A DNA stretch of 51,927 bases from Solirubrobacteraceae bacterium. GTDB lineage: Bacteria; Actinomycetota; Thermoleophilia; Solirubrobacterales; Solirubrobacteraceae. The notes below the pieces were generated by a model. It ran no database searches, had not been told where the DNA came from, and was given only the letters and a program-made list of their open reading frames with translations. This document shows positions 1-51,927 of the stretch, piece by piece (within the stretch, counting starts at the first letter, position 1; every line of letters begins with the position of its first letter). The stretch is from assembly GCA_030690545.1 (NCBI GenBank), contig JAUYGN010000100.1, forward strand, positions 1-51,927, given 5' to 3'. The translations under genes and the position numbers were made by a program.

Positions 1-669
1 CTCCTCCTCGTCGCCGACCGGCTTCTCCAGCGAGACCGGCGCCTGCGCCGAGCGCTTGATCGAATCGACCTCCTCCGGATCGATCCCCGTAACCTCCGCG
101 ATCTCCTCCGGCGTCGGCTCACGACCAAGCTCCGTCACGAGGTCGCGCTCGGCGCGACCGATCTTGTTGAGCTTCTCGACGACATGGACGGGAATCCGGA
201 TCGTGCGCGCCTTGTCGGCCAGCGCCCGCGCAATCGCCTGGCGAATCCACCACGTCGCATACGTCGAGAACTTAAAGCCCTTGCGATAGTCGAACTTCTC
301 CGCCGCGCGCACGAGCCCGAGCGTCCCCTCCTGAATCAGATCCAGGAACGGCAGCCCCTGGTTGCGATAGCTCTTCGCGATCCACACGACGAGGCGCAGA
401 TTGGACTCGACCATCTTCTGCTTGGCATCCAGGTCGCCGCGCTCGACGCGCTTGGCGAGATCGACCTCCTCCTGCGTCGTCAGCAGCCGGACCCTGCCGA
501 CGTCGCGCAAGAACAGCCCGACGGCGTCGTCGACCACCAGCTTCGACCGCGGCGTGAGCTCGTCGTGTCGTCCCCACGAATCGGCGAGCTGCGGCGGCGC
601 CTCGTGATCTGCGTCGACGAGCAGGCCCAGCGCCGGCGGCGCGCGGCCGCTCGATGCGCGCTCCGTCAT
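1..669 (-). CDS. RpoD-family sigma factor, C-terminal end cut by window edge
   Basis: The visible 223 residues contain sigma-70 region 1.2 ([11 protein letters not shown]), region 2 with the core-binding and -10 recognition helices ([44 protein letters not shown]) and the start of region 3 ([30 protein letters not shown]). Region 1.1 is absent, so it resembles a group 2 or primary-type sigma factor rather than an ECF factor. Region 4 lies beyond the left edge. The ATG at 669-667 overlaps the TGA of the preceding hydrogenase-operon gene as ATGA, which implies translational coupling. The family assignment is firm. A role in controlling the hydrogenase or a stationary-phase regulon is inferred only from position. 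Confidence 0.9.
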
Positions 670-1472
670 CGCAGCCACGCGGCGACGTCCCGTCCGTGCG
701 CTGCGCGCGCCGACGGGTCCAGCCGCTGGTTCGTCGTCTCGATCTGCAACTCGGTCCAGTGGTCGAGCTCGCTGCCTGCGCGCTCCCCGAGCTCGTCGCA
801 GATGTGCCCCCAGTGCAGCGCGACGCAGGCTCCCTCCCGCAGCGGGCCGGTGAACGCTCCCCGCGCGGAGCGCCACGTCACCTCCTCGTCGGCCGGCTCG
901 GCCAGTTCGAGCTGGCGACCATCCCACGTCAGCGCGCGAGCGCGCACGAGCACCAGCTCGGGGCGCACTTCGAGCACCTCCGCCGACCGGATCCGGCACG
1001 AGTCGAGCACGTGCAGCGGCTCGTCGCGTCCGGTCGCGAGCAGACGGGTCCACGGATAGACGCCGAAGACGTGGAAGGCATGCGTCGGCGTCACCTCGTC
1101 GAGCAGCCCGGGCGTGAGGTGCGACCAGTAGTGGCCGGCCTGCGAGGCGAAGCGCTCGAGCAGCAGCTCGCCGAGCTGGCGACCGTTGATCTCGCGCGTG
1201 AGCGCGTTGCCGGTCCAGTAGGCGCGCACGACGCGCTCGTCGAGCGGGTCGGCGATGCCGGCCAGGTCAGCGATCAGGCACTGGTACGGCCAGGCGCCGC
1301 TGAAGCGCGCCGCGAGCGACGGCACGTCGACCCCGGCTCCGTGCCCGCAGGCGACCGCCTCCAGGCCGGCGCCCGCGACCGCGGGCGGCCCGCAATAGCC
1401 GCGCGCGTTGGGCGCGCACGCGTAGCGGGCGAACAGGCGGTGGCCGCGCGGCTGCGAGATCGCGCCGCTCAC
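666..1472 (-). CDS. DUF6390-like hydrogenase-operon protein
   Basis: This 268-aa protein begins at a GTG whose GTGA overlaps the hypC stop, and ends in an ATGA overlap with the sigma factor. It contains the pattern [17 protein letters not shown] near the N-terminus and a Cys/His-containing stretch (GHGAGVD) shortly after. No signal peptide or membrane segment is visible. It resembles the DUF6390 family, which I recall next to actinobacterial hydrogenases; that family name is from memory. The molecular function is unknown. The position after hypC suggests a maturation or accessory role for the [NiFe] enzyme. The flanking genes HypC and sigma are both coupled to it by 4-nt overlaps. Confidence 0.7.
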
Positions 1473-1759
1473 GGCGCGGGCCGGTCGATCCAGTCGGCGG
1501 GCACGACGAGCGGCTCGTCGCCTTCGGGCCCGAGCAGCCCGACGTCGCGCATCAGCGCGGTCGTCCTGGCCGCCTCGTCGGGATCGAGCTTCGTCAGCGC
1601 GAAGCCCGCGTGCACGATCGTGAAGTCCCCGACCTGCAGGTCGGGGAGGTAGTTCAGCCGCACCGTGCGCAGCTCGCCGGCGAAGTCTGCCTCGGCGAGG
1701 ATCGCCCCGTCGTCCTGCACCCAGCGGCGGACGATTCGCCCGGGGATGCCGAGGCACAT
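1469..1759 (-). CDS. hypC: HypC/HybG-family hydrogenase maturation chaperone
   Basis: This 96-aa protein starts MCLGIPG, the signature N-terminus of HypC. After removal of Met the exposed Cys2 binds the Fe(CN)2CO precursor together with HypD and presents it to the large subunit. The rest (AEADFAGELRTVRLNYLPDL, VGDFTIVHAGFAL) matches the small beta-barrel of the family, with a slightly long C-terminal tail. The ATG lies 2 nt after the stop of the NHL-repeat gene, and the gene ends in a GTGA overlap with the next one. HypD, HypE and HypF are not visible in the window and would be expected elsewhere, possibly just left of it. Confidence 0.95.
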   Translation of the reverse strand: MCLGIPGRIVRRWVQDDGAILAEADFAGELRTVRLNYLPDLQVGDFTIVHAGFALTKLDPDEAARTTALMRDVGLLGPEGDEPLVVPADWIDRPAP

Positions 1760-1761
1760 CG

Positions 1762-2970
1762 TCAGCGCCCGCCCGCCGCGGCCGCATCCCACAGCACGAT
1801 GCGGTTGTTGCCCGAGTCGGCGATCGCCAGCTCGTCGCCCCAGCGCGCCAGGCCATACGGCCAGCACAGCGTGTCGGCGGCGATCCGCTCCCAGCGGTTC
1901 TCGCCGGCGGCAGCGAGATCCGGCTGCGCGAGCACGGCGGCGGGGGCGGTCGCCGCGGTCGGGACCTCGTCCCACAGCAGCACCCTGTTGTTCGCCGTGT
2001 CGGCGACCGCGAGGCCGGGGCCGCTCGCGACGGCGTACGGGAAGCGCAGCCGTCCCTCCTGGGAGACGTACGGAAACTCGACCGCGGTATGCAGGTCCGG
2101 CTGGCCGAGCACGCCGTCGGCCGGCCGATCGGCGCGCGGATGCGCGTCCCAGCGCAGCAGCCGGTGATTGCCGGCGTCGGCGACGACGATGCCGCCGTCG
2201 CCGGTGCCGGCGATCGCGTGCGGCCAGCGAAACGAGTCCGGCCCGACCGCGCCGCCGCGGTTCTCCGAGCGGCTGCGCGCGTCGGGCTGGCCGAGCACGA
2301 CGTCGGCGCCGCGACCGTCGAGCGGGATGCCGTCGCTCCAGGCGAGGATCCGCCGGTTGCCGGTGTCGCAGACGTAGAAGCGCCCGTCGACGACCGCGAC
2401 CCCGAACGGCCAGTAGAACGTCGTCGCGGTCGCGTCTGCACCCGCGTTGGGCTCGACGGCGTGCGGGCCGGGCTGGCCGAGGACGTGGTCGGGCGCCGTG
2501 CCGGTGCGCTGCGGCACGCGATCCCAGACGAGGATCCGGTGGTGCCAGGCGTCGCTGACGACGAGCCGGCCGTCGTCGACGAGCACGCCCGTCGGCAGGA
2601 ACATGCCGTTGCCGGGACCCGCGCCGCCGGCCGCCGGGCCCTCGCTGTTCGCGTCGGGCTGACCGAGCACGACGTCGGCGGGCGCCCCGTCGCGATCGGG
2701 CCGGCCGTGCCAGATCAGCACGCGGTGGTTGCCGGTGTCGCTTGCGATCAGCCGCTCGTCGTCGAGCCACACGCCGCGCGGCGCGTACAGCGCGGACGCC
2801 GTCGGCTTCGCGTCGGGCAGCAGCAGCCCGCCCGACGACCTCGCCCCGAGGATCGTCCGCGGCCGCCATGGGCCGTACGTCGCCGGCACCGGACCGGCGC
2901 CTGCGCCCGCACCGGCGCCGGTCACGATGCCGACGTGGGGAGCCGACTCGGTGATCACCTGGACGCGCAC
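1762..2970 (-). CDS. NHL-repeat beta-propeller protein of the hydrogenase operon
   Basis: The 402-aa product has about six NHL-type repeats with recurring units such as SDTGNHRVLIW, SDAWHHRILVW, CDTGNRRILAW, ADAGNHRLLRW, ADTANNRVLLW and ADSGNNRIVLW, alternating with DVVLGQPD-like turns. This predicts a six-bladed propeller. A Gly/Ala-rich linker (about residues 18-28) precedes it. There is no recognisable export signal, so it is probably cytoplasmic or membrane-associated through partners. It starts at GTG right after the NifU-Rieske stop. NHL propellers usually act as scaffolds or binding platforms. Its exact role here is unknown; the conserved setting suggests docking or assembly of the hydrogenase complex. 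Confidence 0.85.
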   Translation of the reverse strand: MRVQVITESAPHVGIVTGAGAGAGAGPVPATYGPWRPRTILGARSSGGLLLPDAKPTASALYAPRGVWLDDERLIASDTGNHRVLIWHGRPDRDGAPADVVLGQPDANSEGPAAGGAGPGNGMFLPTGVLVDDGRLVVSDAWHHRILVWDRVPQRTGTAPDHVLGQPGPHAVEPNAGADATATTFYWPFGVAVVDGRFYVCDTGNRRILAWSDGIPLDGRGADVVLGQPDARSRSENRGGAVGPDSFRWPHAIAGTGDGGIVVADAGNHRLLRWDAHPRADRPADGVLGQPDLHTAVEFPYVSQEGRLRFPYAVASGPGLAVADTANNRVLLWDEVPTAATAPAAVLAQPDLAAAGENRWERIAADTLCWPYGLARWGDELAIADSGNNRIVLWDAAAAGGR

Positions 2971-2971
2971 G

Positions 2972-4033
2972 TCAGGAGGTGGCGCGCACCCAGACGTGCC
3001 CGTCCTCGATGCGCAGCGGCAGCTGCTCGAGCTGCGCGCCGGGCATCGTCAGGCATTCGCCGTTCGTCGAGTCGAAGCAGAACCCGTGCCAGGGGCAGGT
3101 CAGCGTGCCCTCGGTCGCGTCGACGATCGCGTTGTCGAGCGGCAGGCCCTGATGCGCGCAGGCGTTGACGTAGGCCGCCATCTGGCCCGCGGCGTTGACG
3201 ACGACCACCTCGACGGCCTCGCCGGAGGCGGGGGTCAGCGACATCGCCTCGAGCGTGCCGACCGCGATGCGCTCGGTCGGGAACGTCTGAAACCAGCCCG
3301 CCTCGGCCATCGCCGCGGCGCCCGTCGAGCCGCTGGCCGCCGCGCTGCCGCCGGCCTCGGCGTCGCCACCGACCTGCGTGATCTGCAGCAGTTGCTCACC
3401 GGCGGGCTCGTTGGGCAGCACCTCGACCGCGGTCACCGACGGGACGCCCTCGACGAGCGCCTTCTCGACGCCGTCGCGCATCGTCACGCTCGCCATCGAG
3501 CAGCCGTTGCAGGCGCCCGACAGCCGCACGTAGGCGACCCCGTCCTCGATCCGCGCAAGCTCGACGTCGCCGCCGTGGGACCTGATTCCGGGACGGATCG
3601 TCTCGAGCACCTGCTCGGCGACCGCCATCGGGTCCGACGAGCGGATGATGCCGTGCATGAGCAGCACCATCCGCACGGAGGGGTCGTCGACGAGCTCGAA
3701 CAGCAGCTCCTTGCCGCGCGGGTCGGCGCGCAGCGCGCGCACGATCGTCGTCAGGCCGGCCCTGTGCAGCGCGTTGAGCGCGTCGAGGCTGTCGTCGAGG
3801 ATCTCGCGCGGGCGCGGGTCGAGCTCCTCAGCCCGGGCGCGAGCGGCGTCGAGCTCGGTCGCGAGCCGCTCGAGGTCGACCGCGTCGGGCGCGGGGGCCT
3901 GCGCGCCCTTCGCCGGCGCCGGTGCCGGCGCCGGCGCCGGCTCGGACGAGTGCGCGGGCACGATCGTCGCGACCGGCGGCGGCGTCGGTGCCGGCGCGGG
4001 CGCCATCGGCAGGGATACCGGGGTCTTGCTCAT
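2972..4033 (-). CDS. NifU-like/Rieske [Fe-S] fusion protein (HhyE/HucE-like)
   Basis: This 353-aa protein has three parts. A Pro/Ala-rich N-terminus (about residues 9-50) is followed by a helical segment and a NifU C-terminal-type domain with Cys175-x2-Cys178 (SGACNGCSMAS). A C-terminal Rieske domain follows, with Cys292-x-His294 (CAHQGLPL) and Cys313-x2-His316 (CPWHGFCF), the ligand set for a [2Fe-2S] cluster. Mycobacterial uptake hydrogenase operons carry a comparable Fe-S protein (HucE/HhyE) needed for hydrogenase activity. By analogy it probably relays electrons from the hydrogenase to the quinone pool, or helps insert clusters. It sits between the 121-aa unknown and the NHL gene in one operon. 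Confidence 0.9.
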   Translation of the reverse strand: MSKTPVSLPMAPAPAPTPPPVATIVPAHSSEPAPAPAPAPAKGAQAPAPDAVDLERLATELDAARARAEELDPRPREILDDSLDALNALHRAGLTTIVRALRADPRGKELLFELVDDPSVRMVLLMHGIIRSSDPMAVAEQVLETIRPGIRSHGGDVELARIEDGVAYVRLSGACNGCSMASVTMRDGVEKALVEGVPSVTAVEVLPNEPAGEQLLQITQVGGDAEAGGSAAASGSTGAAAMAEAGWFQTFPTERIAVGTLEAMSLTPASGEAVEVVVVNAAGQMAAYVNACAHQGLPLDNAIVDATEGTLTCPWHGFCFDSTNGECLTMPGAQLEQLPLRIEDGHVWVRATS

Positions 4034-4043
4034 GCGTACCTCC

Positions 4044-4409
4044 TCATCCGTACACGCTCGCGCGCGACATCGACTCGAGCACCTTGCCGTGCAGCAGCTC
4101 GCCGAACGCGGACTTCGCGGCGTGCACGAGCAGCTCGCCGACGGTGCCCGACGCGTCGATCGTCAGCGGGCGGCGCTGCAGCGCGCAGAGCACGAACGCG
4201 GCGCCCTCGGCGTTGTCGAGGCACCAGTCGGCGAACACCGCGTCGACGAAGTCGTCGAGCCAGACGCCGTCGGCGTTGCGGTCGTCGCGCAGCGCGCGCA
4301 GCGCGTTCTCCTGGCCCGCGCAGCGCTGCACGATCCGCTCGATGAAGGACTCCGCGGCCTGCGCGAGCAGGAGCTCAAACTGCTGCTGCTGATGAAGGTC
4401 CACGATCAT
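4044..4409 (-). CDS. Unknown 121-aa hydrogenase-operon protein
   Basis: I do not recognise the family. The protein is mostly helical and acidic, with two Cys (WCLDN, FVLCALQRR) that do not form a metal motif. The longest reading starts at ATG 4409, but an AAGGGAG sequence directly abuts that codon. The in-frame GTG at 4403 has a better ribosome-site spacing of 6 nt and may be the true start. The 5' end overlaps the end of the TPR gene by 29-35 nt. It ends 10 nt before the NifU-Rieske ATG. Its constant strand and tight spacing place it in the hydrogenase operon; function unknown. Confidence 0.75.
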   Translation of the reverse strand: MIVDLHQQQQFELLLAQAAESFIERIVQRCAGQENALRALRDDRNADGVWLDDFVDAVFADWCLDNAEGAAFVLCALQRRPLTIDASGTVGELLVHAAKSAFGELLHGKVLESMSRASVYG

Positions 4410-5700
4410 CTCCCTTCGGTTGCGCGGCCTGCGCCCCGCGGACCCCGTCGACGCCGCCCATCGCCAGACGGCCGGCGGCCTGGTGACCCTCCTGCGGAAC
4501 CGACTGCTTGGCGATCTCGTCGAGCACCGAGCGCACGGTCAGCGCCGAGTCGTGATCGAGGTGCTCCTCGAACAGGAAGCGCGCCTCGTAGAGCTTCGCC
4601 TTCGCCTGGTCGAAGATGCCGAGATGGGCGAGCGCGTTGCCCTGGTTGGCGAGGACGCGCGCGCGGCCGAGCGGGTCGGCGTCGCGCCCGCGCACCGCGA
4701 GCACGTCCTCGTAGAGCTCGACGGCCTCGACGAGGTTGTCGCCCTGCTTGACGGACGGGGTGTAGATCAGCGCGTTGGCGAGATTGAGCGTCGTCGTCGC
4801 CCATTGCGCCGGGTGCTCGTCCTTCGTGAAGACCTGCAGCGCCGCGCGCATCGCCTGGATCGCGATGCCCATCCGCAGCGCGTCGGTCGCCTCGACCATC
4901 GGCGACGCGAGGTAGGCAGTCGCGAGGTTGACCTGCGCGCTCGCCCAGAGGTGCGGGGCGGAGCGCTCCGTGACGAGCTGCAGCGTCGTGTAGTAGTGGT
5001 GCATCGCCGGGCGCAGCGAGGCGCCCGCGGCGACGGCGTCCGCGTGCTCCAGCATGCCCAGCTGGTAGTGCAGCTCGGCCTTGCTGACGTCCAGGTCGGT
5101 GTCGGTCAGCGCGCGCGTCGCCATCAGCAGGTCGGCGCGTGCGACGTCATGGTCGAGGCCGTGCTCGTAGCCGACCGTGCCGGCGTTGCCGTGCAGCACC
5201 GCGGCCAGCGGCGGCGAGTCGCCCTCCGCGCGATCGGCGGCGCGGTGCAGCAGCGCCACCGCGTCGGCCGGGCGTCCGATCGAGAGCGCTTCGGTTGCCT
5301 GGGTGGCGAGGACGAGCGCGGCGACGACGTCGCAGACGGGGTCGCCGGCGACGAGCGCGGGCGGCGCCTCGCAGTCCCCGTTGGTGTAGCGCACGACGTC
5401 GACGAGCGGGGCGAGCTCGGGCGGGAGCCGGGCGGCGAGATGCGCCGGGTCGACGTAGTCGGTCCCGAGCAGGAAGCGGTTGTAGAGCGTGTACGGGTCG
5501 TCGGCGACGAGGACGGCCATCGCCGCCTCCACGTCGCCTCCGTGGGCGAACTCGTGCGCGCGCATCGCTGCCGGCCAGCGTTGGGGGAGCTTGCCGGCCA
5601 GCAGCGATGCGACGGTCTCGTCGACGGAGGGGTCGTCGACCTCGGGAACGAGCATGAATCCGGCGGGGAGCGCGAAGGCGCCGAGCGGCTGCGCGCGCAT
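4375..5700 (-). CDS. TPR-like helical repeat protein of the hydrogenase operon
   Basis: The 441-aa product is rich in helix-turn-helix repeats of TPR type, for example ALVLATQATEALSIGRPADA, NAGTVGYEHGLD, QVNLATAYLASP, TTLNLANALIY and ANQGNALAHLGIFDQAKAKL. TPR solenoids mediate protein-protein contacts. No signal peptide or catalytic motif is evident. The ATG at 5700 shares a base with the stop of the preceding frame, implying tight coupling. In this context it probably assembles hydrogenase subunits with the Fe-S or NHL partners. That role is inferred; the repeat type is visible in the sequence. Confidence 0.85.
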   Translation of the reverse strand: MRAQPLGAFALPAGFMLVPEVDDPSVDETVASLLAGKLPQRWPAAMRAHEFAHGGDVEAAMAVLVADDPYTLYNRFLLGTDYVDPAHLAARLPPELAPLVDVVRYTNGDCEAPPALVAGDPVCDVVAALVLATQATEALSIGRPADAVALLHRAADRAEGDSPPLAAVLHGNAGTVGYEHGLDHDVARADLLMATRALTDTDLDVSKAELHYQLGMLEHADAVAAGASLRPAMHHYYTTLQLVTERSAPHLWASAQVNLATAYLASPMVEATDALRMGIAIQAMRAALQVFTKDEHPAQWATTTLNLANALIYTPSVKQGDNLVEAVELYEDVLAVRGRDADPLGRARVLANQGNALAHLGIFDQAKAKLYEARFLFEEHLDHDSALTVRSVLDEIAKQSVPQEGHQAAGRLAMGGVDGVRGAQAAQPKGDDRGPSSAAAV

Positions 5701-6236
5701 CAGGGAGCTACCCGGGATGCAGGTCGCCGTCCGGCGGCGGGCGCCCGCGGCGGTGCGCCGCCCGCTGCACGAGCGATGCCGTGAGCAGCGCCTCGCGTTC
5801 GGTCCGGTGCGCCGACAGCCTGCGACGGGTGATCCCCTCCGGATCGATCAGCAGCAGGTAGACGACCCACTGCCGGCAGTCCTCGACGACCTCCGTCCGC
5901 AACGTGCTGCTCACCGCCCGCTCCCTCGCCGGGTCGCTCGCGCAGTGCGACGACGAGCGCACCGCGATCCTCGCGCCAGGTTACGCGAAAGCGGCCCGCA
6001 GGTGGGCGAAACGCGAGCACCTCGCTGATCAGCAGCGAGCGGTCGCCGGCGGCGTTGCGCTGCTTGAGGACGAGCCCGCCGTTCGCCTCGCTGCGCAGGG
6101 GGAGCAGGACGAGGTCGTCGTCCTCCACGACGGCGACGCAGACGCCCGCGGGGAAGTGGCGCTCGGCGAGCGCGCCGGACAGCCGCAGGTACCCATCCGC
6201 CGTGATCTCGCAGGACGTGTGCTCGTCGAGGCTCAT
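5700..6236 (-). CDS. Small hydrogenase-operon protein with suspect C-terminal frame
   Basis: The first ~105 residues read like a real protein (ITADGYLRLSGALAERHFPAG, LVLLPLRSEANGGLVL), probably a compact beta domain. The remainder of the 178-aa frame is Arg/Gly/Pro/Ala-rich and looks like a shadow of another frame. Exactly over that tail, the +1-shifted frame (5708-5914) looks protein-like. The gene may therefore really be about 105 aa plus a non-native tail, or a +1 frameshift may join the two. The ATG overlaps the protease stop as ATGA. No known family is recognised; the operon position suggests a hydrogenase accessory. Confidence 0.6.
   Translation of the reverse strand: MSLDEHTSCEITADGYLRLSGALAERHFPAGVCVAVVEDDDLVLLPLRSEANGGLVLKQRNAAGDRSLLISEVLAFRPPAGRFRVTWREDRGALVVALRERPGEGAGGEQHVADGGRRGLPAVGRLPAADRSGGDHPSQAVGAPDRTRGAAHGIARAAGGAPPRAPAAGRRPASRVAP
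5708..5914 (-). CDS. Small 68-aa ORF overlapping the preceding gene
   Basis: Starting at GTG 5914, this frame encodes a protein-like sequence (STLRTEVVEDCRQWVVYLLL, IDPEGITRRRLSAHRTEREA) and ends at TAG 5708-5710, 7 nt before the TPR start. A purine-rich GAGGGAG sequence about 7 nt upstream of the GTG could serve as ribosome site. It lies wholly inside the C-terminal half of the 178-aa frame, offset by +1. Either it is an independent small gene or it is the continuation of the upstream protein after a frameshift. No family is recognised. Confidence 0.55.
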   Translation of the reverse strand: MSSTLRTEVVEDCRQWVVYLLLIDPEGITRRRLSAHRTEREALLTASLVQRAAHRRGRPPPDGDLHPG

Positions 6237-6766
6237 GCGCGGTCACCGGCGGCCGAGCACTCGTCGAGCACGATCTCGACGACGCGCTCCATCCCGTAGC
6301 TGACCGCGGGCGTCAGCGGCTCGCCGAGCGCGGTCGACTCGACCTCGACGAGCAGGACGTCGACGCGCCGCGGCAGCTGCGGCCCGAGCAGCCACGTCGC
6401 GAGCGCCAGCGCATGGTCCCAGCGAAACGCGTGCGTGTGGATGCCCTCCAGCGGCGGCAGCTCGGCGAGCTCCTCGCCCGGCACGCGGAAGACCGAGCCC
6501 GGCGGCGCGCCGGTGCTCGCCGCGTCGATCAGGATGACGCGCCGCGCGCCGCGCATGTGAAACGCGACGTCCATTCCCGCGGTGCCGCCGTCGATCAGCC
6601 GGACGCCGTCGGGCACCCCGCGCGACCAGAGCGTCCTGATCGCGATCGGGCCGACGGCGTCATCGCCGCGCAGGAGATGCCCGCAACCGATCACGACGAC
6701 GTCGCAGGCCGGCGGCTGGAAGCCGTCGTCGAGCAGCTCGTGCGGTTGCATCGTCATCTCCGCCAT
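6233..6766 (-). CDS. [NiFe] hydrogenase maturation protease (HybD/HycI family, M52)
   Basis: The 177-aa product matches the peptidase M52 fold. It has the N-terminal GCGHLLRGDDAVGP motif with its acidic Ni ligand position, LIDGGTAGMDV with the second Asp, and GIHTHAF with the His ligand. These endopeptidases sense Ni in the large subunit and cut its C-terminal extension after the conserved DxCxxCxxH. The adjacent large subunit does carry a 19-residue extension after that His. The gene follows the large subunit by 12 nt and is coupled to the next gene by ATGA, so it is very likely the dedicated protease of this enzyme. Confidence 0.95.
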   Translation of the reverse strand: MAEMTMQPHELLDDGFQPPACDVVVIGCGHLLRGDDAVGPIAIRTLWSRGVPDGVRLIDGGTAGMDVAFHMRGARRVILIDAASTGAPPGSVFRVPGEELAELPPLEGIHTHAFRWDHALALATWLLGPQLPRRVDVLLVEVESTALGEPLTPAVSYGMERVVEIVLDECSAAGDRA

Positions 6767-6778
6767 CGTGCTCGCCGG

Positions 6779-8386
6779 TCAGACCATCCCGTTGACGACG
6801 AACGTGCTGAGCTCGCGCCCGCTCTTGCCGTCGTAGGCGTGCACGGTACAGACGAGACAGGAGTCGAACGAGCGCGCGACGTGCCCGAGCTCGACGGGGT
6901 CGTCGACGTCGGCGATCGGCGTGCCGACGAGCGCCTGCTCGATCGGGCCCGGCGTCCCGTCGCTGTCGCGCGGGCCGATGTTCCACGCCGTCGGCGTGAT
7001 CACCTGGTAGTTCTCGATCTTGCCGTCCTCGAGCACGATCCAGTCCAGCAGCGCGCCGCGCGCGGCCTCGGTGGCGCCGAAGCCCTTGCCGGACTCGAGC
7101 TCCTCGGGCTTCGTGTAGAACGAGTCGTGCAGGTACAGCTGCGAGAGCCACTGCTTCGTCCACTGGAAGTACTTCGGCGCCTCGTGGAGGCGGGCCATCT
7201 GGCGCACGAAGACCGACGGCCCGAGCTTGTCGAGCATGTCGACGAAGAGCGGGTCGTGATCCTGATGCGCCGCCCCGGCCGGAGCGCCGGCAGCCACGCG
7301 GCGCGCCAGCGGCCCGGCCTCGAGCGGCATGTGCCCGGAGCCGGGAACGTCGTACCGCGGCGACTTGGCCCACGAGTACTTGCCGCTCCCGCGACCGATC
7401 TGCGGGTCGATGGGGTCCGTCTCGCCTTCCCACGGATGCAGCCTGCGGGTACCGGTGAAGTAGCTGTGGCTGACGTCCTCCGCGATCCGCATGTGGTCGA
7501 AGTCGTGCCAGCGCCCGTCGGCGTAGACGCCGGAGCGGCCGATCAGCGCGCCGTTGCGGGCCTCGATCGTCGGGTTCTCGTACAGCGAGGGCTCGAAGTA
7601 CGTCCCCGACGCGATGTAGTTGCCGCAGCCGCCGCCGTACTCGTGCAGGCCGATGTCGAGCGCGTAGCGGATGAAGAAGCCGCAGTCGGAGTTGTACTGC
7701 GACTCGTTCTCCTCGACCCATTCCTGCATGTCGGCCCAGGTCTTGATCTCCATCCAGCGCTCGATCGAGCAGCCGAGCCACTGCTTCTCGAGCCAGTGGT
7801 TCTTCCAGTGGTCGAGAATCGCGGTCGACCGGGTGACGTCGGCGAGGTTGGGCCCGCACATCACGCCGCCGGGCACCATGAACGACGAGTGCGGCCACTG
7901 CCCGCCGAAGATCGCGTAGACCTCGACCGGCTTGGCGGACAGCACGACCCCCGTCTGATAGGACGTGCCGACGTACGGCGCGAAGCGGCGCACCGCCTCG
8001 TCGTAGAGCGGCGAGTGGGCGTAGTTCTTGTTCACGAGGTCGATCGCGAACAGCGCGTAGAAGTAGCGCGGGATCGACTGCAGCGTCTCGCACGCCTGCG
8101 CGATGTTGCGGATCAGCGTCCCGTTGGGCGGGACGTGCGTCTTCCACGCCGTGTCGAGCGCGTAACAGGCCTTGTAGAGGTGGCTGCCCCCGCAGATGCC
8201 GCAGATGCGAGGGGTCACGATCAGGCCGGCCTGCGGATCCTTGCCCTTGAGGATGATCTCGAAGCCGCGGAACATCGCAGCCTCGGTCCAGGCCGACGTG
8301 ACGACGCCGTCCTCGATGGTGACGCGAACGTCGAGATCGCCCTCGACCCGGCCGAGGGGACTGACGAAGAGGTCAAGTGCTGTCAT
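6779..8386 (-). CDS. hhyL: [NiFe] hydrogenase large subunit (group 1h-like)
   Basis: The 535-aa subunit carries the NiFe active site. The L1 motif RICGICGGSHLYKACY supplies Cys62 and Cys65, and the L2 motif DSCLVCTVH supplies Cys510, Cys513 and His516. Ser replaces the Pro of the usual DPCxxC. After His516 there are 19 residues (ending VVNGMV) that the M52 protease should remove. The motifs and gene context fit the actinobacterial high-affinity group 1h enzymes that oxidise trace H2 during persistence. The start MTALDLFVSPLGRVEGD agrees with the family N-terminus. It follows the small subunit by 37 nt. The subgroup call is from motif and context, not from a tree. Confidence 0.96.
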   Translation of the reverse strand: MTALDLFVSPLGRVEGDLDVRVTIEDGVVTSAWTEAAMFRGFEIILKGKDPQAGLIVTPRICGICGGSHLYKACYALDTAWKTHVPPNGTLIRNIAQACETLQSIPRYFYALFAIDLVNKNYAHSPLYDEAVRRFAPYVGTSYQTGVVLSAKPVEVYAIFGGQWPHSSFMVPGGVMCGPNLADVTRSTAILDHWKNHWLEKQWLGCSIERWMEIKTWADMQEWVEENESQYNSDCGFFIRYALDIGLHEYGGGCGNYIASGTYFEPSLYENPTIEARNGALIGRSGVYADGRWHDFDHMRIAEDVSHSYFTGTRRLHPWEGETDPIDPQIGRGSGKYSWAKSPRYDVPGSGHMPLEAGPLARRVAAGAPAGAAHQDHDPLFVDMLDKLGPSVFVRQMARLHEAPKYFQWTKQWLSQLYLHDSFYTKPEELESGKGFGATEAARGALLDWIVLEDGKIENYQVITPTAWNIGPRDSDGTPGPIEQALVGTPIADVDDPVELGHVARSFDSCLVCTVHAYDGKSGRELSTFVVNGMV

Positions 8387-8423
8387 GAGTTGCTTGCATT
8401 GCTCCCAGATCGAGTGCCGTCGA

Positions 8424-9404
8424 TCAGACGACGAACATGTCTTCCTTGGACCACTGCGGCGCGGCGATCCGCGCAGCGGCCGCGTGTGCCATGTAGCTGA
8501 GGTGATCGGCTCCCTCGGGGATCTCCTTCGGGATCGTGCCGGCGACCTTCTGGGTCTTGAAGACCGTGCCCGGCGCGAGGTCGAAGAACGGGAACTCGGG
8601 CTCGGTGCAGCCGGTGCACGGCATGCCGGCGCGCGTCTTGCTCGACTGCCGGTTCCACAGGATGCGGTTGCACGGTGAGTGCGTCATCGGCCCGCGGCAC
8701 CCGTACTCGTAGAACAGGCATCCGCTGCGCGTGCCCTCGCCGAAGGAGGTCGTCGACTGCTTGTACTCGAAGAACTGGACGCGCGTGCAGCCGGTCTGCG
8801 TGAACGTCTTGAAGAACGTCTGCGGCCGGTGCAGGTCGTCGAGCGCGATGTCGCCGGCACGCCCGGTCGCCAGCGCGACGAGGATCTGCGTGATCCAGTC
8901 GGGATGCGCCGGACAACCAGGGATGTTGATGACGGGCAGGCTCGACCGCGAGCGCCAGTCGGGACCGAGGAAGCCGCCGCGCTCGCGCTTGTGGAACTGC
9001 AGGCCCGTCGAGTCCGACGGGTTGGGCTCCATCGCGGGGATGCCGCCCCAGCAGGCGCAGTCGCCGATCGCGACGACGATCTGCGCCGCCGCGGCGAGCT
9101 CGTTGATCCAGTCGATCATCGGCCGGTCGGCGAACATGTCGTAGCGGCCCGACTTGTCCGGCGCCTGGATGACGGTCCCCTCGAGCACGAAGATGTCCAG
9201 GTTGCGCCGGCCTTCCGCACAGTCGGTGAAGATCTTCTTGGCGTTCTCGCCCAGCTCGAGCCCGAGCGACGGGTGCCAGAGCAGATCGAGCCCGAAGTCG
9301 ACGATCAGGTCGACGACGTTGGGCTCCTCGGCGTTGAGGAACGACATCGTGTTGCCGGAGCAAGCTCCTGCCTGAAACCAGAGCACTGATGCCATCGCAC
9401 GCAT
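8424..9404 (-). CDS. hhyS: [NiFe] hydrogenase small subunit (group 1h-like)
   Basis: This 326-aa subunit carries three Fe-S clusters. Proximal ligands visible are Cys15, Cys116 and Cys164 (CSGN, GDCACWGG, PGCP). The fourth position, normally Cys and reported as Asp in a characterised group 1h enzyme, is Asn18 here. Medial ligands are Cys245, Cys263 and Cys266. At the distal site Cys206, Cys229 and Cys236 are present, but the usual His (H-x2-C) is Gln203. No twin-arginine signal is present, unlike membrane-bound group 1 enzymes. The second in-frame ATG (9395) sits 11 nt after AGGAGG and may be the true start; the first ATG is only 2 nt from it. Confidence 0.95.
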   Translation of the reverse strand: MRAMASVLWFQAGACSGNTMSFLNAEEPNVVDLIVDFGLDLLWHPSLGLELGENAKKIFTDCAEGRRNLDIFVLEGTVIQAPDKSGRYDMFADRPMIDWINELAAAAQIVVAIGDCACWGGIPAMEPNPSDSTGLQFHKRERGGFLGPDWRSRSSLPVINIPGCPAHPDWITQILVALATGRAGDIALDDLHRPQTFFKTFTQTGCTRVQFFEYKQSTTSFGEGTRSGCLFYEYGCRGPMTHSPCNRILWNRQSSKTRAGMPCTGCTEPEFPFFDLAPGTVFKTQKVAGTIPKEIPEGADHLSYMAHAAAARIAAPQWSKEDMFVV

Positions 9405-9766
9405 TCCCTCCTGCTCGTGAACAATCGACTGGCCCCTGCGACCTTCGGGTACGGCAAGCTGGCGACCTACGCGAGAGCGCGTGAATCACCAGCGTCCACC
9501 TACGACAAGGCGAGCACGGACAACGACCCGGGTCGCGGTCAGCGCACCGACGAGCGCGCTCATCGAGCGGTCATCCGATCGTCGGCCGCTTCGTCGGCTG
9601 CCGGCCCCGTGCGCTTGTGCGGCGCCCCTCCATGTGGTAGCACGGCGAGCATAGGTCGGTGCCAGCTGGTGCGCAATAGCGCAAAGCGCAGCGACTGCTC
9701 CGATTACGCAACAATCGTTGCTCTGGAGCGCAGCCGCGCTGTCGGCGGGCGCTTTGCAGCAATGCG
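9405..9766 (+). promoter_or_regulatory. Divergent control region between hydrogenase operon and araC-hypAB
   Basis: No gene is supported in these 362 nt. The octamer AACAATCG occurs at both ends (9420-9427 and 9710-9717). The second copy is part of an interrupted palindrome GCAAC-N4-GTTGC (9708-9721). A run of GCGCAA-type direct repeats lies at 9671-9690. Both sets are plausible operator sites for the adjacent AraC regulator or another factor. AGGAGG upstream of the small subunit (about 9406-9411) is its ribosome site. Confidence 0.5.
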
Positions 9767-10825
9767 ATGTCGCGCCTCTCGTTCCTCCGATTCATCAACA
9801 CCGAGCGGACCCGCATGCCGGTGCGCAAGCGCCTGCGGTCGCGGGGCGTGCCGACGGCGCTGCAGGGTCACGAGGTGCTGTGCACGCACGACCGGGGCGA
9901 GGCGACCGAGGCGGTGTCCGCGATGCTCGGGACCGCCGTCCTGAGCGTCGGCCCGACCGCACGCGAGGAGTTTCAGGCGACGCTCAACGCGATCCGCTTC
10001 CTCGACGTCACGATGGCCTACCTCGATCTACGGGCACCGACACGGCTGGCGGTCGAGCGCGCAGCCGCCGTCTTCACCGTTCACATGATGACCCACGACG
10101 TCGCTGCGGCGGTCGTCGACGGCGAGCAGCACGAGCTGAGCGCGTTCTCGGCGCTCGTCAACAACCCCGGCGAGCGCTACGCGATCGAGCTCGGCGCCGA
10201 CTGCCCGCAGCTGATCATCCGGATCGAGCGGCCCGCGGTCGAGCGCCAGCTCTCGCGCATGCTCGGGCGCAGCCTCGAGGGCCCGATCGCGTTCGAGCGC
10301 ACGGCGGACCTGACGGGCGACGAGGCGGTTCGCTGGCACGGCGCGATCCAGCTGCTCTCCAGCGAGGTGATCTCGCCGTCCTCGCTGATCCAGCAGGGGC
10401 TCGGGGCGGCGTCGCTGGAGGAGCTGATCGTGTCAACCTTGCTCTATGTCCAGCCGTCGAACTACTCCGACCGCCTCCGGCATGCCCATGCGACGAGCGG
10501 GCGCGCGGCGGTGCGCCGCTCGCTGGCGTACATCGACGAGCACCTCGCCGAGACGATCTCGATGAGCGACCTGGCCCGCCATGCGTGCGTCAGCGTGCGG
10601 TCGATCCAAGCCGGCTTTCGCGAGGACCTCGGCACGACGCCGGTCGCGTACATCCGCGACCGGCGCCTCGACAAGGTGCGCCACGCCCTCATGGAGGCGA
10701 TGCCGACCGACGGCGTCACGGTTGCCGGCATCGCCGAGCGCTGGGGCTTCTCCAACGCGGGGAGCTTCTCGGTGCGCTACCGCGAGCGCTTCGGCGAGTC
10801 GCCGTCGCAGACGTTGAGGCGGTGA
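9767..10825 (+). CDS. AraC-family transcriptional regulator, hydrogenase-linked
   Basis: The 352-aa reading has an AraC-binding-like N-terminal domain and a C-terminal double helix-turn-helix (about residues 250-350; ISMSDLARHACVSVRSIQAG and VAGIAERWGFSNAGSFSVRY). It lies between the hydrogenase operon, which diverges from it, and hypA, which follows after 3 nt, so it probably controls both. The start is uncertain: the first ATG gives an unusual Arg-rich leader, and Met17 (9815) is a good alternative. The effector is unknown. Confidence 0.88.
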   Translation: MSRLSFLRFINTERTRMPVRKRLRSRGVPTALQGHEVLCTHDRGEATEAVSAMLGTAVLSVGPTAREEFQATLNAIRFLDVTMAYLDLRAPTRLAVERAAAVFTVHMMTHDVAAAVVDGEQHELSAFSALVNNPGERYAIELGADCPQLIIRIERPAVERQLSRMLGRSLEGPIAFERTADLTGDEAVRWHGAIQLLSSEVISPSSLIQQGLGAASLEELIVSTLLYVQPSNYSDRLRHAHATSGRAAVRRSLAYIDEHLAETISMSDLARHACVSVRSIQAGFREDLGTTPVAYIRDRRLDKVRHALMEAMPTDGVTVAGIAERWGFSNAGSFSVRYRERFGESPSQTLRR

Positions 10826-10828
10826 GCG

Positions 10829-11224
10829 ATGCACGAGCTCTCGCTGTGCCGGAGCATCTTCACGATCGCCGATCGGGCCCGCGAGGGACGGCCGGTCGAG
10901 ATCATCCACCTGCAGGTCGGGCAGCTGCGCCAGGTGGTTCCGCGGACGCTCGAGTACTGCTGGGGACTGGTGACCGAGCAAACCGAGCTGCACGGCAGCC
11001 GGCTCGACATCGATCACATCGAGGTGCGGTTGCGGTGCGAGGCGTGCAGCGCCACAATGCCCGTCGCCGACAGCCTCGTGCTGGCGTGCTCGGCGTGCGG
11101 CAGCGGCGACGTCACCGTGACGCAGGGCGAGGAGTTCATGTTGACCTCGATCGATCTGGGAGGGCGCGGCGATGGGCAGGTTCCACCGGCACGAGGACGG
11201 CACGGCGCACGATCACGGTCATGA
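10829..11224 (+). CDS. hypA: HypA hydrogenase nickel-insertion protein
   Basis: The sequence starts MHELSLC, where His2 is the conserved Ni ligand. The zinc loop has Cys70-x2-Cys73 and Cys87-x2-Cys90 (CEACSATM, CSACGSGD). HypA delivers Ni to the hydrogenase large subunit with HypB. The core ends at about residue 112. The last ~19 residues (Arg/Gly-rich) are an extension produced by reading into the hypB start, a 53-nt overlap. The start follows the araC stop by 3 nt, so araC-hypA-hypB is an operon. Confidence 0.95.
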   Translation: MHELSLCRSIFTIADRAREGRPVEIIHLQVGQLRQVVPRTLEYCWGLVTEQTELHGSRLDIDHIEVRLRCEACSATMPVADSLVLACSACGSGDVTVTQGEEFMLTSIDLGGRGDGQVPPARGRHGARSRS

Positions 11225-11987
11225 CCACGCGCATGGTCATGAGCATGACCACGCGCATCGGCACGACCACGACCTCGGCGACCACTCGGGCTACGACACG
11301 GGGCCGCAGCGAGTCAGCGTGCTCGAGCACATCTTCGGCGAGAACGACGACGCCGCGGATGCCAACCGCGCCGCGCTCTGCGCCGCGGGCGTCGTCTGCC
11401 TCAACGTCATGTCCTCGCCCGGCGCCGGCAAGACGGCGCTGCTCGAACGCACCTTGAGTCACCTTCAGGGGAGCGTCCGCGCAGGCGTGATCCAGGGCGA
11501 CATCGAGACGAGCCTCGATGCCGACCGCCTCGCGGGCCTCGGCGCGCAGATCTCGCTGCTGAACACCGCCAACGGGTTCGGCGGCGAATGCCACCTCGAC
11601 GCACCGATGGTCGCCAACGCCCTCGGGCGGATCGATCTCGACGCGCTCGAGCTGCTCTTCGTGGAGAACGTCGGCAACCTCGTATGCCCCGCCGAGTTCG
11701 ACGTCGGCGCCCACCATCGGGTCATGGTCTGCTCGATCACGGAGGGCGAGGACAAGCCGCTGAAGTACCCGGTGATGTTCCGCGCCGTGGAGCTCGTGCT
11801 CGTCAACAAGATCGACCTCCTCCCGCACCTCGACTTCGATCTCGCGCTGCTGGAGGCCAACCTGCGGACGATCAACCCGCACGCCACCGTGCTGAAGGTC
11901 AGCACGCGCACCGAGCACGGCCTCGACGACTGGTACGCGTGGCTGCGCGCGCGGCTCGCCGAGGAGCCGGTCGCGGCGCTCCGCTGA
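11172..11987 (+). CDS. hypB: HypB Ni-binding GTPase, His-rich N-terminus
   Basis: The 271-aa protein has a metal-storage tail (residues 5-39) with about 13 His interleaved with Asp/Gly (HDHGHDHAHGHEHDHAHRHD). A SIMIBI GTPase domain follows, with P-loop SSPGAGKT, the switch motif QGDIETSLDADR, ENVGNLVCP and the base-recognition NKIDLL. It hydrolyses GTP to load Ni through HypA. The overlap with hypA is 53 nt. The His-rich tail suggests nickel storage as well as insertion. Confidence 0.96.
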   Translation: MGRFHRHEDGTAHDHGHDHAHGHEHDHAHRHDHDLGDHSGYDTGPQRVSVLEHIFGENDDAADANRAALCAAGVVCLNVMSSPGAGKTALLERTLSHLQGSVRAGVIQGDIETSLDADRLAGLGAQISLLNTANGFGGECHLDAPMVANALGRIDLDALELLFVENVGNLVCPAEFDVGAHHRVMVCSITEGEDKPLKYPVMFRAVELVLVNKIDLLPHLDFDLALLEANLRTINPHATVLKVSTRTEHGLDDWYAWLRARLAEEPVAALR

Positions 11988-12023
11988 CGCCGATCTAGGA
12001 CACGTATGGGCCGCGATCCCGGC

Positions 12024-12029
12024 TAGCCT
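12024..12029 (+). promoter_or_regulatory. -10 hexamer TAGCCT for leaderless lhr
   Basis: TAGCCT lies 6 nt before the GTG of lhr, the arrangement expected of a leaderless transcript in actinobacteria. No ribosome site is present. Confidence 0.55.
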
Positions 12030-12035
12030 GGACGC

Positions 12036-15000
12036 GTGGCGCTCGAGCAGTTCACCCCCGCCGTTCGCGACTGGTTCACGGCGGCGTTCGAGCGGCCGAC
12101 CGCGGTGCAGGAGCAGGCCTGGCCGGCGATCGCGACCGGCGAGCACGTGCTCATCTCGGCGCCGACGGGATCGGGCAAGACGCTGGCGGCGTTCCTGTGG
12201 GCGCTCGACCGGCTCGGCCGCGCGCCGGCCGGCGCTGCCGACGCGCCGCGCGGCACGCGGCTCGTCTACGTCTCGCCGCTGAAGGCGCTCGCCTACGACA
12301 TCGATCGCAACCTGCGCGCGCCGCTGCGCGGGATCGGCGCCGACCTCGGCGTCGGCGTGCGGACCGGCGACACGCCGCAGCGCGAGCGCGCGGCGATGCG
12401 GCGCACCCCGCCCGACATCCTCATCACGACGCCGGAGTCGCTGTACCTGCTGCTGTCCAGCGGCGCGCGCGAGATGCTGACCGGCGTCGAGGCCGTGATC
12501 GTCGACGAGATCCACGCCGTCGCGGCGACGAAGCGCGGGGCGCACCTCGCGCTGACGCTCGAACGGCTCGCCGCGATTCAGGACCCCGCCCACCCCGGCC
12601 ATGATCCGCAGCGGATCGGGCTCTCCGCGACGCAGAACCCGCTCGAGGAAGTCGGCCGCTTCATGGTCGGCCCGCGACGGACCTGCACGATCGTCGACGC
12701 CGGCATCCGCAAGCCGCTGGACCTGCGGATCCACGTGCCGGTCGAGTCGATGACCGAGCCCGACCAGGCTCCGGGTGGGCGGGATCGGGTCGATCCGCTC
12801 GATCCGCTCGACCCGCTCGCCGGAGGCGAGGCGACGCGGCGCTCGATCTGGCCGGCGATCTACCCCGAGATCCTGCGGCTCGTGCAGGAGCACCGCTCGA
12901 CGATCGTCTTCGTCAACGCGCGCCGCGCCGCCGAGCGGCTCGCGCTACGCCTCAACGAGCTCGCGAACGCGGACCTGCCGGACGACGCGCCCCACGTGGA
13001 GATCGCGCGCGCCCACCACGGCTCGCTCGCGCGCGAGGAGCGGACCGTCGTCGAAGAGCTGCTGAAGGCCGGCGAGCTGCCCTGCCTCGTGGCGACCTCG
13101 TCGCTGGAGCTCGGCATCGACATGGGCGCCGTCGACCTCGTCCTGCAGGTCGAGTCGCCGAAGTCCGTCGCCCGCGGCCTGCAGCGCATCGGCCGCGCCG
13201 GCCACAACGTCGGCGACGTCTCGAAGGGCCGCGTCTTCCCGAAGTTCCGCGCCGACCTGCTCGAGTGCGCGGTCGTCTGCAAGCTCATGCGCTCAGGCGA
13301 GATCGAGCCGACCGTCGTGCCGCGCAACGCGCTCGACGTGCTCGCCCAGCACGTCGTCTCGATCGCGGCGAGCCGTGAGGAGGATGATCCGATCGCCGTC
13401 GACGAGCTCTTCGCGCTCGTCACGCGCACGCACTCCTACGCCGAGCTGTCGCGCCCGCTGCTGGAGAACGTGCTCGACATGCTCGACGGCCGCTACCCCT
13501 CCCAGGAGTTCGCCGAGCTGCGCGCGCGGATCGTCTGGGACCGCGTCGGCGGCACGATCCGCGCCCGCAAGGGCGCCCGCCAGCTCGCGATCACGAACGC
13601 CGGCACGATCCCCGACCGCGGCCTGTTCTCCGTCGTGCTGCCCGACGGCCGCCGGGTCGGCGAGCTCGACGAGGAGATGGTCTACGAGGCGCGCGCGGGC
13701 CAGACGTTCCTGCTCGGCGCCTCGACCTGGCGGATCGAGGAGATCGGCCGCGACCGCGTCGTCGTCACGCCGGCGCCGGGCGCGCCGGGCGCGGTCCCGT
13801 TCTGGAAGGGCGACTCCGTCGGGCGACCGATGCAGCTCGGCAGGGCGATCGGCGCCTTCAGCCGCTGGGCGGTCGAGCAGGACGCCGAGACGCTGCAGGC
13901 CGACTACGACCTCGACGCCTTCGCGGCGGGCAACCTGCTCGACTTCCTGCGCGAGCAGCAGGCCGCGACGCGCGTGCTCCCCTCCGACCGGACGATCGTC
14001 GTCGAGCGCTTCCGCGACGAGATCGGCGACTGGCGACTGTGCGTGCTGTCGCCGTACGGCGGGCGCGTCCACGCCGCCTGGGGCCTCGCGCTGAGCCGCC
14101 GGATCCGCGAGCGCTACGGCCTGGAGTCCGACGCGATCTGGTCCGACGACGGGATCATCGTCCACCTGCCCGACGCCGACGAGCCGCCGGGCGCGGAGCT
14201 CGTCCTCGTCGAGCCCGACGAGGTCCAGGAGGCGGTCGTCGCCGAGCTCGCCTCCTCCGCCCTGTTCGGCGCGCGCTTCCGCGAGAACGCCGGCCGCGCA
14301 CTGCTCATCCCGCGCGCGTACCCCGGCAGGCGCACGCCGCTGTGGCAGCAGCGGCTGAAGGCGCAATCGCTGCTCGAGGTCGCCAAGCGCTACCCCGACT
14401 TCCCGATCATCCTCGAGACCTACCGCGAGTGCCTGCGCGACGTGCTCGACGTCCCCGGCCTCGAGGAGCTGCTGCGCGGGCTGCACGCGCGCGAGCTGTC
14501 GTTGGTGGAGGTCGAGACGCCGACGGCGTCGCCGTTCGCCTCGTCGCTGCTGTTCGACTACGTCGCGACGTACATGTACGAGGGCGACCAGCCGAACGCC
14601 GAGCGGCGCGCCGCGGCGTTGTCGCTCGACCGCGAGCTGCTGCGCGAGCTGCTCGGCCAGGAGGAGCTGCGCGAGCTGATCGACGAGGACGCTCTGGACA
14701 TGGTCGAGGCGGACCTCCAGCACCGTTCGGACCGCACGCGCGCCGAGACGCGCGACGCGCTGCACGACGTCCTGCGCCGCGTCGGCGACCTCACCGTCGA
14801 CGAGGTCCACGACCGCGTGCTCGCCGGGATCGACGCCGACGCGATGCTCGCGACGCTGCGCGACGAGCGCCGCGCGATCGTCCTGCGGATCGGTGGCGAG
14901 CAGCGCTGGGTCGCCGCCGACGACGCCGGCCTGTACCGCGACGCGCTCGGCGCCGTCCCGCCCGGCGGGCTGCCCGACGCGTTCACGGCCGACGTCCCCG

Positions 15001-16634
15001 ACGCGCTCTCCAGGCTCGTCGCACGCTACGCGCGCACGCACGCGCCGTTCACGACGGCGCAGCTGCGGGCGCGCTACCAAGGAGGTCGCGGAAACGACAG
15101 AGTGAGCGACCTCCAAGTAGGAGGTCGCGGAGACAGCAGAATGAGCGACCTCCAAGCAGGAGGTCGCGGAAGCAACAGCGTGAGCGACCTTGGCGTCGAT
15201 CCGATGGCGGCGCTCGAGGCACTCGAGCGCGACGGCGGGATCGTCCGCGGCGAGCTGCACCCGCGCGGCCGGCCCGGCGAGCCGGAGTGGTGCGACACCG
15301 AGGTCCTGCGGCGACTGCGCCGCGCGTCGCTCGCCGCGCTGCGCAAGGAGATCGAGCCTGCCGACCAGCGCGCGCTCGCCACGTTCCTGCCGTCGTGGCA
15401 GGGCGTCGACCGCCATTCCGCCGCCGGCGCAGGGATCGACCGCCTGCGCGAGGTGCTCGTGCCGCTGCAGGGCCTCCCGCTGCCCGCGGAGGTCTGGGAG
15501 CGCGACGTCCTGCCACGGCGTCTCGGGGCGTACTCGCCGACGTGGCTCGACCAGCTCTGCGCGAGCGGCGAGCTCGTCTGGGTCGGCGCCGGCACGCTCG
15601 GCCGGACCACCGGACGCGTCGCGCTGTACTTCCGCGACGACGCCGAGGCGATCGGGCGGCCGGCGCCCCCGCGCGGCGGCGCGCCCGTCGCGCCAGCGCA
15701 GGCCGAGCACGAGCTGATCCGCGAGCGGCTGACCGCGTCGCCGTGCTTCTTCACCGACCTGCTCGCCGACGTCGCGCTCGAGGCCGAGCAGGTGCAGGAG
15801 GCGCTCTGGGACCTCGTCTGGGCGGGCGAGGTGACCAACGACGCGTTCGCGCCGCTGCGCGCGCCGCGCCTGACGCTCGCCCGCGCGCGCCAGTCCAGCG
15901 CCGGGCGCCACGGCACGGCCCGCCGCTTCGGCAGCACCCGCCGCGGCGGCACCGGCGCGACCGTCCAAGGCCGCTGGGCGCTGACCGACACGATCTTCCG
16001 CCGCGGGGCGGGTGGGACCGATTCAGCCGCCCGCCGCCGCACGCAGGCCGAGCTGCTGCTCGAGCGCTACGGCATCGTCACCCGCGAGCAGGTCCTCGCC
16101 GAAGGGGTCGCCGGCGGCTTCGCGATCCTCTACGAGGCGCTGTCGCAGCTCGAGACGCTCGGCGTCTGCCGCCGCGGCTACTTCGTCGAGGGCCTCGGCG
16201 GCGCGCAGTTCGCGCTGCCCGGCGCCGTCGAGCGCCTGCGCGCGCAGCGCGACGTCGAGGAGTCCGCGCCGCTCGTGCTCGCCGCGACCGACCCGGCCCA
16301 GCCCTACGGCGCCGCGCTGCCGTGGCCGAGGCGCGACGAGCAGGGCGCGCGCAGGCCCGCGCGCGTGCGTGGGGCCTATGTCGTGCTGGCCGGCGCCGAG
16401 CCCGTGCTCTACGTCGAGAAGGGCGGCCGCGGGATCGCGACGCTCGTCGCGCACGACGACCCGCGGCTGCGCCCGTCGTTCGGCGCGCTCGCGCGGTTCA
16501 TCACCGGAGGGCGCGGGCGCAAGCTGTCGCTCGAGCGCCTCGACGGCGAGCCCGTCGTCGGCTCCCCGCTGGAGGCGCTGCTGATCGAGCTCGGCTTCCG
16601 CGCCGGGCCCCGCAAGCTCACCCTCAGCGCCTGA
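12036..16634 (+). CDS. lhr: Lhr-type ATP-dependent DNA helicase, with in-frame triple repeat
   Basis: The 1532-aa length and layout match full-size actinobacterial Lhr, a superfamily 2 helicase involved in DNA repair. Motif I is APTGSGKT (residues 42-49), motif II is DEIH, motif III is SATQ and motif VI is QRIGRAGH. The winged-helix and Lhr-core parts follow, with the large C-terminal domain to about residue 1530. Residues 1016-1054 are three 13-residue repeats (GGRGNDRVSDLQV and variants) encoded by a hairpin-forming 39-bp unit that looks inserted. The GTG start is 6 nt behind TAGCCT. It stands alone, with the toxin-antitoxin pair converging on its end. Confidence 0.95.
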   Translation: MALEQFTPAVRDWFTAAFERPTAVQEQAWPAIATGEHVLISAPTGSGKTLAAFLWALDRLGRAPAGAADAPRGTRLVYVSPLKALAYDIDRNLRAPLRGIGADLGVGVRTGDTPQRERAAMRRTPPDILITTPESLYLLLSSGAREMLTGVEAVIVDEIHAVAATKRGAHLALTLERLAAIQDPAHPGHDPQRIGLSATQNPLEEVGRFMVGPRRTCTIVDAGIRKPLDLRIHVPVESMTEPDQAPGGRDRVDPLDPLDPLAGGEATRRSIWPAIYPEILRLVQEHRSTIVFVNARRAAERLALRLNELANADLPDDAPHVEIARAHHGSLAREERTVVEELLKAGELPCLVATSSLELGIDMGAVDLVLQVESPKSVARGLQRIGRAGHNVGDVSKGRVFPKFRADLLECAVVCKLMRSGEIEPTVVPRNALDVLAQHVVSIAASREEDDPIAVDELFALVTRTHSYAELSRPLLENVLDMLDGRYPSQEFAELRARIVWDRVGGTIRARKGARQLAITNAGTIPDRGLFSVVLPDGRRVGELDEEMVYEARAGQTFLLGASTWRIEEIGRDRVVVTPAPGAPGAVPFWKGDSVGRPMQLGRAIGAFSRWAVEQDAETLQADYDLDAFAAGNLLDFLREQQAATRVLPSDRTIVVERFRDEIGDWRLCVLSPYGGRVHAAWGLALSRRIRERYGLESDAIWSDDGIIVHLPDADEPPGAELVLVEPDEVQEAVVAELASSALFGARFRENAGRALLIPRAYPGRRTPLWQQRLKAQSLLEVAKRYPDFPIILETYRECLRDVLDVPGLEELLRGLHARELSLVEVETPTASPFASSLLFDYVATYMYEGDQPNAERRAAALSLDRELLRELLGQEELRELIDEDALDMVEADLQHRSDRTRAETRDALHDVLRRVGDLTVDEVHDRVLAGIDADAMLATLRDERRAIVLRIGGEQRWVAADDAGLYRDALGAVPPGGLPDAFTADVPDALSRLVARYARTHAPFTTAQLRARYQGGRGNDRVSDLQVGGRGDSRMSDLQAGGRGSNSVSDLGVDPMAALEALERDGGIVRGELHPRGRPGEPEWCDTEVLRRLRRASLAALRKEIEPADQRALATFLPSWQGVDRHSAAGAGIDRLREVLVPLQGLPLPAEVWERDVLPRRLGAYSPTWLDQLCASGELVWVGAGTLGRTTGRVALYFRDDAEAIGRPAPPRGGAPVAPAQAEHELIRERLTASPCFFTDLLADVALEAEQVQEALWDLVWAGEVTNDAFAPLRAPRLTLARARQSSAGRHGTARRFGSTRRGGTGATVQGRWALTDTIFRRGAGGTDSAARRRTQAELLLERYGIVTREQVLAEGVAGGFAILYEALSQLETLGVCRRGYFVEGLGGAQFALPGAVERLRAQRDVEESAPLVLAATDPAQPYGAALPWPRRDEQGARRPARVRGAYVVLAGAEPVLYVEKGGRGIATLVAHDDPRLRPSFGALARFITGGRGRKLSLERLDGEPVVGSPLEALLIELGFRAGPRKLTLSA
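15081..15197 (+). repeat. Three tandem 39-bp units, each with an inverted repeat, inside lhr
   Basis: Units lie at 15081-15119, 15120-15158 and 15159-15197. Units 1 and 2 begin GGAGGTCGC and contain GCGACCTCC 19-20 nt further on, forming a 9-bp-stem hairpin. Unit 3 keeps the first arm and a partly diverged second arm (GCGACCTTG). The period is a multiple of three, so the lhr frame stays open. Confidence 0.92.
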
Positions 16635-16650
16635 CGCGGGCTCCGCGGGC

Positions 16651-16663
16651 CTGCCGCCGGCAG
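16651..16663. terminator. Short hairpin between convergent lhr and VapC genes
   Basis: CTGCC-GCC-GGCAG lies in the 46-nt gap between the ends of lhr and the toxin gene. There is no T tract, so it is only terminator-like. Confidence 0.3.
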
Positions 16664-16680
16664 CCACCGATCGACCAGCC

Positions 16681-17085
16681 TCAGGCTCCCACGACCGTCA
16701 GGCCCAGCGCGCGTGCCGCCTGCGCCTGGCGCAGATCGAACGTCAGGAACGGCACAGCGGAACCTCCGGCGCGCTGCGCGGCGGCCAGATGCAGCGCGTC
16801 CAGCGTCCGCACGCCGGTCAGCTCGGCGATCGCGGCGGCCGTCTCGCAGGTGTCGGCGTCGAGCTCGATCAGCGAGAGGGACGCGAGGTCGGCCGCGAAC
16901 GCCGCGCGAGCCTCACCGGCATCGCGCTCGCTCAGCAGGCGGGCAAGGTTGCGACGCACCTCGACAATCGTATGTCGAGCGGTGAGCAGGGAAGGATCGC
17001 TGTCGAGCAGCGCGCTGGCGGCATCCGAGTCGGGCTCGTCGACGTAGCGCTTGAGCAGGGCGCTCGAGTCGACGTACAGGCTCAA
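16681..17085 (-). CDS. vapC: VapC-like PIN-domain toxin
   Basis: The 134-aa PIN-domain ribonuclease begins at a TTG that overlaps the antitoxin stop as TTGA, giving the start (M)SLYVDSSALLKRYVDEPDS. The catalytic acidic residues are visible in YVDSSALLKRY, the Glu of TIVEVRRNLARLL, RTLDALHLAA and FLTFDLRQ. Such toxins cut RNA when freed from their antitoxin. A longer upstream reading in this frame overlaps the antitoxin gene and is not needed. The cognate antitoxin lies immediately upstream. Confidence 0.92.
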   Translation of the reverse strand: MSLYVDSSALLKRYVDEPDSDAASALLDSDPSLLTARHTIVEVRRNLARLLSERDAGEARAAFAADLASLSLIELDADTCETAAAIAELTGVRTLDALHLAAAQRAGGSAVPFLTFDLRQAQAARALGLTVVGA

Positions 17086-17345
17086 CGGCCGCGATCCTCG
17101 TCGAGCGACGACAGCACCGAATCGCTCGCCTTCCAGCGGCGCACCGGAGCGAGACGAGCGCTGGACGACGCCTGCGTGATCCACCCTTCCGCGATCCCGT
17201 CGTCGACGCGCGCGCGCCCCGGCAGGGGACCGAGCAGCGCCTTCGGGCGACCACGATCGGTGACGCGCACCAGCTCACCGCGCTCAGCACGGTCGAGGTA
17301 CTCGGAGAGATGTTGCTTGAGGTCCCGAACGCCGACGTCCGTCAT
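17082..17345 (-). CDS. Phd/YefM-type antitoxin paired with VapC
   Basis: The 87-aa protein begins MTDVGVRDLKQHLSEYLDRA, typical of the Phd/YefM DNA-binding fold, followed by GELVRVTDRGRPKALLGPLP. Its variable C-terminal tail (about residues 45-87) should wrap the toxin. The ATG lies 6 nt behind TAGGAT, suggesting a leaderless transcript. A 14-bp perfect palindrome covers the presumed -35 region. Antitoxins of this kind repress their own operon, so that palindrome is the likely operator. Confidence 0.92.
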   Translation of the reverse strand: MTDVGVRDLKQHLSEYLDRAERGELVRVTDRGRPKALLGPLPGRARVDDGIAEGWITQASSSARLAPVRRWKASDSVLSSLDEDRGR

Positions 17346-17351
17346 GTGGAC

Positions 17352-17382
17352 ATCCTAGACCATCGATGTGACCACGTGGTCA
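17352..17382 (-). promoter_or_regulatory. Toxin-antitoxin promoter with palindromic operator
   Basis: On the minus strand TAGGAT (17357-17352) is followed after 6 nt by the antitoxin ATG. The perfect palindrome TGACCACGTGGTCA (17369-17382) covers the expected -35 position. It suits autorepression by the antitoxin-toxin complex. Confidence 0.7.
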
Positions 17383-17387
17383 GACGA

Positions 17388-18482
17388 TCAGCGCGTGGCG
17401 GCCGACGCAGCAGCCTGGATCTTCGCCAGCCACTCGGCGACCGCGTCGTCGTCGAGCAGCTCCGCGGTCAGGCGGGCGGGCAGCTTGAGGAACATGCGCT
17501 GCGCCGGCCAGGTGCGCGGGTTGGGCGCCACGTCGAGCAGGATCACGCGGTGGCCGTCGAGCGCCGGGATGTCGGCGGGCATGCCCTCGTTCCAGATCCA
17601 GGTGTCGCTGTAGGCGAAGTCGCTCGGATCGGGCAGCGTGCCGTCCGGCGTCAGCGCACCGTAGGTGAAGAGGTTCCAGGCGCCGGTCACGTTCTCGTCG
17701 ATCTGCTGCGGCCCGCTGCCGCGCGCGACCGCCACGGCGGCGTTGGAGACGCGCGGCTCGTCGCGCGGGAACTCGTCCATCAGCAACGTGCTGAGCTGGA
17801 AGTTCTCGACGATGCCAGTCATCCGCCCGACGACGCCGATGCCGCTGGACGGCTCGATCGCGACGTAGGGCTCGTCGTCGAGCACGGTCAGCATCGCGCG
17901 CAGCCAGCCGGCCGCCTCGTGGACCTCCTCGATGCGCTCGGCGACCGGCGCGAGCTCGCGCGCCTCGGCGCGGGCAGGCGGATCGACCGACAGCAGCGCG
18001 ATCGCGCCGGGCCAGATCTCGTGCAGCCGCTGCCAGGCCTCGAGCGCCGCCGGCCGCTTGCCGGCCGCCTCGTTGATCGCATGGGCGAGCTGATCGGCGA
18101 GCCACGTGTCGATCGCGTCGTCGTTGAGGTCGAGATCGGCGGCCGGCTCGCCAACCTCGGCGCGAGCTTCGTCGACGAGGCTCGCGCAGGCGGGCAGGGT
18201 CGTCTGCAGCGCGCCGAGCATCGCCGCGCGCGCGGGCTGCGGGTCGTGACCGGACTCGATCATCGCGCCGACGATCCGTGACGTGACGCCGGCCGGCTCG
18301 GGGTCGAGCGCGTTCAGCCCGGAGGCGAGCGTCGCGAGCGCCTCACGCGACTCGGCCGGCGTCGCGCGGCCGATCTGCGCGGCGAAGGCCTCGACGAGGC
18401 GGTCCGCGCGACCATCGGTCCAGGTGTTGCTGCCGAGCGCGTCGAGCAGCTCGCGGGCGGTGGGGACGAGGTCCGAGGGCAC
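17388..18482 (-). CDS. Hypothetical 364-aa protein
   Basis: I do not recognise the family. The start chosen is GTG 18482 (VPSDLVPTARELLDALG), because TACTGT lies 7 nt before it. A longer reading to 18599 would translate the heptamer repeat and look unnatural. The N-terminal half is helical and acidic. The C-terminal half is mixed alpha/beta with Trp-rich stretches (SDTWIWNEGMPADIPALDG, HRVILLDVAPNPRTWPAQRM). No signal peptide, membrane segment or metal motif is apparent, so it is probably cytoplasmic. It stands alone between the TA promoter and the VOC gene. Confidence 0.7.
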   Translation of the reverse strand: MPSDLVPTARELLDALGSNTWTDGRADRLVEAFAAQIGRATPAESREALATLASGLNALDPEPAGVTSRIVGAMIESGHDPQPARAAMLGALQTTLPACASLVDEARAEVGEPAADLDLNDDAIDTWLADQLAHAINEAAGKRPAALEAWQRLHEIWPGAIALLSVDPPARAEARELAPVAERIEEVHEAAGWLRAMLTVLDDEPYVAIEPSSGIGVVGRMTGIVENFQLSTLLMDEFPRDEPRVSNAAVAVARGSGPQQIDENVTGAWNLFTYGALTPDGTLPDPSDFAYSDTWIWNEGMPADIPALDGHRVILLDVAPNPRTWPAQRMFLKLPARLTAELLDDDAVAEWLAKIQAAASAATR

Positions 18483-18519
18483 GGGCGAGACAGTAGTCGG
18501 TCGCCCGCCACCCGTCCCC

Positions 18520-18547
18520 GGGTCGCGGGTCGCGGGTCGCGGGTCGC
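18520..18547. repeat. Four tandem GGGTCGC heptamers
   Basis: Four exact copies of GGGTCGC lie in the divergent gap between the hypothetical gene and the VOC gene. Such a 7-nt run can slip during replication and alter promoter spacing. Confidence 0.8.
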
Positions 18548-18617
18548 GGACAGATACTGGCCTAGATGCCTGGGAGGCTGACGACGATCCCGACCGCACG
18601 ACCTCAGGAGAGATCCC

Positions 18618-18977
18618 ATGATCAGCAAGCTCGACTTCGTCGGCGTCCCGTCACAGGACTGGGAGCGCGCGCGAGCGTTCTACGTCGAGACGCTCGGGCT
18701 GCGCCCCGACGAGCACACGAAGGCGGAGTTCTGGGTCGGCGAGACGTGCTTCGGCATCTGGGAGCCGGCGAGCTTCGGCATGCCGTTCGCGCCGCAGAAG
18801 AACGCCCATCTCGCGCTGCACGTCGACGACATCGCGGCGGCGCGCAGCGAGCTCGAGGACAAGGGCGTCGCGTTCGCCGGCGAGACGATGGACACCGGCG
18901 TCTGCCGGATGGCGTTCTTCTCCGACCCCGACGGCAACGATCTCATGCTGCACAGCCGCTACGCACCGCACGAGTAG
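18618..18977 (+). CDS. VOC (glyoxalase/bleomycin-resistance) family protein
   Basis: The 119-aa single-domain VOC protein shows the paired beta-alpha-beta-beta-beta pattern: KLDFVGVPSQDWERARAFYV and a second half HLALHVDDIAAARSELEDKG, ending FFSDPDGNDLMLHSRY. VOC proteins are metal-dependent enzymes or binding proteins; the substrate cannot be told here. A good ribosome site, AGGAG, ends 7 nt before the ATG. It may be linked to the AraC and second VOC gene that follow on the same strand. Confidence 0.9.
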   Translation: MISKLDFVGVPSQDWERARAFYVETLGLRPDEHTKAEFWVGETCFGIWEPASFGMPFAPQKNAHLALHVDDIAAARSELEDKGVAFAGETMDTGVCRMAFFSDPDGNDLMLHSRYAPHE

Positions 18978-19066
18978 CCCGCCGGCCGGTCCGGCGACCC
19001 ACGCCGGCCGCCGGACCGAGGCGGCCGCTGGAGACCGAGCCGGGCAGCGGAGATACTGGCGTGCGC

Positions 19067-19501
19067 ATGGCCCCAGTCCCGCCCACCCGCCACCTGCTGC
19101 GCGCCAAGGACCTCGCCGACGCTCGCTACTTCGAGCCGATCGGCGTCGACGACATGGCTGCGGCGGCCGGCCTCTCGCGCGCCCACTTCAGCCGCGAGTT
19201 TCGCCGCACCTTCGGCGAGCCGCCGCATGCCTACCTGCTGACCCGCCGCCTCGAGCGCGCGGCGGCGCTGCTGCGCACGACCGACCGCTCCGTCGCCGAG
19301 ATCTGCCTCGCGGTCGGGCTCGTCAGCCAGGGCTCGTTCACGACGAGCTTCACGCGCATGTTCGGCGTCTCGCCGACGGCCTACCGCGCAGCCCACCCGC
19401 CGGCCGCCGACCATGCCCGCGTCCCGACCTGCCTCGTCCGCGCCTACGGCCGCCCGCAACACCGCACGTTTCGAGAAGACGGCGGCTCGGCGCGCGACTA
19501 G
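19067..19501 (+). CDS. AraC-family regulator, DNA-binding domain only
   Basis: The 144-aa protein consists almost entirely of the AraC double helix-turn-helix (IGVDDMAAAAGLSRAHFSRE and VAEICLAVGLVSQGSFTTSF, with the family FGVSPTAYR tail). The start could be ATG 19067 or GTG 19061. No effector domain is present. It sits between two VOC genes and probably regulates one or both. Short AraC proteins paired with VOC proteins are common in actinobacteria. Confidence 0.87.
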   Translation: MAPVPPTRHLLRAKDLADARYFEPIGVDDMAAAAGLSRAHFSREFRRTFGEPPHAYLLTRRLERAAALLRTTDRSVAEICLAVGLVSQGSFTTSFTRMFGVSPTAYRAAHPPAADHARVPTCLVRAYGRPQHRTFREDGGSARD

Positions 19502-19546
19502 CGTCCTGCCATCGGCCCCGACGACACCAGGAGACACGGTTCGACG

Positions 19547-19969
19547 ATGAGGATCGCCAACGCACAGCTGTGGGTTCACGACCAGGACGAGGCGCTCGCC
19601 TTCTACACGGAGAAGCTCGGCATGGAGGTGCGCGCCGACGTGACGATGGCCGAGATGGGCTTCCGCTGGCTGACCGTCGGCCCGGCCGGCCAGGACGACG
19701 TCGCGATCACGCTGATGGCGATCCCCGGCCCGCCGATGATGGACGACGAGACGACCGGCCAGGTGCGGACGCTGATGGCGAAGGGGTTCGCCGGCACGAT
19801 CTTCCTGACGACCGACGACGTCCACGCCTCCTATGACGAGCTCACAGCGCGCGGCGTCGAGTTCGTCGAGCCGCCCGAGGAGCGTCCGTACGGGATCGAC
19901 TCCTCGTTCCGCGACCCCTCCGGCAACCACTTCCGGCTCACGCAGGTCTACGAGCTGGCGAACGCCTGA
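19547..19969 (+). CDS. VOC family protein
   Basis: This 140-aa VOC protein has the N-terminal half IANAQLWVHDQDEALAFYTE and the C-terminal half IFLTTDDVHASYDELTARGV, ending SFRDPSGNHFRLTQVYE. The metal-ligand positions of the fold (a His early, a Glu/His near the end) are plausibly retained, but the substrate is unknown. It lies 45 nt after the AraC regulator on the same strand, suggesting a regulator-VOC module. GlcD-type flavoprotein converges from the right. Confidence 0.9.
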   Translation: MRIANAQLWVHDQDEALAFYTEKLGMEVRADVTMAEMGFRWLTVGPAGQDDVAITLMAIPGPPMMDDETTGQVRTLMAKGFAGTIFLTTDDVHASYDELTARGVEFVEPPEERPYGIDSSFRDPSGNHFRLTQVYELANA

Positions 19970-20004
19970 GCGCCCGCGCGCCGCAGCCCGACCGAGCTCG
20001 CGGC

Positions 20005-21348
20005 TCAGGGCTGCTTCTTGCCGGGGTTGAAGAGCCCCTTCGGATCCAGCGCGACCTTGATCGCCCGCTGCGCGGCGACGGCTGCGGGCGCCCACTGGCG
20101 ACGTAGCTGCCCGGCCTTGAGCAGCCCGATGCCGTGCTCGCCGGTGACCGTCCCGCCGAGCGCCAGCGCGAGCTCGAACAGCTCGCCGGCGGCCGCATCG
20201 GCGCGGGCGCGCTGCGCCGCGTCGCCGGGCTGCAGCAGGAAGGTGGCGTGCAGGTTGCCGTCGCCGGCGTGGCCCCACGAGCAGGCCGGTAGATCGTGGC
20301 GCGCGCCGATCCGCAGCGTCGCGGCGATCGCCTCCCGCAGCCGGTCGACCGGCACCGCGACGTCCTCGGAGCGCTTCGCGCCGCGGACGGCCGCGACCGC
20401 CGAGGAGACGCCGTCGCGCCAGCGCCACAGCGCGCGCGGGCTGCGCGGCTCGAGCATCGCGTCGGCGCCCTCGGCAAGCGCCTCGCGCAGCTCGGCGAGC
20501 ACCCGCTCGGCCTCCGCCGCGCTGCCGTCGGCCTCCGCGACGACGACGAAGCCGCGCAGCGCGCCGTCCGGGAACGCGATGCCGCAGGCGCGCATCGTGG
20601 CCTCGTCGAAGTACTCCAGCGCCGCCGGCTCGACCCCGCTCTCCAGCACGCGCAGCAGCGCGGCGCAGCCCGCCGCGGCGTCGGGATAGGCGACGACGAT
20701 CGGCAGCTGCGCCGCGGGGGCGGGCACGAACCGCAGCCACGCGGCGGTGACGACGCCGAGCGTTCCCTCCGAGCCGGTCAGCAGCGCACGCAGGTCATAG
20801 CCCGCGACGTCCTTGCGCAGCGCCCCGCCGACGCGCACGATCTCCCCCGGCGCCAGCACCGCCTCGATGCCCGTCACCCAGTCGCCGGTCACGCCGTACT
20901 TGAAGGCGTGCGGGCCGCCCGCGTTCGTCGCGATCGTCCCGCCGAGCTGGGACTGCTCGGGCGCGCCGGGGTCGGGCGGGAAGCGCAGCCCGCTCTCGCG
21001 CGCAAGGCGGGCGATCGTGGCGGTCGTCACGCCGGCCTCGGCCTCCATCCGCCACAGCGCGGGCTGAAACGAGCGCACCGCGCGCAGCCGCTCCAGCGAC
21101 AGCGCGATCACGTCCGCATCCGCGTCGACCACCGCCGCCCCGCCCGCGAGGCCGCTGCGTCCCCCGACCGGCACGATCGCGACGCCGTCGGCGTAGCACC
21201 GGGCAACGACCGCGGCCACTTGCGACGCATCCGCGGGACGGACGAGCGTCGCCGCCACGCCGGGCACCGCGACGTCGCCGACGACCTCGCCGGCCAGCAC
21301 GTGGGCGGGCCCGACGATCCGCGCCAGCGCGTCGATCGTTGCGTTCAC
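20005..21348 (-). CDS. FAD-linked oxidase, GlcD/D-lactate dehydrogenase type
   Basis: The 447-aa protein has an N-terminal PCMH-type FAD-binding domain (VPVGGRSGLAGGAA, LGGTIATNAGGPHAFKYGVT, GSEGTLGVVTAAWLRF). The C-terminal FAD-oxidase domain contains CSWGHAGDGNLHATF and GTVTGEHGIGLLKA, hallmarks of glycolate oxidase subunit GlcD and D-lactate or D-2-hydroxyacid dehydrogenases. It should oxidise a 2-hydroxy acid and pass electrons to another acceptor. The GTG start at 21348 diverges from the glycosylase by only 22 nt. No Fe-S GlcF partner is nearby. Confidence 0.92.
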   Translation of the reverse strand: MNATIDALARIVGPAHVLAGEVVGDVAVPGVAATLVRPADASQVAAVVARCYADGVAIVPVGGRSGLAGGAAVVDADADVIALSLERLRAVRSFQPALWRMEAEAGVTTATIARLARESGLRFPPDPGAPEQSQLGGTIATNAGGPHAFKYGVTGDWVTGIEAVLAPGEIVRVGGALRKDVAGYDLRALLTGSEGTLGVVTAAWLRFVPAPAAQLPIVVAYPDAAAGCAALLRVLESGVEPAALEYFDEATMRACGIAFPDGALRGFVVVAEADGSAAEAERVLAELREALAEGADAMLEPRSPRALWRWRDGVSSAVAAVRGAKRSEDVAVPVDRLREAIAATLRIGARHDLPACSWGHAGDGNLHATFLLQPGDAAQRARADAAAGELFELALALGGTVTGEHGIGLLKAGQLRRQWAPAAVAAQRAIKVALDPKGLFNPGKKQP

Positions 21349-21370
21349 GGGTTCTAGATTGAAGGACCGC

Positions 21371-22144
21371 ATGCCAGAAGGCGACACGATCCACCACGCG
21401 GCCCGTCGCATCCGTCCGCTCGTCGAGGGCCGCGTTCCGCAGATCGCGCACCCGAGTCCGCGCCTGCGCGGCGAGCGCTGGCCGGAGAGGCTCGCCGGAC
21501 GCGCGGTCACCGCGGTCGATGCGCACGGCAAGCACCTCTTCGTGCACTTCGACGGCGACCTGGCGATCCACTCGCATCTGCGCATGACGGGCTCCTGGGG
21601 CGCGTACCGCGACGGGCAGCGCTGGCGCCGCGCGCGCGGGCGGGCATGGCTCGTGCTGCGCACCGACGCCGGCGAGGTCGTCCAGTTCGACGGGCCCGTG
21701 CTCGAACTGCTGACCGAGTCGCGCACGCGCTTCGACCGCCGCCTGGCGATGCTCGGCCCCGACATCCTCGCGGCCGAGCTCGACGAGGCCGGCTTCCTGC
21801 GACGGCTGCGCGCCGACGACCCGGCGCGGCCGATCGGCGACGCGCTGCTCGACCAGCGCACGATCGCCGGCATCGGCAACCTCTGGAAGTGCGAGGGCTG
21901 CTTCGCGGCGCGGGTCGACCCGTGGCGCCCGACGGGCCGCGTCAGCGACGCCGAGGCACTGGCGATCGTGCACGGCGCGCGCCCGGGCATGCAGCAGTCC
22001 GCGCGCGACGGGATGCAGGATCGCCACCGCGTCGTCTACGCCGGGGCCGGGCGGCCCTGCCCGCGCTGCGGCGCGCCGGTTCGCAGCGCCGGCCAGGGCG
22101 ACGACAACCGGATCACGTACTGGTGCGCCGGGTGCCAGCGGTGA
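21371..22144 (+). CDS. nei: Fpg/Nei-family DNA glycosylase (Nei-like)
   Basis: The 257-aa enzyme starts MPEGDTIHHAA, where Pro2 and Glu3 are the catalytic pair of the family; MPEGDT is typical of Nei-like endonuclease VIII. The middle has the helix-two-turns-helix (LLDQRTIAGIGNLWKCE). The C-terminus has a Cys4 zinc finger, CPRCGAP...CAGC. It removes oxidised bases and cuts the abasic site. The start must be the ATG at 21371, because the N-terminal Pro is essential. It ends in a GTGA overlap with the next gene. Confidence 0.95.
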   Translation: MPEGDTIHHAARRIRPLVEGRVPQIAHPSPRLRGERWPERLAGRAVTAVDAHGKHLFVHFDGDLAIHSHLRMTGSWGAYRDGQRWRRARGRAWLVLRTDAGEVVQFDGPVLELLTESRTRFDRRLAMLGPDILAAELDEAGFLRRLRADDPARPIGDALLDQRTIAGIGNLWKCEGCFAARVDPWRPTGRVSDAEALAIVHGARPGMQQSARDGMQDRHRVVYAGAGRPCPRCGAPVRSAGQGDDNRITYWCAGCQR

Positions 22145-22866
22145 CGCCCGCGCGACCGCGCACGCAGCACGCGTCGATGCGACGCGTCGGACACAAGGGC
22201 GCCGACCACATCGCGCCGGGCAACACGTTCGACTCGTTCGCCGCCGCGCTCGCGCACGACGTCGACATGATCGAGTTCGACGTCCTGTCAGAGCGCGAGG
22301 ACGGCAGCGGCGAGCTGCTGCTCGCGCACGACTGGGACGACGCGGCCGGCCGGCGCCCGCACACGCTCGACGAGGGACTGGCGCACTTCGCCGAGGCGAC
22401 CTACGACGGCGTCGAGCTGATGCTCGACCTGAAGTGGCGCGGCTACGAGGAGCGCGTCGCCGCAGCGCTGCGCGCGCACGAGCTCGTCGGTCGCGTGCTC
22501 GTCTCGACGACCGAGAACTCCTCGCTCGAGGTCCTGCGCGCCCGCGATCCGCAGATCTCGCTGAGCTGGTCGCTGCCGCGGATGCGGCGCAACCCGCTCG
22601 GCAACCCGATCACCGCGCTGCCCGCCTTCGCCGTCCTGACGTACGTGCGCCGCGCGCTGCCCGGGGTCGCGGCCAACCGCATCCGGCGCGGCGAGATCGA
22701 CGCGCTGACGGCGCACTGGCGGCTCGTCACGCCGCGCCTGGCCGACGCGGTCCGCGCCGCCGGGGGCGAGCTCTACGCCTGGACGGTCGACGACGCCGAG
22801 CGGATCGCCGAGCTCGAGCGGATCGGCGTCACCGGCGTGATCTCCAACGATCCGCGCCTGTTCTAG
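22141..22866 (+). CDS. Glycerophosphodiester phosphodiesterase family protein
   Basis: The 241-aa protein is a GDPD TIM barrel. The motif RRVGHKGADHIAPGNTFDSF carries the first catalytic His, followed by VDMIEFDVLS (metal-binding Glu and Asp) and LLLAHDWDD (second His). VELMLDLKWRG and the C-terminal LYAWTVDDAE complete the family pattern. It hydrolyses glycerophosphodiesters to glycerol-3-phosphate and an alcohol. The GTG start overlaps the glycosylase stop; ATG 22177 is an alternative. There is no signal peptide, so it is probably cytoplasmic. Confidence 0.93.
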   Translation: MTPARPRTQHASMRRVGHKGADHIAPGNTFDSFAAALAHDVDMIEFDVLSEREDGSGELLLAHDWDDAAGRRPHTLDEGLAHFAEATYDGVELMLDLKWRGYEERVAAALRAHELVGRVLVSTTENSSLEVLRARDPQISLSWSLPRMRRNPLGNPITALPAFAVLTYVRRALPGVAANRIRRGEIDALTAHWRLVTPRLADAVRAAGGELYAWTVDDAERIAELERIGVTGVISNDPRLF

Positions 22867-22925
22867 CCGGAGATCGTCCTAGAGGGAAGCTGGCGTTCCG
22901 GCGCGAAGCCGCTCGGGGCCCCGCC

Positions 22926-23438
22926 TCAGCTGTCGGCCGTGATCGTGCACGTCGCCGCCGAGTAGCCGCGCGGATCGTCGCCGGCGCTCGAGCGATGCCC
23001 CTTGCGCGTCGTCGCGTGCGCACGGCGCACGACGACGCCCTTCAGCCGCCACTGGAAGTAGACCCGGCCGCGCAGCAGCACCGGCTGGCCGGCGGCCGGC
23101 TGGATGCGGAACGAGCGGCCGAGCTGGCGCGTCGCTCGTCCCTTGCCGACCGACAGATACCCCGAGTCGCCGCCCGCCGTCACGCGCTTCCAGCGCTCCT
23201 CCGCGCGCGAGTAGTACTGCACGACGAAGCGCATGTAGCGCTCCTGCAGACCACGCCGCGACCCGGGCATCGACGCGCGGACGCCGATCGTGTTCGGCGA
23301 CTTCGCGGTGTCGCAGACGTTGACCGTCGCCCACGGCTCGCGGCCGTCGGAGGGCGCCGAAGCATGCGCTGTCGCGAGCGGCACCACGATCACGACCAAC
23401 AGCGTGATGATCCCGGTGCTACGACGTAGTACTCGCAT
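22926..23438 (-). CDS. Secreted hypothetical protein
   Basis: The 170-aa product starting at 23438 has a clear signal peptide (MRVLRRSTGIITLLVVIVV, cleavage after AHA near residue 26). The mature ~144-aa part has two Cys that could pair (VNVCDTAKS and AATCTITADS) and Trp/Tyr-rich strands (YMRFVVQYYSRAEERWKRVT, VYFQWRLKGVVV). I do not recognise the family; an extracellular beta-sandwich is likely. It diverges from the ECF sigma gene with start codons that touch, so their promoters must overlap. It may belong to that sigma factor's regulon, by position only. Confidence 0.75.
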   Translation of the reverse strand: MRVLRRSTGIITLLVVIVVPLATAHASAPSDGREPWATVNVCDTAKSPNTIGVRASMPGSRRGLQERYMRFVVQYYSRAEERWKRVTAGGDSGYLSVGKGRATRQLGRSFRIQPAAGQPVLLRGRVYFQWRLKGVVVRRAHATTRKGHRSSAGDDPRGYSAATCTITADS

Positions 23439-23967
23439 GAGCGCAGCTCTGATCATGGCACCCAGCAACAACACGTCAACCGAGAGCTTCGATGCGCTGT
23501 ATCGCGAATGTGCGCACGATCTGTACGCCTACGTTCGCACGCTGCTCGGTGACGACGCGAGCGCCGAGGACGTCACCGCGCTCGCGTTCGAGCGCGCCTA
23601 CCGGCGACGCTCGAGCTTCGACGCCGCTCGCGGCAGCCGCCGCGGCTGGCTGTTCGGGATCGCGCGCAACGCGGCGCTCGACGAGCTGCGGCGCCGCAAG
23701 CGCGCGGCGCCGCTCGTCGGCGAGCCGCCCGACGAGACGCTGTCGGCACCCGACGAGGAAGCGGACCTGGCGATCCGCCGCAGCACCGTCCGGACCGCCC
23801 TCGCGGCCCTCGCGCCGCGCGACCGCGAGCTCGTCGCACTGAAGTTCCACGGCGGTCTGACGAACGCCGAGATCGCCGCCGCGCTCGGCACGAGCGAATC
23901 CAACGCCGGAACCCGAGTGCATCGGGCCGTCACGAAGCTGAGGGAGGCATGCAATGCGCCCGCGTAA
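23437..23967 (+). CDS. ECF-type RNA polymerase sigma factor
   Basis: This sigma-70 family protein (176 aa from ATG 23437, or 170 aa from ATG 23455) has region 2 (FDALYRECAHDLYAYVRTLL, EDVTALAFERAYRR, RRGWLFGIARNAALDELRRR). Region 4 follows (LAALAPRDRELVALKFHGGL, NAEIAAALGTSESNAGTRVH). It lacks regions 1 and 3, as ECF factors do. The next gene overlaps it by 14 nt and has the features of a membrane anti-sigma partner. The 23455 start leaves a little room for the divergent gene's start and may be preferred. Confidence 0.9.
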   Translation: MSAALIMAPSNNTSTESFDALYRECAHDLYAYVRTLLGDDASAEDVTALAFERAYRRRSSFDAARGSRRGWLFGIARNAALDELRRRKRAAPLVGEPPDETLSAPDEEADLAIRRSTVRTALAALAPRDRELVALKFHGGLTNAEIAAALGTSESNAGTRVHRAVTKLREACNAPA

Positions 23968-25189
23968 CCCCTTGACCCCGGAGCAGGAGCGCGACCTCGA
24001 GGCGCTCGACCGCGCGCTCGCCGGAGACCCCGTCGAATCCGATCTGCATGAGCTCGAGGAGCTCGTCCGCGAGGTCCGCGCGACGGCGCCCGAGATGTCG
24101 CCGGCGTTCGCCGCACGCTTGGCGGAGGACGTGCGCGAGGGCTTCCCGTCCTCGCCGGAGCGTCCGCCGCTGCGCGGGCGCTCCTGGCCGTGGACGGGCC
24201 GCCGCTGGGTGCTGCTGCCGGTCGCCGGATCGCTCGCCGCGCTGCTCGTCGCGCTCGTCGTCGTGCTCGGCGGCGTCGAACGTCACGATGCCGTGACCGC
24301 CTTCAGCGGCGAGACCTCGGCCCCGATCCCGCGCGAGGAGTCCGCCGCCCCGCCCTCCGGCGCGACCACGGACGACGCGGCGAGCAGCGCCCGCGGAGCG
24401 GGCGACCGCGCGCCGTCGACGGCGTCCCCGTCTCCGACGGCGCGCGACCGGGCGCTGCCGGTGCCGCCGATGCCCAGCCCGTCGCCGATCGCCCCGGGCC
24501 GCGACCGCGACGTCCAGCGCAGCGCCGTGCTCGCCCTGCAGACCCCCGACGACCGCTTCGAGGCGACGGCCGCCGCCGTCAGCAGCACCGTCGCGCGCTT
24601 CGGCGGGATCGTCGCCAGCTCGCAGATCGGCTCGAGCGACGCGAACGGCGGCGAGGCCTCGTTCGACCTGCGGATCCCGACCGAGCGCCTCGACCGCGCG
24701 CTCGCCGCGCTGGCCAAGCTCGGCCACGTCACCGAGCGCAGCCAGAGCCTCGAGGACATCACGGCTCCGGTCGCCTCGGCGCGCGAGCGCCTGTCCGACG
24801 CCCGCGCCGAGCGCCGCGGCCTGCGGCGCGCGCTCGAGCGCGCCACGACGCAGGAGCGGATCGACAGCCTCAGGGCACGCCTGCGCAGCGTCGACAGCCG
24901 GATCTCCAGCGCCGCGAGCGAGCTCGCCGCGCTGCGCCGGAGCGCCGATCTGTCGACCGTGCTCCTGACCGTCCGCGGCGACGGCGAGCGCGGCTCGACG
25001 GGCGCCGGCGGGCACTGGACGCCCGGCGACGCGGCCGGCGACGCGCTGCGCGTGCTCGAGGTGCTGGCCGGCGTCGCGCTCGTCGCGCTGGCGGTCGTCG
25101 TACCGCTCGCGCTCGTCGGGCTCGCGATCGCGCTGGCCGTCGGCTTCGGTCGCCGGCGCCGGCGCGAAGCAGCGCTCGACCCGGGCTGA
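23954..25189 (+). CDS. DUF4349 membrane protein, probable anti-sigma partner
   Basis: The 411-aa protein has a ~75-residue acidic cytoplasmic N-terminus, a membrane segment (about residues 86-106), and a long Ser/Pro/Ala linker. A DUF4349-type domain follows (RSAVLALQTPDDRFEATAAA, GGEASFDLRIPTERLDRALA, GHVTERSQSLEDITAPVASA, with a coiled coil), then a second membrane segment near residue 365. Stop and start overlap the sigma gene by 14 nt. The arrangement suggests a sensor or anti-sigma factor that holds the upstream ECF factor; this is inferred. A strong hairpin follows the gene. Confidence 0.85.
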   Translation: MRPRNPLTPEQERDLEALDRALAGDPVESDLHELEELVREVRATAPEMSPAFAARLAEDVREGFPSSPERPPLRGRSWPWTGRRWVLLPVAGSLAALLVALVVVLGGVERHDAVTAFSGETSAPIPREESAAPPSGATTDDAASSARGAGDRAPSTASPSPTARDRALPVPPMPSPSPIAPGRDRDVQRSAVLALQTPDDRFEATAAAVSSTVARFGGIVASSQIGSSDANGGEASFDLRIPTERLDRALAALAKLGHVTERSQSLEDITAPVASARERLSDARAERRGLRRALERATTQERIDSLRARLRSVDSRISSAASELAALRRSADLSTVLLTVRGDGERGSTGAGGHWTPGDAAGDALRVLEVLAGVALVALAVVVPLALVGLAIALAVGFGRRRRREAALDPG

Positions 25190-25194
25190 CAGCG

Positions 25195-25232
25195 GGCCGG
25201 CTCGCGCGGATCGTCAACCGCGCGAGCCGGCC
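25195..25232 (+). terminator. 15-bp perfect hairpin after the DUF4349 gene
   Basis: A 15-bp arm at 25195-25209 pairs perfectly with 25218-25232 around an 8-nt loop. There is no T tract, but position (6 nt after the stop, before crp) and strength suggest termination. Confidence 0.75.
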
Positions 25233-25274
25233 ACCCGAGCACCGGTACCCGCCCGCTGTGCTATTGCTCACACG

Positions 25275-25970
25275 ATGGCGACGCGAGAGCACGACGCAAT
25301 CGAACTGCTCGCGAACGTCCGCGTCTTCGAGACGCTGGGCCCCGAGGAGCTCGCCCAGATCGCCGCGGTGACCGTGCCGCGCTCGTTCGGCGCGGGCCAC
25401 GTCATCTTCCGCGAGGGCGATCAGAGCGACACCTGCTACATCGTCGGCAGCGGCCACGCGCGAGCCGTCCGCGGGCATGGCGACGGCCGCCTGCTGACGC
25501 TCGCCCACTTCGGACCGGGCGACATCTTCGGCGAGCTGGCGATGTTCGACGACGAGCGCCGCTCGGCGACCGTCGAGACGCTCGACCCTGTCGACGCGGT
25601 CGCCGTGCTCGGCGCCGACATGCGCCGGCTGCTGCGCGAGCACCCGACGATCGCCGTCAAGCTCGTCGTCTCGCTCGGCCGCCGCCTGCGCGAGGCCAAC
25701 GAGCGCATCGCCCGCCAGTCCTTCCAGACCGTGCAGAGCCGCGTCGCGGGGGTCATCAGCCGGCTCGTCGCCCAGGCCCAGGCCGAGGGCGCCGGCGAAC
25801 GCGACGTGCTCGTGACCACGACGCAGGCCGACATCGCCCAGCTGGCGGGCTCGTCGCGCGAGTCGGCCAGCCGCTTCCTCGCCGTGCTCGAGCGCGCGGG
25901 CGTCGTGACCCAGGGCCGCGGCCGCGTGACCGTTCACGACCCCGGCGCGCTGGAGCGCTACGTCTTCTGA
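25275..25970 (+). CDS. Crp/Fnr-family transcriptional regulator
   Basis: The 231-aa regulator has an N-terminal cyclic-nucleotide-binding fold. The phosphate-binding cassette FGELAMFDDERRSATVETL keeps the Glu, Arg and Ser expected for cNMP binding. A long dimer helix follows (LRRLLREHPTIAVKLVVSLG), then a C-terminal winged helix (TQADIAQLAGSSRESASRFL). No Cys cluster for Fe-S sensing is present, so it is Crp-like rather than Fnr-like. It ends at 25970, sharing one base with the Nudix ATG, so the two genes form an operon. Targets are unknown. Confidence 0.93.
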   Translation: MATREHDAIELLANVRVFETLGPEELAQIAAVTVPRSFGAGHVIFREGDQSDTCYIVGSGHARAVRGHGDGRLLTLAHFGPGDIFGELAMFDDERRSATVETLDPVDAVAVLGADMRRLLREHPTIAVKLVVSLGRRLREANERIARQSFQTVQSRVAGVISRLVAQAQAEGAGERDVLVTTTQADIAQLAGSSRESASRFLAVLERAGVVTQGRGRVTVHDPGALERYVF

Positions 25971-26419
25971 TGGCGGCGACCGAGTTCTCGGCCGGCGGCG
26001 TCGTCGTCAACGCCGACGACGAGATCGTCGTGATCGTCCCGACGCGCCGCTCGGCCGACGGGTCGAAGGTCCTCGCGCTGCCCAAGGGCCACCCCGACGG
26101 GCAGGAGTCGGCGGCGCAGGCGGCGCTGCGCGAGGTGCGCGAGGAGGCCGGCGTCGAGGCCGAGGTGATCGGCTCGCTCGGCGAGGTGCGCTACTGGTAT
26201 CAGCGCGGCGGCCGGCGGATCGCCAAGGTCGTGGAGTTCTTCCTGCTGCGCTACGTGTCCGGCGACGTCGGCGACCATGATCACGAGGTCGAGCTGGCCC
26301 GCTGGATTCCCGCCGCGCAGGCGGCCGAGACCCTCTCCTACGCGGGCGAGCGCGACATGGTGCGCGAGGCGCTGACGCGGTTGGAGCGCGGCCGGGCTCG
26401 CGGCGACGACCACCTGTAA
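25970..26419 (+). CDS. Nudix hydrolase
   Basis: The 149-aa protein contains a full Nudix box, GHPDGQESAAQAALREVREE followed by AGV, preceded by the FSAGGVVVN strand. These enzymes hydrolyse nucleoside diphosphates linked to another group; the box does not fix the substrate. The sequence VLALPKGHPD and YWYQRGGRRIAKVVEFFLL resemble MutT or diadenosine-polyphosphate hydrolase types. It is cotranscribed with the Crp-type regulator by a TGATG junction. It ends shortly before the leaderless ASCH-like gene. Confidence 0.92.
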   Translation: MAATEFSAGGVVVNADDEIVVIVPTRRSADGSKVLALPKGHPDGQESAAQAALREVREEAGVEAEVIGSLGEVRYWYQRGGRRIAKVVEFFLLRYVSGDVGDHDHEVELARWIPAAQAAETLSYAGERDMVREALTRLERGRARGDDHL

Positions 26420-26422
26420 CCT
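26417..26422 (+). promoter_or_regulatory. -10 hexamer TAACCT for leaderless ASCH-like gene
   Basis: TAACCT overlaps the Nudix stop codon and lies 7 nt before the GTG of the next gene, supporting that GTG and separate leaderless transcription. Confidence 0.5.
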
Positions 26423-26429
26423 GCCGAGC

Positions 26430-26828
26430 GTGCAGGTTCTCAACTTCTACTCGACGATCTTCGCCGACCAGCTCAAGCGGGGGCGCAAGACGGCGACGAT
26501 CCGGCTCGGCGACAAGTCCCACAAGTACCGCAAGAACCAGGCGGTCCTCGTGACGATCGGCTACCAGCACTCGCCGCGCGAGAAGGTCTTCATGGCCGTC
26601 ATCGACAGCGTCGAGGTCAAGCGCGTCAAGGAGCTCTCGCCGCGCGACATCGAGCACGACAACCCGGAGTTCCGGCGCACCGAGGAGATGGTGAAGTTCC
26701 TCGAGCAGATCTACGGCCGCGACGTGACGCTCGAGGACACCGTCACCGTCGTGCGCTTCAGCCAGATCATCGAGAACCCGCCGTCGATGACCGAGCGCAT
26801 GCACGGCATCGGCGGCGCGCAGAACTGA
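26430..26828 (+). CDS. ASCH-domain-like protein
   Basis: The 132-aa protein starts at GTG (VQVLNFYSTIFADQLKRGRK). It shows the ASCH/YqfB-like pattern: early Lys/Arg-Thr (GRKTATIRLGDKSHKY), then a beta-barrel (VLVTIGYQHSPREKVFMAVI) and C-terminal helices. ASCH domains are PUA-related folds thought to bind RNA or nucleotides. The specific role is unknown. It lacks a ribosome site and probably is translated leaderless. A membrane protein gene converges on its 3' end. Confidence 0.75.
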   Translation: MQVLNFYSTIFADQLKRGRKTATIRLGDKSHKYRKNQAVLVTIGYQHSPREKVFMAVIDSVEVKRVKELSPRDIEHDNPEFRRTEEMVKFLEQIYGRDVTLEDTVTVVRFSQIIENPPSMTERMHGIGGAQN

Positions 26829-26863
26829 GCGCCGCTTCCGGCCGGCCGCTCGGCCTGACAGGG

Positions 26864-26876
26864 GACGCTGAGCGTC
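26864..26876. terminator. Small hairpin at the convergent junction
   Basis: GACGC-TGA-GCGTC lies between the ASCH-like gene and the membrane protein and runs into the latter's stop codon. It is short and lacks a T tract. Confidence 0.3.
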
Positions 26877-27396
26877 AAACGGGCGGCCAGACCGTCGGCC
26901 GGTCGCCGAGCGGGGGTGCCGGGGGCGGCACCGGGTGACCACGTGCCCCCGGACGAGCGCCCAGACACGCCCCCGCCAGGATGACGGCGGCGCCGGCCAG
27001 CGCGACCCACGGTCCCCATTGCAGGGCGATGAGGTCGCCGCCCGGGCCCGGCTTGTCGAGCATCGCGACGACGGTCGCCAGCGCCGCGCCGCCGCCGGCC
27101 AGCGCCGCGACGTCGAGCCGACCGAGCGCGGCCGCGAACCCCGCCGCCAGCGCGCAGCCCAGCAGCACGACGTCGGTCTTCTCGAAGGCCTCCCAGCCGT
27201 TGACGACGATGCGCTCGGGGAGGATCGACAGCAGCCCGCGCGCGAACTCTCCGACGACGCCCGGGAGCTGGCCGCTCTGCTGCGTGATCGTGTCCCGCGC
27301 GGCCCCGCTCAGCTCGATCGCGTACCACGGAGCGAACAGCGCGGCGACGACGATCGCCGCTCCGAGCAGCACTCCGGAGGTGCGCGAATCGCTCAT
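26875..27396 (-). CDS. Four-pass membrane protein, unknown function
   Basis: From ATG 27396 (MSDSRTSGVLLGAAIVVAAL) the 173-aa protein has four hydrophobic segments: residues ~8-28, ~75-92, ~95-112 and ~125-145. It has a Pro-rich C-terminal tail. The region between segments 1 and 2 (TQQSGQLPGVVGEFARGLLS) would be outside the membrane. No transporter or enzyme signature is recognised. It diverges from groES across the CIRCE region, so it might share heat-shock control; this is positional inference. Confidence 0.75.
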   Translation of the reverse strand: MSDSRTSGVLLGAAIVVAALFAPWYAIELSGAARDTITQQSGQLPGVVGEFARGLLSILPERIVVNGWEAFEKTDVVLLGCALAAGFAAALGRLDVAALAGGGAALATVVAMLDKPGPGGDLIALQWGPWVALAGAAVILAGACLGARPGARGHPVPPPAPPLGDRPTVWPPV

Positions 27397-27464
27397 GGGC
27401 GCGACATCGGATCGTCCGCTCGCCACCGGGACCCGCAGCCGCGCGCTCTCGACGTAAAGATGTG

Positions 27465-27491
27465 TTGGCACTCTTCCCCCCAGAGTGCCAA
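27465..27491 (+). promoter_or_regulatory. CIRCE operator 1 (HrcA site)
   Basis: TTGGCACTC-N9-GAGTGCCAA, a perfect 9-9-9 inverted repeat matching the CIRCE consensus up to one compensated pair. A hexamer TATCGT at 27498-27503, lying between this and the second copy, can serve as -10 of groES. Confidence 0.95.
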
Positions 27492-27512
27492 GTGCGCTAT
27501 CGTCAGCCCACG

Positions 27513-27539
27513 TTGGCACTCGGCAGTCGAGAGTGCCAA
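27513..27539 (+). promoter_or_regulatory. CIRCE operator 2 (HrcA site)
   Basis: A second perfect TTGGCACTC-N9-GAGTGCCAA, 48 bp (center to center) from the first, lies about 30 nt upstream of groES and just after the expected transcription start. Confidence 0.95.
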
Positions 27540-27571
27540 GCCCATGTATCGCGAACTTGGAGGGTCAACAC

Positions 27572-27862
27572 ATGAAGCTCAAGCCCCTTGGCGACAGGCT
27601 CATCGTGCGGGCGATCGAGGAAGAGGAGACCACGGCCAGCGGTCTCGTCCTCCCCGACACCGCGAAGGAAAAGCCGCAGAAGGGCAAGGTCATCGCCGTC
27701 GGCGACGGCAAGTTCGACGAGGATGGCGACAAGCGCATCCCGCTCGACGTCTCCGAGGGCGACGAGGTTCTGTACTCGAAGTACGGCGGCACGGAAATCA
27801 AGGTCGACGGCGAGGAGCTGCTCGTGCTCCGCGAGTCCGACGTTCTCGCCAAGATCCTCTAA
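27572..27862 (+). CDS. groES: GroES co-chaperonin
   Basis: The 96-aa protein is a full-length 10-kDa chaperonin: [40 protein letters not shown] with its mobile loop, and the C-terminal [17 protein letters not shown]. It caps GroEL for protein folding in the cytoplasm. A GGAGGG ribosome site lies about 11 nt upstream. Two CIRCE elements in the promoter region indicate heat-shock repression by HrcA. groEL follows after 18 nt. Confidence 0.98.
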
Positions 27863-27880
27863 GCAAGGAGAACCAGACTT

Positions 27881-29521
27881 ATGCCTCATAAGGAACTGCT
27901 GTACGACGTCGACGCGCGCAACGCCCTGCAGAGCGGCGTCGATGCGGTCGCCAACGCCGTCAAGGTCACGCTCGGTCCGAAGGGCCGCTACGTCGTCCTC
28001 GACAAGAAGTTCGGCGCTCCCACGATCACGAACGACGGCGTCACGATCGCTCGTGAGATCGAGGTCGAGGACGTCTTCCAGAACCAGGGCGCGCAGCTCG
28101 TCCGCGAGGTCGCCACGGCGACCAACGACGTCGCCGGCGACGGCACGACGACCGCGACCGTGCTCGCCCAGCAGATCGTTCGCTCGGGCCTGAAGAACGT
28201 CACCGCCGGCGCCAACCCGCTCGCGCTCAAGCGCGGCATCGAGCGCGCCGTCGAGGACGTCGTCGCGAACATCGCGCGCCAGGCCAAGGACGTCTCCGGC
28301 AAGGACCAGATCGCTCGCGTCGCGACGATCTCCGCCGGCGACGAGGAGATCGGCGACGTCATCGCCGACGCGATCGAGAAGGTCGGCAAGGACGGCGTCG
28401 TCAACGTCGAAGAGGGCCAGACGTTCGGCATGGACCTCGAGTTCACCGAGGGCATGCTGTTCGACAAGGGCTACATCTCGCCCTACATGGTCACCGACCA
28501 GGAGCGCATGGAGGCCGTCCTCGACGACCCCTACATCCTGATCGCCAACCAGAAGATCACCTCGGTGCGCGACGTGCTGCCGGTCCTCGAGGCCGTCATC
28601 CAGTCGGGCAAGCCGCTGCTGATCATCTCCGAGGACGTCGAGGGCGAGTCGCTCGCGACGCTCGTCGTCAACAAGCTGCGCGGCACGTTCACGGGCGTCG
28701 CCGTCAAGGCCCCCGGCTTCGGCGACCGCCGCAAGCGGATGCTCGAGGACATCGCGATCCTGACCAACGGCGAGGTCATCACCGAGGACATGGGCCTGAA
28801 GCTCGAGAACACGACGATCTCGCAGCTCGGGCGCGCACGGCGCGTCGTCGTCGGCAAGGACTCGACGACGATCGTCGACGGTGCCGGCGACGGCGCCGCG
28901 ATCAAGGGCCGCATCAACCAGCTCAAGGCCGAGATCGAGACGACCGACTCCGACTTCGACCGCGAGAAGCTCCAGGAGCGCCTCGCGAAGCTGTCGGGCG
29001 GCGTCGCCGTCGTCAAGGTCGGCGCGGCCACCGAGACGGAGATGAAGGAGAAGAAGCACCGCGTCGAGGACGCGCTGCAGGCGACCCGCGCCGCGCTCGA
29101 GGAGGGCATCGTCCCCGGCGGCGGCGTCGCGCTGCTGCAGGCCGAGGGCGCGATCGACGTCGACGCCTACGAGGACGACGAGAAGACCGGGGCGAAGATC
29201 GTCCTGCGTGCGCTCGAGGAGCCGCTGCGCCAGATCGCGCACAACGCCGGCCTCGAGGGCTCGGTCGTCATCAACGACGTCCGCAAGGCGAAGAAGGGCT
29301 GGGGCCTGAACGCCGCGTCCAACGAGATCGAGGATCTCGTCGCGGCCGGCATCATCGACCCCGCGATGGTCACGCGCTCGGCGCTGCAGAACGCCGCCTC
29401 GATCGCGAAGAACATCCTCACCACCGAGGCGATCGTCTGCGAGATCGAGGGCAAGGAGATGTCGATCCCCGGCATGGGCGGCGACGGCGGAATGGGCGGC
29501 GGCATGGGCGGCATGATGTAA
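27881..29521 (+). CDS. groEL: GroEL chaperonin (Hsp60)
   Basis: The 546-aa chaperonin begins [16 protein letters not shown]. It contains the ATPase signatures [17 protein letters not shown] and [12 protein letters not shown], the apical-domain core, and the typical Gly-Met-rich C-terminus (GGGMGGMM). It forms the folding chamber with GroES. AAGGAG lies 10 nt before the ATG. This copy is linked to groES and therefore is the housekeeping, CIRCE-controlled set. A perfect hairpin terminator follows the gene. Confidence 0.98.
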
Positions 29522-29564
29522 GCCGCTGGGCGCCGCGCCGTCTGCGACGCCCGCACGTCCGTCC

Positions 29565-29592
29565 AGAGGGCCCGGCTTCGGCCGGGCCCTCT
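29565..29592 (+). terminator. Strong terminator after groEL
   Basis: A 12-bp perfect stem (AGAGGGCCCGGC pairing with GCCGGGCCCTCT) around a TTCG tetraloop, followed by a short T-containing stretch (GTCGTTTCG), 43 nt after the groEL stop. Confidence 0.9.
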
Positions 29593-29628
29593 GTCGTTTC
29601 GATTGCCGCTACGGTTGCGCTTCCGGGC

Positions 29629-30957
29629 ATGCGTCGATCGGCCTCCCCCTCTCGCTGCGCCCGCCGGCTGGCCACAGCCCTCACGCTGCTCGGCGTCGCG
29701 TCCGCCGCACCGGCGAGCGCCGCGACCTGGCGGCTGGAGCCGATCGCCGCCGCGACCGATGTCGCCGAGCTGCACGATCTCGCCTTCGACGCGCAGGGCA
29801 GCGCGCTGCTGAGCTGGCACGGCGCGCCGCAGGGCCGTGCGCCGGCCTTCGCCGGCGTCGCCTCACGCGATCTCACCGGCGCCTGGAGGCGTCCGGCCGA
29901 CCTCGCCGGCGTGGCCCCGGCCGGCGCCCAGATCCACCTCGTCGGCGCGACGCGCGCGCTGCTCGTCGCGCGCGAGGGCGCGACGCGCGCCAACCGGCGC
30001 CGACTCGTCGTCGCCGACGGTCGCTCGAACGGCGGATTCAGCGCGTCCAGCGGGCTCGACGAGTTCGTCGCCGGGCACTGGTCGGACGCCAACGCGCGCG
30101 GGGATGCGCTCGTCGCGTGGACCGTCGAGCGCTCGCCGTTCATCCGCCTCGCCGAGCGGGGCGCGGGCCAGCAGAGCTTCGGCGCCGCACGCGATCTCGC
30201 CGTCGGCAGGGCCGCGACCGTCGCGATCAACGCGCGCGGCGATCGCGTGCTCGCCTGGCGTGCCGGCCGGCGGCTGGCCGCGCGCGTGCGCCCGGCCGGC
30301 GGCACGTGGAGCCCGGCGGTGCGCTTCGGGCGCGTCGAGCAGATCCAGGGGCTGGCGCTGTCGGCGCTCGTGGCCCGCAACGGACGCGTCGTCGTGACCT
30401 GGGGCAGCGTCGGGCGCCCGTGCGGCGTATCGCTGCGCGATGGCGCCGGCAGCTGGCGCACCCGCACGCTCGAGCGCCGCTGCGGCCCGACCGGCGGCCC
30501 GTCGCGCGGCGCGCCAGTGCTGGCGCTGGCCGACTCGCGCGGGGCGACCTACGCCGCCTGGACGGGGCGCACGCGCAGCGGGCGCCGAGCCGTCAAGCTC
30601 GCGCGCGTCGGCCCGGCCGCGTCGACCCGCCCGCTCGTGCTGTCGCGCGAGCGAGGCGCGGTGCTCGACGACGTGGCCGCCGGCCCGAGCGGGTCGCTGG
30701 CGATCACCTACAACGCGCCGCGACCGACCACCGCGCGACCGCTGCTGCACGCGACGTTCGCGGCGCTGCGGCGTGGCACAGGCGGGTTCGGCCGCGCCGA
30801 CCGGCTGACGCCCGCCAACGTCTTCGCCGCGCAGGGCAGCCGCGTCGCGTTCGCGCCACGGACCGGCGAGCCGGTCGTCGCCGTGCCGTATCTCGTCGGG
30901 CGCACGGTCGCCGTCGCCGCCGCGGTCGGACCGGCGGCGCGCGCGACGACGCCGTGA
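29629..30957 (+). CDS. Secreted repeat (propeller-like) protein, unknown function
   Basis: The 442-aa product has a signal peptide of about 31 residues ending in the cleavage-like ASA. The mature part repeats short beta-strand units with the pattern 'DARGDALVAWT', 'NARGDRVLAWRAG', 'ARNGRVVVTWGS' and 'DSRGATYAAWTG', typical of a beta-propeller. Two Cys may pair (GRPCGVSLRD and LERRCGPT). No catalytic residues are recognised. It overlaps the following amidase start by a GTGA, so the two are probably cotranslated, although the amidase lacks a signal peptide. Confidence 0.8.
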   Translation: MRRSASPSRCARRLATALTLLGVASAAPASAATWRLEPIAAATDVAELHDLAFDAQGSALLSWHGAPQGRAPAFAGVASRDLTGAWRRPADLAGVAPAGAQIHLVGATRALLVAREGATRANRRRLVVADGRSNGGFSASSGLDEFVAGHWSDANARGDALVAWTVERSPFIRLAERGAGQQSFGAARDLAVGRAATVAINARGDRVLAWRAGRRLAARVRPAGGTWSPAVRFGRVEQIQGLALSALVARNGRVVVTWGSVGRPCGVSLRDGAGSWRTRTLERRCGPTGGPSRGAPVLALADSRGATYAAWTGRTRSGRRAVKLARVGPAASTRPLVLSRERGAVLDDVAAGPSGSLAITYNAPRPTTARPLLHATFAALRRGTGGFGRADRLTPANVFAAQGSRVAFAPRTGEPVVAVPYLVGRTVAVAAAVGPAARATTP

Positions 30958-32375
30958 CGGCAGCCGCGCTGATGCGCCGGCCGGTCGTCGAGCTGGCGGC
31001 GCTCGTGCGCCGCGGCGAGCTGTCGGCGCGCGAGCTCGTCGACGCGTCGCTGGAGCGCATCGACGCGATGCAAGCGGCGGTCAACGCCTTCGTCGACGTC
31101 GATCACGAGGGCGCTCGGAGCGCTGCCGACGCGATCGCGCCCGGCGACGAGCGTCCCTTCGCGGGAGTGCCGATCGCGATCAAGAACAACCGCGCCGTCG
31201 CGGGCATGCGGCTCACCGCGGGCGCGGCGCTGATGGGCGACCACAGGCCGTCGAGCGACCACAACGTCGTGCGCCGCCTGCGCGCCGCCGGCTTCGTCGT
31301 CGTCGGGACGACGGCCTTGCCGGAGTGGGGGATCCTGCCCGTGACCGAGGGTCTGCGGCTCGGCCCGACCCGCAACCCGTGGGACCCGCAGCGCACGCCG
31401 GGCGGCTCCTCCGGCGGCTCGGCGGCGGCCGTCGCGGCCGCGATGGTGCCGGTCGCGCACGGCAACGACGGCGGCGGATCGCTGCGGATCCCGGCCGCCT
31501 GCTGCGGCCTCGTCGGGCTCAAGCCCCAGCGCGGGCGGATCTCGCTGGCGCCCGACGCGGGCGAGGCCTTCCTCGTCCAGGACGGCGTGCTGACGCGCAC
31601 CGTGCCGGAGACCGCCGCACTGCTCGACGTGCTCGCGGGGCCCGAGCTCGGCGACGCGTCGTGGGCGCCGCCGCCGTGCGAGCCGTTCGCGGCGCGCGTC
31701 GCGCGCGAGCCCGGCCGGCTGCGGATCGGCATGACGACGCTGACGGCGCTGCTCGAAGCCGAGCTCGATCCCGCCTGCGAGCGTGCCGCCCACGACGCGG
31801 CGGCGCTGCTGGCGAGCCTCGGCCACGAGGTCGAGGAGGTGCGACCGCCGTGGCGGCGCCCCGGGCTGCTGGAGCTGTTCGCCAACGTCTTCGGCCCCGC
31901 GATCGGCACGTCGATCGCAACCGCCGGGGCGCTCGCCGGTCGTGCGCCGTGCGCGCGGGACATGGAGCCGCTGAGCTGGGCGCTGTGGGAGCGCTCGCAG
32001 GACATCGACGCGGTGCAGGCGGCGCTGGCCGGCTATGAGCTGCAGCGCTTCGCTCGCACGGTCACGACCTGGGCGGCGCCCTACGACGCCCTGCTGACGC
32101 CGGCGCTCGCGCAGCCGCCGCTGCCGATCGGCACGCTGGACGCCTGCGGGCCGGATCCGCTGGGGACGTTCGAGCGCTCCGGGCGCTTCACCCCCTACAC
32201 GGCGATCAGCAACGTCACGGGCTCACCGGCGATCTCGCTGCCGCTGTTCGCAGACGACAGCGGACTGCCGCTCGCGGTGCAGCTGATCGGCCGCCCGGCC
32301 GGCGAGGGAGCGCTGCTGGCGCTCGCCGCCCAGCTCGAGCGAGCGGCGCCGTGGGCGCAGCGACATCCGGTCTGA
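30954..32375 (+). CDS. Amidase signature-family enzyme
   Basis: The 473-aa protein shows the amidase Ser-cisSer-Lys triad. The catalytic Lys is in [14 protein letters not shown]. The Gly/Ser-rich signature [17 protein letters not shown] gives the cis-Ser and [19 protein letters not shown] gives the nucleophile region. It hydrolyses a carboxamide; the physiological amide is unknown. GatA-type glutaminase is unlikely because gatB and gatC are absent. The start is GTG overlapping the previous stop; ATG 30972 is possible. It ends in a hairpin shared with the convergent gene. Confidence 0.93.
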
Positions 32376-32400
32376 GCGGCGCGACGGCACCGTCGCCGCT
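32375..32400. terminator. Convergent-gene hairpin after amidase
   Basis: AGCGGC-GC-GACGG pairs with CCGTC-GCCGCT around a 2-nt CA with a 2-nt bulge. It begins at the amidase stop and lies in the gap before the NmrA-like gene's end. Confidence 0.5.
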
Positions 32401-32454
32401 GCCTGGGAGAAGCTGCCACGAGGACGTCCCAACTGGCGAGGCGGCGGCGGAGCC

Positions 32455-33387
32455 TCAGGCGCCGAGCACGGCGGCCATCGTGCGCGGCGTCACGCCGAGC
32501 GCCTCGGCGTCGGCGGTCCCGCGCGGCGCGATCATCGAGACCTCCAGCAGCTCCGCCTCGTCCCAGGTCGCCGGGGCGCGCGACTGCATGATCGTCTCGA
32601 CGAGGCGCAGGCCGCGGCTGACGAGCGGCGTCGGGACGCTGACCAGCCTGCGCGTGCGGCCCCCCGCGCGCACGACGAGATCGACGATCTCCCGGTGGGT
32701 CAGCGTCTGCGGACCGGCGAGCTCGTAGCGCTCGCCTCGCTCCGAGGGACGGCGCTCGTCGGCGACTCCGCCGGCGCGCGGCTCGGCGGCCGGCTGCGCC
32801 TCTGCACCGATCGCCGCGGCGATCGCGTCGGCGACGTCCTCTGCCCAGATCGGCTGGAAGACGGCCTGCCCGCGCCCGCTGACCGGCATCACCGGCAGCA
32901 GCAGCGCCATCCGCTCGAGCAGCGTCAGGAACATGTCGCCGGGCGCGTACACGAGCGACGGCGCGAACACCGTGTGGCGCACGTCGGAGGCGAGCACCGC
33001 GCGTTCGGCGAGCGCCTTGGCGCGCAGGTGGCGCGTGCGATCGTGGCTGAATGCGCCGAGCGAGCTCATGAAGACGAAGTGCTCGACGCCGGCGCGCTCG
33101 GCCGCCTGCACCATGCGCCAGGTAGCGATCCCGTTGAGCTCCTCGATCGAGCCCGCGGGCTGGTCGCGGATCGCGGCGGCGAGGTGCACGACGGTCCGCA
33201 CGCCGCGCATCGCGTTGCGAAACGACGGCGGATCGGCGAGGTCGCCGAGCGCGATCTGCACCCGCACGCGATCTGACCCCAGCCGTCGCGGATCGCGCAC
33301 CAGGCAGCGCACCGGTTCGCCGGCCGCGGCCAGGCGGCGCAGCAGCGAACGTCCGACGAGACCCGTGGCACCGGTCAGCAGAAGCAC
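32455..33387 (-). CDS. NAD(P)-binding (NmrA/NDUFA9-like) protein
   Basis: The 310-aa Rossmann-fold protein starts at GTG with MLLLTGATGLVGRSLLRRLA, the dinucleotide-binding GxTGxxG. It then has VVHLAAAIRD and a YxxxK-lacking atypical SDR centre (FVFMSSLGAFSHDR). Such NmrA or complex I 39-kDa-like proteins sense or bind NAD(P)H, and many are not true dehydrogenases. The start lies 6 nt behind TAGTAT, a probable leaderless -10. It diverges from the ferredoxin gene and no partner enzyme is visible. Confidence 0.88.
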   Translation of the reverse strand: MLLLTGATGLVGRSLLRRLAAAGEPVRCLVRDPRRLGSDRVRVQIALGDLADPPSFRNAMRGVRTVVHLAAAIRDQPAGSIEELNGIATWRMVQAAERAGVEHFVFMSSLGAFSHDRTRHLRAKALAERAVLASDVRHTVFAPSLVYAPGDMFLTLLERMALLLPVMPVSGRGQAVFQPIWAEDVADAIAAAIGAEAQPAAEPRAGGVADERRPSERGERYELAGPQTLTHREIVDLVVRAGGRTRRLVSVPTPLVSRGLRLVETIMQSRAPATWDEAELLEVSMIAPRGTADAEALGVTPRTMAAVLGA

Positions 33388-33393
33388 GCCTGG

Positions 33394-33400
33394 ATACTAT
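33394..33400. promoter_or_regulatory. Shared -10 element between NmrA-like and ferredoxin genes
   Basis: ATACTAT reads as TAGTAT on the minus strand, 6 nt before the NmrA-like GTG. On the plus strand it reads TACTAT, about 48 nt before the ferredoxin start. Confidence 0.5.
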
Positions 33401-33447
33401 GTTCGGCCGGTCCGACCCAGACAACAGCGAAGGAAACGACTGACTTC

Positions 33448-33714
33448 ATGGCCTACGTGATCGCGGAGCCCTGCATCGGCACGAAGGACAACTCGTGCGT
33501 CGAGGTCTGCCCCGTCGACTGCATCCATCCGACGACCGACGAACCCGACTACGACAAGGTCGAGATGCTCTACATCGATCCCGACGAGTGCATCGACTGC
33601 GATGCCTGCGTCGAGGCCTGCCCGGTCGACGCCTGCTTCGCCGAGGACCAGCTCCCGGAGGAGTGGCAGAACTTCACGCAGATCAACGCGGACTACTTCA
33701 AGTCCGGCGCGTAG
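33448..33714 (+). CDS. Seven- or eight-iron ferredoxin
   Basis: The 88-aa protein has the pattern of actinobacterial [3Fe-4S][4Fe-4S] ferredoxins: an N-terminal cluster site CIGTKDNSCVEVCPVDCIH and a second site CIDCDACVEACPVDAC. It transfers electrons to oxidoreductases such as cytochromes P450 or redox enzymes. The ATG has a purine-rich ribosome site (GAAGGAAACG) upstream. It diverges from the NmrA-like gene. No dedicated partner is obvious; the following carbonic anhydrase genes are probably transcribed separately. Confidence 0.95.
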   Translation: MAYVIAEPCIGTKDNSCVEVCPVDCIHPTTDEPDYDKVEMLYIDPDECIDCDACVEACPVDACFAEDQLPEEWQNFTQINADYFKSGA

Positions 33715-33803
33715 ACGGCCAGGGCTCGTCCGGGCCGGCTGCGAGCGTGCGTTCGAGGACGCGCAACGACCCCGGTCGGACGCCCATCGCGGCCGGCGAA
33801 GTC

Positions 33804-33809
33804 TAGGGT
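33804..33809 (+). promoter_or_regulatory. -10 hexamer TAGGGT for leaderless carbonic anhydrase gene
   Basis: TAGGGT lies 7 nt before the ATG at 33817, so the transcript probably begins at the start codon. Confidence 0.5.
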
Positions 33810-33816
33810 TCCGGGC

Positions 33817-34398
33817 ATGGGTGTCATCGATGAGCTGCTGTCCAACAACCGGGCATTCGCTGCATCGGTGCCCCGCCAGCACCTGGATGTCCGACCCAGG
33901 CGCAGGTTGGCCATCGTCACGTGCATGGACTCGCGCCTGAACGTCTTCGCGGCGCTGGGACTGGGCGAAGGCGAGGCGCACGTGCTGCGCAACGCCGGTG
34001 GCGTGATCACCGACGACGTGATCCGCTCGCTCGCCGTGTCGCAGCGGCGCCTCGGGACGCGCGAGGTCATGCTCATCCACCACACGGACTGCGGCATGCA
34101 GACCCTTACCGACGACGGTTTTCGCGCCGAGTTGCAGCAGGCGACCGGCGTCGCCCCGGCGTTCGCGATCGAGTCCTTCACCGACCTCGACGCAGACGTG
34201 CGCCAATCGATCCGGCGCGTCCGCCGGTCGGCGTTCCTCCTGCATCGGGACCTGATCCGCGGGTTCGTCTACGACGTCGACACGCATCGCCTGCGGGAGA
34301 TCCAGGTCGACCCGGAGCAGCGCGAGCCCGCGTCCGGATCGCTCGGCGCGGGCCTCGGCGGCGCCTCGGATGGCGCACGGCCGACACGCGACGATTAG
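33817..34398 (+). CDS. Beta-class carbonic anhydrase-like protein (first copy)
   Basis: The 193-aa protein has the beta-carbonic anhydrase zinc ligands Cys in VTCMDSRLN (with the Asp-Arg dyad) and His-x2-Cys in MLIHHTDCGMQT. RNAGGVITDDVIRSL is the family's active-site loop. It should interconvert CO2 and bicarbonate in the cytoplasm. The C-terminus (about residues 165-193) is Gly/Pro-rich. The start codon directly follows a leaderless -10. A second, related gene lies 68 nt downstream. Confidence 0.92.
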   Translation: MGVIDELLSNNRAFAASVPRQHLDVRPRRRLAIVTCMDSRLNVFAALGLGEGEAHVLRNAGGVITDDVIRSLAVSQRRLGTREVMLIHHTDCGMQTLTDDGFRAELQQATGVAPAFAIESFTDLDADVRQSIRRVRRSAFLLHRDLIRGFVYDVDTHRLREIQVDPEQREPASGSLGAGLGGASDGARPTRDD

Positions 34399-34466
34399 GC
34401 TATTCTCGATCTGAATTAGCTACATAGCTGACTCGGCGTCCGTACCCCCAGATCGGAGGTCCTACG

Positions 34467-35045
34467 TTGTCCGTCCTAGATGAAGTGCTCGCTGCGAACG
34501 AGGCGTACGCAGCTGACTTCGGAGCACGAGGTGAGCTCGCACTGCCACCGGCTCGGCGCTTCGCGATCCTCACCTGCATGGATGCCCGCTTGGACCCGGC
34601 GAAGTACGCCGGCCTCAGCGAGGGAGACGCCCATGTGATCCGCAACGCAGGCGGGCGCGCGAGCGATGACGCGATCCGCTCGCTGGTCATCTCCTACAAG
34701 CTGCTCGGGACAGCCGAGTGGTTCGTCGTCCATCACACGAACTGCGGCATGGAGTTCTTCACCGACGACGTCATGCGCGGCCTGCTCGCCAGCAGCCTCG
34801 AGACCGCCGCGCTCGGCGACCAGGGCTTCTACGACGTCGGCGACGGGCCCGGCTCGACGGAGGCGTCGTACATCGACTGGTTGACGATCGCAGACCCGCA
34901 GGGCAGCGTCGTGGAGGACGTCACGAGGATCCGCAACCACGCGCTCGTCCCCGGCGGCATCCCGATCTACGGCTACATCTACGACGTCGCCACGGGGCGG
35001 CTCGTCGAGGTCACCGAGGCGACCGCGGCCGGTCGCGCGGCGTAG
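34467..35045 (+). CDS. Beta-class carbonic anhydrase-like protein (second copy)
   Basis: The 192-aa paralogue keeps [26 protein letters not shown] and [12 protein letters not shown], that is, Cys, Asp-x-Arg and His-x2-Cys ligands. It differs from the first copy mainly in the second half ([20 protein letters not shown]). The TTG start (34467) is supported by GGAGGT ending 6 nt upstream. The 68-nt gap contains an AT-rich stretch (TACATAGCT) that could be a promoter, so the copies may be expressed differently. Tandem duplication followed by divergence is likely. Confidence 0.92.
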
Positions 35046-35058
35046 TCGGACGACCGGT

Positions 35059-35082
35059 GCTGGGGCCGTTGCCGGTCCCAGC
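35059..35082. terminator. Bidirectional hairpin between carbonic anhydrase and mrp
   Basis: GCTGGGGCC pairs with GGTCCCAGC (one G-T pair) around a 6-nt loop in the 43-nt convergent gap. No T tract. Confidence 0.6.
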
Positions 35083-35088
35083 GCCGGG

Positions 35089-36228
35089 TCAGCGCGCCAT
35101 CGGCAGGCTGAAGCCCTTCGGGGCGGGCGCGGACGTCGGCTCGGGCGCCTGCAGCACCGGAAGCTCGATCGGCGACAGTGCGACGATGCCGCGCGCCGCG
35201 TGGCGAATCGCCTGCGCGGCGGGATCGTCGGGATCGGTGAAGACGAGCGGCGTGCCGTCGTCGGCCTGCTCGCGCAGCGGCATCGTGAGCGGCACCTTGC
35301 CGAGCAGCGGCACGTCGAGCTCGTCGGCGAGCGCCTGGCCGCCGCCCTCCCCGAAGATCTGGAAGCGCTCGCCCGCGGGCGTCGTGAAGCCGGCCATGTT
35401 CTCGACGATGCCGGCGATCTCCAGACTGACCTTTCCTGCCATCTGCGCGGCCCGCCGCGCGACCTTCTGCGCCGCCGGCTGCGGCGTCGTGACGATCAGG
35501 AACTGCGCTTGGGGCAAGAGCTGGGCGAGCGTCATCGAGACGTCGCCGGTGCCCGGCGGCAGGTCGACGAGCAGATAGTCCAGCTCGCCCCAGGCAACGT
35601 CCTCGAGGAACTGGGTCAGCGCCTTGTGCAGCATCGGGCCGCGCCAGACGACGGCCGCGTCCTCCTCGACGAAGAAGCCGATCGACATGACCTTCACGCC
35701 GTGGGCCTGCATCGGGATGATCTTGCGCTCCGGCGACACCGGCGGGCGCTCGCCGCCGAGCCCGAACATGCGCGGGATCGAGTAGCCCCACACGTCGGCG
35801 TCGAGGATGCCGACCGACTTGCCGTCCAGCGTCAGCGCGGCAGCGAGGTTCGACGTCAGCGTCGACTTGCCGACGCCACCCTTGCCCGAGCCGACGCAGA
35901 GGACGTTCGCGACCTGCGCGAGCGCGCCGGCGGGCATCGACCCGCGGCCGAGCGTCTTCTGCAACGCGGACTTCTCGCCGTCGGACAGGACGTCGAACGC
36001 GACGCTGACGCCGCTGACGCCGTCGACGGCGCCCGCCTCGCGGGTGACGGCCTCGGTGAAGGTACTGCGAATCGGGCAGGCGGCGGTCGTCAGCGACACG
36101 GTGACGGCGACGGCGCCGTCCTCGCTGATCTCGATGCTGCGAACCATCCCCAGCTCGACGATCGAGCGGCGCAGCTCGGGATCGATGACGCGCTCGAGGG
36201 CAGTCCGGATCTCGTCTTGGGTCGGCAT
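35089..36228 (-). CDS. mrp: Mrp/NBP35-family Fe-S cluster carrier ATPase
   Basis: The 379-aa protein has an N-terminal MIP18/DUF59 domain (MPTQDEIRTALERVIDPELR, AACPIRSTF) and a P-loop ATPase domain with deviant Walker A GSGKGGVGKST, the switch DADVWGYSIPRMFGL, and LLVDLPPGTGD. These bind and transfer Fe-S clusters to apo-proteins. The C-terminal CxxC often seen in Mrp is absent in this sequence (NMAGFTTPAG replaces the CxxC region), which is notable. The ATG lies 7 nt behind TAGACT, a leaderless-type promoter. Confidence 0.93.
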   Translation of the reverse strand: MPTQDEIRTALERVIDPELRRSIVELGMVRSIEISEDGAVAVTVSLTTAACPIRSTFTEAVTREAGAVDGVSGVSVAFDVLSDGEKSALQKTLGRGSMPAGALAQVANVLCVGSGKGGVGKSTLTSNLAAALTLDGKSVGILDADVWGYSIPRMFGLGGERPPVSPERKIIPMQAHGVKVMSIGFFVEEDAAVVWRGPMLHKALTQFLEDVAWGELDYLLVDLPPGTGDVSMTLAQLLPQAQFLIVTTPQPAAQKVARRAAQMAGKVSLEIAGIVENMAGFTTPAGERFQIFGEGGGQALADELDVPLLGKVPLTMPLREQADDGTPLVFTDPDDPAAQAIRHAARGIVALSPIELPVLQAPEPTSAPAPKGFSLPMAR

Positions 36229-36235
36229 GCCTCTC

Positions 36236-36241
36236 AGTCTA
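36236..36241 (-). promoter_or_regulatory. -10 hexamer TAGACT for leaderless mrp
   Basis: TAGACT on the minus strand ends 7 nt before the mrp ATG at 36228. Confidence 0.5.
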
Positions 36242-36275
36242 GAAAGGCCGTCGCGGCTCGGTCGCGGCACCGGGT

Positions 36276-37235
36276 TCAGGAGATGCGGCGCGTGATCCGC
36301 CCGCGGGCGTCGCCCATGAAGATCTCGCCGCCGGTGAAGTGGACGCTCCACCGCGCCGTGTCGAGGATCCGCGAGTAGACGAGGTAGCTCACGCGGCTTG
36401 GCGGCTGCTCGAGGCGTGCCGCGGCAGCGCGCGTCAACCGCGAGGGTGCGCCGGCGCTGATCTCGTTGAGCGCCATCGTCGGAAACGCGCGCGAGCCACC
36501 GCTCGTCGCGAGCACGCGCGCGTCGCCGCCGGGCGTGATCTGCACGAAGCGCAGATCCCCGTCCTTGAGCAGCGTCGCGTTGATGCGCTCCGGAGCCACG
36601 CGCAGGTTGACCAAGCGCCCGTGCCCACCGCTGCGAAGCCGCGTGATCGCCCGGCCGAACGCGTACGGGCGCAGGAGCGAGGCTCGGCCGAGGCCGCGCG
36701 GCGGCGGCGGCGCGGGCGATCCGCCGGCACCGGACCCGCGGTCTGTGCCCGACTCCCGGCCGGCGCCGGCCGGCAGCGGCACGGCGGGGACCGTCGGCAC
36801 GGCGGGAATCGTCGGCGCCACGGGCGTCGTGAACGAGCGCACGAACCGGTCGACCTGGTCAGCGCCCGAGCGGGCGAGCGCGCCGAGCACGATCACCACG
36901 GCGACCAGCAGACCGATCGCCACAGGAGCGCGCCGCATCGCGCCGCGTCCCGACTCGCTCTGCGACCGGCCGGGCCGGCGCCCGGCCTGCTGTGGTGGTC
37001 GCTGCCGGGCCGTCCGCGACGCGGGCGGCCGCCTGGTGTCGGGCGACGGCGCGGACCAAGCGGACTGCGGCTCGGCGTCAGCGGAGGGTGGCGCCCACGT
37101 CGATCGCTCCTCCGGAGCGGACGGCGGCGTCTCGGGTTCGGCCTCGGGCACGCTCGAGGCGGGCTCGGCATCCCAGCCGAAGGCCGCAAGCGGGTCCTCG
37201 TCCTTCTTGCGTCCGAACGCGTCGCGGTCGCCCAT
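36276..37235 (-). CDS. One-pass membrane protein, unknown function
   Basis: From ATG 37235 (MGDRDAFGRKKDEDPL) the 319-aa protein has a ~95-residue Pro/Ser/Glu/Arg-rich cytoplasmic region and one membrane helix (about residues 100-122, VAIGLLVAVVIVLGALA). A Pro/Gly-rich linker and an extracellular ~120-residue domain follow (LGRASLLRPYAFGRAITRLR, VSYLVYSRILDTARWSVHFT). The last part resembles a small beta domain but no family is recognised. The gene stands alone between mrp and the H1-like gene. Confidence 0.8.
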   Translation of the reverse strand: MGDRDAFGRKKDEDPLAAFGWDAEPASSVPEAEPETPPSAPEERSTWAPPSADAEPQSAWSAPSPDTRRPPASRTARQRPPQQAGRRPGRSQSESGRGAMRRAPVAIGLLVAVVIVLGALARSGADQVDRFVRSFTTPVAPTIPAVPTVPAVPLPAGAGRESGTDRGSGAGGSPAPPPPRGLGRASLLRPYAFGRAITRLRSGGHGRLVNLRVAPERINATLLKDGDLRFVQITPGGDARVLATSGGSRAFPTMALNEISAGAPSRLTRAAAARLEQPPSRVSYLVYSRILDTARWSVHFTGGEIFMGDARGRITRRIS

Positions 37236-37492
37236 GGCGACAATCACACCGTGCCGCGGCGCTCAGGTCAATCGAGAAATCGGTAAACCACCGCCGCGTC
37301 CGGCGAACGAGCGCGGCGGCGGCGTTTGGGAGCGACCTGCGGTACTCGATCGTGGGAGAAGCTCTTCGCCCGAATCCACCGAGGATCGTGGATGCGCCGC
37401 GAGGATCGGTGGGCGCTCCGCCGAACCGAGGACCTACCGGTCATGCCAGACGCCACCGCCCGGCACGACGAGCTTGTCACTGAGATTCAGGC

Positions 37493-38167
37493 CTAGGCCA
37501 GCGAGGCGATGCGCTCCTGGACCGAGGCGGACGCCTTCGTGGCGGCGGTGCGGCCGCTCTCGTAGGCGTTCTCGATCCGCGCACCGACGAGCTCGACGTT
37601 CTTCTTGACCGGCTCGGTGACGCCCTTGAGCTCCTGGTCGACGCGCTTGAGCTCCTTCTCGAGGCGGCTGCGACGCTCGCGCAGCTCACGCTCGACCCGC
37701 GTGCGGGTCTTCTTGGCGTCGCGCTCGATGCCCTTGACGGCATTCGATCCACGGCGCTCGAAGCGGCGCAGCTCCTGCTTGGCCTTCGCGCGAGTGCCGT
37801 AGGACGCGCGCAGGTCCTCGAACGTCGAGACGACCTCGTCGCGCGCGATGAGCGCGGCGCCGACCGGCACGAGCACGGCGGTCTCGGCGATGTCGGCGGC
37901 GCGGGCGATCGGGGTCTTGAGCTCGTCCTTGGCGCCTGCCGCCGTCCGGGCGGTGCTTGCGCGGCCGCGCGCGGCCGACGCCTTCGCCTTGCTTGCAGTC
38001 GTGCTGCGCGCGGCAGTGCCACGCTTGGCGGCGCGCGTGCCGGCACCCTTCGTCGCTGCCGTGGAGCGCTTCGTCGCAGCCGTCTTGCGCGTCTTCGCGG
38101 CCTTGACCGCAGCGGTCTCGCGGGTCGTCTGGCTCGGTGTGGGGGACGTGTTCGTGGTCTCGGCCAT
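37493..38167 (-). CDS. Lys/Ala/Thr-rich H1/HbhA-like protein
   Basis: The 224-aa protein has an N-terminal ~80-residue tail of Lys, Ala, Thr, Ser and Arg, resembling histone H1-like or mycobacterial HupB/HbhA tails. A short hydrophobic segment (about residues 92-110, AETAVLVPVGAALIARDEVV) and a long charged coiled coil (residues ~125-205) follow. AGGAGG lies 6 nt before the ATG. It may bind DNA or acidic surface polymers; the fold matches neither HU nor H-NS. Its promoter carries an exact SOS-type box, so expression after DNA damage is possible. Confidence 0.8.
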   Translation of the reverse strand: MAETTNTSPTPSQTTRETAAVKAAKTRKTAATKRSTAATKGAGTRAAKRGTAARSTTASKAKASAARGRASTARTAAGAKDELKTPIARAADIAETAVLVPVGAALIARDEVVSTFEDLRASYGTRAKAKQELRRFERRGSNAVKGIERDAKKTRTRVERELRERRSRLEKELKRVDQELKGVTEPVKKNVELVGARIENAYESGRTAATKASASVQERIASLA

Positions 38168-38219
38168 CTCGTGCCTCCTATCGAGGGCATCGGCTATTAG
38201 TTCTAAGCTTGTGCTCCGG

Positions 38220-38248
38220 AACATACTACCCGAACATGTGTTTGTAAA
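38220..38248 (-). promoter_or_regulatory. Promoter of the H1-like gene with LexA-type SOS box
   Basis: On the minus strand TTTACA (38248-38243), 17 nt, TATGTT (38225-38220). The 14-mer CGAACATGTGTTTG (plus strand 38231-38244), within the spacer, exactly fits the Gram-positive SOS consensus CGAACRNRYGTTYG. LexA binding there would block the promoter. Confidence 0.75.
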
Positions 38249-38294
38249 CCCCGCGTGCGCACTGGGAGCAACACGAACACCGGTTCCGTGGACC

Positions 38295-38316
38295 GCGGCG
38301 CGGCGCGCCGCGCCGC
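38295..38316. repeat. 22-bp perfect GC palindrome
   Basis: A self-complementary run without loop, made only of G and C, in the non-coding region. It may form a cruciform, or be a chance product of composition. Confidence 0.7.
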
Positions 38317-38472
38317 AGCAGCCGCGGGACGCCCGCTCCGGGCTGGGAACCCCAGCTCCGCCGTCGCCTGCGCTCCCGGCCGCTACAGGAACGGCATCGA
38401 TGACGAGGGCGAGTCGGATCGCCGCCACGACTCCGAGCGTTCGGTCGACCACGCCCGTCGTTCGAGGAGGCT

Positions 38473-38507
38473 GGCAGGTTGAACTCGGATACCGAGCACA
38501 ACCTGCC
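38473..38507 (-). terminator. Nested hairpin downstream of the metalloprotease gene
   Basis: A 9-bp outer stem (GGCAGGTTG with CAACCTGCC) and a 5-bp inner stem (CTCGG with CCGAG) separated by a 2x2 internal loop, apical loop ATA. It lies 54 nt beyond the stop. There is no T tract. Confidence 0.6.
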
Positions 38508-38560
38508 GGACAGGTCTGCGCACGCCGCCCGCGAGCCTCGAGGACCTACCTTCGCGTCAG

Positions 38561-39631
38561 CTACACAGCCGCCGGCGCGGCGCCCGTGCGACGCATCCAG
38601 GCCTCGGGGTCGTGCAGCTCGGCGACGCTCGGCAGCTGCTCGGGCGCGTCGAACACGCGGTGCAGCGCGACCGGCCCGGCGGTCGCGACGACGGCGTCGC
38701 AGAAGCGCTTGCCGTCCTCGTACTGGCGCATCTTGGCCTCGAGGCCGATCAGGCGCTCGAGCAGCGCCAGCAGCGGCGGGCGCTCGCGGCGGCGACGGTC
38801 GAGCGCCGTGCGCAGCTCATCGAGCGAGGGCAGCGCTGCCGCGCCGACGACGTCCATCACGTGCTCGGCGTGGCCCTCGACGACGCCCATCACGCCCTGC
38901 ACGCGCTCGAGCAGCTCGCGCCGCTCGCCGCCGGCGAGCATGCCGACGAGCCCGTTCTGCTTGACCGCGTCGACGAGGCCGCGGGCGTCCTCGCGCGAGG
39001 GAACCTTCAGCAGCGCGCGCGGATCGAGCTTGACGTCGAGCGAGGCGAGCAGCTCGCGCAGCAGCCCGGCGAGATAGGGGCGCAGCCACGGGACTCCCGC
39101 GAACTGGACCGCGTGCGTGACCTCGTGGAACGCGATCCAGGTCAGCAGCTGCTCGGCGTCGGCGTCCAGGCGCCGCGCCGCCTCCGCGATGTTCGGCTCG
39201 ACGAACAGCAGCCGCGCGGGCGCATCGGGATCGACGAGCGTGAACTCGTACTGGCCGAGCACGCGCTGCGACAGATAGCCGGTCAGGGCACCGGCCTCGG
39301 CCGACAGCAGCGTGCCGACCGCCGAGCGCGCGGCGCCTCCGAGCACGCCGCCGGCGGGAAGCTTGTCGCCGAGCGGGTCGAGCATCGCGCCCATCGAGGC
39401 GACGTTCGCCGCGATCCACGTCGAGCGGGGGACCGCCTCGGGCGGCGGCAGCGGCGCGGCCGGGAGCAGGCCGGTGTACTCCACGACGCGGGTCTCCGCG
39501 TCGGCGCAGATCGCCGACAGGTCGCCGGGGAGCGGCTCCGGCGCGGTGGCGGGTTGACCGCTCCGGGCGCCGGGAACCGTCCCGCGCGAGACGGCGTTGG
39601 CGATTCGCTGCGTGAGGGCGCGATCGATCAC
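38561..39631 (-). CDS. DUF2342-type zinc metalloprotease-like protein
   Basis: The 356-aa protein from GTG 39631 (VIDRALTQRIANAVSRG) carries the zincin motif in LLTWIAFHEVTHAVQFAGVP, that is HEVTH, and a third-ligand candidate in VVEGHAEHVMDVVG (Glu-x2-His). This is the actinobacterial family annotated as zinc-dependent metalloprotease or coenzyme F420 biosynthesis-associated protein (DUF2342). Its substrate is unknown and a role in F420 metabolism is only by name. The start matches the family N-terminus. It is followed by a nested hairpin. Confidence 0.9.
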   Translation of the reverse strand: MIDRALTQRIANAVSRGTVPGARSGQPATAPEPLPGDLSAICADAETRVVEYTGLLPAAPLPPPEAVPRSTWIAANVASMGAMLDPLGDKLPAGGVLGGAARSAVGTLLSAEAGALTGYLSQRVLGQYEFTLVDPDAPARLLFVEPNIAEAARRLDADAEQLLTWIAFHEVTHAVQFAGVPWLRPYLAGLLRELLASLDVKLDPRALLKVPSREDARGLVDAVKQNGLVGMLAGGERRELLERVQGVMGVVEGHAEHVMDVVGAAALPSLDELRTALDRRRRERPPLLALLERLIGLEAKMRQYEDGKRFCDAVVATAGPVALHRVFDAPEQLPSVAELHDPEAWMRRTGAAPAAV

Positions 39632-39767
39632 CCACCCATCATGGCGAACCGCGCAGGCGGGCTCGCCGCAAGGCACGGCGGTCATCGCGGACCCGGGCCG
39701 GCGAGCGGCGCCACAGAGGCCGCGAGTCCCGCTGGACGACGCGCCGCGTCGCGCGGCCCCGCGGCGC

Positions 39768-40613
39768 TCAGCCCAGCGCGTCGATCAGCTGCGCGAGCGA
39801 CTGCGGCGTGCGGGCGGCGACGACGCGCGAATGCGGCTCGAGGTCCAGCGGCGCCCCGAGCGGGTCGGCGAACGACGGGAACGCGACGATCGCGCCGGCC
39901 TCGCGCACGATCAGCTGCGCCGCGGCGACGTCGACGGAGCGCGTCGGGCGCAGCGTGAACATGCCGTCGACGCGCGTCGGGGCGAGCTGGCACAGCGAGA
40001 TCGCGATCGAGCCCATCGCCCGCAGCCGGTTGACGGCGCCGCTGAGCGCGTCGATCCGCGGCGCCAGCAGGCGCGGATCGGCGGACTCGAAGGTGATCAT
40101 CTCCAGGCGCCCGTCGGGCATCCGGCGCTCGTCCGGCGGCGCGTCGATGCGCGCGCCGTTCAGCCAGGCGCCCGCGCCGCGCCGCGCGCACCACTCCTCG
40201 CCGGGCCCGAAGTCGTAGACGTAGGCGAACGCGACGTCGGCCATTGTGGGCCCGTCGGCGACGGCCAGCGACAGCGCGAAGCTGCGCATGCCGCGCTTGG
40301 CGTTCAGCGAGCCGTCGAGCGGGTCGATGACGACGCGGACGCCCTCGCCGTCGTAGTCGACGACGCCGCGCTCCTCACTGATCGCGGTGAAGCGCGCGCC
40401 GGCGGCGTGGAGCGCATCGAGCTGGGCGAAGACCGCGTCCTCGGCCTCGCTGTCGATGACGAGCGTCTGGTCGCCGCCCTCGCCGCGGGTGCCGGTCTCG
40501 ACCACCCGCTCGCGGCTCGTGGGATGCTCGGCGAAGACCGCGCGCATCCCCTCGACGACCTTCCGGCAGGCCCCGAGCCAGTCGGGCGGCGGGGCGTCCG
40601 GAGTGCACGACAT
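39768..40613 (-). CDS. Inositol monophosphatase-family phosphatase
   Basis: The 281-aa enzyme from ATG 40613 (MSCTPDAPPPDW) has the Mg-binding motifs of the Li-sensitive phosphatase family: Glu in AISEERG and the signature VVIDPLDGSLNAKRGM. The C-terminal motif normally WDxAAG reads RSVDVAAAQLIVREAG, with Val for Trp. It may act on inositol phosphate, fructose-1,6-bisphosphate or a nucleotide phosphate. The ATG at 40613 is preferred over 40622, because TAGTAT lies 7 nt before it. It diverges from the helicase gene 9 nt away. Confidence 0.88.
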   Translation of the reverse strand: MSCTPDAPPPDWLGACRKVVEGMRAVFAEHPTSRERVVETGTRGEGGDQTLVIDSEAEDAVFAQLDALHAAGARFTAISEERGVVDYDGEGVRVVIDPLDGSLNAKRGMRSFALSLAVADGPTMADVAFAYVYDFGPGEEWCARRGAGAWLNGARIDAPPDERRMPDGRLEMITFESADPRLLAPRIDALSGAVNRLRAMGSIAISLCQLAPTRVDGMFTLRPTRSVDVAAAQLIVREAGAIVAFPSFADPLGAPLDLEPHSRVVAARTPQSLAQLIDALG

Positions 40614-40619
40614 CGCGGG

Positions 40620-40626
40620 CATACTA
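40620..40626. promoter_or_regulatory. Bidirectional -10 element (CATACTA) for divergent leaderless genes
   Basis: On the plus strand CATACT lies 6 nt before the helicase GTG (40632). On the minus strand TAGTAT lies 7 nt before the phosphatase ATG (40613). One 7-bp sequence appears to serve both. Confidence 0.6.
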
Positions 40627-40631
40627 GGCAG

Positions 40632-43600
40632 GTGCCGGAGCTCACCCCCGCCCAGGCCCGTGCGGTCGCGCATCGCGGCGGTCCGCTGCTCGTGCTCGGC
40701 GGCGCCGGCAGCGGCAAGTCGACGGTGCTCGCGCAGCGCTTCGCCTGGCTCGTCGCGCACGAGCACGAGCCGCCCGAGGCGATCATCGCGCTGACGCCGT
40801 CGGCCGCCGGCGCGACGGCGCTGCGGCGCGCGGTCGAGGACGCCCTCGACCGGCCCTACGAGGAGCTCGCGATCCACACCGTCGGCGAGCTCTGCACGCG
40901 CCTGCTGCGCGAGGAGACCGCCGAGGCCGGCGTCGATCCCTTCTTCGCACCGGTGACGCGCGCCGACCGGCTGGCGCTGCTGCTGGACCGGATCGACGAC
41001 CTGCACCTGCACAGCCACGACATCGGCGGCCGGCCGGCGGTGCTGCTGGCCGACGTCGTCGACCGCATCGACCGCATGAAGGACGGGCTCGTGACGGCCG
41101 GCGACTACGCCGCGTGGGCGCAGTCGCTGCCGGCCGGCGACGACGCGCAGCGTGCCCGCGCGGCGCGCGAGGTCGAGTTCGCGCAGCTCTACCTCGACCA
41201 CGACCGGCTGCTCGCCGCCGTCGGCGCGCTCGACGCCGGCGAGCTCGTGATGCGCGCCGTCGCGCTGCTGCGCGACCGCCCGCATGTGCGCGCCCGGACC
41301 GCCGAGCGCTACCGCCACGTGCTCGTCGACGAGTACGCCGACCTCGGCTTCGGCGCCGCGCTGCTCGTCGAGCTGCTCAGCGCCGAGCACCACGGGCTGA
41401 CCGTCAGCGCCGACGACGACGGCGCCGCGCGGCGCATGCGCGGCGCGGCGACGAAGAACGTGCACGACTTCCAGCGCGCCCACCCGACGGCGACGGTCGT
41501 CCGACTGGAGGACTCGCTGCGCTGCCCGCAGCGCGTGCTCGACGCGGCGCAGGCCGTCGTCGCGCCGATCGCCGACCGGCTCGCGACGCCGCTGCGCGGC
41601 GCGCCCGGCGGGACGGTGCGCTTCTGGCGCGCCGCCGACGAGCGCGCCCAGGCGCAGGCGGTCGCGGCGGAGGTCGAGCGGCTCGTGCGAGGCGGCTGCG
41701 CGGCGGAGCGGATCGGCGTCATCGTGCGCTCGCCGCGCGACGAGGGGCGTCAGATCGCGCTCGCCTTCGAGGAGCGCGCGATCGCGCTGCGCACGGTCGG
41801 CGAGGCCGACTTCTTCGCCCAGGCCGAGGTTCGCGACGTGCTCGCCTGGCTGCGGCTGCTCGCCGATCCGACCGACGCCGGCGCCGTCGTCCGCGCGCTC
41901 GCGCGGCCGCCGGTCGCGCTGCGCGCGGTCGACATCGCGCGCTGCGTGCAGATCGCCCGCCGGCGCAAGCTCGACATGGTCTCCGCGCTGCGCGCGGCGA
42001 TCGAGTCGCCCCAGCTTCCGCCCGAGGCGCGCGAGCACATCCACACGTTCCTGCGGCTCTACGCTGACGCCGCGGAGTCGCTCGACAGCGCGCGGCCGGA
42101 CCTCTACGTGCACCGCCTCGTCGATCGCCTCGGGCTGCGCCGCCAGCAGGTCTTCTCCGCCCAGGCCGACGTCGTCGAGCGGCTCGTCAACCTCGCGCGG
42201 CTCGGTGAGCTGGCGAGCTCCTACGCGCAGCGCGCGCCGCACGCCAGCTCGCGCGACTTCGCCCGCTACGCGGCGGCGGTCGCCGACGCCGGCCTGCGCG
42301 ACGAGGACGGCACCGGTCCGCCGGCGCCGGCCGGCGCCGTGCAGCTGATGGCGCTCGACGCCGCCGCCGGGCGCGAGCTGGACTGGGTCTTCGTGCTCGG
42401 CCTGACGTCGGCGCGGATGCCGGGCGCGCGCCTGCGCTCCGGCGAGTCGGTGCCGGACGCGCTGCTCAAGGAGGCGCTCGGACCCGACGACCGAGCCGCC
42501 CACGTGGCCGCGATGCGCCGGCTGACGCACGTCGCGATGACGCGCGCCGGGCGCGGGCTCGTGCTCGCCTACCCGGCGCTCTCGCCGGACGGGGTCGTGC
42601 AGCCGCCGTCGCCGTTCGCCGAGGAGGCGCGCGCCGCGCTGGGGGCCGAGTGGGAGGTGCTCGAGGAGGAGCTGTTCGGCCCGGAGGAGGCGCTGCACGC
42701 GACGTTCCAGGCGCTGCGCGACGAGCTGCTGTCCGATGTGGCGCGGGTCGGCAAGGGCCTCGGCGAGCTGCGGCTGGACACCGACCTCGACGTCACCCAC
42801 GCCGTCGCGCGCTACCTCGAGCTCGTCAAGCTGGCGGCGCTGATCGAGCGCCCCGAAGGGCAGTCCGTCGCCGACGCGCTCGGTCCGGTCAACGAGCGCC
42901 TCGGGCAGGCGCTCTCGCCGCTGCAGCGCGAGGTGCTCGCGACGTCGTCGCTGGATGCGCTGCTGCTCGACGCCGAGCGCGACGACCGCGCGCGCGCCGC
43001 TGCCCGCGCGGCGCGCAGCGAGCCCTCGCTGGAGGCCTTCCTGCCGCGCCGCGGCGACGGGCTGGCGCTGTCGGCCTCCGACATCGAGACGTACCGCTCG
43101 TGCCCGCTGCGCTACAAGTTCGCGCGCGTGCTGCGCGTGCCGCAGGAGCCGACGCTCAACCAGCGCTTCGGCATCCTCGTCCACCAGGTCCTCGAGCGCT
43201 ACCACCAGTCGGCGATCGCGTCGCTCGACGAGCTGCTCGAGCTGCTCGAGGTCGGCTGGCGACGCGGCGGCTTCAGCGACTCCGACCAGGAGCGCCAGCT
43301 GCGCGCCAAGGCGGGCGCGGCGCTGCGGCGCTACTACCAGCGCGTGACCGACGAGCCCGTCGAGCCGGTCTGGTTCGAGCGCGCGTTCAGCTTTCGCCTC
43401 GGCCGGCACACCCTGCGCGGCCGCGTCGACCGCGTCGACCGGCTCGCCGACGGCGGCTACGAGCTGATCGACTACAAGACCGGCCGGCCGCGCTCGGCGA
43501 CCGCGCTGCGCGAGGACGTCCAGCTATCGCTGTACGCGGTCGGCGCGCGCGAGGCCTGGCAGCTGGATGCCACGCAGCAGGCCTACCTCTACGTGCTCGA

Positions 43601-43769
43601 CGACGAGAAGGTCCGCGTGCCGAGCTCGGAGATCGACGCGGACTGGATCGCCGACACCGTCGACGAGGTCGGGGGCGGCATCCTCGCCCAGGACTTCGAG
43701 CCGACGCCCTCGTATACGGTCTGCTCGATGTGCGACTACCGGATCGCCTGCCCGGCGGCCGAGCGGTGA
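40632..43769 (+). CDS. UvrD/AdnB-like helicase with C-terminal PD-(D/E)XK nuclease domain
   Basis: The 1045-aa protein begins at GTG and has a Walker A site GGAGSGKST near residue 24, a Walker B-like LVDEYADLGF near residue 231, and the helicase segment HVAMTRAGRGLVLAYP. Motif III/IV is degenerate (SADDDGAARRMRGA replaces the usual QxIYxFRGA). The C-terminus has a nuclease domain with a Cys (ETYRSCPLRYKF), the catalytic RGRVDRVD and YELIDYKTGRP, and a Cys triple CSMCDYRIAC, typical of the Fe-S-ligated AddB/AdnA/AdnB nucleases. It should process DNA double-strand ends. The product ends in a GTGA overlap with the VOC gene. Confidence 0.9.
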   Translation: MPELTPAQARAVAHRGGPLLVLGGAGSGKSTVLAQRFAWLVAHEHEPPEAIIALTPSAAGATALRRAVEDALDRPYEELAIHTVGELCTRLLREETAEAGVDPFFAPVTRADRLALLLDRIDDLHLHSHDIGGRPAVLLADVVDRIDRMKDGLVTAGDYAAWAQSLPAGDDAQRARAAREVEFAQLYLDHDRLLAAVGALDAGELVMRAVALLRDRPHVRARTAERYRHVLVDEYADLGFGAALLVELLSAEHHGLTVSADDDGAARRMRGAATKNVHDFQRAHPTATVVRLEDSLRCPQRVLDAAQAVVAPIADRLATPLRGAPGGTVRFWRAADERAQAQAVAAEVERLVRGGCAAERIGVIVRSPRDEGRQIALAFEERAIALRTVGEADFFAQAEVRDVLAWLRLLADPTDAGAVVRALARPPVALRAVDIARCVQIARRRKLDMVSALRAAIESPQLPPEAREHIHTFLRLYADAAESLDSARPDLYVHRLVDRLGLRRQQVFSAQADVVERLVNLARLGELASSYAQRAPHASSRDFARYAAAVADAGLRDEDGTGPPAPAGAVQLMALDAAAGRELDWVFVLGLTSARMPGARLRSGESVPDALLKEALGPDDRAAHVAAMRRLTHVAMTRAGRGLVLAYPALSPDGVVQPPSPFAEEARAALGAEWEVLEEELFGPEEALHATFQALRDELLSDVARVGKGLGELRLDTDLDVTHAVARYLELVKLAALIERPEGQSVADALGPVNERLGQALSPLQREVLATSSLDALLLDAERDDRARAAARAARSEPSLEAFLPRRGDGLALSASDIETYRSCPLRYKFARVLRVPQEPTLNQRFGILVHQVLERYHQSAIASLDELLELLEVGWRRGGFSDSDQERQLRAKAGAALRRYYQRVTDEPVEPVWFERAFSFRLGRHTLRGRVDRVDRLADGGYELIDYKTGRPRSATALREDVQLSLYAVGAREAWQLDATQQAYLYVLDDEKVRVPSSEIDADWIADTVDEVGGGILAQDFEPTPSYTVCSMCDYRIACPAAER

Positions 43770-44149
43770 GCATCCGCCGGGCGATCCCGGTCGTCGTCAC
43801 CGACGACCCGGCGGGCAGCCGCGCGTTCTACGAGCGCTTCCTCGGCTTCCGCGTCGCGATGGAGCAGGAGGGCTTCCTGATGCTCGTCTCGCCGAGCGTG
43901 CCGACGACGCAGGTCATCCTCGCCTGGGAGGCAGCGGCCGGCATGGACCCGCAGGTGCTGCGCCTCGACGTGTCGATCGAGGTGCACGACGTCGACGCCG
44001 CGCACGCCGACGCGCTGCAGCGCGGCCTGGAGATCGTCTACCCGCTGACCGACGAGCCGTGGGGCATCCGCCGCTTCTTCGTGCGCGAGCCGAGCGGGAC
44101 GGTCGTCAACGTGACGACCCACATCGCCGATCTCGACGCCCGCGGCTGA
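43766..44149 (+). CDS. VOC (glyoxalase-like) family protein
   Basis: The 127-aa protein has the VOC pattern PVVVTDDPAGSRAFYERFLG, then VLRLDVSIEVHDVDAAHADA and FFVREPSGTVVNVTTH, the last strand carrying the Glu and Val-Asn-type ends of the fold. The ligand is unknown. It starts at a GTG overlapping the helicase stop and is translationally coupled to it, which is an odd pairing with a DNA-repair gene and may only reflect compact packing. Confidence 0.88.
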   Translation: MSIRRAIPVVVTDDPAGSRAFYERFLGFRVAMEQEGFLMLVSPSVPTTQVILAWEAAAGMDPQVLRLDVSIEVHDVDAAHADALQRGLEIVYPLTDEPWGIRRFFVREPSGTVVNVTTHIADLDARG

Positions 44150-44222
44150 CCTGGCCTGGATCCACCGAGGCGGCGCGCCCCACAGGGCGGGCCCCGTTCG
44201 AAGTCGCCGATCGGCTGGTGCG

Positions 44223-44241
44223 CGATCCGCCGCGCGGATCG
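44223..44241. terminator. Convergent hairpin between VOC and MOSC genes
   Basis: CGATCCGC-CGC-GCGGATCG (8-bp stem) lies in the 107-nt gap, 15 nt before the MOSC stop on the other strand. No T tract. Confidence 0.5.
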
Positions 44242-44256
44242 TCGATGGATTCAGGC

Positions 44257-44829
44257 TCAGACCTTGTGCAGCGGGCTATGCGGCGCGGCCGGCAGCTGCA
44301 CGCCGATCGCATCGCCGGGCCGGACCACGCCGCCGGCGAGCACGACGCCCATGACGCCGGACTTCATCACGACGGCGCCGTCGGCGTCGCGCGCGAGCGT
44401 CGCCTTCATCAACCCCGGCTGGATGCCGTCGAGCTGCGCGCACGGGTTGCGCAGGCCGGTCACCTCGACGACCGCCTCGTCGCCGAGCAGCAGGCGCGTG
44501 CCGGCCGGCAGTCCGAGCAGGTCGATGCCGCGCGTCGTGACGTTCTCGCCCATCTGACCGGGCTGCAGGCCCGCGAAGCCCTGCGCGGCGAGTTCGTCGT
44601 GCAGCTCGCCGTGGATGAGGTGGACCTGGCGCAGATTGGGCTTCGTCGGGTCGCGGCGGGCGTGCGAGCGGTGCTTGACCGTCGTGCCGCTGTGCGCGTC
44701 GCCCTCGACGCCGAGCCCGGCGAGCAGCCGGATCGCGTCGCCGGTCGGCTTGGTCATCGTGTGCGTCGCGCTGCGGCTGACCGCCGTGACGACGCCGGCG
44801 GCGGCTCGCTGCGGGCCGGCCGCGGTCAA
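44257..44829 (-). CDS. MOSC-domain protein
   Basis: The 190-aa protein starts at a TTG overlapping the PAC2 stop as TTGA (MTAAGPQRAAAGVVTAVSRS). It shows the MOSC pattern: SIATHTMTKPT-like N-terminus, GVEGDAHSGTTVKHRSHARR, GQMGENVTTRGIDLLGLP, VTGLRNPCAQLDGIQPGLMK with the conserved Cys, and GVVLAGGVVRPGDAI. MOSC proteins handle molybdenum-sulfur or reduction of N-hydroxy compounds with Mo cofactors. The Cys in LRNPC would bind the sulfur. It is cotranscribed with PAC2, but the functional link is not known. Confidence 0.92.
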   Translation of the reverse strand: MTAAGPQRAAAGVVTAVSRSATHTMTKPTGDAIRLLAGLGVEGDAHSGTTVKHRSHARRDPTKPNLRQVHLIHGELHDELAAQGFAGLQPGQMGENVTTRGIDLLGLPAGTRLLLGDEAVVEVTGLRNPCAQLDGIQPGLMKATLARDADGAVVMKSGVMGVVLAGGVVRPGDAIGVQLPAAPHSPLHKV

Positions 44830-45701
44830 CGCTCGGGCGGGCCCTGCTGACGCAGGAACCGCTGGAACTCGCTGGCGATCGTGTCGCCGGACGGCAGGTC
44901 GCCGGGGCCCAGCGGCGACGTGTCGCGCTCGGCGGCCTGCTCGAGACGCTCGACGAACGCCTGCACGTCGGGATCGGACTGGACCGCGAGGCCGACCTGG
45001 CGCTCGTACTCCTCGGTCGCCGTCTCGAGCTCGGTCCCGTCGACCGTGACGGCGACGAGGCTCTCGATCTTGCGCACGAGCGCGAGCGCCGCCTTCGGGT
45101 TCGGCGCGGCCGCGACGTAGTGCGGCACGGCCGCCCACAGGCTCGCCGACGGCAGCCCGGCCGCCATGCAGGCCGTGTGCAGCACGCCGACGATCCCGGT
45201 CGGCCCCTCGTACGTCGTCTCCTTCAGCGCGAGCTTCTCGACGAGCGTCTCGTCGGACGCCAGGCCGGTGATCGAGACCGGATGCGTGTGCGGCACGTCG
45301 GCCAGCAGCGCCCCCATCGTGACGACGAGCTGCGTGCCGAGCGCCTCGGCGAGGTCGATGATGTTCTGGCAGAAGGTCGCCCAGCGCATCGACGGCTCCG
45401 GTCCCTGGACGAGGATCAGGTCGCGCGGAGCGCGCGGCACGCGCGCGAAGAAGATCTCGATGCCCGGCCAGGTGATCTCGCGCTTGCGCTCGTCGGTGAA
45501 GCCGATCTGCGGGCGCGTCGACTGGAAGTCGTAGAACTCCTCGGGGTCCAGCCGGGCGAAGCGCTCGGCGCCGAGCGACTCGCCGATGAACGTCAGCGCC
45601 GCGGAGGCGGCGTCGCCGGCGTCGTTCCAGCCGCTGAACGCGGCGATCATCGCCGGGGCTCGCAGACCGTCGGGACGGCTCTCCCAGATCAGGGGCTGCA
45701 T
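44826..45701 (-). CDS. PAC2-family protein (proteasome-assembly-chaperone like)
   Basis: The 291-aa protein from ATG 45701 (MQPLIWESRPDGLRAPAMIA) matches the PAC2 family common in actinobacteria: FSGWNDAGDAASAALTFIGE, ARLDPEEFYDFQSTRPQIGF, and GALLADVPHTHPVSITGLAS. Eukaryotic PAC2 assists 20S proteasome assembly; bacterial roles are less clear. No proteasome gene is present in the window. The start at 45701 is supported by TACCGT 7 nt upstream; a GTG at 45710 would be inside that hexamer. It is followed by the MOSC gene. Confidence 0.9.
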   Translation of the reverse strand: MQPLIWESRPDGLRAPAMIAAFSGWNDAGDAASAALTFIGESLGAERFARLDPEEFYDFQSTRPQIGFTDERKREITWPGIEIFFARVPRAPRDLILVQGPEPSMRWATFCQNIIDLAEALGTQLVVTMGALLADVPHTHPVSITGLASDETLVEKLALKETTYEGPTGIVGVLHTACMAAGLPSASLWAAVPHYVAAAPNPKAALALVRKIESLVAVTVDGTELETATEEYERQVGLAVQSDPDVQAFVERLEQAAERDTSPLGPGDLPSGDTIASEFQRFLRQQGPPER

Positions 45702-45708
45702 CCGATTC

Positions 45709-45714
45709 ACGGTA
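45709..45714 (-). promoter_or_regulatory. -10 hexamer TACCGT for leaderless PAC2 gene
   Basis: TACCGT lies 7 nt before the ATG at 45701 on the minus strand and decides that start over the GTG at 45710. Confidence 0.5.
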
Positions 45715-45726
45715 CATCATGGGCTG

Positions 45727-46605
45727 GTGAGCGCCCCCATGACGATTGCGACGCTCCGCGCCGGGCAGGAGGTCGAGGGCATCTTCGCGTGCACCCGCAA
45801 GGACCGGCTGATGTCGCGCTCGGGAACGCCCTACCTCGCCGTCGAGCTGCGCGACCGGACCGGTGCGGTGCAGGGGCGGGCGTTTCGCGACGCCGACGTG
45901 CTCGCGGGCCGCTTCGAGCGCGGCGATCTCGTGCGCGTCGCAGGGCGCGTCGAGCGCTTCCGCGACGAGCTGCAGGTCGAGCTGCGCGCGATCGCGCGCG
46001 CCCGCGAGGGGGAGGCCGACCCGGCCGCGTTCCTGCCGGTCGCCTACCGCGACCTCGACGAGCTCGACGGCTTCCTCGAGCACCTCGCCCGCGAGGTCCA
46101 CGACCCGGGCCTGCGGGCACTGCTCGGAGCGCTGCTCGGCGACGCGGCGCTGCGCGCCGACTGGCGCCGCGCGCCATGCACGCGCAACGGCCATCACGCC
46201 TACCTCGGCGGCCTGCTCGAGCACACCGTCGCCGTCGGCACGCTCGTGCAGGAGACGTGCATCCTGCACCCGCGCCTGGACAGCGACCTGCTGATGACCG
46301 CCGCGCTCGTGCACGACCTCGGCCGCACGCGCGAGTTCACCTACGGCGCCGAGATCGGGCTGACGGAGGCGGGACGGCTGCTCGGGCACATCGAGCTCGG
46401 CCTCGCGCTGCTGCGCGAGCGCGCGGCGGGCGTGCCGGCGCTCGGCGCCGACCGCCGGCTCGCGCTCGAGCACTGCGTGCTCTGCCACCACGGCCCGGAC
46501 CCGGCGCCGGGCCGGCGCTTCGGCTCGGCCGAGGCGCTCGCGCTGCACCGCCTCAACGCGCTCGACGCGGCCGTCAAGGGCGCGCTCGAGCACGGGTTGC
46601 CGTAG
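45727..46605 (+). CDS. OB-fold/HD-domain 3'-5' exoribonuclease (YhaM-like)
   Basis: The 292-aa protein has an N-terminal OB fold (RAGQEVEGIFACTRKDRLMS, GDLVRVAGRVERFRDELQVE). The C-terminal HD domain has the metal-binding HHAYLGGLLEHT, the HD pair in AALVHDLGRTREF, and LALEHCVLCHH. This layout is that of YhaM, a Mn-dependent 3'-5' exonuclease acting on RNA or ssDNA. It starts at GTG, which lies 6 nt behind CATCAT. A long hairpin lies about 115 nt after it. It diverges from the PAC2 gene. Confidence 0.92.
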   Translation: MSAPMTIATLRAGQEVEGIFACTRKDRLMSRSGTPYLAVELRDRTGAVQGRAFRDADVLAGRFERGDLVRVAGRVERFRDELQVELRAIARAREGEADPAAFLPVAYRDLDELDGFLEHLAREVHDPGLRALLGALLGDAALRADWRRAPCTRNGHHAYLGGLLEHTVAVGTLVQETCILHPRLDSDLLMTAALVHDLGRTREFTYGAEIGLTEAGRLLGHIELGLALLRERAAGVPALGADRRLALEHCVLCHHGPDPAPGRRFGSAEALALHRLNALDAAVKGALEHGLP

Positions 46606-46894
46606 CGCTGGCGCCGGCGCCGGTGGTCGCCCCCATCGTCCGTGCGATCCGCCGCGCCCGGGCACGGCATCGATAGAGGGAGAAGCACCGAAGAGCGGTG
46701 AGTGAGATCGCCTACCGGCAGGGGTCTTCGCCTCAGCGTCCGCCATGTGGACGCTGAGGCGAACACCCCTTGCCAGGAGCCGCGATCGGACCGGCCACCG
46801 GCGCTCGCGATCCAGCCAGGGTTCGAGCCCCGTTTCCTCATCGATGCCGTTCACGAAACGCTGGCGCCACGACCAGCCGACGAGCGACGCCGGC
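46606..46894. other. 289-nt gap with long inverted repeat
   Basis: No coding or RNA gene can be supported between the OB-HD gene and the end of the half-transporter gene. The main content is the inverted repeat at 46720-46770. Confidence 0.6.
46720..46770. repeat. 22-bp arms inverted repeat, terminator-like, in convergent gap
   Basis: A 15-bp perfect stem (46727-46741 with 46749-46763, loop of 7 nt) is extended by a C-C mismatch and six more pairs (AGGGGT at 46720 with ACCCCT at 46765). It lies in the gap between convergent genes. No T tract, so it may be a bidirectional terminator or a repeat element. Confidence 0.85.
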
Positions 46895-47287
46895 CTACGC
46901 CTGCGCCCCGGCCTCCGGCGCTGGCGGTACCGACCACAGCTCGCGGCGCACGAGCTGGAACGCGACGAACAGGATGAAGATCGCGAAGCCGACCTCGAGC
47001 GCGCGCTGCGGCACCGCGTTGGCGAGCACCACCCCGCCGGCGGCGCCGCCGACCGCGACGAACCCCAGCAGCGCCCCGGTGCGCAGGTCGACGTTGCCGT
47101 GCGCGCGCTGACGCCAGGCGCCGACGAGCGCGACGGGGATGATCGCCAGCAGCGACGTCGCCTCCGCCTCGAGCTGGCTGAGCCCGAGGCCGATCGTCAG
47201 CGCCGGGACGAACAGGGCGCCGCCGCCGACGCCGAGCAGCCCGGCGACGACGCCCGCGGCGAGGCCGATCAGGATCGCCTCGATCAT
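46895..47287 (-). CDS. TauE/SafE half-protein, second half
   Basis: The 130-aa protein has the repeat GLAAGVVAGLLGVGGGALFV followed by LEAEATSLLAIIPVALVGAW, then two more membrane helices: one half (about four helices) of the DUF81/TauE-SafE sulfite or organosulfonate exporter fold, whose full members have about 250 residues in two such halves. The ATG overlaps the stop of the first half as ATGA. The two half-genes must assemble in the membrane. Confidence 0.88.
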   Translation of the reverse strand: MIEAILIGLAAGVVAGLLGVGGGALFVPALTIGLGLSQLEAEATSLLAIIPVALVGAWRQRAHGNVDLRTGALLGFVAVGGAAGGVVLANAVPQRALEVGFAIFILFVAFQLVRRELWSVPPAPEAGAQA

Positions 47288-47646
47288 CCGACGAGCAGGT
47301 CGATCGCGACGACGATCAGCAGCGCCGCGAAGACGAGCGAGATCGCCTTCGTCGAGATGCGCTGCTGCAGCTCGGTGCCGATCAGCACGCCGGCGACGGC
47401 GGGAACGCCGACGAGCAGGCCCTCGCGCAGATGGACGTTGCCGTAGGCGCCGTGCAGCGCCGCCGCGACCGCCGCGATGATCACGATCGCGGCGAGCGAC
47501 GTGCCGGTCGCCAAGCGGGTGCCGAAGCCGCACCACAGCACGAGCAGCGGCACGATCAGGATGCCGCCGCCGACGCCGAAGAGGCCGCTGAACAGCCCCG
47601 CCGCGGTCCCGATCGCCGCCAGCGTGAGCGTTCGGCGGCGTGGCAT
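47284..47646 (-). CDS. TauE/SafE half-protein, first half
   Basis: The 120-aa protein has the matching repeat GLFSGLFGVGGGILIVPLLV, RLATGTSLAAIVIIAAVAAA and two further helices. Together with the next gene it would form a full TauE/SafE transporter. The ATG (47646) lies 7 nt behind TAGTAT, and the element is shared with the divergent trehalose-phosphatase gene. Whether the substrate is sulfite, taurine product or something else is not shown. Confidence 0.88.
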   Translation of the reverse strand: MPRRRTLTLAAIGTAAGLFSGLFGVGGGILIVPLLVLWCGFGTRLATGTSLAAIVIIAAVAAALHGAYGNVHLREGLLVGVPAVAGVLIGTELQQRISTKAISLVFAALLIVVAIDLLVG

Positions 47647-47652
47647 GCGCGC

Positions 47653-47659
47653 CATACTA
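47653..47659. promoter_or_regulatory. Bidirectional -10 element (CATACTA), second example
   Basis: On the plus strand CATACT lies 7 nt before the otsB ATG (47666). On the minus strand TAGTAT lies 7 nt before the half-transporter ATG (47646). The core CATACTAGGC is identical to that at 40620. Confidence 0.6.
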
Positions 47660-47665
47660 GGCGTC

Positions 47666-48469
47666 ATGTCCGCTGCCGCCACGCTCGCCGAGGCGCTCGA
47701 ACCGTTGCGCGCCGATCCGGCCGGCGCGGCGATCCTGCTCGACATCGACGGCACGCTGGCGCCGATCGTCCGCCACGCCGACGACGCGGCCGTCCCCGAG
47801 CCGACCCGCACGCAGCTGATCGCCGTCGCCAAGCGCTACGCGGTCGTCGGCTGCGTCAGCGGCAGGCGGTCGACGACTGCCCGGCGGATGGTGTCGATCG
47901 GCTCGATCGCCTATGCCGGCAACCACGGCGCGGAGATGCTCTCGCCCGGTGGCCTGGAGGTGCAGATCGACCCCGAGATCGCTCCCCACGTGCGCGCCGT
48001 CCAGGACTTCGCGTCCGCGGCCTACACGACCGACCTGCAGCGCCTGCGCGTGCGCAGCGAGGACAAGCAGGCGATCGCAGCGTTCCACTGGCGCGGTGCT
48101 CCGGACGAGGACGCCGCCGAGCTCGCCCTGCACGACGTCGCCGAGCGCGCGCAGGCCGCCGGCCTGGCGATCCACTGGGGGCGCAAGGTGCTCGAGGTCC
48201 GCCCGCCGATCGAGATCAACAAGGGGCGCGGCGTGCGGCTGCTGCTCGACGGGCGCGGCCTCGCGACCGCGCTGTACGTCGGCGACGACATGACCGATCT
48301 CGACGCGTTCGCCGGTCTGCGCGACCTCGTCGAGGAGGGGCGGCTCGGCGCCTGCGTCTGCGTCGGCGTGCGCTCCGACGAGACGCCGCCGGCGCTCGAG
48401 CAGGAAGCCGACGTGCTCGTCGACGGACCGCCGGGCGTGCGCAGCATGCTCATGGCCCTGGCCGCGTAG
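47666..48469 (+). CDS. otsB: Trehalose-6-phosphate phosphatase
   Basis: The 267-aa HAD-family enzyme has motif I ILLDIDGTLAPIV, the trehalose-phosphatase GCVSGRRSTTARRMVSI, YAGNHGAEML and motif IV YVGDDMTDLDAFAGL. It dephosphorylates trehalose-6-phosphate in osmoprotectant or desiccation metabolism. The synthase OtsA is not in the window; the downstream glycosyltransferase is not an OtsA. The ATG follows a leaderless-type promoter, and a membrane protein gene follows after 9 nt. Confidence 0.94.
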   Translation: MSAAATLAEALEPLRADPAGAAILLDIDGTLAPIVRHADDAAVPEPTRTQLIAVAKRYAVVGCVSGRRSTTARRMVSIGSIAYAGNHGAEMLSPGGLEVQIDPEIAPHVRAVQDFASAAYTTDLQRLRVRSEDKQAIAAFHWRGAPDEDAAELALHDVAERAQAAGLAIHWGRKVLEVRPPIEINKGRGVRLLLDGRGLATALYVGDDMTDLDAFAGLRDLVEEGRLGACVCVGVRSDETPPALEQEADVLVDGPPGVRSMLMALAA

Positions 48470-48478
48470 CGACGGCGC

Positions 48479-49006
48479 ATGCGGTTCGTCGACTTCCTGC
48501 GTGCGGCGGTCCTGCTCTGCGCCGGCGCGGCCACCGCACTGGCGACGATCACCGTGCTCGCGGCCGGCCGGCAGGACGACACCGTGCTCGTGCAGTTCAT
48601 CATCGGCTGGTGGGTGATCGCGGCGATGATCGGGGCCTGGCTGGGCCGGCGCGCGCAGACCAACTCGCCGATCGCGCAGCTGCTGGCGTCGGCGAAGTCG
48701 ACGAACTCGCTGCCCGAGCAGCGGCCCGGCAGCATGCTCGTCAACCGCTTGTGGCCGCTGCTGGCGTCGACCGTGCTGGCGCTCGGGATCGGACTCGTCG
48801 TGCCGCAGATCCCGGCGATCGCCTGCGGCTTCACGATCATCGGCGCGCTCGCCTGGCGCCGCCAGGAGGCGGCCGTGACGGCGATCGAGGAACGCGACGG
48901 CGTCGCGTTCTACGTCGAGCCGACGTCGCCGTTGAAGCCGATCAAGCTCGTCCGCGCACCCGGCCTGCGGCGCGACATCGTGTCCGTCAACGGGGCCGTG
49001 CGCTGA
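48479..49006 (+). CDS. Membrane protein, unknown function
   Basis: The 175-aa protein has membrane segments at about residues 6-29, 38-57, 90-108 and 112-124, followed by a ~45-residue cytoplasmic tail (RRQEAAVTAIEERDGVAFYV). It lies in an operon between otsB and the glycosyltransferase and overlaps the latter by CTGA. The family is not recognised. A role related to trehalose or cell-envelope sugar metabolism is only contextual. Confidence 0.8.
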   Translation: MRFVDFLRAAVLLCAGAATALATITVLAAGRQDDTVLVQFIIGWWVIAAMIGAWLGRRAQTNSPIAQLLASAKSTNSLPEQRPGSMLVNRLWPLLASTVLALGIGLVVPQIPAIACGFTIIGALAWRRQEAAVTAIEERDGVAFYVEPTSPLKPIKLVRAPGLRRDIVSVNGAVR

Positions 49007-50022
49007 GCGCCGTCACGTCAACGAGGCCGACGATCCCTGCCGACGTCCTGATCGTCTCGCTCGGATCGACGGCCGGGCTGCGCGCCGCCGACGAGGAGCT
49101 CGCGGGCGCGCTGCGCCGCGCCGGAGCACATGTCGAGATCGTCGCGGCACGCCCGCCACGCGAGCTGCGCACGTTCGCGCTGACCGATCTCGCCTGGGCA
49201 CGCGCCGCGCGTGCCGCCGCGCACGCCGGGATCGCCGCGCACGCGCCGCGCACGATCGTGTACTCAACGACGACGACGGCGCTCTTCTGGCCGCGGCCAG
49301 GCGCGATCCGCTTCGACGCACTGGCGGTCAAGAACCGTCCCGGCAGGCACGGCGTGTGGCAGCGCCCGCTCGAACGACGCCGGTTGCGCGAGGCGCCGCT
49401 GCTCCTGCCGTGGGACGCCGGCTCACTCGCCGGCGCGCCGCAGGAACGCGCCGAGGCGGTCGTCGTGCCGATCGCCGTCGAGCCGTCGCCGGACGCGGGC
49501 GCCCCGCGCGACGTCGCCGCGCTGACGTACGCCGCCAATCCGGAGAAGAAGGGCCTGGACCGCGTGCTCGCCGCCTGGGCGATCGCACGGCGCTCGGCCG
49601 AGGAGCTCGTCGTCGCCGGCGCCGACCTGCGGATTGACGCCGCCGGCGTGCGCGTCGTCGGCGTGCTCTCACCGGACGCCTACCGCCCGCTCCTGCGCCG
49701 CGCCCGCGTGTTCGTCACCGCGCCGAGGCGCGAGGACTACGGGATCGCGCAGCTCGAGGCGCTCGCCGACGGCTGCCGGCTCGTCACGACCGCCGCGCCC
49801 GGCCCGTACGCCGCCCTCCAGCTCGCACGCGCGCTCGATCCGCGGCTCGTCGTCGACGCGGCCGACGACGCCGAAGCACTCGCCGCCGCACTGCGCGCAG
49901 CCCTCGACGCCCCCGCCGACGACGGCTACGCGTCCCGCGCGCGAGACGCGCTCGCACCCTTCCGGCAGGACGGCGTCGACGCCGCGGTCCGCGACGCGCT
50001 CCTGCCGGCCCTGCTGCGCTGA
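49003..50022 (+). CDS. GT4-like glycosyltransferase, apparently starting at CTG
   Basis: The 339-aa protein has a GT-B fold with a Rossmann-like N-terminus (IPADVLIVSLGSTAGLRAAD) and the C-terminal donor half AALTYAANPEKKGLDRVLAA, RARVFVTAPRREDYGIAQLE, the last containing the E-x7-E-like donor motif of GT4 enzymes. No ATG, GTG or TTG exists in frame near the start. The best candidate is CTG 49003, which overlaps the previous stop as CTGA. The first standard start is the GTG near 49258, inside the N-terminal domain. Sugar and acceptor are unknown. Confidence 0.85.
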   Translation: MSAVTSTRPTIPADVLIVSLGSTAGLRAADEELAGALRRAGAHVEIVAARPPRELRTFALTDLAWARAARAAAHAGIAAHAPRTIVYSTTTTALFWPRPGAIRFDALAVKNRPGRHGVWQRPLERRRLREAPLLLPWDAGSLAGAPQERAEAVVVPIAVEPSPDAGAPRDVAALTYAANPEKKGLDRVLAAWAIARRSAEELVVAGADLRIDAAGVRVVGVLSPDAYRPLLRRARVFVTAPRREDYGIAQLEALADGCRLVTTAAPGPYAALQLARALDPRLVVDAADDAEALAAALRAALDAPADDGYASRARDALAPFRQDGVDAAVRDALLPALLR

Positions 50023-50094
50023 CGTCGCACCGCCGCAGTCGAGCGGCGATCAGCCGGGAGGCGGCTCACGCACACGGCGGGTGTCCTCGGCGCG

Positions 50095-51207
50095 CTACCG
50101 GCAGCGCCTGACGCCGAACGGCACGCGGGCGCGGATCGGCGGCCGGCCCGGCACGGTCACCTCGAGCGGGACGCACCCGGCCCGAGCGAGGACGAAGCCG
50201 CCGGGGAATCCCGTCATCGGCCCGACGGCGCCGTCATGGCTGAACGCGGGCTCGTCCGCGGCGCAGGCGGCGAAGCGCACGGCGGGCACGCCGCTCGCGG
50301 ACCGCGATCGGTGCGGCGTGTACGTCAGCGCAGCCCAGCCCTCGGCACCCGAGCCGACGCGGAGCGTCGCCGCAACGCCAGCGGGCACGAGGACGCCGGC
50401 CTTGACGCGGTACAGGCGATGGTCCTCGTTCCCGCGGCGAGACGCGCGGTGCACCGGGCCGGTCCGACCGAGCTCGAGCTTGCGGGGATTCGCGAGCCGT
50501 GCGAGGCCGACGAACCGCAGCGGGCCGATCGTGACGTCGCCGGGCTGGGGCCGGAGCCGCTCGGGCGGCTCCGGCCGCCCGGCCTCCGCGCGGGTCGCGC
50601 AGTCGCGCAGCGGCGGTGGCGGCGGGGTGGCGCCGGCACGCCCGGCGCACGAGCGCCCGATCGCGATCGCGACGCGCCGTCGCGGCCGGCCGTCGACCCA
50701 GACGTCGAGCGGCACGCAGCTCGGGACCGTCGTCAGGACGAAGCCCGACCAGAAGGTCACCGGCCCGCCGGCGCTGCTCTGCGATCTGGCGGCCGGGCAC
50801 GCCGTGAACGAGATCGTGTGCCGGCCCAGCGGCTGGAAGCCGTAGTTCAGGCCGGCGATCGCACGATGGCTCGCGGGCACCGACACGGTGACCGTGTGCC
50901 GGGCGCGCACGAGCAGCGGGAACTTGCCGCCTCCGTGCTCGAGCGTCGTCGCGGCGTCGGTGAACGCCGCGGCCCCGACGAGCGCCAGCGGCCCGACGAC
51001 GAGGTTGCGACGGCTCGCGTAGGCGCCCGGGAAGCCCGCGCCCGACTGCCGCTCGCAGCCGACGCGCACGCCGCGCGGACGCTCGTCGCTGCCCTCGGGC
51101 GACACGGCAGGTGCCGCCGCGCCGCCGGAGAGCAGCACCAGCAGCGACGCGGCGACCGCCGCGCCGGCCGCGGTTGCCGCCACGATGCGAGCGCGAACGG
51201 TCATCAC
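50095..51207 (-). CDS. Secreted protein with duplicated domain
   Basis: The 370-aa product has a signal peptide (VRARIVAATAAGAAVAASLL, cleavage near residue 34). Two ~150-residue repeats follow, residues ~50-195 and ~205-370, each with VVGPLALVGAAAF/TIGPLRFVGLARL, a GF(N/P) strand, a Cys-containing FTAC/FAACAAD and a final 'CVPLDVWVDGRPRRRVAIAI'/'CVPLEVTVPGRPPIRARVPF'. It is unknown, probably an extracellular binding protein. GGAG 5 nt before the ATG is its ribosome site. It diverges from the ECF sigma gene across GGAAC-containing promoters. Confidence 0.8.
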   Translation of the reverse strand: MMTVRARIVAATAAGAAVAASLLVLLSGGAAAPAVSPEGSDERPRGVRVGCERQSGAGFPGAYASRRNLVVGPLALVGAAAFTDAATTLEHGGGKFPLLVRARHTVTVSVPASHRAIAGLNYGFQPLGRHTISFTACPAARSQSSAGGPVTFWSGFVLTTVPSCVPLDVWVDGRPRRRVAIAIGRSCAGRAGATPPPPPLRDCATRAEAGRPEPPERLRPQPGDVTIGPLRFVGLARLANPRKLELGRTGPVHRASRRGNEDHRLYRVKAGVLVPAGVAATLRVGSGAEGWAALTYTPHRSRSASGVPAVRFAACAADEPAFSHDGAVGPMTGFPGGFVLARAGCVPLEVTVPGRPPIRARVPFGVRRCR

Positions 51208-51244
51208 GGCTCCTACGCCTGTCGCCGCCCGCGCGTTCCACGAC

Positions 51245-51258
51245 GTTCCGAACGGAAC
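51245..51258. promoter_or_regulatory. GTTCCG-AA-CGGAAC inverted repeat in divergent region
   Basis: The arms place GGAAC, the -35 type of many ECF promoters, on both strands. On the minus strand a second GGAAC (51239-51235) follows, with CGTAG 17 nt beyond. On the plus strand GGAAC-N17-TGTAC precedes the sigma GTG. Confidence 0.5.
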
Positions 51259-51287
51259 GCCGACGCCGCACGCGGTGTACTACCACG

Positions 51288-51842
51288 GTGGCGGGCCGAC
51301 CACGCTCCGAGCACGACCTCGTCGCGCGCTCCATGCGCGGGGACGTGAACGCCTACGCCGAGCTCGTCCGCATGCATGAGCAGATCGCCTTCCGCACAGC
51401 CCACCTCATCACCCGCGACGCCGCCGACGCGCAGGAGGCGGCGCAGGACGGGTTCGTCAAGGCCTACGGCGCGCTCTGGCGCTTCCGTGCCGGCGCGCCG
51501 TTCCGCCCCTGGCTGCTGCGGATCGTCGGCAACGAGGCGCACAACCGCCGCCGCTCCGCGGGCCGCCGGGCCGGGCTCGCACGGCGCGCCGCGGACGACC
51601 GGATCTCGGGAGGCGCGGCCCCGTCTCCCGAGGCCGCCGTCCTCGCCGCCGAGCGCCGCGACGCACTGCTCGCCGCGCTCGACGGGCTGAGCGAGCCGCA
51701 CCGCCTCGTCATCACCTGCCGCTATCTGCTCGAGCTCTCCGAGGAGGAGACCGCGGCGGCGCTGCGCTGCCGGCGCGGGACCGTCAAGTCGCGGCTCTCG
51801 CGCGCGCTCGATCAGCTGCGATCGGAGATCGCCGATGACTGA
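51288..51842 (+). CDS. ECF-type RNA polymerase sigma factor (second)
   Basis: The 184-aa protein has region 2 (ELVRMHEQIAFRTAHLITRD, AQEAAQDGFVKAYGALWRFR, RPWLLRIVGNEAHNRRR) and region 4 (LAALDGLSEPHRLVITCRYL, LSEEETAAALRCRRGTVKSR). It starts at GTG 51288. The next gene overlaps its stop as ATGACTGA and resembles an anti-sigma N-terminus. The divergent secreted-protein gene may be in its regulon. Confidence 0.92.
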   Translation: MAGRPRSEHDLVARSMRGDVNAYAELVRMHEQIAFRTAHLITRDAADAQEAAQDGFVKAYGALWRFRAGAPFRPWLLRIVGNEAHNRRRSAGRRAGLARRAADDRISGGAAPSPEAAVLAAERRDALLAALDGLSEPHRLVITCRYLLELSEEETAAALRCRRGTVKSRLSRALDQLRSEIADD

Positions 51843-51927
51843 CCTCGAACGTACGCTGACGCAGCTCGCGGGCGAGCTCGAGCACCCTGCGACGCCGGAC
51901 CTCGCGCGCGCCGTCGGCGAGCGCCTG
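51835..51927 (+). CDS. Start of probable anti-sigma gene, cut by right window edge
   Basis: The visible 31 residues (MTDLERTLTQLAGELEHPAT then PDLARAVGERL) are typical of the N-terminus of proteins coupled to ECF sigma genes in this lineage. The ATG overlaps the sigma stop. The rest is outside the window, so the call rests on position and the short acidic N-terminus. Confidence 0.6.
   Translation, partial: MTDLERTLTQLAGELEHPATPDLARAVGERL

Follow-up and report, generated by a model that had tools for sequence, protein, structure and literature searches.

A Huc-type group 2a [NiFe]-hydrogenase gene cluster of a Solirubrobacteraceae bacterium with family-typical Asn and Gln at two iron-sulfur cluster positions and no detected stalk gene

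Results

Small subunit gene hucS and its neighborhood

The window, that is, the whole stretch of 51,927 nucleotides analyzed in this work, carries on its minus strand hucS (8424..9404), which encodes a group 2a [NiFe]-hydrogenase small subunit of 326 aa containing the Pfam domains Oxidored_q6 and NiFe_hyd_SSU_C. Its translation is MRAMASVLWFQAGACSGNTMSF...FKTFTQTGCTRV. Residues 5-326 of this protein align to the small subunits of Mycobacterium smegmatis Huc (7uur/7utd) without a single gap over 322 residues, with a score of 669.6 bits to 7uur_D, the runner-up PDB family scoring about 125 bits. The real start of HucS is probably Met4 (9393-9395), since the solved Huc protein starts with ASVLWFQ; residue numbers would then be 3 lower than those used here.

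The original prediction had drawn attention to an Asn at the second position of the proximal Cys-x2-Cys motif and to Gln203 in place of the distal-cluster His, and both were confirmed from the codons and by alignment with other small subunits. Asn18 (codon AAC, 9351..9353, minus strand) closes the CSGN motif that begins with Cys15, and Gln203 (codon CAG, 8796..8798, minus strand) opens the QTGC motif ahead of Cys206, the interval 8796-9362 spanning exactly Cys15 through Gln203. When aligned with HofK, HoxB, and MBH, Asn18 pairs with the second of the two Cys residues in the proximal CxxC, and Gln203 with the distal His, and it is these two residues rather than others that occupy the ligand positions. 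The corresponding motifs are CDGD...VHDGC in the group 1h protein HofK, CGGC...VHHGC in the regulatory HoxB, and CTCC...IHDKC in the MBH small subunit.

Further huc genes are found on the minus strand. The large subunit gene hucL (6779..8386; Pfam PF00374) retains both Ni-binding CxxC motifs, ICGIC and SCLVC, and there is a hucD-like hydrogenase maturation protease gene (6233..6766; PF01750, with TIGR00072 above cut-off). Three genes were assigned by their conserved position, namely, one for a hypothetical protein of 178 aa that has no family match and is partly conserved in relatives (5700..6236), one for a TPR-type protein of 441 aa, syntenic with tetratricopeptide-annotated genes of Sulfobacillus and Thermus (4375..5700), and one for a hypothetical protein of 121 aa that is 71% identical to a protein in the same place in locus L003 (4044..4409). 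These are accompanied by genes for a NifU-like and Rieske-type protein (2972..4033; synteny and family scan), an NHL-repeat protein (1762..2970; synteny, with an NHL repeat annotated in L086-L089), and a HypC-like chaperone, whose start, MCLGIPGR, was read directly from the ORF (1469..1759). On the plus strand, the divergent gene of an AraC-family regulator (9767..10825; Pfam AraC_binding_2 and HTH_18), whose place is conserved in relatives, is followed by hypA (10829..11224; PF01155) and hypB (11172..11987; TIGR00073 above cut-off). The maturation protease, TPR, NifU, NHL, AraC, HypA, and HypB genes are neighbors that this locus has in common with mycobacterial huc loci. Between hucS and araC lies a gap of 362 bp (9405..9766), the site of hucM in relatives, in which neither hucM nor a remnant of it was found.

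Distribution of the Asn/Gln pattern

The solved Huc chain (7uur) has identical Asn and Gln residues at both sites. All 80 relatives fetched from genome_contigs (82-92% identical) have kept the Asn, the Gln, and all nine cluster Cys residues, so that the pattern is no accident, and the Asn/Gln pair also occurs in five plasmid copies, from Sulfobacillus, Thermus, Mesorhizobium, Octadecabacter, and Runella, that are 60-70% identical to HucS. The alignment check that had been proposed to recognize a family trait thus came out in its favor. In a wider set of 129 different small subunits, the residues at the two sites were N/Q in 90, D/H in 18, C/H in 13, N/H in 3, E/R in 3, and D/R in 2. From these sequence comparisons, Asn18 and Gln203 are a trait of the Huc family, already known and explained, and not a new deviation. 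As a repeat of a solved family trait, the residues themselves are of little significance, but the N/Q pair is a cheap sequence marker that tells Huc from the D/H of group 1h.

Gln203 is almost, though not wholly, fixed in Huc and, as judged from the sequences, is not an absolute requirement of the family, because a Huc-type protein nested in the Huc clade and 79% identical to HucS (L139; G342:C1:1730355-1731329) has His there (CSGN...VHNGC). The genome of this Q203H variant has hucM, and its N/H sequence offers a natural distal-site variant for comparison. The proximal Asn, in turn, is not restricted to Huc, since a Sulfurimonas paralvinellae plasmid (L093) encodes two different small subunits (2974-3879 and 5287-6522) with the motifs CNGN and CAGN, both with the distal His.

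Origin of the cluster and absence of hucM

Huc was absent from all 60 genus, family, and order relatives searched, in which the best matches were group 1h-like or other small subunits. The lhr gene next to the cluster has an identity of 88-90% to its counterparts in genus relatives, on which ground misbinning of the contig was rejected. In four relatives, the region upstream of lhr contains no huc genes. The window's huc cluster is most closely related to actinomycete loci and to L003, which, by the identical genome G242, comes from the same class. The simplest reading of these sequence data is that the huc cluster was acquired horizontally.

In M. smegmatis Huc, HucM acts as scaffold and quinone-conducting stalk, and a hucM deletion mutant retains Huc activity but fails to assemble the large oligomer, according to PMC10017518. 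This HucM (DUF1641) subunit of the HucSLM stalk complex was not found to be encoded here: hucM gave no match in a six-frame search of the window, a profile built from 17 HucM sequences retrieved nothing from the whole genome with E relaxed to 10, and no DUF1641 match above cut-off was obtained. The same profile produced a match in 11 of the 12 other whole Huc genomes tried (the genome of L003 being counted once per search), the sole miss being that of L064. Likewise, among the 79 relatives whose upstream region is covered, 78 carry a hucM of the DUF1641 type on the upstream side of hucS, L064 again being the exception; L026, whose locus is cut off, is left out of this count. At L064 (G447, approximately 7588-8000), too, the huc cluster has no hucM in the interval from araC to hucS, and the HucM profile gave no match in its genome. 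The distance between hucS and araC is 362 bp in the window, about 414 bp in L064, and at least 711 bp in the other relatives with an upstream AraC gene. The two stalk-less loci are not neighbors in a tree of concatenated HucS and HucL, and two independent absences of hucM are therefore suggested. No HucM match was obtained on the Octadecabacter, Mesorhizobium, and Runella plasmids, for which the search covered the plasmid records and HucM may be too divergent.

As for changes in HucS and HucL that might compensate for the missing stalk, in the window only 7 residues per subunit differ from the 93%-conserved consensus; nearly all of these differences are conservative and none indicates a lost interface. 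The corresponding comparison with L064 covered HucL. Relative to M. smegmatis Huc, the window's copy thus differs in having no hucM detected in its genome and in a slightly longer predicted N terminus. A literature search retrieved no report of a hucM-less Huc, which is not proof of absence.

That the missing gene reflects an assembly or binning artefact, with the living organism possessing a normal HucSLM complex, is unlikely. The genome consists of 149 contigs with a completeness of 98.58%, so that some 1-2% may be missing; however, a single contig carries both hucS and araC, separated by just the short gap, the lhr identity places this contig in the genus, and the unrelated locus L064 has a similarly short gap. 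If it works, the window's Huc is probably a scaffold-free HucS2L2 unit without HucM, by analogy with the M. smegmatis deletion mutant, whose Huc was active but not oligomeric (PMC10017518), and a working stalk-less Huc in this genome is plausible by the same analogy. For the fuller proposal of a natural, horizontally acquired Huc that is free of HucM, uses an electron route other than the HucM quinone tube, and has arisen by at least two losses (window and L064), belief and doubt are about equally divided. The missing stalk gene could be the one point here of possible specialist interest: if HucM is dispensable in nature, long-range menaquinone transport through the HucM tube, as in the published model, would not be the sole route by which Huc can supply respiration. 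An enzyme lacking the stalk, its distal clusters exposed, would then also lend itself to direct electrode wiring.

Discussion

Iron-sulfur clusters and the role of Asn18 and Gln203

The window's enzyme, as judged from its sequence, is a group 2a [NiFe]-hydrogenase, namely, Huc. It resembles the Huc of M. smegmatis (7uur, 7utd, 7uus, and 8dqv; PMC10017518) in the ungapped match, the same Asn and Gln, and the same cluster Cys residues. In PMC10017518, three [3Fe-4S] clusters are assigned to M. smegmatis Huc on the grounds of cryo-EM maps at 1.52 A, of the residue in fourth position at each cluster, and of EPR, which gave no signal of reduced [4Fe-4S]. The text seen names a "fourth coordinating residue" without numbering, and its identification as Asn or Gln follows from the sequence alignment. 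The same source places [3Fe-4S] clusters about 250 mV above [4Fe-4S] clusters and links them to a raised onset potential that favors the oxidation of atmospheric H2; the high H2 affinity of the M. smegmatis enzyme was shown there as well.

As deduced from the homologous M. smegmatis structure, Cys15, Cys116, and Cys164 of the window's protein would hold a proximal [3Fe-4S] cluster, Cys245, Cys263, and Cys266 a medial one, and Cys206, Cys229, and Cys236 a distal one. Asn18 and Gln203 stand at the places that, in the proximal and distal cubanes of other hydrogenases, are taken by the fourth ligand. The original prediction had spoken of unusual Fe-S ligands, a description that does not hold up well: because a [3Fe-4S] cluster needs only three Cys residues, Asn and Gln probably bind no iron, as the three [3Fe-4S] clusters of the orthologous Huc also suggest, and the two residues are most likely signs of fourth-iron sites left empty, not exotic ligands. 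A high-potential relay of this kind would draw electrons from H2 at trace pressure, making Huc an oxidizer and not a reversible enzyme. We infer the same clusters and the same role for the window's copy, and have high confidence in the explanation as a whole, that is, the hucS of a group 2a Huc in which Asn18 and Gln203 are family traits and the clusters are as in M. smegmatis Huc.

The proposal that an altered cluster type or potential bears on high-affinity H2 oxidation agrees with what PMC10017518 states for the Huc orthologue. The same proposal had offered oxygen tolerance as the other possible consequence; the link to affinity and potential stands, and that to O2 is weaker, as PMC10017518 puts the O2 insensitivity of Huc down mainly to narrow gas channels.

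It is improbable that Asn18 and/or Gln203 instead bind a fourth iron and so create [4Fe-4S] clusters that have N- or O-ligands and a changed potential. At the proximal site a ligand other than Cys is conceivable, given that the group 1h Asp ligates a [4Fe-4S] cluster at the equivalent position (PMC7174314), and the invariance of N18 across the Huc set shows that the side chain matters. Against this, density and EPR assign [3Fe-4S] to all three sites of the orthologous Huc, with the signal of reduced [4Fe-4S] missing (PMC10017518).

Relationship to group 1h hydrogenases

The original prediction had measured the Asn against a group 1h enzyme said to use Asp at this site. What it said of that enzyme is borne out, since HofK has CDGD and PMC7174314 mentions an aspartate that coordinates the proximal cluster; the implied comparison fails. 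A tree built without the ligand columns was well supported and placed HucS in a starred Huc clade apart from group 1h; the tool warned that several long branches meet in this tree, and neither the window's HucS nor its Huc neighbors are among them. Of the group 1h features, HucS has no CxGD with a distal His, showing CSGN and Gln instead, and it falls outside the group 1h clade. That the window's enzyme belongs to group 1h (Hhy-type) and has newly exchanged Asp for Asn at its proximal cluster is virtually ruled out, even though group 1h also does without the second proximal Cys (CDGD in HofK and in the group 1h enzyme of the window's genome), by the ungapped 7uur match, the N/Q motif in place of D/H, the separate clade, an identity of 85-92% to Huc-type proteins as against 31% to HofK in local alignments, and the presence in the same genome, on contig C91, of a separate group 1h pair with CDGD and His. 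Since the Huc and group 1h sets separate in a tree made without the ligand columns, Asn in Huc and Asp in group 1h most likely replaced Cys independently.

HofK of the HofK/HofG hydrogenase of Cupriavidus necator H16 (group 1h; 5aa5) is thus like HucS in having a residue other than Cys at the second position of the proximal CxxC, but differs in that this is Asp and not Asn, in keeping the distal His, in sharing only about 31% identity, and in belonging to another clade. The group 2e hydrogenase Hys of Acidianus brierleyi is described in PMC11018855 as Huc-like, with a reported identity to Huc of about 45% and a HysM that resembles HucM.

Orphan small subunits and other hydrogenase neighborhoods

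The window's genome also encodes a group 1h-like small subunit with a proximal CDGE and an Arg at the position of the distal His (G000:C20, L150 13608-14690, minus strand, corresponding to L082 1333-2415). No large subunit gene is adjacent, and the only two clear [NiFe] large subunits of this genome belong to Huc and to the group 1h pair. Directly downstream lies a gene for a PAS-PAS-GGDEF-EAL protein and upstream one for an AAA ATPase (11391-13607 and 14827-15774, respectively, both on the minus strand). The pairing of such a small subunit with a PAS-GGDEF-EAL protein recurs, again with no adjacent large subunit, in at least four relatives (L099, L100, L103/L152, and L106), the orphan small subunits of which form one supported clade. 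A literature search retrieved no orphan small subunit/c-di-GMP sensor system; to judge from its gene neighborhood, this one could be a redox or gas sensor that controls c-di-GMP.

Another neighborhood that, by its sequence, combines a hydrogenase with c-di-GMP genes is found on an Ideonella dechloratans plasmid (L092 4001-8924), where a small subunit with CGGD and a distal His is followed by a large subunit, a protease, and a bifunctional diguanylate cyclase/phosphodiesterase. Finally, the group 1h HofK of C. necator (L084/L095, pHG1 59962-61017) is publicly annotated as "hydrogenase expression protein HypE," which is probably a mislabel.
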